Shown one piece after another: positions 1-64,000 of a stretch of DNA of 64,000 nt. The notes below the pieces were generated by a model. That model made no database searches. It saw nothing but the letters and a program-made list of their open reading frames with translations, and was not told where the DNA came from. Origin of the DNA: Clavelina lepadiformis (Eukaryota > Chordata > Ascidiacea > Aplousobranchia > Clavelinidae); the NCBI RefSeq assembly GCF_947623445.1, contig NC_135245.1:3913501-3977500 (forward strand). Reading direction: 5' to 3'. Position numbers and translations under genes: made by a program. The number at the start of each line of letters is the position of its first letter. The first letter of the stretch is position 1.

Positions 1-1315
1 CTCGTTATTCAGTTACTTGGGTAGGTTTAATTTCTGAAGTTTGTGGTGTAGTGAAGGTGATTATTTTAACAGTACATTTTCACAATACATTGGTTTCATT
101 AATTAAACTGGCATTGGGTTAGCGAACTCAATCGACCTTTGTGAAGAGAAGGCAGATTTTGAAAGTACTGTAGATATAATTAAGGTTTGAAAACATGAAA
201 TAACTGGCTTTACTATGTTTTTCGCGAGTTACTTTTGGAAATCTTTATTAGAATTATAACGAACGTGGAAGTTATTTATTGCTTTGTGATACAGTATTAT
301 TAAACGATTATTTTGGCATACCATCATATTCTAACAACTAACAAGCCAATTATAATATCTGACTGCATTGTGTAATAAAATACCTCATATAAGATCGTTT
401 TGTTTGGTAAAGTACATACTTTTTTCTATAATTATGCCCCATGTACCAGTTATAATCTACTCAACCCAATTTCTTCGTATTGTCTATTAAGTCTGAACTG
501 TGTTTATCTGTGGCGTGACACCTTCAGGTAATAGTTATGGATTTCTACTGTTTTTATTAACGATAATATAACAAATAAACACGTTTTCGGCCGCTTGCTA
601 TGATCATGATATCTGTTAGTACATTTGTCCACAAATCTGGCCTTAATGGTGTTTGTTGTGGCCCTAAATAACTATGTCACGTGAGCTCTACGTAATAGGA
701 TGATGATATCCTCTGTGTCGTTTGATCATCATGTGACAGGTCGTTTTCAGACTGACTATATTAATAACGTTATACGTCATAAAATACTGCAGCCTTAGGG
801 CGGCTATTTGTTTGAGAATTTACAGTACTTCTACAAAGCCTGCCTTACTTGCTGCGAACCCACTTTCCATTTTAAAACTCATTAGAACAGCACAGATATG
901 TTAAAAGCTTGATTTGGTCGTGAACCATTTGGATATTGTCGCCAATTTATTTTACGTTTCGTTTGTCACTGGGTTATTTCCTTTCCATTACTGATATATT
1001 TACACTTTTGGATCTTGACTCTAAAAATGGTTTGTTGTTGTACTGTAGTAGCTATAATGTGACGTTTTGCTTACGTATTTGCCGTTGCAAAGCCTCGGGC
1101 AAATTTTTCAAATCAACATTTTGGATGGGTGATATCCAATTATACAGTTGGTTTTTCCTAAAAGCTAACACCTATTGCTTATTGAACCAATTCGGTAGCC
1201 TTTAGGAGTTTAGGTTAATCTCATTATACTGTATAGCAAATGCTCGCGGAAGGAACGTAATCGATTTTAATATGAGCTATCTGTAGGTTGGCGAGTACGT
1301 AGTCTTTTTCCAGCG
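1..1315. other. Leading stretch without a recognisable gene
   Basis: AT-rich sequence with only short, low-complexity open frames on both strands. None of them combines a start, plausible composition and splice sites. It may hold the promoter of the gene that starts at 1316. Nothing else is seen. Confidence 0.5.
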
Positions 1316-4715
<3,400 letters not shown>

Positions 4716-5788
4716 GAACGGCTGTATCTTTAGCGCCTTATAAAAGTTTGCTAGTTAAGTTATAAATTATGATATCTTTGTGAATATTTCTGACCCACAT
4801 TTACTTTAAACTGTGTACCTGAAAAACGCCGGCCGGTGCGTTGTCCATTTACTGTCCCTTTTTTCTTCTATGAAATAGCTGTTTTCATTTAATTGCAGAA
4901 TTTGTAAATACTCTAATCTCACATGCTCGTATTTTTCTGCTTATCAAATTAATGTTAGTTTTCTTATATAAAAGTTACGTCTACTATGTATTATTTTAAC
5001 TAACTTATACATATATACAGTATTGTAAATCTATGTCTTCTTAGTTATGGGAAGCAGCGTTGATTTCCGTCGATTTCTCTTTGAAACTTTGTTTTAAGTG
5101 AAATCATGGATACTGCAATTCAAAAAGATTTAATTCGTACAAACTTCTCCCATACAGAGAACGCGCCTGCAACAAGTTTTTGTGCGTCTGTGATTTCTAT
5201 GTGTTTATGAAGTGATAGTCTGCTTGGTAAACGATTACGTACCTTTAAATGAAATTTATCATTTGTGTTGGGCATATATGACATACCGGTATGTGTTTAC
5301 GAATTTGTCCTCTTGTGCAATGTGGTAGTAATAGTACAGTATGTCTAATGTACGCGTTTAGCCGATTTATGTATGTGGCGAACGTATGTAGTCTCTGGTA
5401 TTCAGTTAACAATCTTTTTCGTTCATACTTGCATACTCGACCGATTAATTTGCCATTAATATAGGAGCATAATGTTGGGAGAGCGAAATACATGAAGAAT
5501 AAATCTAAGTCAAGACGAAATAAAAATCTCATTAGGTCTTACTCGAGACACAGACCGTAGACATGTTTAATCTGTGCAGTTGTTTAGTTTGACTGGTATC
5601 AAGAAATTGCTGTCCACAGTAGCTGATTTTGTTTTACTTAATTGTCGCTGGTGCGCCAATAAATTTTACTATAACAACCAAGTGTCCTATAAGGCTATTT
5701 CGTTAAAAGTCGAAGCGTAAATTTTAAGTTAATGGAATACTTAGGCATGTGATGTGATCAAAAGGAAAAAAACTTTGAGAAAAATAAT
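4716..5788. other. 3' flank and intergenic sequence
   Basis: Presumed 3' UTR of the preceding gene followed by AT-rich intergenic DNA. A 95-codon minus-strand open frame at 5245-5532 has no recognisable domain and biased composition. I do not call a gene. Confidence 0.5.
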
Positions 5789-5870
5789 TGGCAGCGGTGG
5801 GATTCGAACCCACGCCATCGAAATGACTGGTGCCTTAAACCAGCGCCTTAGACCGCTCGGCCACGCTACC
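5789..5870 (-). tRNA. tRNA-Leu (anticodon AAG), second copy
   Basis: Same 82-nt tRNA as the copy at 3724-3805, with no differences seen by eye, and a TTTTT terminator just past its 3' end. Its 5' flank (5871-5982) matches the flank of the first copy with scattered substitutions, while the 3' flanks differ. This reads as duplication of a working gene rather than retroposition. Confidence 0.96.
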
Positions 5871-6125
5871 TGCACTGACTGAAGCCACCAACGAAGTACA
5901 ATAAACATATGAGCTCATGCGGTTCGCTCCTAACGAAATCGTAACATTTGGCGAAATGTTGATTCTATCAAGTACCAGGGAATTTTTTTAAAAGCTATTT
6001 TTTAACTTAAAATCACATTTTTTTCAAAGTCTAAATTAATTTAAAGCTGATCCCCACCGACCCAAACTCTCACCTCTCATAACTAACAAAACAAATATGG
6101 ACAAGAAAAAGGAGTTTAAACAATA

Positions 6126-6181
6126 GCAAGATTTAAACCCAAAACCTCCGCAATACGAGCCTCATTGCTAATCACTACCCC
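6126..6181 (-). repeat. tRNA-derived SINE head (remnant)
   Basis: On the minus strand, GGGTAGTGATTAGCAATGAG followed about 30 nt later by GGGTTTAAATC resembles the A and B boxes of a tRNA-derived SINE. The spacing is tRNA-like but the cloverleaf is not intact. No matching second copy or poly(A) tail was delimited. Confidence 0.35.
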
Positions 6182-9100
6182 ATAGCATTATTTTCTTCTC
6201 ATCGCCTGAAACGAGAGTTACAAACCATCAGCGAAAATCTTCCGGACACCGAACTATGACTTAGCAAATTGCTAATACCAACTTCGATAAACGGACGCCA
6301 GTGACATAGTCAATTTGCATAATGAAACACATACTCACGAACAATTAACGAGCAGGAAAAAGTGACATCTTCCAACTGTGGAAAACCTGGAAAGAAAACG
6401 ATTATTTATCGATGGAAATTCAGAAAGCTATCGTGTGCAATTGTTTTGCAGTGGCACTGCATGTTCAAGCATTAAACAAGGCAACCATAAAATCTGGGTG
6501 GGCATCCATTGAGATGAATTTTGGGTGCCCAGGCTAAAATCTGGGATCCATGGCAACTGAGCACTCGTTAAAATTGCACTCTGATTACAACTATACTATA
6601 AATTATGTTTTTTCTAACCTATAAGTAAATTAAGTTCATGGAAACCTTGAGGTATTTTGTACCACTAAAATATCGCATTTATTGTCATGTATTTTGTGCT
6701 CCTGAAAGCCTGGACACAGAAACAGGAGTGTAAAGACTTACAAATCTTAGTCTGTTCATGATTACCGAAGTTCCATTCATACCTTACTTTTGTTTAGACT
6801 TTAGATTAGAGCATTACTACGATGGCACAGCTAGGTATCGAAGACGAATTGCATTTTCGTGAGCACAGCGTTCAACAAAATACACATATTAAATGCTGTA
6901 TATAGGGTACAAAAAACACGTGCGTAAGTGCGATTTGAAGTCGTTTACCTTTAGAACGTTCTGTTCGTCGATCTCCTCGTGAGAGCAGAGATTGTCGAAT
7001 GCTGTCTTTCAGACAATATCTTCCCCATTCATCGATGGACTTACTGTAAATTAAAACCAAAGTAGACTTTTGCGACTGGTGTAAGATTAATCTGCAAACA
7101 ATCAAACAAAAGTCATTAAAACTTTAAAAGCTTTTGGCTCACAAAAAAAGTAGCTGCCCTTACGACAAAAAGTTATCTAGTTCCGTTGGTCGACATACAT
7201 GTTGGGAGTAACGTGACTGAAAGTGTTAAGATGTAAAGAAACGTAGGTTTAATTGAAATGGATTCCAGAAAGTTAAAACTACAAATTTATGAATTATTTA
7301 TCTTTTTCCATAAATAAATGACAGCACAAAAACCTGAATCTTGATGAAATTATATAAATCTTCAATTCCAATCCAATAGACGAAATACTTCCTGAAGTAG
7401 GCCTATTTTACACACAGTTCAAAGTGAAATTTAGCTACATAATCGAAAGCTGCATGAAGAAATAGCTTTTTACTGAATATTTCGCTGGCTTAGTATTACA
7501 CCACACTGAACCTACTGGGCAGTTTTACATGAAAAATACTGGAAAATTGTGGAAGCACGACAGTGTATTACACCGCGTACACTGTCACTAACCAACTAGA
7601 ACTAACACTAACCAACTAATGACACTAACCAACTAGCAATATGGTACAATGGTGAGACAACAATACAAGCCATCAACAGCTTCGCCATCTCATCAATCTT
7701 CGTCCACCGCTCAAATTGACTGTCTAAGTTCCCTTTCTGTTTGCAGCGCGATGTCGCATTCTTGTGATGTCATAATTGTTGCGCGGAGTGATAACTCTAC
7801 AGTTGCAAGACACCAACCGCCCCAGCAATGCAGCGACATGTAGCCTCCTTTTTCGATGCAAACCAAATGCTTGAGCATTTGACATTACGGCTGCCGGTTA
7901 GCTGGCTGGTGTGCTAATACATACAATCAGACATAGGCTATGTTTCATATTATAGTTGGTAATGCATCCATTCAAGCACAACCGCACATAGTTGAACCAT
8001 AGAAAACAAATGGTATCCTTACAGTCAATAGATCCAAGTGCACAATCACAGGATGCTTTTTAATGCTTTGTATGCAAAACCCAGTTATTTAAATTGTGGC
8101 GTCATCTGGCTGTGTATTTGTATATATACAAAAATCATCATCAAAAAGCGGCCGAGGTGTACCATACCGGGAAGCCTATACTACATTCCTATTACCTATC
8201 ACAAGGTGCACTTAATTAACTCAAACCTCACCATAATGATAAGTAACCATGACCCAAACCCTTTGCAAATATATTTTGAGAGAGCGAATCACATTTAGTA
8301 ACTTATAAACCAAAACAGTAAAATATTTCACGACCTGAAAATGTATTTCGGGATGTTACAAAATATTATTTGTAGCGGTTCTTAGTGCTGTTAAAATATT
8401 TTCAACGACCAAACTTTTTTTTGCAAAAATAATGCAAATATTTTTAAAAAACTCGTTGAGTGTAAGAAATATATTAGAAGTGAAAATAATTTTGTTGTTT
8501 TGTAAAAAAAAATAGGTGACCGCAAAAGTGTTTTAAAGCTTTAAAATGTATTTGTCCGTTCCCTTAAAATATTTTTCTTAAAGAAGAAGAATTTAGGTGA
8601 ACTGAAGGAGCTATCGTCTAATGAAATTATGTCACTTGTTATTTATAGCATTTTGAATTTTATCGTTTTTATGGCGAGTTAATTCTCTAGTGCGTTGATT
8701 ACTTCACGGTGTTTTGGTTTTAGTTGATTAATTGCAATTGCCATTGTTTATCTCACGTTTTGTGCACTTTTATCTTATCAATAGCTTGACACCTTGCCTT
8801 TTGTATCCTATAAAAGCCGTTTGTTAAGAGATTTGAAAAGATCGGTTTTGGTTTTGGTTTTGGTTTTGGGTCGTGGAGGCTGTTCAATAAAATGAGTTCA
8901 TTTCTTGGGTTTTAATGATGGTGTCGCGGTTCACCGTGAATGTGGGAAGGCAGCCTGGTATTCGAAAGCAAAAATATTCGGTTACAATCGTACTCTCCAA
9001 ATATATTCGAAATATGTTTGGCGAAGCAGTAAGATATTTTGGGAAGTTGCAAATTATTATATGTAGCCATTCTTAGTGCCATCCAAATATTTTCTGATCA

Positions 9101-9498
9101 GTCGAGTGTCAGTCAATCAGTCAGTTGAATCAAGTCGAGTCATTTCAAACGATGACTCCAAGTCGAGTCTTTGATAAAAGTGATTCGAGTCATTATGACT
9201 CTGATTTTGATATATAGGCCTATGGCAATCTATGTTGCACAAAAGTGAAAACTGTTATGTGTGAGGTATTAGGTTGGCAAAGTGAAACAAAATCACCGTG
9301 ATCACTAGCAATAACGCGTTGAAAAGAGTGGGATGATAAGTTGGGATGGGATATACCATGTGTGTTGCTTTTTACTTAGGAGACATAGCCTAAGGTTAAA
9401 CTGCAAAACTTGTTACTCAACTTTATTTCCAGAAAAGCGGTACACTATATAGTGCAGTCAACGTTTGTTGTTCGGAAATTAATGCTAAAGCCTAAACC
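6182..9498. other. Repeat-rich region without a supported gene
   Basis: It contains a (GGTTTT)4 run at 8844-8870 and a diverged direct repeat pair near 8345-8405 and 9020-9105. Sequence near 9105-9200 is dense in AAGTCGAGTC motifs. Several short open frames (6872-7105 -, 7649-7843 +, 8038-8298 +) lack convincing composition or splice context. Confidence 0.5.
8844..8870. repeat. (GGTTTT)n microsatellite
   Basis: Four perfect GGTTTT units followed by GGG. Confidence 0.9.
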
Positions 9499-10259
9499 AT
9501 GAAATATCGAGTCCTCATCGTTCTTATTGCTAGTGGTAAGCGAAGTTTATAAGCCACTTAATGTATGACGAAAAATTGGCATGGTTTCTTGATTTTATTT
9601 TAAAGTGTACACCTAAGTTTAATCATAGTTTTTCCATTTAGTTACTGATTAGCCTATGTGTTATTAACTGATATTTCCATAAATTTACAGAGTTGTTATT
9701 TGCTGGTCTGGCATCAAGCTGTAAGTCAAAAAAATGTAGCCTATATATGACATGCTTTAGTTGTAAAGGTTTTAAAAGTTTGCTATTTATGCTTATAATC
9801 AATTTTTTTGTGTTTGTTTCCATAAAAGAAAAACAAAGCAAAATTGATCTTGAAAAAAGCTTAATTTATCCTAGCAAACAGGGTTTGCCAAGAGTGCGCT
9901 GATGAGTGCGACTTCCCCGTGGAGGGGACCGCTTGCAGAGACTGCGTCATCAACAGATGCCGGGACAATATGAGTAAGTACATAGATGGCGTATGACGTT
10001 AATACTGGTACTTTGGCATCCGAGCATTACCAGAGCGTGTGGAATTATTCGGTTTGTTTTGTTTATTCTGTTTCATTATTAATTTTACTCTTTCGACACA
10101 GGTATATGCGGACAGCATCCGTTTCAACTTCAAGAACAATGCCTTGATGAACCATGCTACACAATGCACATGGTGGACACACCTACCTGGGTTATCTGTG
10201 TGGACGAACAAGGAAAAATACTTTCCAACCACACGTGCTGTTGGTGGGGAGAAAAGTAA
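9499..10259 (+). CDS. Small secreted cysteine-rich protein, four exons
   Basis: Exons 9499-9535, 9691-9720, 9875-9973 and 10102-10259 join in frame with GT/AG borders. Every intron is in phase 1. The predicted protein is about 106 aa. It opens with a signal peptide (MKYRVLIVLIAS, ELLFAGLASS) split over exons 1 and 2. Exon 3 then gives a six-Cys unit, with CQECADEC and later CRDCVINRC. Exon 4 gives a second six-Cys unit, ending HTCCWWGEK. One N-glycosylation site (NHT) lies near the C-terminus. AATAAA follows at 10339-10344, 80 nt past the stop. Exon 3 is the same length (99 nt), phase and Cys layout as exon 2 of the gene at 42051-44957, so the two genes are probably related. The protein is likely extracellular; I do not recognise a named domain. 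Confidence 0.75.
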
Positions 10260-10338
10260 TCTATAAAACCGATAAAAAATTACAGCAAGGAGATGTTTGG
10301 AAGCTTATTATAGTGTTGTGATGTGCAAGAACTGTTGC

Positions 10339-10344
10339 AATAAA
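10339..10344 (+). promoter_or_regulatory. Polyadenylation signal AATAAA
   Basis: Canonical hexamer 80 nt after the stop codon of the cysteine-rich gene at 9499-10259. Confidence 0.7.
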
Positions 10345-12590
10345 CGTAAACCCTGATATAGACTAAAAATGTCGTTATTTCCGTGTTTGAAGCCTTTGAA
10401 GCACGACAGAAATCCTCCACTGTCAGACAAGGCTGTGTAGAGCGCAATTTGGGTCCGTGCCTAAAAGTAAATTTGAACTCCTGCAAAAGTTATGTATAAG
10501 CTTGTAGTTTCAAATATACTAATTCATAAACGGGTATTGCTAAATTTACACATTATACACAAACTGTGACTACACACTTTGTGGGACACATCTTGCCCAC
10601 ATGGGTACAAAAACTTAGTAGTGGGTCTGTCAGCATTTAAACGGTAAACGCACAGAAAGTTGAACTTATTATATACAATGCCTTTTAATATCCGTGTTCT
10701 TACTATGCATACTTCTTTCTTCGTCAAAGCGTGAGAATGAACGTGATTTGCAATATTAAGCCCCGTTAACCTGTTTGACCCCCTTCTTCACTGGCCTGTT
10801 GTCAATCGCAGTAGATTTATGCAAAACTGCAACTAATTGCCGCAACTGTGTAGGGAAACGGTTTTCAGTGTACGTAGTTTTGATTACTTCGTCTTTGGGG
10901 TAATAATTCTTCCTTTTCCAAAAGTCTGTCGAGCCGACAAACCCACACTAAAACGTCATGCTTTGAAAGTGAGTGGTTACCTTTGGAATTGGTGACTTTT
11001 GCTGGTGAAAATTCGTTGAACTAGCTAGTGACTAGTTTGGTATCGCGGCAATTTGATATAGGCTATAACGTCATATTCAGAAAACAATAGTTAAAGTTTA
11101 CATTCTCGAAACAAAACGAGTAAAAACACATGTTGTGTTCTTGCATAAAACAGTGGAATGATCGGGTTAAAATTGTGCCATAGTTATAACTAGGCGGTTA
11201 GCCTACAATGACCATAAACCTTAAAAGTTTCTCCTCTGCTGCCGCCCATTTTTGAAATCTGATCCAAAATGGTCACTTTATGGAAACATTAACTACACTT
11301 TGGAAGTCTGGAGAAGCTTATTCAAAGTGGGAGAGTAATAATTTAAAACAAATTGCCCAAATGTTTGCAAACCACTAATCCCAACGTTTACAACGTTTTT
11401 AAGAAGAATTTACGTTTCACCACCATCAAGTTAATTCTGTAAAGAAAAATCAGAACTTTATGGCCAAGCAGTAAATTTGCAATCTGCCGCAAAAGCGGAA
11501 ATAACAACATGACAGCAAAATGTCACGAATCATGATGGTTCGTGGTTTATTAAAAGTTTTTTTTTCGAATAATGATGTTTCTGGAGCTGATTATTTCATG
11601 TGTGTGACTTTTAACTTAGCGGACGAAAACTGTCAAGTTATCTAGTCTACTTGATTTCTATAGAAATATGCCATGCGAGCACTATGATGGCTGATACCCA
11701 AGTTAAGATACAATACCCATGCCCAGAAAAAAAACGAAATAATACCTTGCGGCAACGGATGCAGTTGGTCAAGAAAAAAATAAATCGTATTTTTAAGACT
11801 GAAAAGTACACGCAGGTTGTTATAATGTTTTGATGTGAAAGAACTCTAACAAATAACTCACATCCAGAAACAAAGGCCGTTGATTACAAAGATAAACTCA
11901 CGTGAAAGTTGAACTAACTGTTTTGAAAAAAACACCAGAAGCGTTCAACTACAACGTAAAGCCATGGGGCGTAAACAATTTAAAGGTTGTTTTCTTGCAA
12001 AAAAAAGGCTAAGAGCACAAGAATCCGCTTTGCTTTGTCAAAACAAAACCGCTACTGGAATTTTAAAACCAGAAAAACGTTCAACCGCATAGGAGCTGGG
12101 AAAACAGAATATTTCTTGTTGGTAGCAATGACCACACTTCCGAAAACAGAGATTTGACATAACCAGTTTATAATTTTACTTCGAACGAGATATAGCCTAT
12201 ACCTCAATCTATCGTTATCGAAAAGCCATTTAAGCCACATCAACAGCATATTTAACTGATCACCCCATAGATAAAAATATTTTCTTGAACAATGCAAAAC
12301 ACAGAGAAGAATTTTGTAATGTTTCGGTAGATTGTTGTTAACAAATTAAATTTTTAGGAAGTTTGTTATGTATGTCTGTATGCATCGAAATGTCTCCAAA
12401 AACCACAGCCAAAATTTAAATAAGCATTCAAATAACCCCAGGGTAAAATAACGGCAGTGGAACCACTAAGGCAGGAATGTTAGCCTACACACTTAGTGAA
12501 GAGGTAAGTGTAAAGTTTAGAACAAAAGTTGTAATGAAATGTTAAGTAAAAAACTTACAAACGAAACACAACAAGTTTGAGGGTAAAATT
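10345..12590. other. Intergenic, no gene seen
   Basis: AT-rich; only short open frames (10280-10486 -, 10524-10727 -, 11651-11833 +, 12052-12297 -) without domain-like content or a coherent exon structure. Confidence 0.5.
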
Positions 12591-15368
12591 TTAACGAATA
12601 TGCTGTACATTTGGCTGAAAACAATTTGGGCTGTATCCGTTTTTAGCCATTGCAACTCTCAATTCAAACATTGTCTCTTCTACTCTTCTCCTGCTGTCCT
12701 CATAAATATTCCTGAACCGAGTCCTGTAAGTTTCGGATGTTGCCCGGAAGCGCCTCAGAAGCTCCTCGGCTTCCTCTTGGTCTTGCCTTCGCTTTGATCT
12801 TTGGAATCTTCTTGGCCAGGTTCCATGAGTCTGAACATCTTCGGGCATTTCGTTTGCACGCCCTAATCCCCCGATCATTGTGTTTTCGTCATCCTTCCAG
12901 CCTAATTTCACCTTGGAAGGTCTTTTCCCGTCCGCTTGCACCAACTTTTCCACATCACTGATATTGAGGGGATGTTTGTCTCCGACAGGGCTTCGGTTTC
13001 TCAAAATTCCCTTCGTGTTCGCTGAATCAATGCTTTCGGTGTCTGAACATTTGTTGCTGTTTTTTGGTGATGTTATCGTCATGTTTTCTTTGGTAATTTG
13101 GGTGTAGACGGTTCTATTTTTGAAGGGTTTGGTAGAACCTGAGTCTGTACTGTCTGTTTCTGAGCTTTTGTTGCGCGCCGTGCCTCCAGCGTTACGCTTT
13201 AGGGTAAATCCGTAACCGTTTAGGTCACGAGTTTTTGGAACCGATAGTTTTGTCAGCGACTTCAGAGGACTGCTTTCTTCCGTCGAGCGGTCTCCATCGT
13301 ATGCTCGGCTATCACAGCTCTTGCTCTTCGAATTGGGCTCTTCAGAGATGCTCTCGTCGTCAGAGAAATCCACGGAAGAGGATGAAATCGAGGATTTTGA
13401 CATCAAAGATCTCGAGGAAGAGCTTCCGGTCATCTGAATCTTGTAAGTGGTGTTGCTGTAACAAGAATGAAGAGGAGACGGAATGCCAGGTCGGGATTTT
13501 CGTGGAGGGGCAGATGGCGATTGCATATTTGCGTTTGGCATTTCTTCGTCGTCTTGCAAATCAAATCTCGACGACGAGTCGTTTTCCGGAATTAACTGCG
13601 AGTTGTTTGTTTCACCAAATTCACCCAACGAATAAAATCCAGTATCTACTACTGACGAATCCGAATCCGTATCTAAAATGTCGCTATTTTCTTCTGGCAG
13701 AACTTCTGATACGATTAACGAATCAGAACAAGACCTGCTTTCTGACTTGTAACTTGAGCAACTGTCCGCTTTCAGTTCATTCAACTCGTCTACATGACTT
13801 GAAATTATGTGGTCGTTCACTGGCAGTGCTGCTTGAAAAACAGCATTTTCTTTCGCTCGCTTGCCAGAGCTTGGGTTGTGTGAACTTGCAACAATAAAAT
13901 TCGTTGCGTTTAACATTCTCGTTGAACCCTCGGGCGTTTGTTTGTCTGACGTCAAGCTGGAATTCAAGGTCTTTTTTGTGTTTGCCATGTCGTCATCAAC
14001 GTTAGTTTCGTCAGCGCTCAACGAGCTCAAGTAAGCCTTGGGCTCAAATTCCACATTTGGACAGGCGTTTAAATCGCTGTCGGCTGTGTCAGGGTTATTT
14101 TCACATTCCAAAGCTTCTTCGAACATCAAACTTGGCACGTCCAGCTTTTCCGGCACCAGCTGAGTAGTTGGTTCTGCTTGACCAATGGTTTGACTTTGCG
14201 GCGTTTTTGCATCGTTTTGAGGGTTGTTGAAATTTCGAAAAGTTCTGTAAAATGGAGTTGGGACCAATACTTCTGATAGCGGTCTGGACTTAAACGCGCC
14301 ACTTTTCATTGGCTGAACCGCTGGCGTTATTTCAAGCGGTGTTGAACGTCGTCTGACGTGTTTTTCTTCGATATCTGGAAACAAATAAAGCGACAACATT
14401 AGTTTGGTCTGGTAATTACTAGATGTATGGCCGTTACTCAGATTAAGCTTCCCATAACCGTATAATATTCAATATTCGCGTATTTGGCAATACTAAGTCT
14501 CATATTAATCGGCTTAAAAGCATTATTGTATAACACGGCCGTGAGAAAAGGACAACGATGCCGATTAAAAAAGTTATACTAATGAGGCGGTAAACAACTT
14601 GTATGGTAAAGCGAAAATCATCTGCATTTTGCTAAAACACAAGTATTCTGTAGCCTATCAATTAATTATTGCCCTAAGCTGGTTTGTTTTACGATGGAAA
14701 TAGTGCTGCTAGTAAATCCCTTCATTGGTGCCGTAAAATGATTAAAAGCGGACCACAGTAAAGAGAACGAAGTTAACATCACGATAACTACTGGAAAGCC
14801 ACCCGTTATGTTTTCAACATACATGCTTGTTTAGCTTATATAAAATTGCTACTCAATCGCTTTGTTGTCCGTTGGTGCAATCGGGGTGTCTGACTATAAT
14901 ATTTTCCAAGCGAAGATTTTTCTCAACAAAGGGCTCAACTTTACGGTTGAACACCCGGCCGCTATCGTCTCACAGACAGAGAAAACAATATTTCTGGCCA
15001 TTCGGAAAACTTCACGATTTTCATGCTGCGTATCACCCATATTGATTGAACGGTGGTCCTTAGTATATGGGCTACTTCGAGTTAAAATAATCTTTACAAT
15101 AACCACACAATACAGGCAACCTACGGAAATAACAGCACACAATCGCACCATTTTTACTTGCTGGTTTTGTTTCCACTTGAATTGGTTCTGGCTCTTCAGA
15201 TGACGTTGATTTTCGCGGTCTTGGCACGGAGTGAAATGTCGACAAACCTGACTGGAATTCACCCCAAGACTTTGGCCTGCTGAGGTACAACGATCCACTC
15301 AAAGGCCTGTCTTTGGTCTTGTCATCATTGTAATTCCTTTCATTGCGTAACTTCACAGTCCCGTACAT
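12591..15368 (-). CDS. Long Ser-rich, largely disordered protein with a C-terminal charged helix, two exons
   Basis: Exon 1 (15158-15368) starts MYGTVKLRNER and ends ...VETKPA in phase 1 at a gtaaaa donor. Exon 2 (12591-14374) follows a tttgtttccag acceptor in the matching phase and is open for 593 codons. The total is about 664 aa. The chosen ATG (15368) is the first in this frame. The middle is rich in Ser, Asp and Glu with long Ser runs, which indicates intrinsic disorder. The last 100 residues are strongly charged and helical (RRFQRSKRRQDQEEAEELL, then a run of Arg/Glu heptads), suggesting a coiled coil. No signal peptide or membrane segment is seen. A 220-codon frame on the opposite strand (13235-13897) is its shadow. 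I do not recognise the family; a scaffold or cytoskeletal role would be a guess. Confidence 0.8.
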
Positions 15369-16671
15369 TTTAAAAGGTTTATAATCCAACCGAATCAGTA
15401 GCAACTAACAACAGTTAGGATAGGGTTTTGCTACCTAAACCACTGCAAATTTGGGCTGCTGATAGGGCTATGCTACAAACAATCTCTCCATTATCTCTGC
15501 AAATACAATATAAACAATGGTTGATAATTAATTGTCCTGCCGTTTACTTTACGAGGCCCACGTCAGAGTGCGGGCATCGTTGCTGAGCGCTTTTCTCATT
15601 ACTTGAAACGCCTTGAGCAGGTGACAGGGCACTAAATGCATCGCCTTAGTGAAGGCGTAATTCCTATTTCAAAATGGATTGTTTTCTTTGCGGGTGTAAA
15701 CTGATTAAGAGCTCTCGGTGCTAACTTAGCCGGTATTTAAGTGTCTTGAAGAGCAAAGTGTACTAAGGAGATATTAAAGTCGTTCTAAAGCAAACAAAAC
15801 ACACAGATATACGTACGATATTCGTGCTTCACATATCAGGATCACTACGTTCCTTCTTGCCGTCCATTACTTAAAAAGAATCAACAACAATCAACACGTT
15901 TATGGCTGCTGCCAGCTGGGATTTTTCAATCATGATATGGTTGCTGCTTCTAATTTTATAAGCTGAACTTTGTGCTGTCATGTTTGGTAGATTATACTGT
16001 ATAGCTTACGTCTCTGTCATAATGTTCTTGCAGAAACAGAAAACTTATGCAGCTTTCTTCTATGAATATTTCCAATAGCCATACAAGCTATATGGTCTTG
16101 GTATAGCGGTTTCTATCATGAACAACCATTTTCCACATGACAGTGACACGAGATTTTGACAAGCTATTTTGCCACAATCAACAAAAATAAATAGTTCTGA
16201 GAAAAACCTTCCTTGAGTTATTATGCCTTGTTTTCACACCAAAATGTCCGGAAAGCTGAGAACCTCTTTTATCTATACGGTATTTTGCTACCAGAGAAAT
16301 AGTGACCTTACTTTTCGACCATAATATAATCTTTAATCTCATCACGTCGACGTGACAATTACGTCACTTGCAAGATTGTCTGAATCGTCTCTTGCTCAAT
16401 TGTTAAACTTAAAAACTCTTTAAGAATGAAGCATACAGAAAAACAGCGATAGCAATACGCAGGTTTTCAGCCTTGACTTTTTGAATAGACTTTTGAGTTA
16501 TTAATGAATTGCACATTTATATATACATTTAAATATACATATACAGTACATTTCTTTGCTGTATACAGATACTGGTGACATTTTTTATTACACTTTGTTT
16601 AACTACCACTGAAAACCAATGGTAAATCAAAACGCTTTTTTATCTAATACTGACTTTCACTCTAGCTTTGA
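15369..16671. other. Intergenic, no gene seen
   Basis: Upstream flank of the 15368 gene and AT-rich spacer. No open frame with coding character was found. Confidence 0.5.
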
Positions 16672-16677
16672 TTTATT
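16672..16677 (-). promoter_or_regulatory. Polyadenylation signal AATAAA
   Basis: TTTATT on the plus strand. The hexamer begins one base after the stop codon (TAACAATAAA) of the small secreted gene at 16679-17761, implying a very short 3' UTR. Confidence 0.55.
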
Positions 16678-16678
16678 G

Positions 16679-17761
16679 TTAAGAGAGAGAAGACAAAATA
16701 ATCATATTTCTTTCCTGCCCTGCAGCAAAAATATCGGCAATTCGGCGAAAAACGCGACGACAAATGGAGTAAAAGTCGTCATTATTGTTATCGCTTGTGT
16801 ATTTAGCGCCAAATATTTCCCTTCGCAAATTTTCATGCAACGTTAGCAATGAATGACTGGAATAAAGTTTGGTAGAAAACAAACCATTTTTAGATGGCAC
16901 ACCTGAGTGTAAAGGTCGGAAAGTCCACGCTTTGAAAGCTGACCCTACTCCATTAAAACGCAAGCTACAAGTGATCGTAAGCGCAGAAGAGAATCTAAAA
17001 ACTTCATAATAATAACCTTTCCATCTTTTACTTCAAAAAGATTAGAAGGAAAAAACAGACGCATTAATACTCTTGACCTAGTACATGCAAAATACCCATT
17101 TATATTTTTATTCATTCGTCAATTTCTTTATTTACCAAACCAAAAAAGGTTAATTAACCAATTGAAATGACACTTATCGAATTTTGTTAAGCTTACTGCA
17201 ACAGCGTCTTGTATTATTCTGTACAATTTACACACGTATACTGTACAAATAGCCTAAGTCTTTTGCGGAGATTAAAAAATGCTCCAATTTTTTAAATCAC
17301 ATTCATGAGTTTCTGCCAATTATAACAAGACAGCTTGCTGTTTGTAGGTTAACTACGAAACTTTTACTGATAAAAAATCTTGGGAGCATCGTGAGAGCGA
17401 TGAAAAGTTCTAGAATCTAGAAGGTCACCCTTTATAAGATCACAACTAACATAATGACCACAAAAAGCTTGTTTATCAGTTAACTACGTACACCGGCAAT
17501 CATGTTAACATTCATGTAACGAAAAAGGTTAATGCACGATAATCCCGTGTAGTTGATATGACCGAAGAAACATATTTCCGCGTTACACACAGAATAACGA
17601 CGTAGTTTATTACCTGGTTGTCTAATTAAATATACTGAGCCACTCTGTTCGTCAAAGTTTTTTTCCGCGCTGGCGACTTTGACCATTTGAAATAAGATGA
17701 CGCCGAAAGAAATACTGAAACATGGAATGTCCCTATACTTATGTTTGCTTTCTTGTCTCAT
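16679..17761 (-). CDS. Candidate small secreted protein or peptide precursor, two exons
   Basis: Exon 1 (17614-17761) runs from ATG to a CAACCAG|gtaata donor in phase 1. Exon 2 (16679-16902) follows a cactcag acceptor in phase 1 and ends at TAA. The product is 123 aa. The N-terminus has a basic start and a hydrophobic core ending KVASA before EKNFDEQ, a good signal-peptidase site. The mature part has one Cys and two dibasic sites (LRREIF, CRRVFRR) next to an amphipathic stretch (RRIADIFAAGQERN). That resembles a peptide-hormone precursor in outline, but I see no match to a named family. An upstream in-frame ATG at 17845 would bury the signal peptide, so I prefer 17761. The exon pairing rests on splice motifs and phase only. 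Confidence 0.5.
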
Positions 17762-20120
17762 TGTAAACAGAAGAATCGTAAAGTACGAAGTCAAATGTTT
17801 CCCTCTATCACCAATTATATTGCGATACAGCAATTCAAATAGCATGGAAGACTTCTTATATTATCTCATGAAGACCCATCTTGCCTTTGCTTTGCCAAAT
17901 CTACTCTTGGCCTACATTCTTCTATAAACTTTCGTTACGGTACGTGCCGTGTTTTTTCAAAGAAACTTTTAATACCACTGCATTTTAAATGCAGGTCTGT
18001 CGTAAGGTCGTGGGCTATACTACTGCTTTTGTTTTTTCATGCTCTGTTCATAGTACGATAAGATCATAGCCTGTCAAGTTTGTGTTTGCTTTTTTAAAAA
18101 TACCTTTACTGCTCGATTCACTCTGTAGATAAACATCTTAATAATATTGTATTCTTACTTTTAATTTTTGTCCACCTGTTTCTATCGACATTACTATACA
18201 TTTTTGTTCGCTCTTGGTGAGCTTTTCTCTATCATTGTTGAATGTCACCCCATAGCATAAAAACCGGTAATTTGGCTTACAAATAACAAGTTTTTCAAAG
18301 CCCTAGCTCTTCAAGATTAGGACCAAAGAACAGTTTACAACAGTAGTCCGACGTTCATACATATGGAACCTATTCCCGTGCAGTGACGATAAAACGCATC
18401 ACTGAAGGCCATAGACTTTAGTTTGATACGGTCTACTGCATGAGCGCCACAAGGTCGTCAACGAAATTAAACTCGTCTGTACATTGATATATGCGTGGTT
18501 TATTGCACGCAGCAATAGGCTTTGGCTGTCAAGATAAACATGTTCTTGGTAACGTATTAACCAAACTTGAGCTGTCTGTAGTTAGTTAATCGCTTGTCAA
18601 TAACGATCACCATTTACACTGTTGTCAATAATTAAATTAATCGGCTTAGCAAGAAACGGCCGTCGTAATGCTTCATTGAAAACACCGAAGAACAATTTGT
18701 AGTTGCCAGAAATATATAATCATTTTAAGAAACACAATACCTCTTACAGTTGGTATGCAAGACTTAATACACCGCGCGGTGTCGCCCAAAACTTAAATCC
18801 TTTAAAGACAAGTTCCATTTTTAAGACGAAGTAAAATGCACAAAAGCTCTAAGAGACTATTACAAACGTCTTTCCAATATAGCTAGTAGACCTTTACCTG
18901 CTTACAACCACGATCAGTTAATTGTGGTACCGTATAGCATACAAATCGCTTGTTTTTGCCCTTACGTAATCATTTCCAAGGTCACACATGTATATTTCAC
19001 AAATGCAATTTCAAAATTGATTCGATAAATCAATAAGTAACGTAAATTAGCGGAAATTTATTCAACTTTGCTGATGTGACGACCTCAGTTCAGTTTAAAC
19101 TTCATCTTTCACTTGTTGTTTTTCTCTTAAAGTGTAATCTTTTTACGACCTTCTTTGAAATTTAATGCATTAGGCCTATTGATTGGTGGTTTGGGGTCAT
19201 GTATTGTTTTCTAATATGCATCGCATTCCAAGTTGGAAGAACGACGTTGTGTGAGTCTGTAGCACTCTAAGCCAGACTTCAATCATATAACCATACAAAA
19301 ATGCCAGTAACCTATCAGAGTGCGTGTGCTAGCTTGCAGGTATTTGTGTGCGTAAAGAATAAAATCATCTGACAATGTTGCGCAAATAAGGCAACCTTCA
19401 CGCTTCAGCCCACGCTTGGCCCTTAGTGCTAGGGTACGTCGCGTCATTAACATGCAGCCAGCAAAAACCACTAGCTTCTGATTGGCTAGCGCGGCGGGCG
19501 AGAGGATGACGTGTTCTTGGCGGAAGTAAATAGCTGTGACACAACACCACACAGACCATTGTTCGAATTACAAAGCAAATTTTCTAAAACCGACGGTGCA
19601 ATTGTTCACAAACGTATTGGTGCAATTAAGTTCATGAATTGCTTTGTAACAACTGTAACATCACAAAGCAGTTCTTCACGAGTTAACTGATTTACGATTC
19701 TTCCTAATGACGTTGCTTCTACGTTTACGTAACCCACTGTTGTTTTACGCTATCAGTGAAGTATCAAACCACGAAATTAACCATGGTAATATTGACAATA
19801 TCATTTCCTTATTCTATGTAAGAAGTCGTAGTTAAACAGCAACCACAGCATGGGACTGTAAAAATAGGTTTTGCAGTGGCTATTACCATATGTAGAGCAC
19901 CATCACGTTTTGACAAGTTTATAACAGTTAAGTCAGTAAAACGTCACGTGTGAACGTATGTAGTCGTGATTAATTGTCACATGATGGCTATCGAATCCTT
20001 GTTAATTTCCATGATCATGGCATACTACAACAACTACGGTTGAACAGTTTTCGTTGCGACTTAGTTCATAACCACCACAAAAGCACCTTCGTATTTAAAT
20101 TCTGGCTGTAACTGGACCAG
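17762..20120. other. Intergenic, no supported gene
   Basis: A GC-richer patch at about 19390-19540 contains an inverted CCAAT box (GATTGGCTA) and a CRE-like GATGACGTGT, so it may be a promoter. The 89-codon minus-strand frame across it lacks coding support. The rest is AT-rich. Confidence 0.4.
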
Positions 20121-22088
20121 TTACGAAGAGCAGCTTACACGAAGAGCCTTGGTCCAATCGGGTGGTCTGCTTGCGTAACCACTGACCTCTGCCGACACTT
20201 GCTCATTATAAGGCCGTTGTAAAGTCATTAATAGCCGCCAGATGTCCGAAAAATCACCCTTTTCGGCTTTACGTATAGCGGATTCAGCCATCCAATTTCG
20301 TAAAACGTAACGCGGGTTTACTGCCAACATTCGTGCGGTTCTGTTGTGGTCTGTGTCTTCAGGAACGTTTTTTCTAAGTCGTTCGTAATATGCGCTTAGC
20401 CACGGTCGGAAATACTTGTGCATTCGTAAATCCTGCAAGGCCCAAAAATGCTTGGGCACGATTGCGTCTTTCATATTTTGCAGTCGCAAGTGGCTGAGCT
20501 GTCTAAACGTCATTGTGAAATCGGCTTTTGTTTGGTTCATCAAATGCAGCAAAGAAGCAATCAGCACGTAGTCGTCGTCATTTTGACCTTTCAGTCCTAA
20601 CTTGTTTCTGAATTCGTCTAATAAAGAATTCTGATACAAAGTGTCAAAGGAGTTCAGGACGTTTTTGGCATCATTTAGCTGCGATTGCGTCATCACTGGC
20701 GCCATAGCGTCCAGTAATCGCTTCAAGTTCATGAAGGCAACACTTGGTTGTTTTTCGAGGGAGTACACGCCATCATCGTCTGAAAGATTAGGAACAAATT
20801 CGGGGTCATAGGAGTCCACAAAACCAAAGGGGCCATAATCTATCGTGATCGATAAAAGACTAAAGTTGTCCGTGTTGCAAACGCCGTGCGCAAAACCCAG
20901 CGACATCCACTTTGTAACCATACGCACCGTCTGGTTCAATACGAGGCTGTACAGCTGCAGGTACCTGTTCGGAACGCCAGGCTCAATCGCGAAACTGAAA
21001 TGATGCTCTATTACGAAGTCGAGTAGTTCCGCCAACAAGTCCACTTCATTGTTCTCGGCGAGAACTTCAAGGGACCCAAATCGAAACCAAGACTGGGCCA
21101 GTCTAAGGACAATCGCCGCTTTCTCTTGGATTACATTTCCGTTATAGAAAGGATCACGTATTACCGGGTCGTCCGAAACCACAAGGCTAACAGCACGTGA
21201 AGTGGGTACACCAAGATGATGCATGGCCTCGCTGCATAGAAACTCCCGTATAGAAGACCGTAAGACAGCTCGACCGTCGCCTGAACGGGAGTAGGGGGTA
21301 CGCCCTGAGCCCTTTAACTGTAGCTCCCATCTTTCACCATGTTTGTTTTGGTATTCCCCAAGCAAATGGGCCCTTCCATCTCCAAGCTGTCCCGCCCATG
21401 TCCCAAACTGATGACCACCGTACCTGTTGAGATGCACAGCAACGTGATATAAGCAGAGGAGGTTGATCGTAATAGGCAATAATAACCAATCCATTAACCT
21501 TACAGAATTACGTCTTCAGGGTGTTTATGAATTGCCGTAAGGGCGTTGCTTTGCATGGTTACAAACTTGTAGTAAAGCAGCAGCAACATGTGTTTACTTT
21601 TGTTTTTGACTATTTCTACAGTGAACAAAAAATTTAACGCAACAAACACAATGCATACGCTACTGGTAACATAGATACCTGTGTGAAAGAGTGGTATTTT
21701 GAAGTAGAGTATTTCCACTTGCAAAGAACATAAATGTCTCTGAGTTGATTGCATCTCGAAAATCAATATCCAAGCAATTTTCTAAGGAGTCTCGTGAAAC
21801 AGCAGCCAGTTTTATGTTGTCTTTCAGTGGTGTAGGCTTAACTTTCGAGAATAAAACACGCTTCACACTCCTCACGTTATTTCGAAGTTCGTTGTCAACG
21901 GGTAGTTTTTGAAGGATGGAATTTGAAAATGTCCAATTTGAAAACGGCATGGGTGGCTTGCAAAAATTCATGTCACTTGACACTCCAAGCACTATTGAAG
22001 CCAGAAGCAATGCAGCAGGGATAGACCTTTTTGTGGAAAATACGAAAGAAAATGCATCCATGGCAGCAGAAACAACATAAATCCACAT
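20121..22088 (-). CDS. SELENOO: Selenoprotein O-family protein adenylyltransferase (Cys form), two exons
   Basis: Exon 1 (21679-22088) and exon 2 (20121-21423) join in phase 2 across YGGHQFGTWAGQLGDGRAH. The product is about 570 aa, between bacterial YdiU (about 480) and human SELENOO (669). SelO proteins are kinase-fold enzymes that AMPylate Ser/Thr/Tyr of redox proteins, in animals inside mitochondria. Family signatures are intact: KGSGRTPYSRSGDGR, FAHGVCNTDN and TIDYGPFGFVDSYDP (metal and nucleotide site). The C-terminus is RVSCSS. The vertebrate enzyme has Sec three residues from the end, and here that codon is TGC, so this is a cysteine homologue. The N-terminal 50 residues contain a basic then hydrophobic segment (SIPAALLLASIVLGVSS), a possible targeting or signal-anchor sequence. 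Two in-frame Met codons compete as start (22088 and the MDAFSF Met ten codons on). Confidence 0.93.
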
Positions 22089-22798
22089 CACAGCTAGCTA
22101 ACTAGGCTAAGTACTGTAAGTTGCTGAGCAACTGTGTACAATTTGGTTATACTGCAAAAGAGATTTATTGAATTTTCCTTCTGTGGCGTAATCTTAAGTG
22201 CCGCGAAAAAGAACATTGTATCACAACACTAATAATACACAAATCACACAATTCACAATCTAAAGTTTTCATAAATACCACCAGGCAAATTACATTTACA
22301 TAAGCTAAAAGACTACCCAGGTATACGGGAGCGAAAAGTTGTTGAAATCCAGTCTGGAAAAATTTATTGTAGCTGAACTACCAAAAAATTAAATAAACAC
22401 CAATAAAAATCAAATTTTCTCAAGACCCTAAAGTACTAATCAAACTAGGTGATTTTTAAGAAAATGTCAATCAATGTTACACTTCTTGCTTAATTAAAAC
22501 ATCTAGTTTTTCAATGCCAACCAATATATGACATATTCATATGTATGACAATTTTACATTTTTATACATAGGCCTATCAGTACTTCCCAACACATTATTT
22601 CAAAAACAGTATATACAATATTAAAACAATTATTTAATGAAGACGGCCTCTGTTATTTTAATTTTACATCACATACTGTGTGTAGTCAAAAATTAATGTA
22701 ATTTGATACAGGAAAGAATACAACAGCTCGACACTATGTGTTGAAACTTTTAGCTTCTCAAGTGTCATTATAATAACAATGGTTTACAGCTTATGTTT

Positions 22799-23862
22799 CT
22801 AATCCAAATCGTACACCATGAAGTGAAAACCTTTTGGGACAGATGTGGCCTCTTCTGTGCCATTGGTAAATGAAACTGAAGGGTGATCCGGTAAAACATG
22901 GTCAAACCCCATAAAACGGAAAGATTTTGCCAATTCACGAAAACCTTGACTGCCACGATTAAAGCAGACAATGACTGTGGACAAGCCAAGCTCTTCTTCC
23001 GCATAATCAAGCAATGCAACAAAACTATCTCTGTTTATATACGAAGGCACATGGACATACAGCCGGTCGTTGACATGAACCTGTAATATATATTAAAACG
23101 TTACTAAAAATGATGAGCCAGCAACGTTATTTAACTAGCGTCTCAATCTAAAAGCCCACTCAGTGTTTCCATTGCTCACATCAGGTGGACATTAAATTCA
23201 GTCAAACATCGACATCAAAGTTCATGATATGATTTATATATTTCATTTCACTTTCAAAAAATTCATTGTATTCTAGAATCAATCTTCAATCTTCACTGCA
23301 GACTTGAGCATAATTACACCTTTGGAATTAAGCAATTGTTGTCAATTCGTCCTATCAAAATGTGCTTACAGTATCCCATTGAATCAGCATGTTCTGGGTT
23401 AATTGTCTTGAAAACGTTTTGAGACAAATTTCATTGGGAACGTCATGCCAGCCTTCCTCCCCAAACAACTGTACAGCAAATAGCAAGCATCTTTGCAAAT
23501 TGATCTTGGACTCGTACCTTAAAATATACAGGCAATATTTCAAAAGCCTTTTATGTCCAAACAGATAAAATTGTTACACATATACAATGGCACCATTATG
23601 AATGCAGCTGTGAGCTATACTACATTTATATGCCATAACACACTGGTAGAGGTAATATAGTAAAATGATAAAAATGTTTCAAGTGAATAGTTACCCATTA
23701 GGGGCGTCAGGAGCACTGCCGAGGCTTGTTGCCGAAGCGAAAGTTGCTTTCACAGAATGAATCAACTGATATGGAGGAAGAGAGCACAGTGAAGTAGCCT
23801 TCTTTTTCCTCTTTTTCTTCATACTGAACTTGATGATTATTACTATAGCCCTCCGTATGCAT
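22799..23862 (-). CDS. OAZ: Ornithine decarboxylase antizyme with programmed +1 frameshift, three exons
   Basis: Antizyme binds ornithine decarboxylase monomers, sends them to the proteasome and limits polyamine uptake. Translation requires a +1 shift that rises with polyamine level. ORF1 lies in exon 1 (23695-23862), begins MHTEGYSNNH and ends at TGC TCC TGA (TGA at 23707-23709). This is the canonical antizyme shift site. Reading GAC after TCC opens the main frame: DAPN, exon 2 (23370-23517, YESKINLQRCLL...), exon 3 (22799-23080). The product is about 198 aa. Conserved core features are seen: LYVHVPSYINRDSFVALLDY, VIVCFNR, FRFMGFDHVLPDHP and FHFMVYDLD. The exon 1 donor (GG|gtaact) is only 14 nt past the TGA, so a downstream RNA stimulator would span a splice junction. 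Vertebrate antizymes are slightly longer (about 228 aa), so a further upstream exon is possible. Confidence 0.95.
23704..23712 (-). promoter_or_regulatory. Programmed +1 ribosomal frameshift site (UCC UGA)
   Basis: On the minus strand the sequence is CAG TGC TCC TGA CGC CCC T, nearly the same as the vertebrate antizyme site (TGC TCC TGA TGC CCC T). The P-site codon UCC, the UGA stop and the following C-rich run are all present. Upstream and downstream frames each continue into conserved antizyme sequence only if the shift occurs. Confidence 0.95.
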
Positions 23863-24044
23863 GTCACCACTAGCACAATTATTAATGTTAGCCGTTTTTA
23901 CGTTTTTGGGAATGATCTTGCCTACAAACAGAGTCAGGTTAACAAAGACAGAGGAGAGGCTAAGGTATGGTATGGATGCAGAAAGTTACATTTTGATGTG
24001 ACTAGCCTACATGGATTGAAGACTAATTCGCGTTTGGTTATTAC

Positions 24045-24744
24045 TAGGGCAACCAAAAGTCAATATGGTAAATTTTTTTTAACCTGCTCAGAATGCTATC
24101 AAACAAGCACAAAACAAATTTCAGCTTTGTACGACGTGTAGTATAGAAGTTATTAGGTCAAATAAAATCAAAATGTTACGTTAGGTCAAAATACGGTCAA
24201 ATTGTTTCTTTAGGTCTTCTTTTTAGGTCAAAATCTATTAAACTTGTAATTTTGTAACCATTTTGTAATATTATTCTTCCGTTTTTCTCTTTTCTTGTAC
24301 CGCAAACAACTCCAGTGCCCCAAATTATACTTAGAACCAAAGCCACAAAGAGAGGGAAGGCCTTTCAGCGCGTCTGGTGACGTCACGATGTGAAGGCATT
24401 GCATTTGAAACTGCAAGTTGTCAATCTTAATACGCAGAAACGAAAAAAAGTCAACACTAGAAAAGCGTTTTGTCAATTTTAAATGCAGCTTTAGATTAGA
24501 AAGTTGCTGTAGACAGTGTAGAGACTATCAGTATAGCGTTTTTCAAAATAAGGTCAAAATTTAAACTTTTTAGGTCAAAAAAAAGTCAAAATTTAAACTT
24601 TTTAGGTCAAAATAAGGTCAAAATTTAAACTTTTTAGGTTAAAATAAGGTCAAAATTTAAACTTTTTAGGTCAAAATAAGGTCAAAATTTGCAAATTTTA
24701 AGGTCAAAATTTAAACTTTTTAGGTCAAAATACTGGTTGCCCTA
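24045..24744. mobile_element. Non-autonomous hAT-type element (MITE), 700 bp
   Basis: Ends are TAGGGCAACCA and its exact inverse TGGTTGCCCTA. The 8-bp flanks are identical: GTTATTAC at 24037-24044 and at 24745-24752. An 8-bp duplication and TAGGG/CAGGG-type ends fit the hAT superfamily. No transposase is encoded. The inside is dominated by AAGGTCAAAAT motifs, including a 32-bp tandem array. It inserted just upstream of the antizyme start, about 180 bp from the ATG. The perfect target duplication suggests a fairly recent insertion. Confidence 0.88.
24547..24735. repeat. 32-bp minisatellite inside the hAT MITE
   Basis: About 5.5 units built from AGGTCAAAATAAGGTCAAAA plus TTTAAACTTTTT. The same motif recurs loosely at 24150-24240 near the other end of the element. 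Confidence 0.85.
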
Positions 24745-24752
24745 GTTATTAC

Positions 24753-26564
24753 GAAGTAGTAATCACACAACAAGTTTTACATTGTTTGTTTATTGTCAAT
24801 TAACATGAATTATGTGCACTGTTATAAATCTTGTGTGTGAGTGGGCCAACTGTGATACATTTTCCACCACAGCATGAAAGAAAAGATAGCACATCAAAAT
24901 TTTAAATTTGTTAATTATTCCTATATTTTTAGTAATTTTGAGATTTGAAGTTGGTTTTAGGATAGGTAATTAGTATATGTATATATTATACATATGTATA
25001 CTGTATATATACTCATAATTGGCTAAGGTTTGTACAGATTTGTAGCAAACAGAAATTACCTAGTTTGCACCTGGACAGAAATTCAGCATAATATTCAGTT
25101 AAGTAAAACTTATGTCACAAAACAGCTGGGCAGGCAGACGACACCGGATTCTTAGTATAAAGCCAGTAGCTCCACATGACACAAATATCCAAAACAATGT
25201 TAGCAGACTATTAAGAAACTAGATTATTACATCAAATATCTCAACTTTTTTGTACCATAACCAATTTTTTTCATCTAACCATATGTACCTATTTTGTGCG
25301 TTTGCAGTGTTGTTTGTACAAAAGAGTGACGAGTGGATAACCCTTAATAAAGAGCATGTTCAACGTTTCAGTCGAAACATAAAAATTAAGCATTGCTTTC
25401 AAGATTGTTCCTAAAAAGACGAGTGTAATCAAATAATTAAGCACTTTTGCTCAATTCTGCCAATACCCAACTTTTGCATTCAAATAACATGCTATGCAAG
25501 AAAAAATACTCTTGCTAATTTTGAATGAGATATAGCAGAATATGCTAAAACGACTTCCCAAAAATATTATGGCATTATGTATAACGACAACCGGCGACAA
25601 TATAACAACAATCGACTGCAAACAATGTGCGAGTGCCCCAATCTTGAATGTTTTCTTGTTTGTTCATGCTTTGTAGTAAATAACATAACAGTTTTTTTGG
25701 GAAGCCTAAACAGTACAGGTTAATTAATGCACTGACAAGATAAACCTAGTTTGGTAACAACACGCCCAGCAAGAGCCATGGGGCGAATTGTCACAAATAT
25801 TTAGGTTTTACAAAGTTAATTTTATCGAATTTTTTAACTATTTGGAGTTTAATTATTTTGCAGCTAAAACAGAAGGTCTATAACGTAAAGTATGGCAGTT
25901 TTCAATGAGAAATTATGTGCGCACGGAAGCACTTTCATGGCGTGATGGTATGCACAGAAACCTCAATTCTTTCCTTATTTATTACAAGTTGGTGTTCAAA
26001 CAACCAGTTTTTCTTTGCTTATATGTTATAAATTGGAATGAAGAAAAAAAATTTAGCGTACAAAATCATGAATTGGGTCTAGTAGGGCAGCCTCGCCAAT
26101 TTGCAAAAAACTTCATATAACGCAAAGTAAAACGTCAATAAAACAAGTTCTACTGATCATACAGCCATGGTTTTCATATCATTAGAAGTGTAATTTTATT
26201 CTCTATATTATACTTCAAAATCGTACTTTTTTAATTAATATCTTTCGGGTGGTAGCAAAAGTTGCACCAACAATTTTTGCGCCACTGTGCGAATGCAAAA
26301 AACACAAATTTCACACTTATTCGAGCTACAGTAGTTTTACTGTTTTTAAATTGGTATAATAAACTTCTGTATCTTTTCTGTTTTCTATTTTCAAAAATTT
26401 AACGAAAACAGCAAAATCTCATCGTATGAGTAAAAATATCATGCTTGAAAGCAATTACAATATGGAAAACAAACAAATTGAAAATAACAACAGAAAGAAT
26501 GGCAATTAGCACAAAAATTCAAATTGCCATCAGAAAAGTAGCATTCATATATGCGTTCACTCAC
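24753..26564. other. AT-rich spacer, no gene seen
   Basis: Includes a TATATG/CATATA-rich stretch near 24975-25015. A 71-codon plus-strand frame at 25905-26120 has no coding support. Confidence 0.5.
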
Positions 26565-26682
26565 AATTATCACAGAGGTAAGTGAGCTTTTTGACTTCAT
26601 GTTGGGTGAGATTGGGATCCAAGTTGATACTTTTAACGTGATACCAGTGGTCGCAATCATGGCATTCCACCCACCACGTGGA
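26565..26682 (-). CDS. Isolated exon encoding the C-terminal half of a PHD finger
   Basis: Between a cttttgag acceptor and a strong GTGAGT donor the frame reads STWWVECHDCDHWYH and then, 23 residues later, LTYLCDN with the last Cys split by the junction (T|...). W-x2-C-x2-C-x2-W-Y-H followed by C-x2-C is the second half of a PHD zinc finger, a histone-tail reader in chromatin proteins. The usual Cys after WYHVK is Ser here. The exon carrying the first C-x-C should lie upstream (higher coordinates) but I could not identify it, nor the next exon. It could be part of a larger chromatin gene or a gene fragment. Confidence 0.6.
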
Positions 26683-28879
26683 CTCAAAAGATTTTACAGT
26701 ATTGTGAAAATATCTTCGCATATTGGTTACCTCACCAAACTTGGACCAATGTAGAAAAGCGATTAAAAAAGAAACTTGAAGATGAAAGAGCTCCACGAAA
26801 AAAGATTTGCACAGGGACCAATTTCTTGCCTCAGTAAGAAATTTAGCTTTTTTGGAGTACGGTGTGTTTGTCTTGATGAAAAATAAAGATAATTTGTATG
26901 TAGAAACTTGAAATGTTAACAGAGGAGGGCTTGAAAATGTTGCACACGAAATTTCATTTAAAATATATAAAACTAAACATTTGATTAGCGATGTTTAGCA
27001 AAATTTCATTTACTGGGTATTTTTACATACTGGCTAGCCTACCCTACAAGACACAAATTTCATGCGTGCATATGTCACACTTTCCACTATGGTCTGATGG
27101 TTGATCACTGCTGTTGCATCGGGCAGCAAAAATATAAAAACTTCTAAAACTGTGACATGTCTTTTTTTGCCCTAAGTAAGCTACTTAACTAGGCCTGTAG
27201 CCTATAGCACATTAACCATTTACAAACAAATTAAGTGACCACTGGCCAAGCAAGCTCATCAGTAGCCTACCTTTCTTTCGTTTCTGTTCGGGTCTAGCCT
27301 ATGTTTGAAAAGCTACAGACCAGAACTTTTCAAGGAATTAAAGTTGAGAATTCTTACATTGGTATTCTGACGTCACGATCACACCTAGCCTATATGCAGG
27401 TACGATCCGGCAATGTAATCGTAATACAGTACTGTAATACGAACAACAGGTGCGCGCTTATAGGTTGCATGATCAGATGATCTTATGTAACCAAACAACA
27501 GACCTACTAAAACACATGAAAACTCAGCCACGGTCACAAATGCTTATTGATACCGATACATATTCATATCGCATAATAGGCCTTGGGCTTGCACACGAAC
27601 AATTTATTCCACCTGTACAGTGCCGAACCAACCGCCAACTGCCAACAAACTAATAGTGAAGCCGTTGTAGCCTAAATGAGTAAACAAATGCACCTTATTG
27701 CACAATTGACTTCGTCGTTTTTCTTTTGTGACGTCTTACCAAAAATTGATAACTTTGATACGCTACTGCTACCTAGTGCCAGATATTCCATTAAAATGTC
27801 TTGCTAATGAAAAGTATAGTAGGCATAATATCCTTCCTTCTTTCCTTCTTTCCTTCTTTCCTTCATTTTATATTTTGCTTTAAATACGGAGGACAAAAAT
27901 TGTGCTGGCGCAGGTGGTCGGAAACATTATAGCAATAACAATGATAATTACCACAAATAAGTCAAGCAAATGTTGCAAGACCTCGACGACAAAAACGTGC
28001 TTTAATATATAGCCTAATATAAAGTGAAAGAACAATTTTTTTGCGTCAGGACTGCCATCAAACCCGAATTACAAAATACATAATTTAATAAAATTAAAAT
28101 AAAACCAAAGTTAAGGTAATACTCTGGGAGGACATAAACATGGTGTCACTGTCAAGATGGAACCGACTTTTGTGTCTAGACTCTAGACGGAAGAAGAAAA
28201 ACCTCATTAAAATGAACACCATCCAAGGGACTGGAGTCTTGTTCGGGTGACTTGTGGAGAGGACGAGGTAAGGATGTTTTAGACTTTTACACAGGTCGGT
28301 TGTGGGAGAGAATAGATGACGGTCAATTATTTCACTCATGTCCAGCCTGATGGTTTAATAAGCTTGTTTGAAGATGTAAGTTATAGACTACATCGACAGT
28401 GATGTAGCTTAAGTACCAGGAATAAAAAAACGGATCTGATGTCCGAGGTGATCTTGAAAATCGATTTCCTAAGAGTTGGGTTTTCTTTGCCAGGGTGTGG
28501 AGGAGACACTATTTTCCATCCAAAGTCCTTCTGCTTGTGTTCTGAAAAACAGTAGGCTATTTAATTTTCCACGCAGGAGAGTATGGCGATTTTTTGTAGT
28601 GAATTTATAACTTATTTGGCGTATTAATTAAGACATTTGTGCTGTCTTCTGGCTACGAAAAGTGTCATTTAAAATATTTACATTATGTATTACGTTGCTA
28701 TAGCTTAAGATAGTTTGTCCAGTTTAACTATGACGCGTGTATTGAAGCAGTCTACTTTTCCAGTGGTTGCCGTGTAAGTAGCATTTAAATCAATAATACT
28801 AGTAGCGATGACCACGTTTACTTGTTTACTTTTCTCTGCTGATGTGATCTTGCTGTCAGATTTTAATTGGTTAGAAATA
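26683..28879. other. Spacer with a microsatellite, no gene delimited
   Basis: It probably contains an intron or missing exons of the PHD gene. An 81-codon minus-strand frame at 28094-28339 (MSEIIDRHLFSPTTD) looks mildly coding but lacks splice support or a domain. Otherwise AT-rich. Confidence 0.4.
27831..27864. repeat. TTTCCTTC microsatellite
   Basis: About four units of an 8-bp pyrimidine-only repeat. Confidence 0.9.
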
Positions 28880-28888
28880 ATATTTTTC

Positions 28889-29967
28889 GGGATCACGTGA
28901 ATTAACCGTGAACAAATTAACCGGCGACAATTGGTCGTGATCAACTGACCGGCAACAAATTGGCCGGCGACCCAAATCAACCGCGACCCAAATCAACCGC
29001 TATGCATTTTAACCGTACAATTGTATAAAATAGGTAGTCGTTCAGTGTGCATGGTGGATGGTGTTTGACTATCATGACCTCACAGTAAGTGGTTGCTTTT
29101 TTCATTTAAATCAAAATGTCAGGAAGCACATGCAGCAAATCGGACTTCAAAGAAGGAGGAGGAAGTTGAAGACTTTAGAGGAAGTTGTGCCTGATGAAAT
29201 GCTTCCGCTTCTCGACTACTTTGAGCGTACTTACATCGGGCGTCGCTTTCGGACTCGCCGACGAGACCCGCCATATTCACATGACTTCTGGAACGTCTAT
29301 GTTCGGGTGTTAAATGGCGACGCCAGAACCAACAACAAAGTTGAAGGTCACCACAATCTAATAAACAAAATGTTATCAATGCAACACCCAACCATTTGGA
29401 AATTTATAGAAGCTTTGAGGAATTTGCAGAACATAAACAAAAACAAGATTGAGGCGCTCTGTGCCCAAGGGCCTCCTGCCAAAAGGAGAACATACAAGGA
29501 TCTGGATGCGCGACTTAAAACCATCGTTGAAGATTTTGCAAACCGTAACATATTAGATTTTCTCAGAGGCATCGCCTACAACCTACGATTTGTGCAATAA
29601 ACTTCCTTATTTGTCAAATAACAGTTTGTGTAAATTTTAGTGCCCTTATTATGTAGTGTCATATGTGTTTTGCAGCGAGGTTGTTTAAATGTATTACTCG
29701 TATTTCCGGAAGTCTTTTTGTTTATTTAAATAAATGTTTTAATTTGTATTGAAATAAAAATAAATTTTGTTAAAAAAAGTAAATAAATACAAACAAATAT
29801 CTACTTTAAATATAATATACTACCATCAACTTAAACACAATAATTCAGCCCTTGCACGGTCAATTTACCTCCCGGTCAATTTTGATTCCGGTCAGTTTAC
29901 GTCACGGTCAGTTGTCCCCGGTTAGTTTGTTCGCGGTCAATCGCACACGGTTAATTGTCATGGAACC
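28889..29967 (+). mobile_element. Internally deleted Mutator-like (MULE) element
   Basis: Identical 9-bp target duplications, ATATTTTTC, flank it at 28880-28888 and 29968-29976. The ends are GGGATCACGTGAATTAACCG and the inverse of GGTTCCATGACAATTAACCG. Both subterminal regions are made of repeated ACCG/CGGT units such as AATTAACCGGCGAC. A 9-bp duplication plus the transposase fragment assigns it to MULE. At 1079 bp it lacks the N-terminal two thirds of a transposase, so it is non-autonomous. Confidence 0.92.
29058..29600 (+). pseudogene. C-terminal fragment of a MULE transposase
   Basis: The 180-codon open frame includes GCFFHLNQNVRKHMQQIGL, the C/H motif that follows the second catalytic Asp in MULE transposases. 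It also includes GDARTNNKVEGHHNLINKML, the block with the catalytic Glu. The two catalytic Asp residues and the DNA-binding N-terminus are missing. The frame is undisturbed, so the internal deletion, not point decay, inactivated it. Confidence 0.88.
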
Positions 29968-29976
29968 ATATTTTTC

Positions 29977-31008
29977 TATGACGTATTGCATCGGTGTCCA
30001 TTTTTAATTGGTTATGACACTTACAAGTATATACGTTTTATGAACTAATGAATAATGGTAAAAATTCTTTTGGTTTTGGGACATTCAGGATTTTGCTGTT
30101 TCTGTTTTAAAAACATCCAATAAACGATCTGCATGGATTTCTTTTAATACGTAATTGAAGTGTGGCTACAATTGGAATATAAGAAATTTGGACATTTATT
30201 TATTCGCTATAAGAGATTACTGGACTTTTCCTATAGCGAGAGTTCGTTCAAGTTATTACTGCAATAAAACAACCTCGTAGGTTCGGCATAATTTTTTTTT
30301 GTTTACATTTGATTAAAATTCATTTTCACAGTTTAAAATAGTATGGTATGACAATCTTTATCCCATGTCTTTGCACGGCTTAAACCCGGCGATAACTCCT
30401 CATCGCTCGAGCCCCCGTTACCAGCCTCTGTACAACTTCCAGTTGTCACACACGTTTTTTATTCGTTTTCATGATTTTTCTATTTGTATTGGTCGAATCT
30501 GGAACGGTCTACCAGATCCACTGAACAGGAGCAAGTCGTTAATGCCTTGCCAAAAGGTATTAGGCTAAACCGATAGCGATATGGGTAATAAATAATGAAA
30601 ACGAGTCTCATTGCTGCCAGGCCAGCACTGGAACCACTCGGCGACAAATATAGAAATATAAAAGGGTTACAATTATAACCTAATGTGTTCAAACGAAGTT
30701 ACCTGATATATTTTATTCGTTTGTTGCTTTGGAAATTGTGCGTTTTTGTAATTTAAGCTTAAAATTGCTTTCATTGTGTTGGCTTATCACACTACCGAGA
30801 AAAGTGAGAACTGTTTCACAAGTCATAATCTGTATTTTAGGAGTGAGAGAAGTTTTTGCACATTCGGCAATGATTCCTCATCGCTACGTTAGCCAGTAGT
30901 CTACTACTGCATTGTATGAAATACATTTATGGGACCAATACATTACCTTAACGCAGGTTACAGTAAACCACTTTAAAAACCTAATGTAAAATTTGTTGAT
31001 GGGAACTT
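29977..31008. other. Spacer with a LINE scrap
   Basis: Apart from the LINE fragment at 30365-30565 I see no gene. A minus-strand frame at 30480-30692 is the shadow of that fragment. Confidence 0.5.
30365..30565 (+). mobile_element. 3' fragment of a non-LTR retrotransposon (LINE)
   Basis: The frame contains SICIGRIWNGLPDPLNRSKS. This resembles the motif (R..WN.LP......S...F) at the C-terminal end of jockey/CR1-type reverse transcriptase ORFs. It is a 5'-truncated remnant of about 65 codons. Confidence 0.55.
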
Positions 31009-31014
31009 TTTATT
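31009..31014 (-). promoter_or_regulatory. Polyadenylation signal AATAAA for DDX20
   Basis: TTTATT on the plus strand, about 60 nt past the DDX20 stop codon. Confidence 0.75.
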
Positions 31015-31075
31015 GTAAAACACAGTGAATCCACACGATTGTTCAGTTCCACATATGTTGCTGCAGTTGAAAATG

Positions 31076-34000
31076 TTAACTATTGTAGACTTGATAGCGA
31101 GCATGTTGTAAAGCCCAATGGTATAAATTGGATGAAAAGGTGGCTTCATTATAACTGGGTGAAGCCCATGGGTAAAACGAAGGTGGGGCGAAAGAAGGAA
31201 ATGATGGGTACGTGAGTGGAGCAGGCATGGGGTATGGGGACGGGTAGTAAGGTGCGTAATGGGGTGGATATGGGCAATGAGGCGGAAACCAAAGATGTGG
31301 TGCAAAAGGAGGCAGTTGAGTTTCGTTCTTGCATTCATCACTGTCGACCATTGAGTTATCTGATGATGTTGATTCCTCCTCGTATGAACTACTCCTCTCT
31401 TCATCAACATCATTAGAATCCGTACCTAATTCTTCACTTTCCTCACTCTCAACTTCGTTTTGCTCCATTTGAAACTCAAAACCAACCCCTTTTTTCTTTA
31501 CAGGTTGGGGGACACGTGATGAAGGATACGGATGAACGTCAGATGAAGATTTACGTCTTTCAAAATCCCTTATGAAAATATTTTCAACCGGTTTATTATC
31601 GCAATTATCCATGGAAAATTTTTCAGTTTGAATCAAGGTGTTGCTTTCCATTGTGATTGGAATTTTCTGCTCCACATTAGTCACCCAATGCTTAACTTGT
31701 TTTAATCCAGCAGCAGCTGACATAGGGTACTTTTTACTTAGAGCATTTACAACTTTGGTACCTTGAGCAGACTTTTGGGTTTTGCTTGAGGAAGCAGTCA
31801 GTTTTTCATTAGTTATGTCACTATTTTGCCTAACATTTGTCACGGAACCAGCCAAGCCAGTTATATGTGATGAGTCGTCCAATTTTTGGAAATTTTTATC
31901 TGTATCTGTAGATTCTGGCAGAATACTTGTCTCCTGGCAAATAGTTTTATTGCTTTTTGTTGCTTCCGACTTTGCTGCAATGTTCAGCTGTTCCATTTGT
32001 TTATTGAGTTCACTTTTGGCGTTTTCAAAATACTTGTCAGCTGAGACTTTTGCAAATGTAGGAGCATCAGAAAATTTACCTGTGCGAACATGGAAATCAA
32101 AATCAGCCTTCAGTTCTTCGTAATTCATGAACAAGTAGTGGATATTTTTGCGTAGTCCTTGACTTTGGATCTGAAGTTCCATAAGGCTTGGCACCAGCGG
32201 AATTTCAGATGAAGTGGTCCCAGACGAATGAGATGAACTGGTTTGGTTTTTATCCAAAGCAGACATACTTTCAATGGGAACCTTGCTCACAGTTTCCTCA
32301 AAATTCACATTTGGAGGAAAGCATTTTTGTAACGGTTCAGTCGTCGAACTTGCTCCAACATTTTCGTCAGAACAAAGCGGGATGTCAGGTGAGGCATTTA
32401 GTTCAGCATCTTTATTATCATCTATTGAATGCATATCATTGGGCAATAATGACGAACTGTTGTTATCTGAAGTCAAAAAGTGCTGATTTAAAGATCCATC
32501 CTTATCCAGTTGGTCCCAGGATTCAGTACGGATTTTCACACCCACAGATGTACTTCCGTTGGTCGAGGCACATGTGTCAAAGGACTGTTCTTTTTCACTC
32601 ACACGATCACCAGAAAGATTTGTGGTTAAATCACTGGGAACCTGAAAAGGAAATAAGCCTTGATTAAATAAAAAAAAATTAACTGACACAAGCTACCCTA
32701 CACAATATGTTCGAGCCCACAGTGCTTATCAAAAAAATGTATACTTAACATTTATCAGTATAAGAACATATCAAAATAAACTAAAGTTTAAAAAAATTCA
32801 TTGGCAGCTATCTGAAGTTTGTAGCAGACTGACCATGGCCATTCCAAGCATCCAAATATGTATTTTTCCATTTTAGGTCAAAATTTAAAAAAAATCTCAA
32901 GTCATTAACTCCTCGTGCTCTAATTTAACTATTATTAACTATTGCTAACTATTTTATGTTACAAAATACAACTAAATACCTGCAATGCTGGCATAGTCTT
33001 CAACTCTTTAAGGGTTCTGACGTCATGAAGTGCAGATATTGAAGCGTTACATTTTGCTGCTATAGAGTGAAGCTTGACTTCTTCTGCTCCAGGACCTACT
33101 ACAGACACCGCAATGCCACGTGACCCAAACCTAGAATAATGAAATATGAAACATTTCCAAATGTTAGTTCATAAGTTAAACTAAATTAGTAATAGTATAT
33201 CGAGTTAATGTATGGGACATACCTGCCAGCTCTTCCAATTCTGTGCATGTAAGTTTCCCAGTCATTTGGAATGTCCATATTGATAACCATGTCCACATTT
33301 TGGGCATCAATCCCACGTGAAGTCAAATCAGTTGATATAAGCACTCTTTAAAGTTAACAACAATGAAGCATTAGTTAATTGAAAATGTTGCTCAATCTGG
33401 TTTTGGGGTTTATGCAGTGGTAATATGATGTCAGTAATTGAGCGAAGACAAAGCATTCGAAATAAAAATACCAACCTGCACTTAAACTGTTTAAGTTTAC
33501 CGATAGCTTCAATACGCTGTGATTGATCCAAGGTACTAGAAATAAAAGTGCTCGGCCAGCCGGCATGATTCAACGCATTGCATATTGTCTCGGCACTAAA
33601 GTAAATGAAGCAAAAGAGCTTAAAAATCAAATACATAGGTTTGTGTGGAATTTGGTAAAACTCATTGTAAGTTTAGTAGTTTACCTACCGAGAGTGATAA
33701 TTAGAAAATATGAGCGCTTGCTGAAAGGAAACACTGCTTAAAATGTCAATGACGTGTTGTGTTTTTTCTTCAAACATGATATAGGGAAGGCTACAAGGTT
33801 TAGTCACCAGGTAAAACTGTTTTAAACCTGCAATGAAAAAAACTAGCATCATACATTTTTTTTATAAGCGTATTAAGTTTGACGACAGAGACTGAGTTAC
33901 GTTTAGCAATGTACCAGTTACGCCTAACCTAACATGCTCAATTTATCGAATGTATAACAAAAATAAGGATGGGTAAAAATGAAGAAAGCAACAATATTAA

Positions 34001-35625
34001 ATAAATTAGTTATCAGCAGGGTTGTAAAAATAATGGCTGACAGATATTTGCATGAATTGAGACACCTGCTAGTGTGTGTGTGAATAAATTTTGGCTGGCT
34101 ATTACGCTTGGCATATGATTATATTTTCAGAAAAACAGGCTGTGTATAATGTAAATGCTTGTAAACGTTATGCTTTTAAAAACAAGTAGTTTAGTTTGTC
34201 ATAAACTTGTTTCACAGCTGTCCAGCTATGTTTTTATTAGTAGCAATATAAAACCGAAGTTTAAATTGAGTACCTAATAATGAGGGCTGTGAAGGATCAA
34301 GACGGACAAAAGTTGGTTCTCTCATGTACCTTGTCAAAAACTCTGCCAAGAGCTCAGGATACGTGGCAGATAATGCAATCATTTGTTTGTTTGCAGGCAA
34401 TGATGAAAAAATCCAGCTGAAATTATATGACAACACTTCTAGTTACAATAAGTTACATGCTTAGCAACATCCTGGATATATGAATTACAGATATACAACA
34501 CGACAAATAAACGCGGAAAATAATTACTTGATTTGTGATTGAAAACTTCCTTCCTCAACTAGTTTATCTGCTTCATCCAGAACAAAAAGTCTAACATTTG
34601 TGGTGACGAACACACCAAGGTCAATGAGTTGCATTAGTCGGCCTACAAGAAAAGTGTTTACATCTTTTAAAAAACAACCAAACTTTGTCATGCAGAAGTA
34701 AATAGTATAAATTCAAGACAAATAATGGCCTTTACCAGGAGACCCAATAGCGATGTGACATCTCTTTGCTTTGATCTTATCTTCACTCAGTTTAGTACCA
34801 CCAATAAAAACTTGGACACTCAGCCCTTCAATGTCTTGGCCGATCGATGAAATTACACCATGGATTTGCAGAGCAATTTCTCTTGTAGGTGCTAATATCA
34901 ACACCTTTAAGAGATATTGAGTTATAAAGACGTCCAAAGAGGTCTACACAAGCCACCTAAGCCGAGTCAAACACACCCGTCACACATCTACATAACCACA
35001 AATGACAAGTAAACAATATGGGGACTTAACACCTCATATTGCAAACTATTTATCTTTTAAAGTCAGACGTTCGTAATTTCCAAGATTTTACCTGAAGCAA
35101 GGGTGATCCTGTTTCAGTGTTTTCTAAAGCAATTACAGAGAAAACACAAGTTTTTCCTGTTCCTGATTTGGCTTGTACAACCAAATCTGCACAATACAAT
35201 TGTGTATATTCGTATCATGTCAAATATTTTCAAATCTTCTGGTAATGTTCATTTTGATTTGATTAAACGATCAAATGTATATCAACATAAATATGTATTT
35301 AGTATGTTAACTGAATGATTATGGCCAATATAATTAGTAAGTATTATTATTAACCAAGTGATCATTATCATTCAACATTTACATTCGACTGAGAAATATA
35401 GTTTTGCAACCAACAAAGTAACGCACCAAGTCCACATCTTCCCAACGGAATAGCTTTCAGCTGAATAGGAGATGGTTTGTAAAATCCAGATTTTGTTAAG
35501 CCGGACAGCACATTGTCAGAAAGAAGAAGTTCGGAAAAAGTAACATTTTCGGAAATTCGCACGTCATCAGTTCGTTCTTTGGTTTGAAATGAGTGAGCAA
35601 TCTGATCATTATTATTATTCCACAT
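31076..35625 (-). CDS. DDX20: DEAD-box helicase DDX20 (Gemin3), ten exons
   Basis: Exons: 35427-35625, 35092-35186, 34736-34904, 34528-34642, 34274-34416, 33689-33827, 33476-33595, 33223-33345, 32980-33130, 31076-32641. All have GT/AG borders and matching phases, giving 939 aa. DDX20 is the helicase of the SMN complex that assembles spliceosomal snRNPs. The motifs occur in order: Q motif [20 protein letters not shown]; motif I AKSGTGKT; Ia APTREIA; GG VFIGGT; Ib [57 protein letters not shown] in the Q region is typical of DDX20. The last exon is a long Ser/acidic tail. It contains a conserved helical block ([20 protein letters not shown]) and a Pro/Tyr-rich C-terminus. Human DDX20 is 824 aa; the extra length lies in the tail. 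Confidence 0.96.
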
Positions 35626-36467
35626 CGTTATGATAACTAGTGACGAATCTACTTAAACTTATGGCACAGTAGTAATTATCAACTTTTGTTAACTCACAGT
35701 CTTAGAATAAGCAATGATAACATAAGAATAAACACAATAACTAGATATACTTTGAAGACTGTTCAACTATTTAGTATAGACAAAGTGAAATTTCAAATCT
35801 CTGAATATCAGAGTCAAACTATTGATATTTGATGGCATACCATTATTGTTATAGTGCCCTTCGGTATGGCATAAACCAGTGTTTAACAATTGGGGTGCAG
35901 CAAGATTTTAAACAAAATAAGGGATTTGCCGCGTAATCTTTTACAATAAGAAATAGACATTTTCCCAAGTTACCGCCGCTATCTTTGTTGGATGGCAAGA
36001 TTTTTTCAATTGCTTATGCTTAACAATGGAAATTGTCGATTCACTTCAAATCTTTTTTTAATTTACATGCATTTCATATACATCAGAATGCAAAGATTTT
36101 ATGAAGAACTTATATGAGAAGCATATGAATTTATTTAAGGAATAAAGGAATAATGTTGCTAAGTTTTTAATTTACAGCACTTTCAATCTTTCGCATTGGC
36201 TTTGTTCGATATGAGGTCACGCTATGCGGGACTTCATCGTAGCATGTGACAAAAAATGTTTAAGACCAGGTTGGAAAATCTGCTATTTTTGGGTGAGAAA
36301 TCTCTCGCGCAATAAGATGAAGATATAACCATTATCAGTGCAAAATGCTCAGAAAAATTATGCATCTGCACGTAATGCACAGAAAAAGCTTTTCCGCACA
36401 ACTTTGTTAATTTTTGAAGAAACAAAATAGCCTATCCACAAACAGATTACCAGTGTAGTGGCAAAAC
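35626..36467. other. DDX20 upstream flank
   Basis: Presumed promoter region of DDX20. A weak 63-codon minus-strand frame at 36234-36425 has no support. Confidence 0.5.
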
Positions 36468-36519
36468 ATGTCCTCCTATTGTTACATCATAGATTTCATA
36501 AATCTCAAAAGGGTTTTAA

Positions 36520-36662
36520 CTCAGCTGAAAGTGAGTGGTAGCCTGACTGGTCCAGTTGGCCGAGTAGCAGCTAAAGCAATTGACCAAGTTGGAATACTGA
36601 ACACTTTGTTCTCCATTACTTCTGAAGGTCGAGTTCTTCGCAAGTTTTTTCCAACAAGATAG
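36520..36662 (+). CDS. Possible terminal exon of an unidentified gene
   Basis: After an acceptor-like gttttaactcag the frame reads LKVSGSLTGPVGRVAAKAID and continues to FFPTR-stop. Codon use looks coding-like and the frame is 47 codons. No upstream exon was found in 35.6-36.5 kb, and the opposite strand is also open, so this may be a decayed fragment. I do not recognise it. Confidence 0.3.
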
Positions 36663-38739
36663 GAGTTGTGATGTGTTTAACTATGGTTAACCACTGAGTA
36701 AAGTATACATGTTTGTGTGCTATTACATTTTGTTCATTTATATTGGTTTGTTTGGCTGGTGAGTGCAAGCTCGATCGCTTATGCAGTTATTGCTTACGCA
36801 GATGTTATCCAAACTTTTCATTTTAGTTACCATTTGGTTTAATACTCACTATGCTAGAGTTTAATATTACAACTGCGCTTGCGCCCGTTTTGTGCTGATT
36901 CAAAAAAATAATCAGAATGATATTTATGACGCCTTGATTAACTGGTATTTTTTCCGAATAAACTGCGTCAGAAACATCGGCAGCTTCATTTTGATACTAT
37001 GGTATGAACAGCCCAGATTTTTAAATTTTTTTCCTGACAAGAGTTGTAGAGCTTTATTACAATATACCACAAGCAGCAAAAAATTTTTCATCATTTGATA
37101 CATGCATCCAGTGACTTCTTAAATTGCCATTTACCATACTGTTTTTTCCTACTTCAGTGACAAAAAACAGAATAGGTGTTTATGCCACTTCACCGGCCGC
37201 GCCTGATACTGTAGCAGAAAATTACCAATTTTGTTCAAGTTAACTGACTAGCCGTTCACTGCAGTTGTTTTTTTCAAATTCGATAATCAGCGGAGTAGGA
37301 AGATACAGTAAACGCGGATTATCCTGTACCAGCCAGCCGAAATTAAACGCATAATTAATTTTATTGCTCCGCACACTTAGGCTAGCAAACTTTCCAATCT
37401 GGTCAACAAGGAGATCATCTGAGAAGGAGCAAGTGAATAAGACTAGCTTAGGGTTATTGGCGTTGAAATTTAGAAGCAAGTTACGATTTTAGTTATACAA
37501 AGTTACAAACACTCTGTATGCCTAATTTCCGCCGCTGCAATGTGCTAGGCAATGCAAGACCATGCTTCTTTTCTTAGGCTCTTCCTCCAACCAAACAGGT
37601 AAACAACTGCACTCAAGTCACGACGCCGACAGAGCAAACCCCAAGGGGCTTCCCCAAATGCATTATGATTTGGCAGGTATATTGGTTTGGTATAAAAATC
37701 TTCAGTCTTTACCTTCGACTAATCAATGATACTTTATACACGTATATAGTATCACGGTTTAGATCGTAGAGTGAGTAAATAAAAGTGCATTATGTCTCTA
37801 TGGCTACAGTGGAAAAATTTTTTGCATCACGTAAGTGGTCGCAGACCCAATGAATAATATAATTAATTAATAACTTGTGCTAATGAAAAATCTGGAACAT
37901 TACAACACAACATCTTTCACTTCTTGTCAACTTTTAAAGTATTCTTACACTATTAAGAACAAGAGAAGACATAAAGAAAAGAGCTTAGTGGGTATAGTAA
38001 GCATATTTATGTGCCTGTGATTAGTTGATCTTGTGACGATTACGTCACGAGTCACGAGTTGTTTTCGAGATGTTTGGAATTTAATTTGGGTCTTGTAATT
38101 CAGTTGTTTACCAGACTTGAGTTTTCCTTAATGACGTCAGATAAATTTCCTCGATTGAACTAGTGTGCCACATATATATACTGTTGTAATGTTTACGATC
38201 TTCCCTTTCCCTTTTACCGTTTCACGTGTTACTGAGCGCGATGTAACATTCAGCAAGATTTGCCCGAAGGCAAAAGCCTTTGTGTTATAATAAATAAAAT
38301 GAGACCTTTATAATTTAGTAATTTGTATAGACAGAATTAAGCAACTAACAGCATAGTCACGCCGTCTGAGAAATGAGAACTCAAACATCGAAGCAGAAGT
38401 AAAACAAGTTATCAACCATCAATCGTCCTCGCTCATATTCAAACAATAACCGCCAACATATGCGGTCTTTATGACAGATGAGTTTATTGTGTAATACTTC
38501 ACACAAGTAGTGCACAAACGCATTTCTTTGTCATAATCTCGTCTTTTAGTCATACTTACCCTGTTTTGTTTGCCATAACAAATATACTGTCGGGAAGTTG
38601 AAACAATCTTTTTATTTAACAGGTTTTTGTTAACTAAAGTCTTCAAGAGGCGTGTGGTTATCAGGCAACACTACTCTGTTGTCTCAACGAATATACTCAA
38701 CAAAGTAGAACCTGTATTGGAGGTAACCTATCCTGCTAT
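36663..38739. other. Intergenic, no supported gene
   Basis: A 79-codon minus-strand frame (37240-37479) and a 75-codon one (38419-38646) are open. They lack convincing splice partners or domains. Confidence 0.45.
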
Positions 38740-38841
38740 TCAAAACAAACACAGCCGTCTGTGGCGGTTGAGTTGAGCTTCAACTAAGACAGCAAAGGAA
38801 ATTACGTAAAACAACAATGACAACGAAAATCGGAGTTGCAT
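38740..38841 (-). CDS. Possible 33-aa secreted peptide or signal-peptide exon
   Basis: The frame MQLRFSLSLLFYVISFAVLV is a strong signal peptide. It is followed by EA and QLNRHRRLCLF-stop. Cleavage after VEA would expose an N-terminal Gln (possible pyroglutamate). It is either a very short precursor or exon 1 of a longer gene read past its donor. A potential downstream exon on the same strand near 38545-38600 (YICYGKQNR before GTAAGT) could be its partner. I do not recognise it. Confidence 0.3.
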   Translation of the reverse strand: MQLRFSLSLLFYVISFAVLVEAQLNRHRRLCLF

Positions 38842-40078
38842 TTTAACCTTTCTGTGAGTCTGTGTGGAGCGTGGGTGTGTAGCGCACAAGTTAAACAATC
38901 TGTTTTGTTGCTGACACCGGTCTCTGTTTTCAATCGGAGAGTATGTGGGCAAGTTAACTTCTTGTTTCCATACTTCAGAGAAAAGTTAAACTCGTAATTT
39001 TTTACATCCAGTTGAGTGTTGAAGTGTAATGGGTTACAAAGACGGATAAAAGGGTGAAGACAACAAATGTTTTAACGATTGTCTACATAACAACAGTTTG
39101 GTGGCTGTGCTATTTCACCAGCAAATCTCCGGTAAACAGTTGATAAAAAATAAAAATGACCGGAGCATAAAAATTGAGACATCGTCAGCTGCGCTGGGTT
39201 TGCGGGTGTCTCCAGTGTGGCGTACCTCACGTTGTGATACGCTATTTCTGCCGTTAATAAAGCTCGGTTGAGCTGTAAAACTCCGTTGCCAACTGACTGC
39301 TCAGAAGAGGCTGCACCCCAACATCACCGAAGAGTTAACATTAGAATTCATTTAGGACAAATACCTTCACAACGAAAGGCGTGGTTAATCAAGCTTAACT
39401 GAGGCAGTAAGCAGCACGTGCGCTCGTCACAAGAAGCTGTGACCAATTGAATGATTGACCAATCTTACGCAGTCACTGCACAAAACACTGAAATCGCTGT
39501 AGCGACAAGTAATAAACAACACACAATAAAAATTTTAAAGCCACGTGAAGCGTAGCCGCCACAGTATACTTGTATTTTTAAGTCTTTTGAGATACGTCAG
39601 TAGCTTTTTCTGAGTATTAGTGATGACATTATTAATGTGCACTGTTTTTGTTTCTGCGACAAACGAGGTCAATGACGACTATTAAGCTTAAGTTAAATAA
39701 AATAAATGAATGGGCTGGTGCAGTGTGTAAATTTGCTAGTCAAGTTAATTAAGTGTTTTATTTGTTCACTCAGTTATAAAAACCATTGCAATAACGAATT
39801 GAAACTAAAACACATTTCATCAATCACGAATAATGGCATAACCAGGAAAGGTTTATACTAAAATAATGTAAAAGGCTAACTGTAAAATAATCTAATGTGG
39901 CGTATGCATCATTTGTCAAATATGGCAATAAAATTGGTCCGTTTCGCTTGTATCTCAAGCATAACGAAATAGATATTAAAGTATGTAAAGTATTGATAAA
40001 CTATATCGCACAAAGTGTGTAATAACAAGGTAGAAAAGAAGCTTTCCATATAAAGCCACTTGAACAGTGGTCAACGAA
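38842..40078. other. Intergenic, no gene seen
   Basis: A GC-richer block at 39180-39330 contains an isolated AATAAAG but no open frame. Otherwise AT-rich. Confidence 0.5.
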
Positions 40079-40735
40079 TCAAATTTGAGCGATGGCTCCG
40101 ACATTTTGTATTCGGCGTGGCATACCAAGTGCAGCTTTAATGGAATGCTCCGCGAATGCCCTAGAAATTTCGCTGCGATTAAACGAGTTAGGCACGTTAG
40201 TAAATCTTGGGTTAGGTTGCGGCTGCATTGGGTTGGATGCGCTGCAAGGTATGGAACATCCATGAGGTACACTAGGTTTGCAGAAAGAGAAATTGACTGG
40301 GGAATGATCGGCAGCAACTACGAGCTTGACACGTTGCCGCGTATTGCATTCTATTATCTTTGCATTGACTGAGAGTTGTTGTGTAAAGATGGCACTTCTT
40401 GGTACTGGGACGAAAGGAGGCCTTATAGCACCAACTAGCGAAGGCTGGGGCAACACTAGGGGCAAAGGAGGTGGCGGTTTTGTGACATCAATTCCAGGGG
40501 GAAGTGTCATCAGAGGCATTGTGTAGCGTAATGCGTTGGAAATGGCCTGACTTGTGATAGAAGCTTTGCTGAGTTGATCTGGTTGCGAATTGTATTGATG
40601 TTCACTGCTCTGCACAATAGGACTTAAAGCTGTTTTCCTACTTCGTCTTTCTTTGCGTCGCTGACGTATGTAAGCGTAGGAGTGCAATGGTGGGTGTTCG
40701 CGGCGTTTACTTGTAAACTGTAACGTGATTAACAT
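40079..40735 (-). CDS. Proline-rich protein or terminal exon, unidentified
   Basis: Open for 218 codons from ATG 40735 to TGA. An Arg/Lys-rich start (SKRREHPP, RQRRKERRSRK) is followed by a Pro-rich segment (GIDVTKPPPPLPLVLPQPS). The end is NRSEISRAFAEHSIKAALGM plus a short tail. A good acceptor (atcacgttacag) lies 18 nt inside the frame in phase 0, so this may be the last exon of a longer gene rather than a single-exon one. The basic region could be a nuclear localisation signal. I see no named domain. Confidence 0.55.
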   Translation of the reverse strand: MLITLQFTSKRREHPPLHSYAYIRQRRKERRSRKTALSPIVQSSEHQYNSQPDQLSKASITSQAISNALRYTMPLMTLPPGIDVTKPPPPLPLVLPQPSLVGAIRPPFVPVPRSAIFTQQLSVNAKIIECNTRQRVKLVVAADHSPVNFSFCKPSVPHGCSIPCSASNPMQPQPNPRFTNVPNSFNRSEISRAFAEHSIKAALGMPRRIQNVGAIAQI

Positions 40736-40807
40736 GTAAAAATAAAACCTAATTTCTTTTCACGTTTAACTTGGCAAATGTCTTTTATGGTTTTAGTTAA
40801 AATAGCT

Positions 40808-41275
40808 TTACAATATCCAATCGAATTTTTCACGATACTCTAAAAACTTTCCAATTTTTCTAACCTTTACATTGAGTAGTTCTTCCATGGTATCAAATGG
40901 CAATATCTGGCAATACACTACCAAATTTCTTCCGCAACTGAAACCTAAATTTTGGTAGAAATTACCGTGTATAATAAATTGCAACGTAATAAAGAGCATT
41001 GTGAGAAAATTATGCTCGATCTTATAATGAAACGCATCGTTTGCTAAGCAACAAGCATAGAGTACCTTTGGCGAATAAGTTACCCCAAATGGAAATAAAG
41101 GACAAGTCAGTGTTCTCGGAATACAGTATAAAACAAATTGAAGGCAGTTATTAAGATAGTCAACATAAAGCAACTCTTCATAATCGAGGGAGTCCAAAAC
41201 TGTTTTGGTGGCGACCAGCGTCCACAACCCAACGAAACATTTATTATCTGCTTTAAGTTTATAAGCAACAAGCAT
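40808..41275 (-). CDS. Unidentified 155-aa open frame
   Basis: ATG to TAA uninterrupted for 155 codons in AT-rich DNA, with coding-like third positions. It starts MLVAYKLKADNKCFVGLWTL and ends KFLEYREKFDWIL. Two hydrophobic stretches (about residues 45-65 and 90-110) and eight Cys are visible, but no signal peptide. Its stop is only 72 nt before the ATG of the next minus-strand frame (40735), which could mean an operon or an exon/intron misreading. I do not recognise it; it could also be a relic of a mobile element. Confidence 0.45.
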   Translation of the reverse strand: MLVAYKLKADNKCFVGLWTLVATKTVLDSLDYEELLYVDYLNNCLQFVLYCIPRTLTCPLFPFGVTYSPKVLYACCLANDAFHYKIEHNFLTMLFITLQFIIHGNFYQNLGFSCGRNLVVYCQILPFDTMEELLNVKVRKIGKFLEYREKFDWIL

Positions 41276-42050
41276 TCAACAATTTATCATGTGCACTGTA
41301 ACAATACTTAGTTATGGTTCAACTGTAGGCCTACCATTGTAATCCCTATAGTCTTAAACAATGACCTTAAAAATTTAATTTTTTCGTTTTAGAACACTGA
41401 AGAAAAATTCGCTAACTAAATTTATGACGAATCGTTTAGCCTATATCTGCTTAAACAGCAGAAACTTCAGAATCTGTCATTTCGCCAAGTTATGACTTGA
41501 CAAATCGATAGTGCAGCGGCTCACCTCAACAGAAACTAAAACTCGAACCTTGCCTTTCGCAGCGGACACATTTTTCTCATAAACCGTTTATTCTGCTAGC
41601 AATTAATCGTCAAAATTTAGAGTTAAATTCAGATTTCAGGTTTTAACAAATTGCCAGGGTCAAATTCGAACAGTTTCAACAAAATCAATAATAACACCAC
41701 AAGCATGACCACTTATCAAATACTACGTAGGCCTGCATATATAATAATATAGATATATATTTGGATTTTGGCTAAAGTGATTTCTTATTTTATTTTAAAA
41801 AATAACGTGGTCTGGCTTTCCACAGAAGATGACGTTGCCGTAGCTCATCCTTGAAATTTTTTGTGAAGGCCTATTAGTGCCCAAAACAATTTATACGACA
41901 TTTAATCATTTTACGGATGCCAAAACAGCTATAGTGGCATACCTAAACACCATTAAATCGACTACTCTATAAAAGTCAACATAACAACGTAATACATCAA
42001 AGCTGAAACGCTATTTTTGAAAAGCAGTAACAATGTTGATGGTGGTAGAA
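41276..42050. other. Intergenic with a SINE-like remnant
   Basis: Only a tRNA-like fragment at 41509-41552 stands out. Confidence 0.45.
41509..41552 (+). repeat. tRNA-derived SINE head (remnant)
   Basis: TAGTGCAGCGG (A box) and CTCGAACCTT (degenerate B box) lie at tRNA-like spacing, without a full cloverleaf. Confidence 0.3.
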
Positions 42051-44957
42051 TTAGTAGCTGTCATCATAATACAACCCTGCAGTAGGCTTTGTCTCCCAAT
42101 ATAACCACCTATTATGGCATCGACAGTAACTTGGATTGTCGTAGTCTGAAAGTCAACAACACGTTCTTAGGAAGTTCAAGTTGTCGTTATTTTGATAAAA
42201 GGTAACTATTTTCCTTTTCACTCTTGGTTTCTTATGAAAACAACTTGCAAAAATGTTACTTCACTTTCGAAAGATTCTTACTGGCCTACCTTGATCGCCA
42301 CTCTTGGAATCGTTGACGCAGCTGTCGCAATTGGCGCAGTCGGGACAATTGGTCTGCATACAACTTGGAGGATCGCTGGGATTGGCTGCAAAAATGACAT
42401 AAGTTGGCAGATATACATTATTATCCCAATAAGCCTATTAATGACGAGATATGGTAAATATATGAAATTACAATCGCAACGCATATTGGTCTAATTACTT
42501 TGATAAACAATACTTTATTACTATAGATTTTATTTAAAGTATTAATAAACATGAAGACTTTTAGATTAGCAAAAAGTCTTACATGCCCTGCACAAGGCCG
42601 CGCAAAACTTGCAAGGAATCGTTTCTGGATAAGAGGTGTTATCAGCGCAATCCAAATTGCGCTGCCTTTCAGCTACACAAGAAAAAAGGAATAAAGAGAT
42701 AGGTTTAGTGCAAAAACTAAGAATGCATTTAAGATCAATAAAGTAGTTCTTTTGCAATAGTGGAAGTATGAAACCGATGAAACTGTAGGGCTTGAAACCA
42801 ATGAGAGCGCAGTGTTTCTTTAGTCCTTTATATGGATCGTTGTTTATAACACATTTCATGGAAAATTAAAAGCAAAGCTGGATTAATCAATATAAATGGA
42901 TTTAAAAACGTTCACGCTTTCAAGTGCTTTAAAATATGATTTACAAACATGACAATTTGTAGTTTTTCGATAGATCTCACACGTCACATGGTCGGTCTCA
43001 AAATTCCCGGAAGTGGGGGAGCGAAGAGACAAGAACTAAATTTTCTTTTTTCAAATTTTTTTTCATTAAGTGTCCAGAGAAAAAAACTGAGCCTGTTAAT
43101 ATTATCCCCAACCAAGTGCACATTGTAACAAAGCAAAAATAGTTTGAAATTTGTTTGGCAGTTTGGTGAAAAAAATTTGTTTTTTCTCATTGGTCCCACA
43201 ATCCCCTGTGGATTGCTATGTCATTACAATGGGGTATACAAAATAGATTTCTCGGCAATCAACTCGAATTGAGCAAATGCACACGAAAAAGCCAAATGCG
43301 TATGCAGAAGACCTAGCCTACAGGTAGGCTATGTTGATGAAGATTGGTTACCTCGGCAATCTTCTAGGCAGGTATGACAGTTTCGAACCCTGCTTTCAAG
43401 TTCAGATTTATTTTCACATCTGGAACATTCATCCTGTATCGCCTCTACTACACAGTCTACTAACGGAACCGCTGCAAAAAATGTTCTATTTGTCATCTAT
43501 CAGCGATCAGCAGAAATCCTAGCTTACACATTTGTTCGCAGAGTGGAAACGTCTTCGTTTGGGTATTTATCGGAAACTGTCATCTCCGTCAAAGTTAAAG
43601 TTGTTTTATAGTAGCCTCAATAGGCCTAAGTTTCCTGGTGAAATAATTGTTAATAGGTTGTATGATATAGGCCTACAATATTCTAAATGTTTAACATAAT
43701 AGCCTTGACATTTAACCTATTATCTTCAGGCCTACTTGTATTCTCGCATGATAGTTTAATATAACCCCCGCAAAATCTTGGAACTTTTTGAAAATATTCT
43801 TCCCGAGCGAAGCATGAAGTTTCATTGAAGCAAACTCCACAAGATTCATCAGGGCCCTCTTTGGTAACGCAATAGTTGTCAAAGTTGTAATATATCTTCC
43901 CTGAAACGGCATAGGCCTAACGTCAAATTACAGAAAATAGTATCATACGCTATAATTATTTGAGACTGAGACTAAGAATTCTAGTCGGAGTCCGAGTATG
44001 GAAATCTTGTAAGTTTAATGATTTTTAAACACAATAAATCATAGGTTAGGCAGAAATTCTACACTAATGTTATAGAGTAGACTTCATAGGCTACGTCTGG
44101 CTTAAACTTTTGCCTGATTGATGAAAAGTATTTATAAGGTGCACCAGGTTACTTACGTTCGCAATGAGACAGACATCGCTGGCATTTGTAAAGCCTTCTA
44201 TCATGCTGCCAGTTTCCACAGACAGAAGAACAGTTTCCCTGCCACGCTTCTTTGATACAGGACACCCCGAATCGCGTATGGAATGGATCAGCAAAATAGT
44301 TCTCTATAGGAAACAAAATATCACGATACACTCACGATTAATAAACACTACTATGTGGGATTTTGTGAAAATTTTTACCACAGTTTGAATTAAGGCAGGT
44401 TTGACATTCCGGCGCTATATCGTCTTCATCTTGTCCGAAGAAACAACTGTCTGACTCAAAACACCATCTGCATTTGCCTACAGATCAATTAATGCAACAA
44501 CAGTTACAAGAAAAAATTCCACAGACTATAACTTACAAGAAGGCATATTGGTAGGCTATGTCTGATTGAAGCAATGAACTATTTGCTTTCATTGCTTTAT
44601 TGAATTACATTACATGGTTATAAATCCATTAGTTTTTAAGTTTTAACAGTAGGAAACATCCACACTCTACATTGTATTAGGATACCATGTAGCTTACTAC
44701 TTTTGCATCATGAATAGCAAGAGGCTATTCTTGCAACAAAATTGAGGTAATAAGTCATGCTAAATGAGGTAAATTCTAAATGAAGAGTTTCCTGTGAACT
44801 TATTCAAGTGAGAATTGTGCACAGTTTTTCAGGAATTTCTGGTGTTTTGCGAGAGAGTTAAAGTCTTACCTTTTTTTCTTCTCTTGCCACCTTTACCGGC
44901 ATCTGAAAGCAAAGCAAGTCCTCCGAATAAAACAAGCACACATAGAAGAAGCTTCAT
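42051..44957 (-). CDS. Secreted multi-module cysteine-rich protein, seven exons
   Basis: Exons: 44870-44957, 44379-44477, 44157-44303, 43736-43900, 42583-42672, 42290-42385, 42051-42145. All junctions are GT/AG and all six introns are phase 1, giving 259 aa. Exon 1 is a signal peptide (MKLLLCVLVLFGGLALLSDA) followed by a basic patch (GKGGKRRKK). Exons 2, 3 and 4 each hold six Cys. Exon 2 has CRWC...ECQTCLNSNC, exon 3 CSSVC...CQRCLSHC and exon 4 ESCGVCFNETSC...C. Exons 5 and 6 hold four and five Cys, and exon 7 two, ending in an acidic Tyr-rich tail (YYDDSY). N-glycosylation sites (NCS, NET, NTS, NDS) are present. The modular, symmetric-exon design fits an extracellular protein built by exon duplication, related to the gene at 9499-10259. 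I do not recognise the domain. Confidence 0.78.
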
Positions 44958-46710
44958 ACCTTAAAAAATGAGTTACTTGTATCGAAACCTAGGTCCTCCT
45001 AATAGGTTTTGCCAAGACAAGTTCTTAAACTAAAGCAAAATACGCTAATTAATTTTTTTTCTTCTAAGAACTAATTTAATCGTAACGTGTAGGGGCCTAT
45101 AGGCTAAATTTGAGGTGTAAATGTATTTAAAACTGTTTAAAGCAATACAGCATACTCTCTTGCAGAAACTAGGCTATTTTAAGTTTGTGAAGTACATGCG
45201 ATTTAACCATTTCTTCTGTATTACCGTCGATTCAACTGACATAAACGCGCTTTGCAATTTTCATTCATCTGATTATGCTAAATCAAATGCGATGCAGTTA
45301 TCTAAATAGTTATGTGGTTGTACTAGATAAATGTAAAGCCGATTTCCTAACTAACTGAAGACAATAAAGAATAGATGAATCATATACGCTTCTTAGAATA
45401 TTACATTTGAATACGAAACGGAAACCGTTTGGTTAATCAGTATAGTTTCCGTCACTCCGCATAGTCAGAATGGGCTTTGTGTTTTGTATTGTTCTATAAA
45501 TGGTATCGCGGAATTAGGACAAGGTTCATCAGCTTATACTGCGTCGTGCTAAAAGATTATTTTCCATTTTATTACCGAATAAATTTATGGAAGTCGAGAT
45601 ACACAGTACTATGTGAGTTCCACTCATGTGTTCAACTGAAACATGTTCAATCGTATTCATCGTACCTGCTATACCTAAAAGTTTATACTTATGCCGCCAA
45701 ATCAGCTAACCGCAAACATTTGCATCGTCAATCGTTTCGTGCTCTCCGTGCAGTATGTACCACACGCCACACACGGACTACCGGTATGTGTGTTAGCCTA
45801 TACTTAGCCAAATTTCATTGACCAGACTCGGTGCTTTGCGGTCGATGTGCGCAATGCAGAGACGGAAAGACTCGATTCAGGTTTTTGGAAGCACTTGATT
45901 TGTGTTGTATTTTAGTGATTAAAAAACTCGACTTGACTCGTGCTAACGTGCACATTTCGGTTGGCTTGAATCGAGTCCCATAAAAGATTATTTCAAATCG
46001 TTGTGAAATTGTTTTATAGTTGTGAAAGAATTTATTCAAAAATCACTAAAAAATATATTTAATTGAATGAGCGAAATCGTCAGAAATGGATAAAATCAGA
46101 TCTTTTGCTTATATTTACGTTACGAGTATTCAGAAAGCCATTTACTATTCGTGACTTGATAAACATTACTGACTTGACTTGGACTTAGGCTGTTAGTGAC
46201 TTGACTTGTGTCACAACCATTAAGACTTGTTTCCATCACTGGCGCTATGTGACCTTTCTATGGACTGCACGTGCGCTTTAGTGCGCCAAATGCAGTACAT
46301 TATCTGGCAAGCCATGCACTACAATACCTGCTACTTGACTTACGTCCTGAGCATTTCGTCCACTAACTGAGAAATGTGTAAACGCGTGTAACTTATTTGT
46401 TATTGTATAGAAAAAGTCTGTAGACAATTTCGTTGATATAATAAACAGATGAGTCTTGGTAATGAACGTTACAGTATCAAAAAGTTCGTAACTAAAATAA
46501 ATCGCGCTTATTCGTCACTGTAAATAAAGTCCGTAAAGATTTGCGGTTCTATGATATTTAGTCAATGGACTTTATACTGATGGTCTTATTTTGAAAATTC
46601 CGTAGATAAACTAAACTGTACTGTATTGTTTATTTATTTCCATTGACTATGGGGAGCGAAAGTATGGTATTAGCCTTGTTGTAGTCTACTGGTCACACAA
46701 GAAATACGCT
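44958..46710. other. Intergenic with GACTTG-rich repeat
   Basis: The 114-codon plus-strand frame at 45477-45821 lacks coding character. The stretch from about 45815 to 46245 is repetitive (see the repeat entry). Nothing else is seen. Confidence 0.45.
45815..46245. repeat. Dispersed repeat rich in GACTTGACT/GACTCG, probably a hAT-like remnant
   Basis: Dense in GACTTGACTTG and TTGAATCGAGTC motifs. Its right edge, inverted, reads CCAGTGATGGAAACAAGTC, like hAT ends of the CAGTGTTGG type. Related stretches lie near 9105-9200 and 49262-49560. No clear target duplication was found. Confidence 0.45.
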
Positions 46711-46719
46711 CACAAATAT

Positions 46720-47234
46720 GGTTCCACGACATATGGCCGCGGGAAAGTGGCCGCGAACAAACTCACCGGGGTCAACTGAACGTGACGTAAATTGACCGCA
46801 GACAAACTGACTGTGACATAAACTGGCCGGCGATCAAATTAACCGTCGATAAATTGGCCGGCGATCAAATTAACCGACGACAAATTGGCCGTCAAAAGGT
46901 CAAAATTCTAATTCACTATCTAGTCACTTCTGTTTATTTCAATAAACGTTTCAATGTGTATTGAAATAAAAAACAATTTTGTTAAAAACAAAGGAAATAG
47001 TTACAAACAAATATTTACTTTACATATCATATACTACCGAGTTTAAAATTTTGACCTTTTGACGGCCAATTTGTCGCCGGTTAATTTGATCGCCGGCCAA
47101 TTTATCGACGGTTAATTTGATCGCCGGCCAGTTTATGTCACAGTCAGTTTGTCTGCGGTCAATTTACGTCACGTTCAGTTGACCCCGGTGAGTTTGTTCG
47201 CGGCCACTTTCCCGCGGCCATATGTCGTGCTCCC
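46720..47234. mobile_element. Foldback MITE of the MULE family, 515 bp
   Basis: Identical 9-bp flanks CACAAATAT (46711-46719 and 47235-47243). The inverted repeats are about 195 bp and nearly perfect, so one strand could form a long hairpin. They are packed with ACCG/GGCC units such as GGCCGGCGATCAAATTAACC. The left end GGTTCCACGAC matches the ends of the element at 28889-29967. The unique centre (about 46950-47035) is similar to that element's 3' region. It is therefore a deletion derivative of the same family. No coding capacity. Confidence 0.92.
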
Positions 47235-47243
47235 CACAAATAT

Positions 47244-48086
47244 AATCAACGAACAGGAAAGAGGGGCAAAGCCCTGAGAGTTTAAAATGTGGAAGGTGTG
47301 AATTACGGTGTTGCTACTATGGCGAAGTATGAGTGTGGTGGATATGATAGTTTGCTGGCTTCGTTTTATGAGGTGCGGAAAAGGCACTTGAGTCGCACTA
47401 AACAGAACTTAGTGCGATGAAGGCGCTGTATTAATCTGAATACTTGTCACTTGGCTCCATCTGACTACAGAAGGATAGAAGGTGTGTGCTTGCTAGCCTA
47501 AATTTAGCACACTTATTCTCTATATCTGAAATTTAATACAGCGAACAAGACAAGGTCTGAATTCGGAATGAAAAGGAAAATGTGATACTATCAAACTACA
47601 AATGGGTGAGCGTCAACTAGCGTCGAGTAGGATTTCGTTTTACGGCCGCTACAAGGCAACAATGGAAGTTTATCAACTTCATCATCACACTTGCATGACA
47701 CCAGCCTATGTGACAATTGTGATTATGCACTGTGTAAATCTGCAGCAGCATCCAGCACCAACCACTTTCAAATATTTTATTGCACTATACACTTGTTTTT
47801 CTCTTTATTATGTATGTATTTTCAATTGTATTTCACTAATGGAAGTTTTCTGGCTTTAAGTCACGTTCTGTTATTCAGTGTAGGCAACATTTAGTAATAC
47901 TGGAACTGTAATTATATTTGACGAGGTTTCACTGTATTTTTAAAAACACGTTCACTTGCTCTATCTTTCTTTTAACTTCGAAATAGTTAAAGGTTTCCTC
48001 AACCACATGCCACCCAATTTGTTGTTGCCAAACTTTAGGCTACGGTCTTAGTTATAATATCCTAATAGGTTTTAATATTTGGCAAA
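47244..48086. other. Intergenic, no gene seen
   Basis: Short plus-strand frames at 47602-47894 overlap one another and lack splice context. Confidence 0.45.
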
Positions 48087-48092
48087 TTTATT
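48087..48092 (-). promoter_or_regulatory. Polyadenylation signal AATAAA for the glycosyltransferase gene
   Basis: TTTATT on the plus strand, about 60 nt past the stop codon. Confidence 0.65.
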
Positions 48093-48153
48093 TTTAGTGT
48101 TGTTGTCTTCGTCTAACATTAATGTCTTTCTGAACGTATACGAACAATATAAT

Positions 48154-50307
48154 TCATGTTAGTGGTTTGATTGGCTCAAAACGTAAAATATTTTCTGTCG
48201 GCACTCGATTGTGCGGCACTTCATCTGTCTTAAAGATTAAATTGGACATGTTGAATAAGGCAATTCGAGCAGCTTCGCCATAAACGTTGTCCAAAATTCG
48301 CATCTCGTCATCTGTTTGCGTGAAAAATTTCAATTTCACAGTTTTCGTTACAAATGCCCGTGACGGGTGAATGTGGAGAAAGTAATTTCCGCTCAAATCG
48401 AAATGAGCTAAAGTTGTTGCCGACCCGCCACCATCTTGCTCCTGATAAGGATTCGGTCTTTGTATCGAAGTTTCTTCGATATGAAGCCAGTTCTGCGTCA
48501 ATTGGAAAAAACATTGAGTAGGCCTAAACGCTATTCATAGCCAGGGATATGTTGACTGAAAAGAAAAGCGCTTCTGAAATTATTTTAGACTCGGTAAAAT
48601 GTCAGCTTCACGTGCTAAAGCTGTTCAATTATTCATTTAGGCTATAACTTACTTCTTTTTTAAGTTCAATATTTCACTAACAATCAACTCTGAATAACCT
48701 TTTTCATGTTTTCTCTGTAAAATGTCATTAGATATCGGGTTGTAAATGCAAACGGATGAGAGTTGACATAATGCCGTGGGTATTGCTGGTAAAACTTTTT
48801 CAGAAACATTGCGTTTGGTTCTGACAGTACAACACCCATACTGATAGCTTCTTTAATTGACCTGTATAAAAAAAGAAAAAATCCTTTTCCAATAGATTTT
48901 TAAAGTTAGCCTAACTTAAAGCCAAAATAGCAACGTTGAATGGTCACCCACCTTCCCATAGTAATGGGGAATTTTCGCAGATGATCCAGGTTTTGCAAAG
49001 TTATGACGTCACCGTCAATGTAAATTCCGCCGTACTTAAGTAAAATCTCTATTCGGGCTGCGTCGGTTTTGGCTATAAGATGAGTTACCTGTAAGTAAAA
49101 TGAGTAAAACGTATTGTAACGAAAGATTTTACTAAAAATAGATCCTTTCAGAAAGGGTTAATAACTGTACGTCTAGAATAGCGCTAGCCTATAATGCCTC
49201 ATTCCATCCTTGCAGGCTAAAATGCTTGCATTAAAATTTAGTTAGATTAGCTATATACCAGAGTTGTAACCAAGTCATTTTATTCTGACTCCAGTCATTT
49301 CGAGTTGTGACCCGAGTCAATTTAAGTTGTGACTCGAGTCAATATCTTTCAACGTAAAAATTATTTTGACGTCACATTATGCGTTGCGTTAAATTGGTTA
49401 AGTTATTATAAGATCATAACTGTCTACAATTTAGTCTGGTTGACACTTTTTACAAACAGTTGTAATTTTTTTGAAAATGCTCCGTTTTTGTTACATAAAA
49501 TGTTCTTTTTAGCCCTCACAGTCGTCACAACGTGACTCGACTTGACTCGGTATAAATTTTAGATAGCTTTTAAGTTACATTTCTGATTAATCATATTTTG
49601 TTCAATTAAGTTTGTACGCGTTGGTAAAAGTTATAGCAATACTTCGCAAAATAGCCAATAACACGTTGATTTTCCAACCTTTGTGCCCAATACAACTGAT
49701 GGTGGAGTCACTTTTTCGAACTCCAAACACGGTATCTCTTGTTCAGTCTTTTCCCATAGCTGCCCTAAGTTTAGAAAATATCCAGGGCTGGTCAAAATGA
49801 ATACAAAGTATCATGATTTTAAAAAGTGAACTCACCACTCGGTTTTGCTGAACTGAAATGAATGATGATCTTTTCAGGTTGTTGAATGCTCGCTATTGAG
49901 CGGATAGCCAGGTAATTGTAATACCTGAAAGAAGGTTGACCCAACCAAATTAAATGAACTATGTTTGGCACTTTGTATTTTATTCCGTTTTCATCGAAAT
50001 CTCGCCTTGCCGCCAACTTGCCGCATTTAATTTCACTGTAAGGTAAATGATCACAAACAGTGTAATTACGGTAACTACTTGCTCTTTGACAACCGTTATC
50101 AAGGCCGGAAAACAAAGCTGAAGTAAAGTCTTGCAGTTCTGTTGCGTTGAAACTTTCCGGTCGTTGATTTACAGAAGAAAGAAGCCATGCAGTTTGAACA
50201 GAATAGGAAATTAGATGAAGCAGAAAACAAAGAGGAATTAGCAAGAACAGATATTCTCGAATCCACCATTTCTGACTTGACCCTTTCCGTTGCATTGCCC
50301 TACCCAT
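48154..50307 (-). CDS. GT32-like type II Golgi glycosyltransferase, five exons
   Basis: Exons: 49836-50307, 49679-49764, 48952-49088, 48699-48861, 48154-48492. Phases match throughout, giving about 398 aa. After a short basic tail comes a single membrane anchor (YLFLLIPLCFLLHLISYSVQ), then a lumenal stem. The catalytic domain starts at VPNIVHLIWLGQP. It includes AKTDAARIEILLKYGGIYID followed by GDV. D-G-D is the DXD metal/nucleotide-sugar motif in the place expected for the Gly_transf_sug (GT32) family, which includes alpha-1,4-galactosyl and -GlcNAc transferases. HIEETSIQRP matches the block near the family C-terminus. The exon 4 donor (AAAAAG|gttatt) is weak but is the only one that keeps frame. 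The donor and acceptor sugars cannot be told from the sequence. Confidence 0.82.
49262..49560. repeat. GACTCGAGTC-rich dispersed repeat inside an intron
   Basis: Starts CCAGAGTTGTAACCAAGTC and contains CGAGTCAATTTAAGTTGTGA and CGTGACTCGACTTGACTCGG. It resembles the repeats near 9105 and 45815. It lies within the intron between exons 2 and 3 of the glycosyltransferase gene. Confidence 0.45.
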
Positions 50308-51948
50308 GGAATTAAAAGGCGTATATTCAGCAATAGGCTATGCAATTAGCTTATAAATTTTCCCTCATTATCTTATACATATTTTTTTCAAACCTTCTAC
50401 GTGCAAATCTGCGATGTTAAGCCTCAAAACGCCTGACAAGATGACATAAAAAGTGAACGTTATTTTTACCGTATTTAACTCAACTCGATTTTACCCACTA
50501 TGTTTTAGCAGTTACATAGCAAAGTCTGCGTTGCCATTTGTTTTTAACTTATAGTTAACTTTTTTGTCTGTTATAGCGTGTAGAACGGACGGCCGTCACT
50601 TTTATTATAGTCAATGCTTTGTCATGAAATTAAAACTATGTTGCTGCGGGCTAAACAAAGCCACCGAACCTTTTTCTAGTGAAACCAGCAATTCGCATTA
50701 TTGTTTTTAAGCAATATGTGAAACGCGTATCCTTCCGGCAATTGCTATGTGTGTTGTTTTCACCACACCTACCAAACCGGTAAAACTGGTAGATTTTTTG
50801 GTCAAAGCTAGTTTTAAACATGAAACTATAACGTTACTTCGTCGGTTTCCCTAGAACGTAAATCTATCAAAGATTTCCAAAAAGCTGGCGGCCTGATTTT
50901 TGTGTCGCCTATGTTCTTACTTTTAGCCAACAGCAAGTAAAGTGGTTGAAATAATTCGAAACAAATCAAAAGAACCAACTTAGGGCAAGCATATAGCCTA
51001 GCCCTATACCTTTCACCGCATGGGTAGATTAGAAAATCGAATCAGCCCGGGGGTTAAAAACGTTTAGGCCTAGGCTAATCCAAACGAAAAAAATAACGGA
51101 AACACAACATTAAATCATTCAAATAAACTTGTAAAATATTTGAAATGGAAGGAGTCAGGCCTGCAATGATACCACTTAACATAGTCATAGATTATAAAAG
51201 TCTGTGAAAGTAAACAGAATAACGACAAGGCACATTTAATAACAAAGGTTGTGAGCGGGATGAAAACCATGGCCAATCTCAGTTTACTAATGTTTTATTT
51301 TTGGCATACTCACGGCATATAATTTAATTCTGTTACTAAACACTGGGCGGCTTGAAAATACAAAATTTGTACCGGTAACTAACTACTGCGTAATGTATGC
51401 TGGTCCCAGGCGGTCTTCCACTGAAACTTTGTCGTACGTACATAATACTAGATCATAGTGTAGCAGGCCGTTAAGAAACTCCCCGCAATCTTGGGCTAAT
51501 GCGCCCTACTCTCCACAGTTACCGTGAAATAACAACAAGAAAGATTTTATTAATTGTTCCCGTGCCACGATATTATTAGACAGAATCTACAACCAACTCA
51601 TTTGAGGCGCATATATTGACCTGGATTAAGCAAAAACACGCACATTACATATATAAGCTTGATCGAAGATTGTTAAACCCATCATATTTAAGTTAGTCTA
51701 GTCAAATTTTGAGGCACAAATAGTCACCACAAGTAATATCTGCTCCTTAATTTGAAAATTTTGTCGACGAATTTATACTAGGAATACCTAAAAAAACGAT
51801 TACATAGATATAATACGGCTCTTACTAACTACGACGAGTCGTATGAAACCACACTTATACGGGCAAGGAAGAAATTATGTAATCAAGAAGAAAAAAATTA
51901 ACAGCATACTGTATAGTCGTAACAAAGTAATCACTTAACACCAATCGC
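50308..51948. other. Intergenic, no gene seen
   Basis: No open frame of note on either strand; AT-rich with no obvious repeat. Confidence 0.55.
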
Positions 51949-51954
51949 TTTATT
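51949..51954 (-). promoter_or_regulatory. Polyadenylation signal AATAAA for ENOSF1
   Basis: TTTATT on the plus strand, about 33 nt past the ENOSF1 stop codon. Confidence 0.75.
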
Positions 51955-51986
51955 GCACTTAAATGGTTTTATGGTGGACTGCATAA

Positions 51987-54900
51987 TTATGTCTTGAACT
52001 TTCCTTCACGTATAAGCTTGTCCCAAACCTTGCCGTTGGGAAAATCGTGGTTATCCAACGAACTCTGCTTCATTTCGGTAGAGTAGCCTGGATTCTGAGA
52101 ATACAGTATTTCACATTTGTATAATCAATTGTTGGATTTAAAATGTTGTGCAATAGTAGGTGACCGCTAATACATCGCGTATCAATCGCATATTAATTCA
52201 TATTAAACATTAAAATATTTGAGTGTTATCAGTTATTACGGTTAATCAAGAGAGAAAGCAGACACAAAGCAACCGATTTTTTGCAACCTGTTCCCTAACA
52301 ATCCTAGAAAAATAGATAAATGAGTGAAGTGCATTGGCTCTACTTCAATTTCAGTTTGATGTGCTTCAACTTATGATCATTGAAGCAAAATTTAAATTTT
52401 AAGACAAACCTGAGGTGGCATGTAAGCCATGTTGTTGACTTGGACAGGATCGACAAAATGCTCATGAAGATGGTCAACGTACTCACAGACTCTACTGTAA
52501 ATGTAATGGAAACGATCAAAAAATTGTAACAAAACTCCAAAAATGTTGCAATAAAGCCCAATATAAAAAAGTAAAAGACATTTGCATTATTTACGTCCAG
52601 TCATTTAGGCTATAGTTAAAGTATATGCACTACCTATGTAGATGTTGAGTAATCTTTCTGTTGAAGCGCTTGCTAGCAACACTAAAGTCTTCTTTATCAA
52701 AAAATTTCTGCAACCTTAGAGCACAATAAAAAGTAGTTTAAAAACAACAGTTACCTTCCATCTTTTGTGCCTGACACACACAAATAGTCGAACATAATAA
52801 TATGTTGCACCATCTCACATAAGCCAACTCCACCCGCATGGGGACAAACTGGAACTAAATAGTAAAAGAACAAAAGTAACAACTTCCGCTGAAATAGATA
52901 ACAATGGATGAATTTGCTCTTTAAAGCAAATACCATAAGTAGAACTGGTCAAAATGGCAGTAAATATGACAGTATTATGGTAGATACATTGACTATTTCA
53001 TGTACAGTAATTACCGTTAAATTTCTTTGCAAGAAGCAAAATTGCAATATTTTCATTAATAGACCCAACACGACACGAATCAATTTGCAAGAAACTTAAA
53101 GCATTTGCTTGCAAAAGTTGTTTGAATATCACTCTGTTTTGGCAGTGTTCACCAGTTGCAACACCAATGTTGTAAGGTTTCAATGCCTGATCGAACCACA
53201 ATAGAAATTATTCAAGGAAAATCAACGATGGATCAACCAGGAAGTTAACTTCCAGGAAAAATTCCTTTAAAGTGTCAAATGAAGGCACCTTTGCCACAGC
53301 AGCGTGACCCAGCACGTCATCTGGACTAGTCGGTTCTTCTATCCATAATGGTTTGAATTCAGCAAGCTCTTTCATCCATGAGATTGCATCATTTACGTCC
53401 CACTTCTGATTAGCATCCATCATCTACAAGAAATGCGTAGAACAAGAATGTCAAACTTACCTTTCTGCTGATGTAGCTATGAGAAAAGTATTGACAGAAG
53501 TAAGATTTCAATCATAGCACATGGACACCAAACTTACACTGGAGTGGGAGATACTTACCAAATCTCTTTCATATCCAATATGATCACGTATCAGTTTTGC
53601 TCTACGTTTGTCATCTTTCAGATCAGAACCTACTTTCATCTTGAATCTGTAATAGTATAACTTGATTTTATATTCAACAACAGAAATGCAAGCTTAATGC
53701 ATTATCCCTGTACAGTTGTTGCAGGTTAATTATGAATGATTACATTCAAGCTAATTAACTGCACTATAAACCAACCAACCATTTACTAGACAATATTTAC
53801 AAGAATATGCAATGTCTCGTAAACAACTTAACAAAAACAACCATGGCAGTTTGTGGGTCCAGAAACAGTATACATAGCAGTACTCAAATGCTACTACAGC
53901 AGAATATATTCAAATATCAATATGTGTGACAATTACATCTAAAATGGTTTGTATTTGCTTACTTGGTCCATCCTGCTTTTAATGCAGCCTCGCATTTCTA
54001 CAAAATAAGGTAGCACACCTTTAAAAAAACAATAAAGAAAGCAAACCTGCATTGTACATACCATAGAAAAGGGATGGGCTGATACCAACCCAAACCCAAA
54101 CCCAAACAGATTCACCGAATATCACCTAGATGTGAAAAATTCAGGCGAACACAAATATTAATAATGGCAAACCCGAATACAACACTACTTATAAATAGAT
54201 TGACTTTGGTACGAAATGATAATCTATTTTCCCGCCTTAGCCCAACTATAATCAACATTTCTTATTGAAGGTTATTTAGCATTTTGCTCATCTAATCACC
54301 ATTTGGTCATTACTTTGTAGCAATTACGCCATGTTACAAGCAATATTTGGAAACTTTTTGATGAATGATGAAAAATTTTATCATTTCATGCTGATACGAA
54401 TATATTTGGGGTTCGTTTGGGTCGACCTTTATGATATCCGGAGTCTCACAAACCCGAATAATTGTGCTCACAGCACAACCCTGCCATAGACTGCTCTACT
54501 TCACAAGTTTTGTTGTTACAGAAAATGTTTATAAGGACAACTTTGGAATGTCAGAAGAAAATTGAATACCTGTGCAAGAATTTCATCTGAATACCCAAGC
54601 CATCCAGTTGAAGTCGTGTAGGCTGGAAACCCTTCCTTCAGCAATATCCTTTCTGAATGGTGAATGTCAACAGGCATGTAAGAAAGATTTCTTTATTAAC
54701 TTAATATTAGCTTACAGCTCCTATGTTCGCTACCTCGCTTTTCTTGGGTTGGCTTGTTACTCATCAAAATTTCAATGGCTTCATCCTTCGTTAATACTTC
54801 CGACCTGCCAAAAAAATTCTGACTTGCAATAAATGTGTGTTGCTGATATAGCATTATAATTTTCATAATGCTTGAGATTGCAACTCCTATTCAAATAGTA

Positions 54901-57332
54901 GCCGAGTAAAATTTTCACTGACAAGGTTTTTGCAATATTTGTTCAAATCTTATCTGTTCAGCCAAGTTACACTGACGTAACATTGATAATGTTAATTAAT
55001 TTGTCTTTGAATTCTGAATTTTCAGATTTCAAAAATGATTACCACATAACTTTTCAAACACTGAACGTTACATCAACAAGCAGCGTGCAATTGGCCAAAC
55101 AAAAGTATGCTACTGTATCTATGGGTTTGTTGCTTTGCCTTACATGAAATACGTTTAACCTGCAACCAGCCGATTTCAAAGCATGCATAGTAAGTGTAAC
55201 TTATAATTTAGTTTTTTATTTTCGATCAAGACAAAACTTACAGGTAACTGAAGTCCACCAAGTTAACGATTTCCTGCGGTGTCATATCAGCCAACAGTTT
55301 CCAAACAGGCTGTGAAATCCCAAATTTTAAAGGAAATTTATAATTGCTTTTTAATGTTTGCAAAAAGCAAGTAAATGAAAATTTCTTGATAATTACCTTT
55401 TTCACTTTTTTGCCCCAAATATCCCAAATAGCATTAAAAAGTCCTGCTGCAGCCATGTGAGTAACCCCTTTCTCAGGACCCAACTAAATAGGAAACGGGA
55501 TGTTGTTTGCGGTAAATCTGCAAACACTGGTTTGCTACCAAACCAAAATGACATACCCATCTGAGCTGTCCTTCTTGAGTAATCTGTCGCCAGAACTTGC
55601 CAAAATTTGAAAAAATATTGTCCAATTCCTGACCAATTGCAAACTTGCTAATCACTTCAACCGCTTTAAGAACTGAAAAAAAGTTATATATGTATATATA
55701 TATATATATAATAAAGATGTTAAAAAATACAGCCGTAGTACTTACGATCAATTGCACACACTACTGTAACGGTTTACAAAACAGTAACCTGAAGAAATTT
55801 CCTGAAAGATGTTTAATCAGTAAAATAAAGCATGTCTAAAAAAACTCTATTGGGCTCCTTTCAAGTGAAGAACCATTGATATCATTTTTATCTAACTACA
55901 CATTTTAGTCGAATAGTATTGTTTCTACTACAAACCACTTAATACCGTCCACCATTGCTCAATATCTAAGACAGCAAAAAATGTGCCGTTTTAAGATTGT
56001 GCAAATTACATCTATAAGCACTCACTAATTTCATTTCCTCTACCCAGGGTAAAAGCAATTCCACAGCCAACAAGACCATCACCTGAATCTGTCTTTACAC
56101 ACACATAGACCCCAGAATAATCCACTTCACCATGCTGGAATAAAGGTATTTGATAAAATATGATTAAGTTTTACTATCATCACCAAAATGAAAATTCTAT
56201 GTGCCGTTTCAGCCATAAGTTGCCACCACTTCGCTGGCTAAGCGGCCAAGCCGGTACTTCTTCAGTTTAGCCGGTTCATATCACAATATGATAATATCTA
56301 TGGTAGCGTAGCTTCTGATGTGACCACCTTGGGACCGTACTATTCTAGTCATAATACTCAATTGACCACAACAAGAGGTAAAGCTTTTAAGCTGCTGTAA
56401 CGTCAATCTAAACTTACTTTGAACATCAACATGATTATTCTGGCAAAGAAACAAACAATGATCTAGATTTGGTTTTATGCCAAGAGGTAAAACTTAATCT
56501 ACAATTATATCACATGAAAGAAAACAATTGGCTACGTTAAGGATTAATATCAACCAGATATCGACCTATGCTCAGCTCAAAGTTTCGGTTCACATTTATG
56601 TACAAAAGTTCATAATTTGGCCTTGAAAAACAAACATCACAGCTATTTCATTTATGAAGAAGTATAGATTCGACACAAAGTCTTTTCATATACTTTGTCA
56701 TTTAGTTTACTTTCATTTTAATATACACGAAGCTAATTTGTATTTAATCCTATGCTACCTATATTGACAGAAATTATATGTTGATTTTCCACCTATTCAC
56801 CTCAGAACTTAACCCCTATGTTCAATTGACAACTGAATTTATGGTCGTCAGTTTGATTTACAAATACAGAAATGCAAATTTACATTTTTGAAGAACATGA
56901 AAAAGTTGTCAAAAATCAAAATTTGGGATCTCACTATTCAAATATGCCAAAGCATAAACAAGTACCAAAATAACACTAAGCAAGCTACCTACTAACTGTA
57001 TTAGGGTCGGCCTTGACAGGTCCTATTAATTTATTTTTGTCTCTTTCTTGATCAGAATTTAAAATATAATTGATAAATAAGATTTAAATTTAGAAATTCA
57101 TGAGAAAATAGTCCAATTAAATCGTATTTTGTTGATCGTTACCTGCAAAAACTTGCTATGTTTATTTATAATAAGAACAATTTGCACTAATCATAAGACT
57201 TTCTAACTCATTATGATGACTAATCAATACTAATTAAACACACACCATAGCATCAGAACCATGATGTTCCAGTGATGTTGGAAAGCGTATGTCTCTTAAG
57301 TTGACTTCGGTGATTTTTCCAAATTTACCCAT
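51987..57332 (-). CDS. ENOSF1: ENOSF1, mitochondrial enolase-superfamily L-fuconate dehydratase, fifteen exons
   Basis: Exons: 57246-57332, 56026-56134, 55746-55763, 55557-55663, 55397-55483, 55242-55309, 54734-54804, 54570-54652, 53963-53997, 53559-53646, 53289-53423, 53015-53186, 52755-52854, 52410-52494, 51987-52094. All phases agree, giving 450 aa (human 443). The enzyme dehydrates L-fuconate in a Mg-dependent, enolase-type reaction. It starts [20 protein letters not shown]. Catalytic blocks are intact: FKMKVG (Lys-x-Lys base), [10 protein letters not shown] and [11 protein letters not shown] (metal ligands), ATGEHCQN (ligand Glu), QIDSCRVG, and [13 protein letters not shown] (catalytic His). 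The C-terminus NPGYSTEMK is typical. Exon 3 is an 18-nt microexon adding IVCAID. The gene is compact on its 3' side, with one longer first intron of about 1.1 kb. Confidence 0.97.
55684..55712. repeat. (TA)n microsatellite in an ENOSF1 intron
   Basis: About 28 bp of TATATATG/TATATA between exons 3 and 4, beside the microexon. Confidence 0.85.
56235..56282 (+). repeat. tRNA-derived SINE head (remnant) in ENOSF1 intron 1
   Basis: TGGCTAAGCGG (A box) and GGTTCATATC (B box-like) at tRNA-like spacing; no intact cloverleaf. Confidence 0.35.
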
Positions 57333-59480
57333 GGCTATTACCAGCAGTAGTAGCTCTCTAGTACCAGATTAAACTTGTTAGTTGTAAATAAGTCAGTGTA
57401 AGAATATTGTTCCTATATATTCACAAACACAATTGCACTTTCATCAGTTTGCACATTGGATTTTCTATGGTATTGGTTACAGGTTCATATGTAGGGTGAC
57501 CTAAAGGCCAAGATATCAACAGACAAGTCGTACATCGCAAATTACATGATATCAGTATATTTTGCAAAGCATCTTTTTGTGAACATTTTTACATACATGA
57601 AGTCTCAAAAAACGCAATGCTTGTAAAATATAAATATGTATAACATCCTACAAAAACGGAATTGTCAAAGTGTGACAAATTGTGGTCATTAAATGTTTAG
57701 GGTACCTTGAACCTACCACAATTTCTGCAAATAAATGTCATATAGGCTATAAAATAAGGTACATACCTGACATTATTTAGCCTACATGTTATACTTTCAA
57801 ATATATTACATGATCATACCAAATATATAAAGGTTGGTCACCCTATCTATAAACATTCATCAATTATTGTCGGTTAAAGAAGAAAACAGCACTCAAATAA
57901 TTTAGAAGTTCTTTTAACTGTCTAACCATACAAACAATTATGTGATAAAGTACAGTAAGCAAATGATAAATTTTAACTTAAGATTTCACCAAAAAATTCT
58001 TACTACTGTTTTGCATCTTTATGATAAGTTATGCATTTAACTAATTGGAAGTGATCATATTTAACTGGAATTAGTTCAGGTAGGTGGTAATTAAAAGCAG
58101 ACATTAGACAGTTAAGTTACGAAAAAAACTGACTTTAGTTTGGCCATTTGAAATTAAATCAAAGTTAAATTTACATTAGAGGACAGGTTTAGGTTATCAT
58201 GAAGATTTATTGAACCTTTTGAGTTAACTAGGACTGTGGGAAATTAGCTTTTAAAAATAAATTTTTTGGTTTAAGTATAGCCTACTAATCAAATCTCACA
58301 TCAGGATTGATTATTATTGGAGAATTATTATGTCATAACTTCTTCTCAATGATAATGATGTTCATGTGGCAGTGTGAGCATACAACACTTATAACCTAGT
58401 ATTCTTGACCCTAATTTCTTTAGGTGAAATAGTGACAACCTGACTGATAATTTCTGATGTGGGGTAGCAGAAGTCATATGTAGTGGCTGCGTATATAACC
58501 AACAAAAATTATGGTCTGGATGTTTACTGTTACTCCTACTGCCGTAGAGTGTTAGGTGCTAGCGTATTGTACCTTGTAGGCCTATTCTATTCACTAATTG
58601 TTCCTGAGCATGTGTTTTATTGTGCTATAAGTACAATAGTTAGCGTCCTAACTTTCGATCCGCACATTTAATGGAAAAAAATAAACACTACAACTTTGCA
58701 TTTTTATTTATATGAAGACTAACACCGTTATTGATGATCACAAGGAAATCGTTTTTTGGGTTTCCCCTAATCTAAAACTGTTTGAAAACATGTTGTAACG
58801 TATAATTTATATACTTTACGAATCACAAAACAATGAATACACATATATAAAACTATATAACATTGGTTTGCCATACGTTGGGATTTTCCCAGACATATCA
58901 TGAATTTTAATGTTCAAATATGCGTCAGGGAAAAATGTTAAAAAGTGTTTAAACGTTCGGGAACTCTGAAGCTCCTTCTAAGCCTATTGGCGACAATCTA
59001 GTGTGATTTTTAGACTTTTATTTAACTTTGCTTTGTAACATTTCATTATTTAGTAATTATGCGAAATGGCTCTCTTTTTTGTCATTTGACTAGGTTAGTT
59101 TATTTTGTGAGAACAATTTTGCTGTCTGCTTTATAGTAACCAGACCTACCTTCGTATTTGCAACTTTTAGGTAGACAATGTAGCAAAGTTGGCCTTATTT
59201 TCGTTAAGCTGAAAAAAGGTCTAATGTTAATGAAACAGAAAGGTTTTAGACTAAACAAATGTGGCAATTCTGTGCTTTTTTCCCTCTGTGACAGTGATGC
59301 TGTCTTGAAGACAAAATAAGCGTTTGGATTGGTAGGATGTAAGAATATATTGTAAAATCGCCTGTTTTGTGTCGCGAAAGTTGGTCATTGAGACCATGAG
59401 GAAATTGACTTTTTCAGTTATGGTAACCCTGATATAACATGACAACGGTATATTGTACTGGAACAAAATCAACAGCAATA
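57333..59480. other. Intergenic, no gene seen
   Basis: Upstream flank of ENOSF1 and AT-rich DNA. A 62-codon plus-strand frame at 58483-58671 has no support. Confidence 0.5.
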
Positions 59481-59560
59481 TTTGATCGGTAGCAAAGTGG
59501 GTAGAACGTTGGGCTGGCAATAGTGCAAACCACGCTCGATACCGTTATGCCATATTGCCA
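59481..59560 (+). repeat. tRNA-derived SINE head
   Basis: GGTAGCAAAGTGGGTAGAAC (A-box region) and GCTCGATACC (B box) lie about 40 nt apart. The following A-rich stretch (AACAAATAAAAAATG, near 59630) could be the tail. Confidence 0.45.
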
Positions 59561-59990
59561 CGGGCAAAGCATTAACGAAGCTTGCTCCTGGCGAAGAGTT
59601 CCAAATTCGGACAATACGATACAAAACCAACAAATAAAAAATGTAATGCTCAGCAAAGCACAGTGCAACAGATTTTGGTTGGTAAAGCTTTAGGCCTATA
59701 TCTTAGATATCCAAAAGAACACTAAACCATAATTCAAGATAAAGTCTTGGCGCTTCTATTCGTTTTTGTTTTCTACGTACAAGATGAAGAAATTTACCAA
59801 CGGGCCCAGAGCATTTACATTATGCAAACAATTCTAGCGGACAAAAATAGTAATATTTTTTTTTGCATAACTTGGTTTCATTTATTAATTCACTCCATTC
59901 TCGTTTTCCTACTTACTCGCGTCACTTCACCCAGAATTACTCAGTTATAAAAATTAGACAATGATCCTAATCAATTCACATAGGATTTAA

Positions 59991-61310
59991 CACTAGAAGG
60001 ACGGCAATTTTCGTATACCTAAAAGGACGGAGTGCGTCAATTGACGCAAAAGGTCAAAACGGCACAAATCTAACGTTTTTTGTTGAGAAAACTGTGCTGT
60101 TGCTCCGAAAAAACTACTTCTATCGCATGTCCGCTATGTCCATTTTAATTAACAAAAGCAATCGCATTGAAAATACAAGCCGTCGTGCCTAAACACTTCT
60201 GTTTCACGTAACTCCTTTTTCTTCCTGCACTCTTTCGGGACTTCTCTCCTGTTCTGGCGCATTTTCCCTACGAGGCTGCACTTCTTTTCCGCAAGTCGCA
60301 ACGCTAGGTCAAGTGAGGTGAAAACATTATCGCAAGTGACGTTGTAACCTCCTTGAAAAAGCGGAGCTATGAGTTTCAGTACAACGTCGGTGGGCACACT
60401 CCCTTGGGGGCTCCTTGCGTCATCTTTTCCAACGTAAGGAAAACCGTTGAATAAATATTTGTTTTCGACGTCAACTGTCAGCCAGAACTTTAGACCAAAC
60501 TTGTCTGGTTTATTGGCCATATATTGGATGAACTTGCAGCGTGCCTTACACGGCAATAGTTGCTCATCCACAGTTATCTTCCACTGTGGAATGAGTGCTT
60601 TTTGGCAGATTGATATAAAACTGTTCCAAAGTTGTGAAGCGAGTGCAAATTTATCATGCAATAGATTCCTACGCCTTTCCGTCTTCAGATCGAAGCGAAG
60701 GAATCGTATGAGCTCCAGAAACCTGTCTCTTGCCATGGTTTGGGAAAACATCGGACATCCCCACGAATTCCCCCACAAACTCTTCACAGGGAAATTGCGC
60801 CCTCCTTTCACGCCACGAGCAACCACCGACCCGACGAATTTATCTAATTCATCTAATTTATCTAACTAAGAAACTCTTACTACACCTACGCTTCGATAAA
60901 CTTCAAAAATTCCGATATTAGGTTGCGCTTGTGACGAAACTACTCTGTTTTGCAGAAAAGTCGACTTGCATAGTTTGTCAACACGTTTGTTACACCCCCG
61001 TGCTGGCAGCTGTGACCTAATTCGATAAACCTGTAATTATCAGCAGAAACAAAACATTGCTCTCTATTGCGAGAACTGGTTTTTGTAGTGTGAAGTAACA
61101 ATGCGTCAATTGACGCACCCCGTCCTTCTAGGTAGTGACCACGTTAATTATCTCTACCGGTAAAATAAAAATTTCATATTCATGGGTTAGTTACCTAACA
61201 CTTATGTAGGAAAAGTCAGGAAATATCACGGTTGTGCGATGCCCCACTAAAAAGTTATAGATGCACTTAGGTTGAAAATGCGTCAATTGACGCGCCCCGT
61301 CCTTCTAGTG
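59991..61310 (-). mobile_element. piggyBac-family DNA transposon, deleted copy, 1320 bp
   Basis: TTAA flanks (59987-59990 and 61311-61314) and inverted ends CACTAGAAGGACGG / CCGTCCTTCTAGTG define a piggyBac insertion. The palindrome GCGTCAATTGACGC occurs near the left end (60034-60047) and twice near the right (61103-61116 and 61279-61292). The inner right copy is followed by another near-copy of the terminus (CCCCGTCCTTCTAG). The transposase on the minus strand is incomplete, so the copy is non-autonomous. Confidence 0.95.
60149..60826 (-). pseudogene. Partial piggyBac transposase
   Basis: 225 codons of the DDE_Tnp_1_7 core. ITVDEQLLPCKARCKF...MANKPDKFGLKFWLTVD carries the first catalytic Asp region. 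NVTCDNVFTSLDLALRLAEK carries the second. The frame ends at CDCFC before the third catalytic Asp and the Cys-rich C-terminal finger, and the N-terminal third is missing. The remaining frame is intact, suggesting loss by deletion and a fairly young copy. Confidence 0.92.
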
Positions 61311-61314
61311 TTAA

Positions 61315-61521
61315 CAATGTTGGTATCTGACATCTTAAGTGAAATGAATAGGTACACTATTTATGCATCACAAATTGGGACTAAACTGTATGACTTCCTT
61401 CAAGCATTCTATCACATTCATAAGTCTTTAAACCCAGCTGGACTCTGGTAACTATGTAACCTTCTGAAAAGTTCTAATCTAACAAACACACATAGACATT
61501 TAGCAAGGCAGTATCTTAACT
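61315..61521. other. Short spacer downstream of the FASTK-like gene
   Basis: Between the piggyBac copy and the poly(A) signal at 61522; nothing seen. Confidence 0.5.
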
Positions 61522-61527
61522 TTTATT
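61522..61527 (-). promoter_or_regulatory. Polyadenylation signal AATAAA for the FASTK-like gene
   Basis: TTTATT on the plus strand, five bases past the stop codon. Confidence 0.65.
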
Positions 61528-61532
61528 GAGCG

Positions 61533-63551
61533 TCAAGTTTCTGTTATTTTTAGTAATTGTTGGTGGTCCCAATCATTCATATATCTTAAACCCCTAGTTG
61601 CTTTGGCCAAATGTTTCTTCTCGACGTCGGTCAGTGTATCTAAAAAAGTTTGTTTTACATTGACAAATATCCACATTTTGATGGCAACATCTATAAAACG
61701 TCTCTAGCAAAGCTGATAGATATTACATTTACAGATCACTTACTTTTATTTTCCTGTATAGTTTTCATCGCAGTTTCAACCAAAAATTTGTTGTGATACA
61801 AGTAGTAAGATAGGTAGTGTAACACAGTGATTGCGAGTTTTGCATTGAGTGGCTCATTCAATTTTCGCCGTAACTTAAATGATGCTACACATGTTTGCAC
61901 CAAGCATCTTCTTAGGTCAGGAGAACCTAATAAATATGACAACTCTCTTACAACGAGTCATAATAAATAAAACGCAACATTCAACACAAACAAACTCTTT
62001 GGCAACTGACAACCAAACGTTGAAAGTTCAATCAACATGGCATTTGTGAAAATTTTATGTATGTAAGGTGTAAACATAGATGACTAATCTCAAAATAGCC
62101 ATCTTTTCATGCCTATAGACATCCCTCATTGACCTACCTATTCTACCAGCAAATCTTGCCAGACTAAAAAAAGTTTTTAAATTCCTTTCAGCAGTAACAG
62201 CAACAAAGAATTCCTCATCCTTCGCCATGTTCTCCAAGTGCATTAAAAGCGCAGCATGCACAGCTTTCATTTCTGGTGTCATGTTTTCATACTTTCTAAG
62301 AGCGGCATAGCAAATTGAAACATCCTGCAAAAATGATTAGATTTTATTATTTTTGTTTTTCATAATACATAACCCATGAGTGAATATGAGCCTATGGTAT
62401 ATCGAACAGAGTTCTGTAATCTGCTAACCATACATCATACTCACGGCTGGGCTTAGGCCAATGCAAGCGATGTGATTGCACTGGGCCCAGTACTACTTAG
62501 CACCAAAAGAAAAATAATACTTTGGCTTTTATTTTGGCCAAATCTCAATGTTATTTGTATTTCTCAGTTTGTTTTTGATACAGGGTCCTGGTGAAATTAT
62601 TCCACTAAGAAAAAGTTTAATGGGAGTTGATTTGCAAAGAGTTGATATGTGATTCATGTTAATATTTTTTATTATTACACTAATTTATATAAAATTGGCA
62701 AGGGGTCTCGCCATCAGATCTTGCATGAGGGCTGGGCCGGCCCTGATCAGTGAGCATATTACCAATAGGTATCCTCTACTTGCTACAAATATCGGTAATA
62801 TAAAATTGGGCAGGCTAAACTATTTCCTTAATAAACATATAGTGCAGTTGGTCATTATTTAAATTTTTTTAATCTTTATATCAAAATAAACCACATTCTT
62901 GATAAACAAGGTAACATGATATCCTACCTTAGGAAAGAAGTCATTTATTCTCTTTTGAATAGAGATCAGAATGTGTTTTACAACAAAACTTTGCTCTGGG
63001 ATTTCAAGTTTTCCAATAGTCCACAACAGCCATGCCAGTTCAGTAGATTTCAAATATATCGATGCCACCATCATTTTCTGCAAAAATACTTGAAAATTTT
63101 CATTGTTTAATATAAGTTGTAAGAGATCTTCCTTGCAATCAAGATCATGATCATATGAGTCAATATGTTGGCTGAGTGCATGCATATACATGATAAACTC
63201 TTCATTCCAAAGCTTGTTAGAGTGGTGCATATCTCCGATTAAATTCAAAATATCATCCAAGCTAGCACAACCAGAAAGGAGTTCAGGTGTTGTTGTGGTG
63301 TCTTCTGGCTCATTAGGGCGTGACAGAAATATTTGCTTGTTGGCATAGTCAATCAACTCTGACACATTTTGAAGTGGAGGTGGGGTTAATTGCCGTGGAC
63401 AATAGAATGCAGCGGAAGTTGATAGCAATTTGCCATATATGTGGTTAACTTTCAATGTTTGTAGGTTTAAAAAATTCTTGAATGAATTTGTACTTGTACA
63501 TAGGACAAGCATCCGTCTTCGTGAAATGTACAATCGCTTTATAAACTCCAT
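61533..63551 (-). CDS. Mitochondrial helical-repeat protein, FASTK-family-like, four exons; second gene of an operon-like pair
   Basis: Exons: 62928-63551, 62138-62324, 61744-61926, 61533-61639. Phases agree, giving about 366 aa. The N-terminus (MEFIKRLYISRRRMLVLCTS) is Arg-rich without acids after residue 2, like a mitochondrial targeting peptide. The rest is a series of helical repeats (LDDILNLIGDMHHSNKLWNE; LAWLLWTIGKLEIPEQSF; ARFAGRIGSPDLRRCLVQTC). In style they recall the N-terminal region of FASTK-domain proteins, which process mitochondrial RNA. No C-terminal RAP domain is visible, and the end RYMNDWDHQQLLKITET is followed at once by AATAAA. The start codon sits six bases after an AG acceptor (gtatttttag), 80 nt past the stop of the mitoregulin-like gene. 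That suggests cis-operonic transcription with trans-splicing. The family assignment is by style only. Confidence 0.7.
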
Positions 63552-63557
63552 GTTTAT

Positions 63558-63567
63558 CTAAAAATAC
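63558..63567 (-). promoter_or_regulatory. Probable trans-splice acceptor between operon genes
   Basis: On the minus strand, TTGGTTGTATTTTTAG precedes ATAAACATGGAG. The AG is six bases before the ATG of the FASTK-like gene and lies about 40 nt after an ATTAAA poly(A) signal (63606-63611) of the gene upstream. A cis intron in the upstream 5' UTR is the alternative. Confidence 0.55.
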
Positions 63568-63605
63568 AACCAAGGAACCAACCACAATATAGATTTGGCT
63601 TTGTA

Positions 63606-63611
63606 TTTAAT
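63606..63611 (-). promoter_or_regulatory. Polyadenylation signal ATTAAA for the mitoregulin-like gene
   Basis: TTTAAT on the plus strand, about 20 nt past the stop codon and 40 nt before the acceptor of the next gene. Confidence 0.55.
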
Positions 63612-63631
63612 ATCTTTAGCAGCATGAACTT

Positions 63632-63802
63632 TTATGTCACATCCAAACGTTTCTTTGTTTCCTCCAATTTTCGCTGCAAATAATCTCTTTTTGCTTGTAA
63701 CCACTTTCTTCGAAGATTTCCAAATTGGTATCCAGCTATAAATCCAAGGGCAAAGCACACAACCGAAAAAGTTACTAACTGTGCATCTTTAAACTCACCC
63801 AT
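63632..63802 (-). CDS. MTLN: Mitoregulin-like 56-aa mitochondrial membrane microprotein
   Basis: The frame is exactly 56 codons, as in human mitoregulin. It starts MGEFKDAQLV, then a membrane segment (TFSVVCFALGFIAGYQFG). A basic/amphipathic helix follows (NLRRKWLQAKRDYLQRKLEE) and the end is TKKRLDVT. Vertebrate mitoregulin has the same layout, with N-x-LRR after the membrane helix, a K-R-x-LQ-x-KL block and the end KKLD-x. It lies in the inner mitochondrial membrane and affects fatty-acid oxidation, respiratory supercomplexes and lipid handling. The ATG lies one base after an AG acceptor (ttatgttgcag), so it is preceded by a 5' UTR intron or a trans-splice site. The upstream in-frame Met at 63847 reads through this acceptor and is rejected. 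It is followed after 80 nt by the FASTK-like gene. Confidence 0.88.
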   Translation of the reverse strand: MGEFKDAQLVTFSVVCFALGFIAGYQFGNLRRKWLQAKRDYLQRKLEETKKRLDVT

Positions 63803-63878
63803 ACTGCAACATAAAAAGTAATTAATAAATAAGTCAAGAATAAACAAGACAATGATTCAATGAAATATGCCTCATACC

Positions 63879-63924
63879 ATTCTCTACACTGCAAAGTAAT
63901 TATTCTCTACACTGCAAAGTAATT
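63879..63924. repeat. 23-bp perfect tandem duplication
   Basis: ATTCTCTACACTGCAAAGTA plus ATT occurs twice back to back, just upstream of the mitoregulin-like gene. Identity of the copies points to a recent slip. Confidence 0.9.
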
Positions 63925-64000
63925 CAATTACTTCACAAAACTAGTAACCTTAATCTATAGCAATAAATAATCTAAAATGTTTAAGTAATAAATGAACAAC

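Follow-up and report, generated by a model that had tools for sequence, protein, structure and literature searches.

The window, a stretch of 64,000 nucleotides from the ascidian Clavelina lepadiformis, contains two genes for secreted-type, cysteine-rich proteins, here called gene A and gene B (Table 1). Gene A lies on chromosome 6, on the minus strand, and fills positions 42051-44957 exactly. Its reading frame of 900 nt is open throughout and encodes 299 amino acids followed by a stop codon. The frame is divided into eight exons, one more than an earlier note on this DNA had counted, by seven GT-AG introns, all seven of which are in phase 1. About 680 nt of intron separate exon 5 from exon 6. 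As far as sequence can tell, gene A is a real gene.

The spliced model agrees with the earlier description of the gene A product as Cys-rich, of a secreted type and assembled from symmetric exons with phase-1 borders. Exons 2, 3 and 4 were said to carry six Cys each between phase-1 borders, and they do; exon 5, which had gone unmentioned, also carries six. The six-Cys module does not extend to exons 6, 7 and 8, which carry four, five and two. Beyond the signal peptide, the protein has 35 Cys spread over seven exons and six N-x-S/T motifs, which are compatible with secretion. Past the basic stretch it is acidic, with 28 K+R versus 43 D+E.

Gene B is smaller, and two of its four exons encode six Cys each, as had been reported for both of its units. 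In the Pfam search, gene B also gave a TACI-CRD2 match that stayed below threshold (E 0.042, cut-off unmet). Elsewhere in the window are an inverted repeat that looks foldback or MITE-type, a transposase domain that we take to be PiggyBac-type, a glycosyltransferase exon and a protein adenylyltransferase frame.

Table 1. Positions of genes, exons and other features, numbered from the first letter of the window
Feature	Position	Strand	Content
Gene A exon 1	44870..44957	-	Start codon, signal peptide (judged by eye), Lys/Arg-rich stretch
Gene A exon 2	44379..44477	-	Six Cys, spacing 2-5-12-2-4; 99 nt; vanabin block III likeness
Gene A exon 3	44157..44303	-	Six Cys, spacing 8-3-11-2-3; exon 5 duplicate; vanabin block III likeness
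Gene A exon 4	43736..43900	-	Six Cys, spacing 9-2-5-13-7; vanabin blocks unmatched
Gene A exon 5	43352..43471	-	Six Cys, spacing 8-2-12-2-3; exon 3 duplicate
Gene A exon 6	42583..42672	-	Four Cys
Gene A exon 7	42290..42385	-	Five Cys; vanabin block II likeness
Gene A exon 8	42051..42145	-	Two Cys, then stop codon
Gene B	9499..10259	+	Exons 9499-9535, 9691-9720, 9875-9973, 10102-10259; secreted-type, 107 aa, 12 Cys after signal peptide
SelO protein adenylyltransferase frame	20121..21515	-	E 6.9e-115
Inverted repeat	46725..47229		187-nt arms, 99% complementary, 131 nt apart; inner 43-nt repeats
Exon with Gly_transf_sug (DXD) glycosyltransferase domain	48950..49088	-	E 4e-10
Transposase domain DDE_Tnp_1_7	60149..60865	-	E 5.6e-43

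Vanabins of the same genome and the modules of gene A

Vanabins have a bow-shaped, helical fold with nine disulfides. According to one paper, they form a unique gene family restricted to vanadium-rich ascidians, with a core of 18 conserved Cys (16 in VanabinX); Vanabin2 binds V(IV) through Lys/Arg, residues that are missing in VanabinX, which has an acidic part (PMC9486056). In a literature search, neither vanabins of Clavelina or Aplousobranchia nor "vanabin-like" proteins turned up. For vanabin together with Clavelina, it returned an alkaloid review that names vanabin in the reference list only.

The Clavelina genome contains a cluster of seven vanabin genes within about 30 kb of chromosome 4 (8746736-8776891); it also encodes a cellulose-synthase domain. 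The vanabin profile PF11437, searched against the genome, gives five vanabin matches over the cut-off, and with the limit set at E 10, all seven typed vanabins are matched, the best at 9.3e-14. A profile of the seven in turn finds vanabin2 (PDB 1vfi) at E 2.5e-6. Their 18 Cys can be split, in a division that is our own, into three six-Cys blocks, the third of which has the spacing 4-3-(10 to 13)-2-4, beside 2-5-12-2-4 in exon 2 of gene A, 8-3-11-2-3 in exon 3 and 8-2-12-2-3 in exon 5. In all seven genes, a phase-1 intron follows the first block. Two of the seven proteins have a long acidic C-terminal tail resembling that of VanabinX, and the four that were counted for charge are strongly basic. 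Several carry a Lys/Arg stretch between the signal peptide and the first Cys.

Gene A matches no family over the cut-off in Pfam, NCBIfam and PDB sequence searches, and neither its whole protein nor a three-module profile gave any result when searched by sequence against the PDB. PF11437 does not match the gene A protein or its single modules and does not reach the gene in the genome search, and a vanabin protein used as the genome query misses it too. The statement of the earlier note that no named domain has this spacing therefore stands for these searches. It does not stand at the level of single vanabin blocks, which some of the modules resemble. The same note had named a match to a known family as grounds for giving up its reading, and block-level likeness supplies such a match in part.

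This likeness was measured by scoring profiles of vanabin blocks I, II and III, vanabins being the sole ascidian family chosen, on exons 2-7 of gene A and on the two modules of gene B. The null consisted of shuffles that keep every Cys in place. Three modules stand out in two runs each: exon 7 to block II, with 22.5 bits (3 and 2 of 1000 shuffles), exon 2 to block III, with 15.1 bits (6 and 4 of 1000), and exon 3 to block III, with 12.8 bits (22 and 8 of 1000). Exons 4, 5 and 6 give no value below 74/1000 against any block, exon 4 showing no likeness, and the gene B modules give none below 105/1000. When the pieces between the Cys are merely reordered, the values become 56/1000 for exon 2, 20/1000 for exon 3 and 135/1000 for exon 7.

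Taken jointly, the six gene A modules have a score that 1 of 2000 Cys-fixed shuffles attains, and 0 of 2000 when the spacing is shuffled too. Leaving out exon 7 raises these counts to 24 and 6, and leaving out exon 3 to 3 and 1; they are 70 and 48 for exons 2, 4, 5 and 6 alone, and 301 and 119 for exons 3, 4 and 6 alone. The joint score of gene B is reached by 700 and 684 of 2000.

Several controls put these values in proportion. Among 42 tests between different blocks of true vanabins, a score of 15.1 bits occurred twice and one of 22.5 bits never. EGF modules were taken from 30 loci of the same genome, one of which had no usable module; the remaining 29, in 87 tests, scored at most 8.2 bits, with a lowest value of 7/1000 (once), as low as that of gene A exon 3, and a next lowest of 33. 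Three distinct TNFR modules from four loci of the same genome gave nothing below 209/1000 in nine tests.

Searches with the whole protein gave weaker results. The best domain of gene A scores 7.9 bits against the block III profile (3/1000 Cys-fixed, 18/1000 reordered) and 7.6 bits against a whole-vanabin profile (18/1000 and 23/1000), and the whole-sequence score against block III is not low (270/1000). With hhalign, exons 2, 3 and 5 align to block III with a probability of 45% over 18 columns only, and a whole vanabin aligns to gene A with a probability of 3%. The structure predicted for the exon 3 module is poor (pLDDT 49.5), and the fold comparison carries no weight in either direction, as its vanabin control missed 1vfi as well. 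At block level, some gene A modules do resemble vanabins in residues other than Cys, above the shuffles and, as a rule, above the EGF and TNFR controls; the link to vanabins is moderate.

The explanation that we favour, at a confidence just short of even, is that gene A encodes a secreted, exon-duplicated, vanabin-like glycoprotein that has no detectable copies in the genome and would be a distant relative of the vanabins. A serious competitor, to which we give somewhat less than an even chance, is that gene A encodes an unrelated Cys-rich protein, secreted and specific to its lineage, such as one of the tunic, the egg coat or mucosal defence, whose resemblance to vanabins comes solely from convergence on helix motifs of the type C-x2-C-x3/4-C. 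Such convergence would fit the lack of database matches, including the failure of PF11437, as well as the acidic charge of the protein, and the strongest vanabin likeness does sit on short C-x2-C-x3/4-C tails. However, it would have to accommodate a joint score found in a single one of 2000 shuffles that retain every Cys, and neither gene B nor the EGF and TNFR controls produce comparable scores.

Exon duplication within gene A and comparison with gene B

The arrangement of gene A was compared with chance in a scan of both strands of the window and 10 kb on each side, 84 kb in all. To count as a candidate, an exon had to be in phase 1 at both ends, measure 75-180 nt, encode at least six Cys and have a pyrimidine-rich lead to the acceptor and a GTA or GTG donor. 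The scan gives eight candidate groups, of which four are exons 2-5 of gene A in consecutive order; two of these four carry additional or alternative candidate borders. Exon 3 of gene B is absent from the eight. By this comparison, the arrangement exceeds chance: five third-order Markov sequences of equal length gave 2, 4, 0, 0 and 3 groups.

Exons 3 and 5 of gene A align with a score of 62, which 1 of 1000 Cys-fixed shuffles reaches, against a null mean of 30.6. This lies far over the null and means that an exon was duplicated within gene A. For exons 2 and 4, the corresponding value is 55/1000 and is suggestive only. At least one exon duplication within the gene is supported; of the exon shuffling proposed earlier, shuffling between genes is not borne out. 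Tandem exon duplication inside gene A is enough to explain its modules.

The earlier note had further suggested that genes A and B are related members of an expanding secreted family. The pattern on which this rested is correct: exon 2 of gene A and exon 3 of gene B are both 99 nt long and share C-x2-C ... C-x2-C-x4-C. Both genes have small phase-1 exons, including six-Cys exons. However, residue similarity past the Cys is not clear. The two 99-nt exons align with a score of 35 against a Cys-fixed null mean of 34.2, and 434 of 1000 shuffles reach it. Among all 14 exon pairs of the two genes, the lowest value, for A exon 6 with B exon 3, is 34/1000 before correction. BLASTP between the two proteins gives nothing noteworthy, its best match (E 0.19) lying within the signal peptides.

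In addition, when the whole genome is searched with gene A and with gene B, with hits accepted to E 10, each query returns only its own exons, although distant copies could escape such searches. The genome copy searched comprises 209.06 Mb in 95 contigs; the published assembly is described as 210.1 Mb in 102 scaffolds (PMC10884593). With no match beyond the query gene in either case, the searches show no expanding family. The vanabin likeness, moreover, is found in A and not in B. Kinship of the two genes is rejected on the combined evidence of exon pairs, BLASTP and vanabin scores, and a single modular family expanding by exon shuffling is very improbable, for all the agreement in exon length, phase, Cys number and end motif. 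The case is a caution that common exon length, intron phase and Cys number in two genes are not proof of kinship.

Least credible of all, and very improbable, is the suggestion that gene A is not one gene and that some of its exons are spurious or come from different transcripts, to which the fewer Cys of exons 6-8 and the long intron before them might point, but against which stand eight exons that hold one frame through phase-1 GT-AG introns to a stop and four consecutive Cys-rich candidates, more than most of the simulated sequences gave.

Proposed function and comparison with known systems

If gene A is a vanabin-like glycoprotein, a symmetric (phase 1-1) six-Cys exon would have been duplicated to give a secreted, disulfide-rich protein. 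Disulfides would hold each module in a small helical hairpin, in the manner of vanabins. The secreted and glycosylated product would act extracellularly, in blood plasma or in the extracellular matrix, where it could serve as a multi-module scaffold for metal binding or thiol redox. Because gene A is acidic, binding of V(IV) through Lys/Arg is improbable, and its protein probably lacks binding of the Vanabin2 type. It would more likely bind Cu or Zn, or enter a redox partnership of the kind reported for the acidic-tailed VanabinX; judged from its sequence, a role confined to structure or defence is nearly as probable.

A further proposal, which we consider less likely than not, is that the vanabins have a polymodular cousin in gene A and that a single symmetric phase-1 six-Cys exon gave rise to both by duplication. 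If true, vanabins, which have been described as unique, would trace back to exon modules and belong to a larger superfamily of secreted proteins. A multi-exon relative built from six-Cys exons would make the origin of vanabins testable. Moreover, gene A would be a natural protein with vanabin-like modules and the opposite charge, and would thus test the role of Lys/Arg in the choice of metal.

Among other six-Cys modules, those of EGF and TNFR also occur in secreted proteins, and EGF modules are commonly encoded by phase 1-1 exons. However, neither profile, that of TNFR being built from three modules, picks out the modules of gene A. EGF or TNFR identity is rejected, as the two profiles scored on the eight modules of A and B give a lowest value of 58/1000 in 16 tests, and Pfam reports neither for gene A.

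Gene A is not classed as a vanabin, because PF11437 and the vanabin protein miss it, it has no 18-Cys core but 35 Cys across seven exons, it is acidic overall and has no Lys/Arg-rich core of the V(IV)-binding type, and it lies outside the vanabin cluster on another chromosome. Its six N-x-S/T motifs also set it apart. In common with vanabins, it has a signal peptide followed by a Lys/Arg stretch, a Cys-rich composition, six-Cys blocks ending in C-x2-C-x3/4-C and a phase-1 intron at a six-Cys boundary. Phase-1 introns, signal peptides and basic stretches are common in secreted proteins, and their presence in gene A is therefore weak evidence for a link. The joint block score adds a likeness of some modules in residues beyond the Cys. 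VanabinX, which like VanabinP comes from Ascidia sydneiensis samea, shares an acidic part with gene A (PMC9486056). Gene A may work like a vanabin or be a distant cousin of the family.
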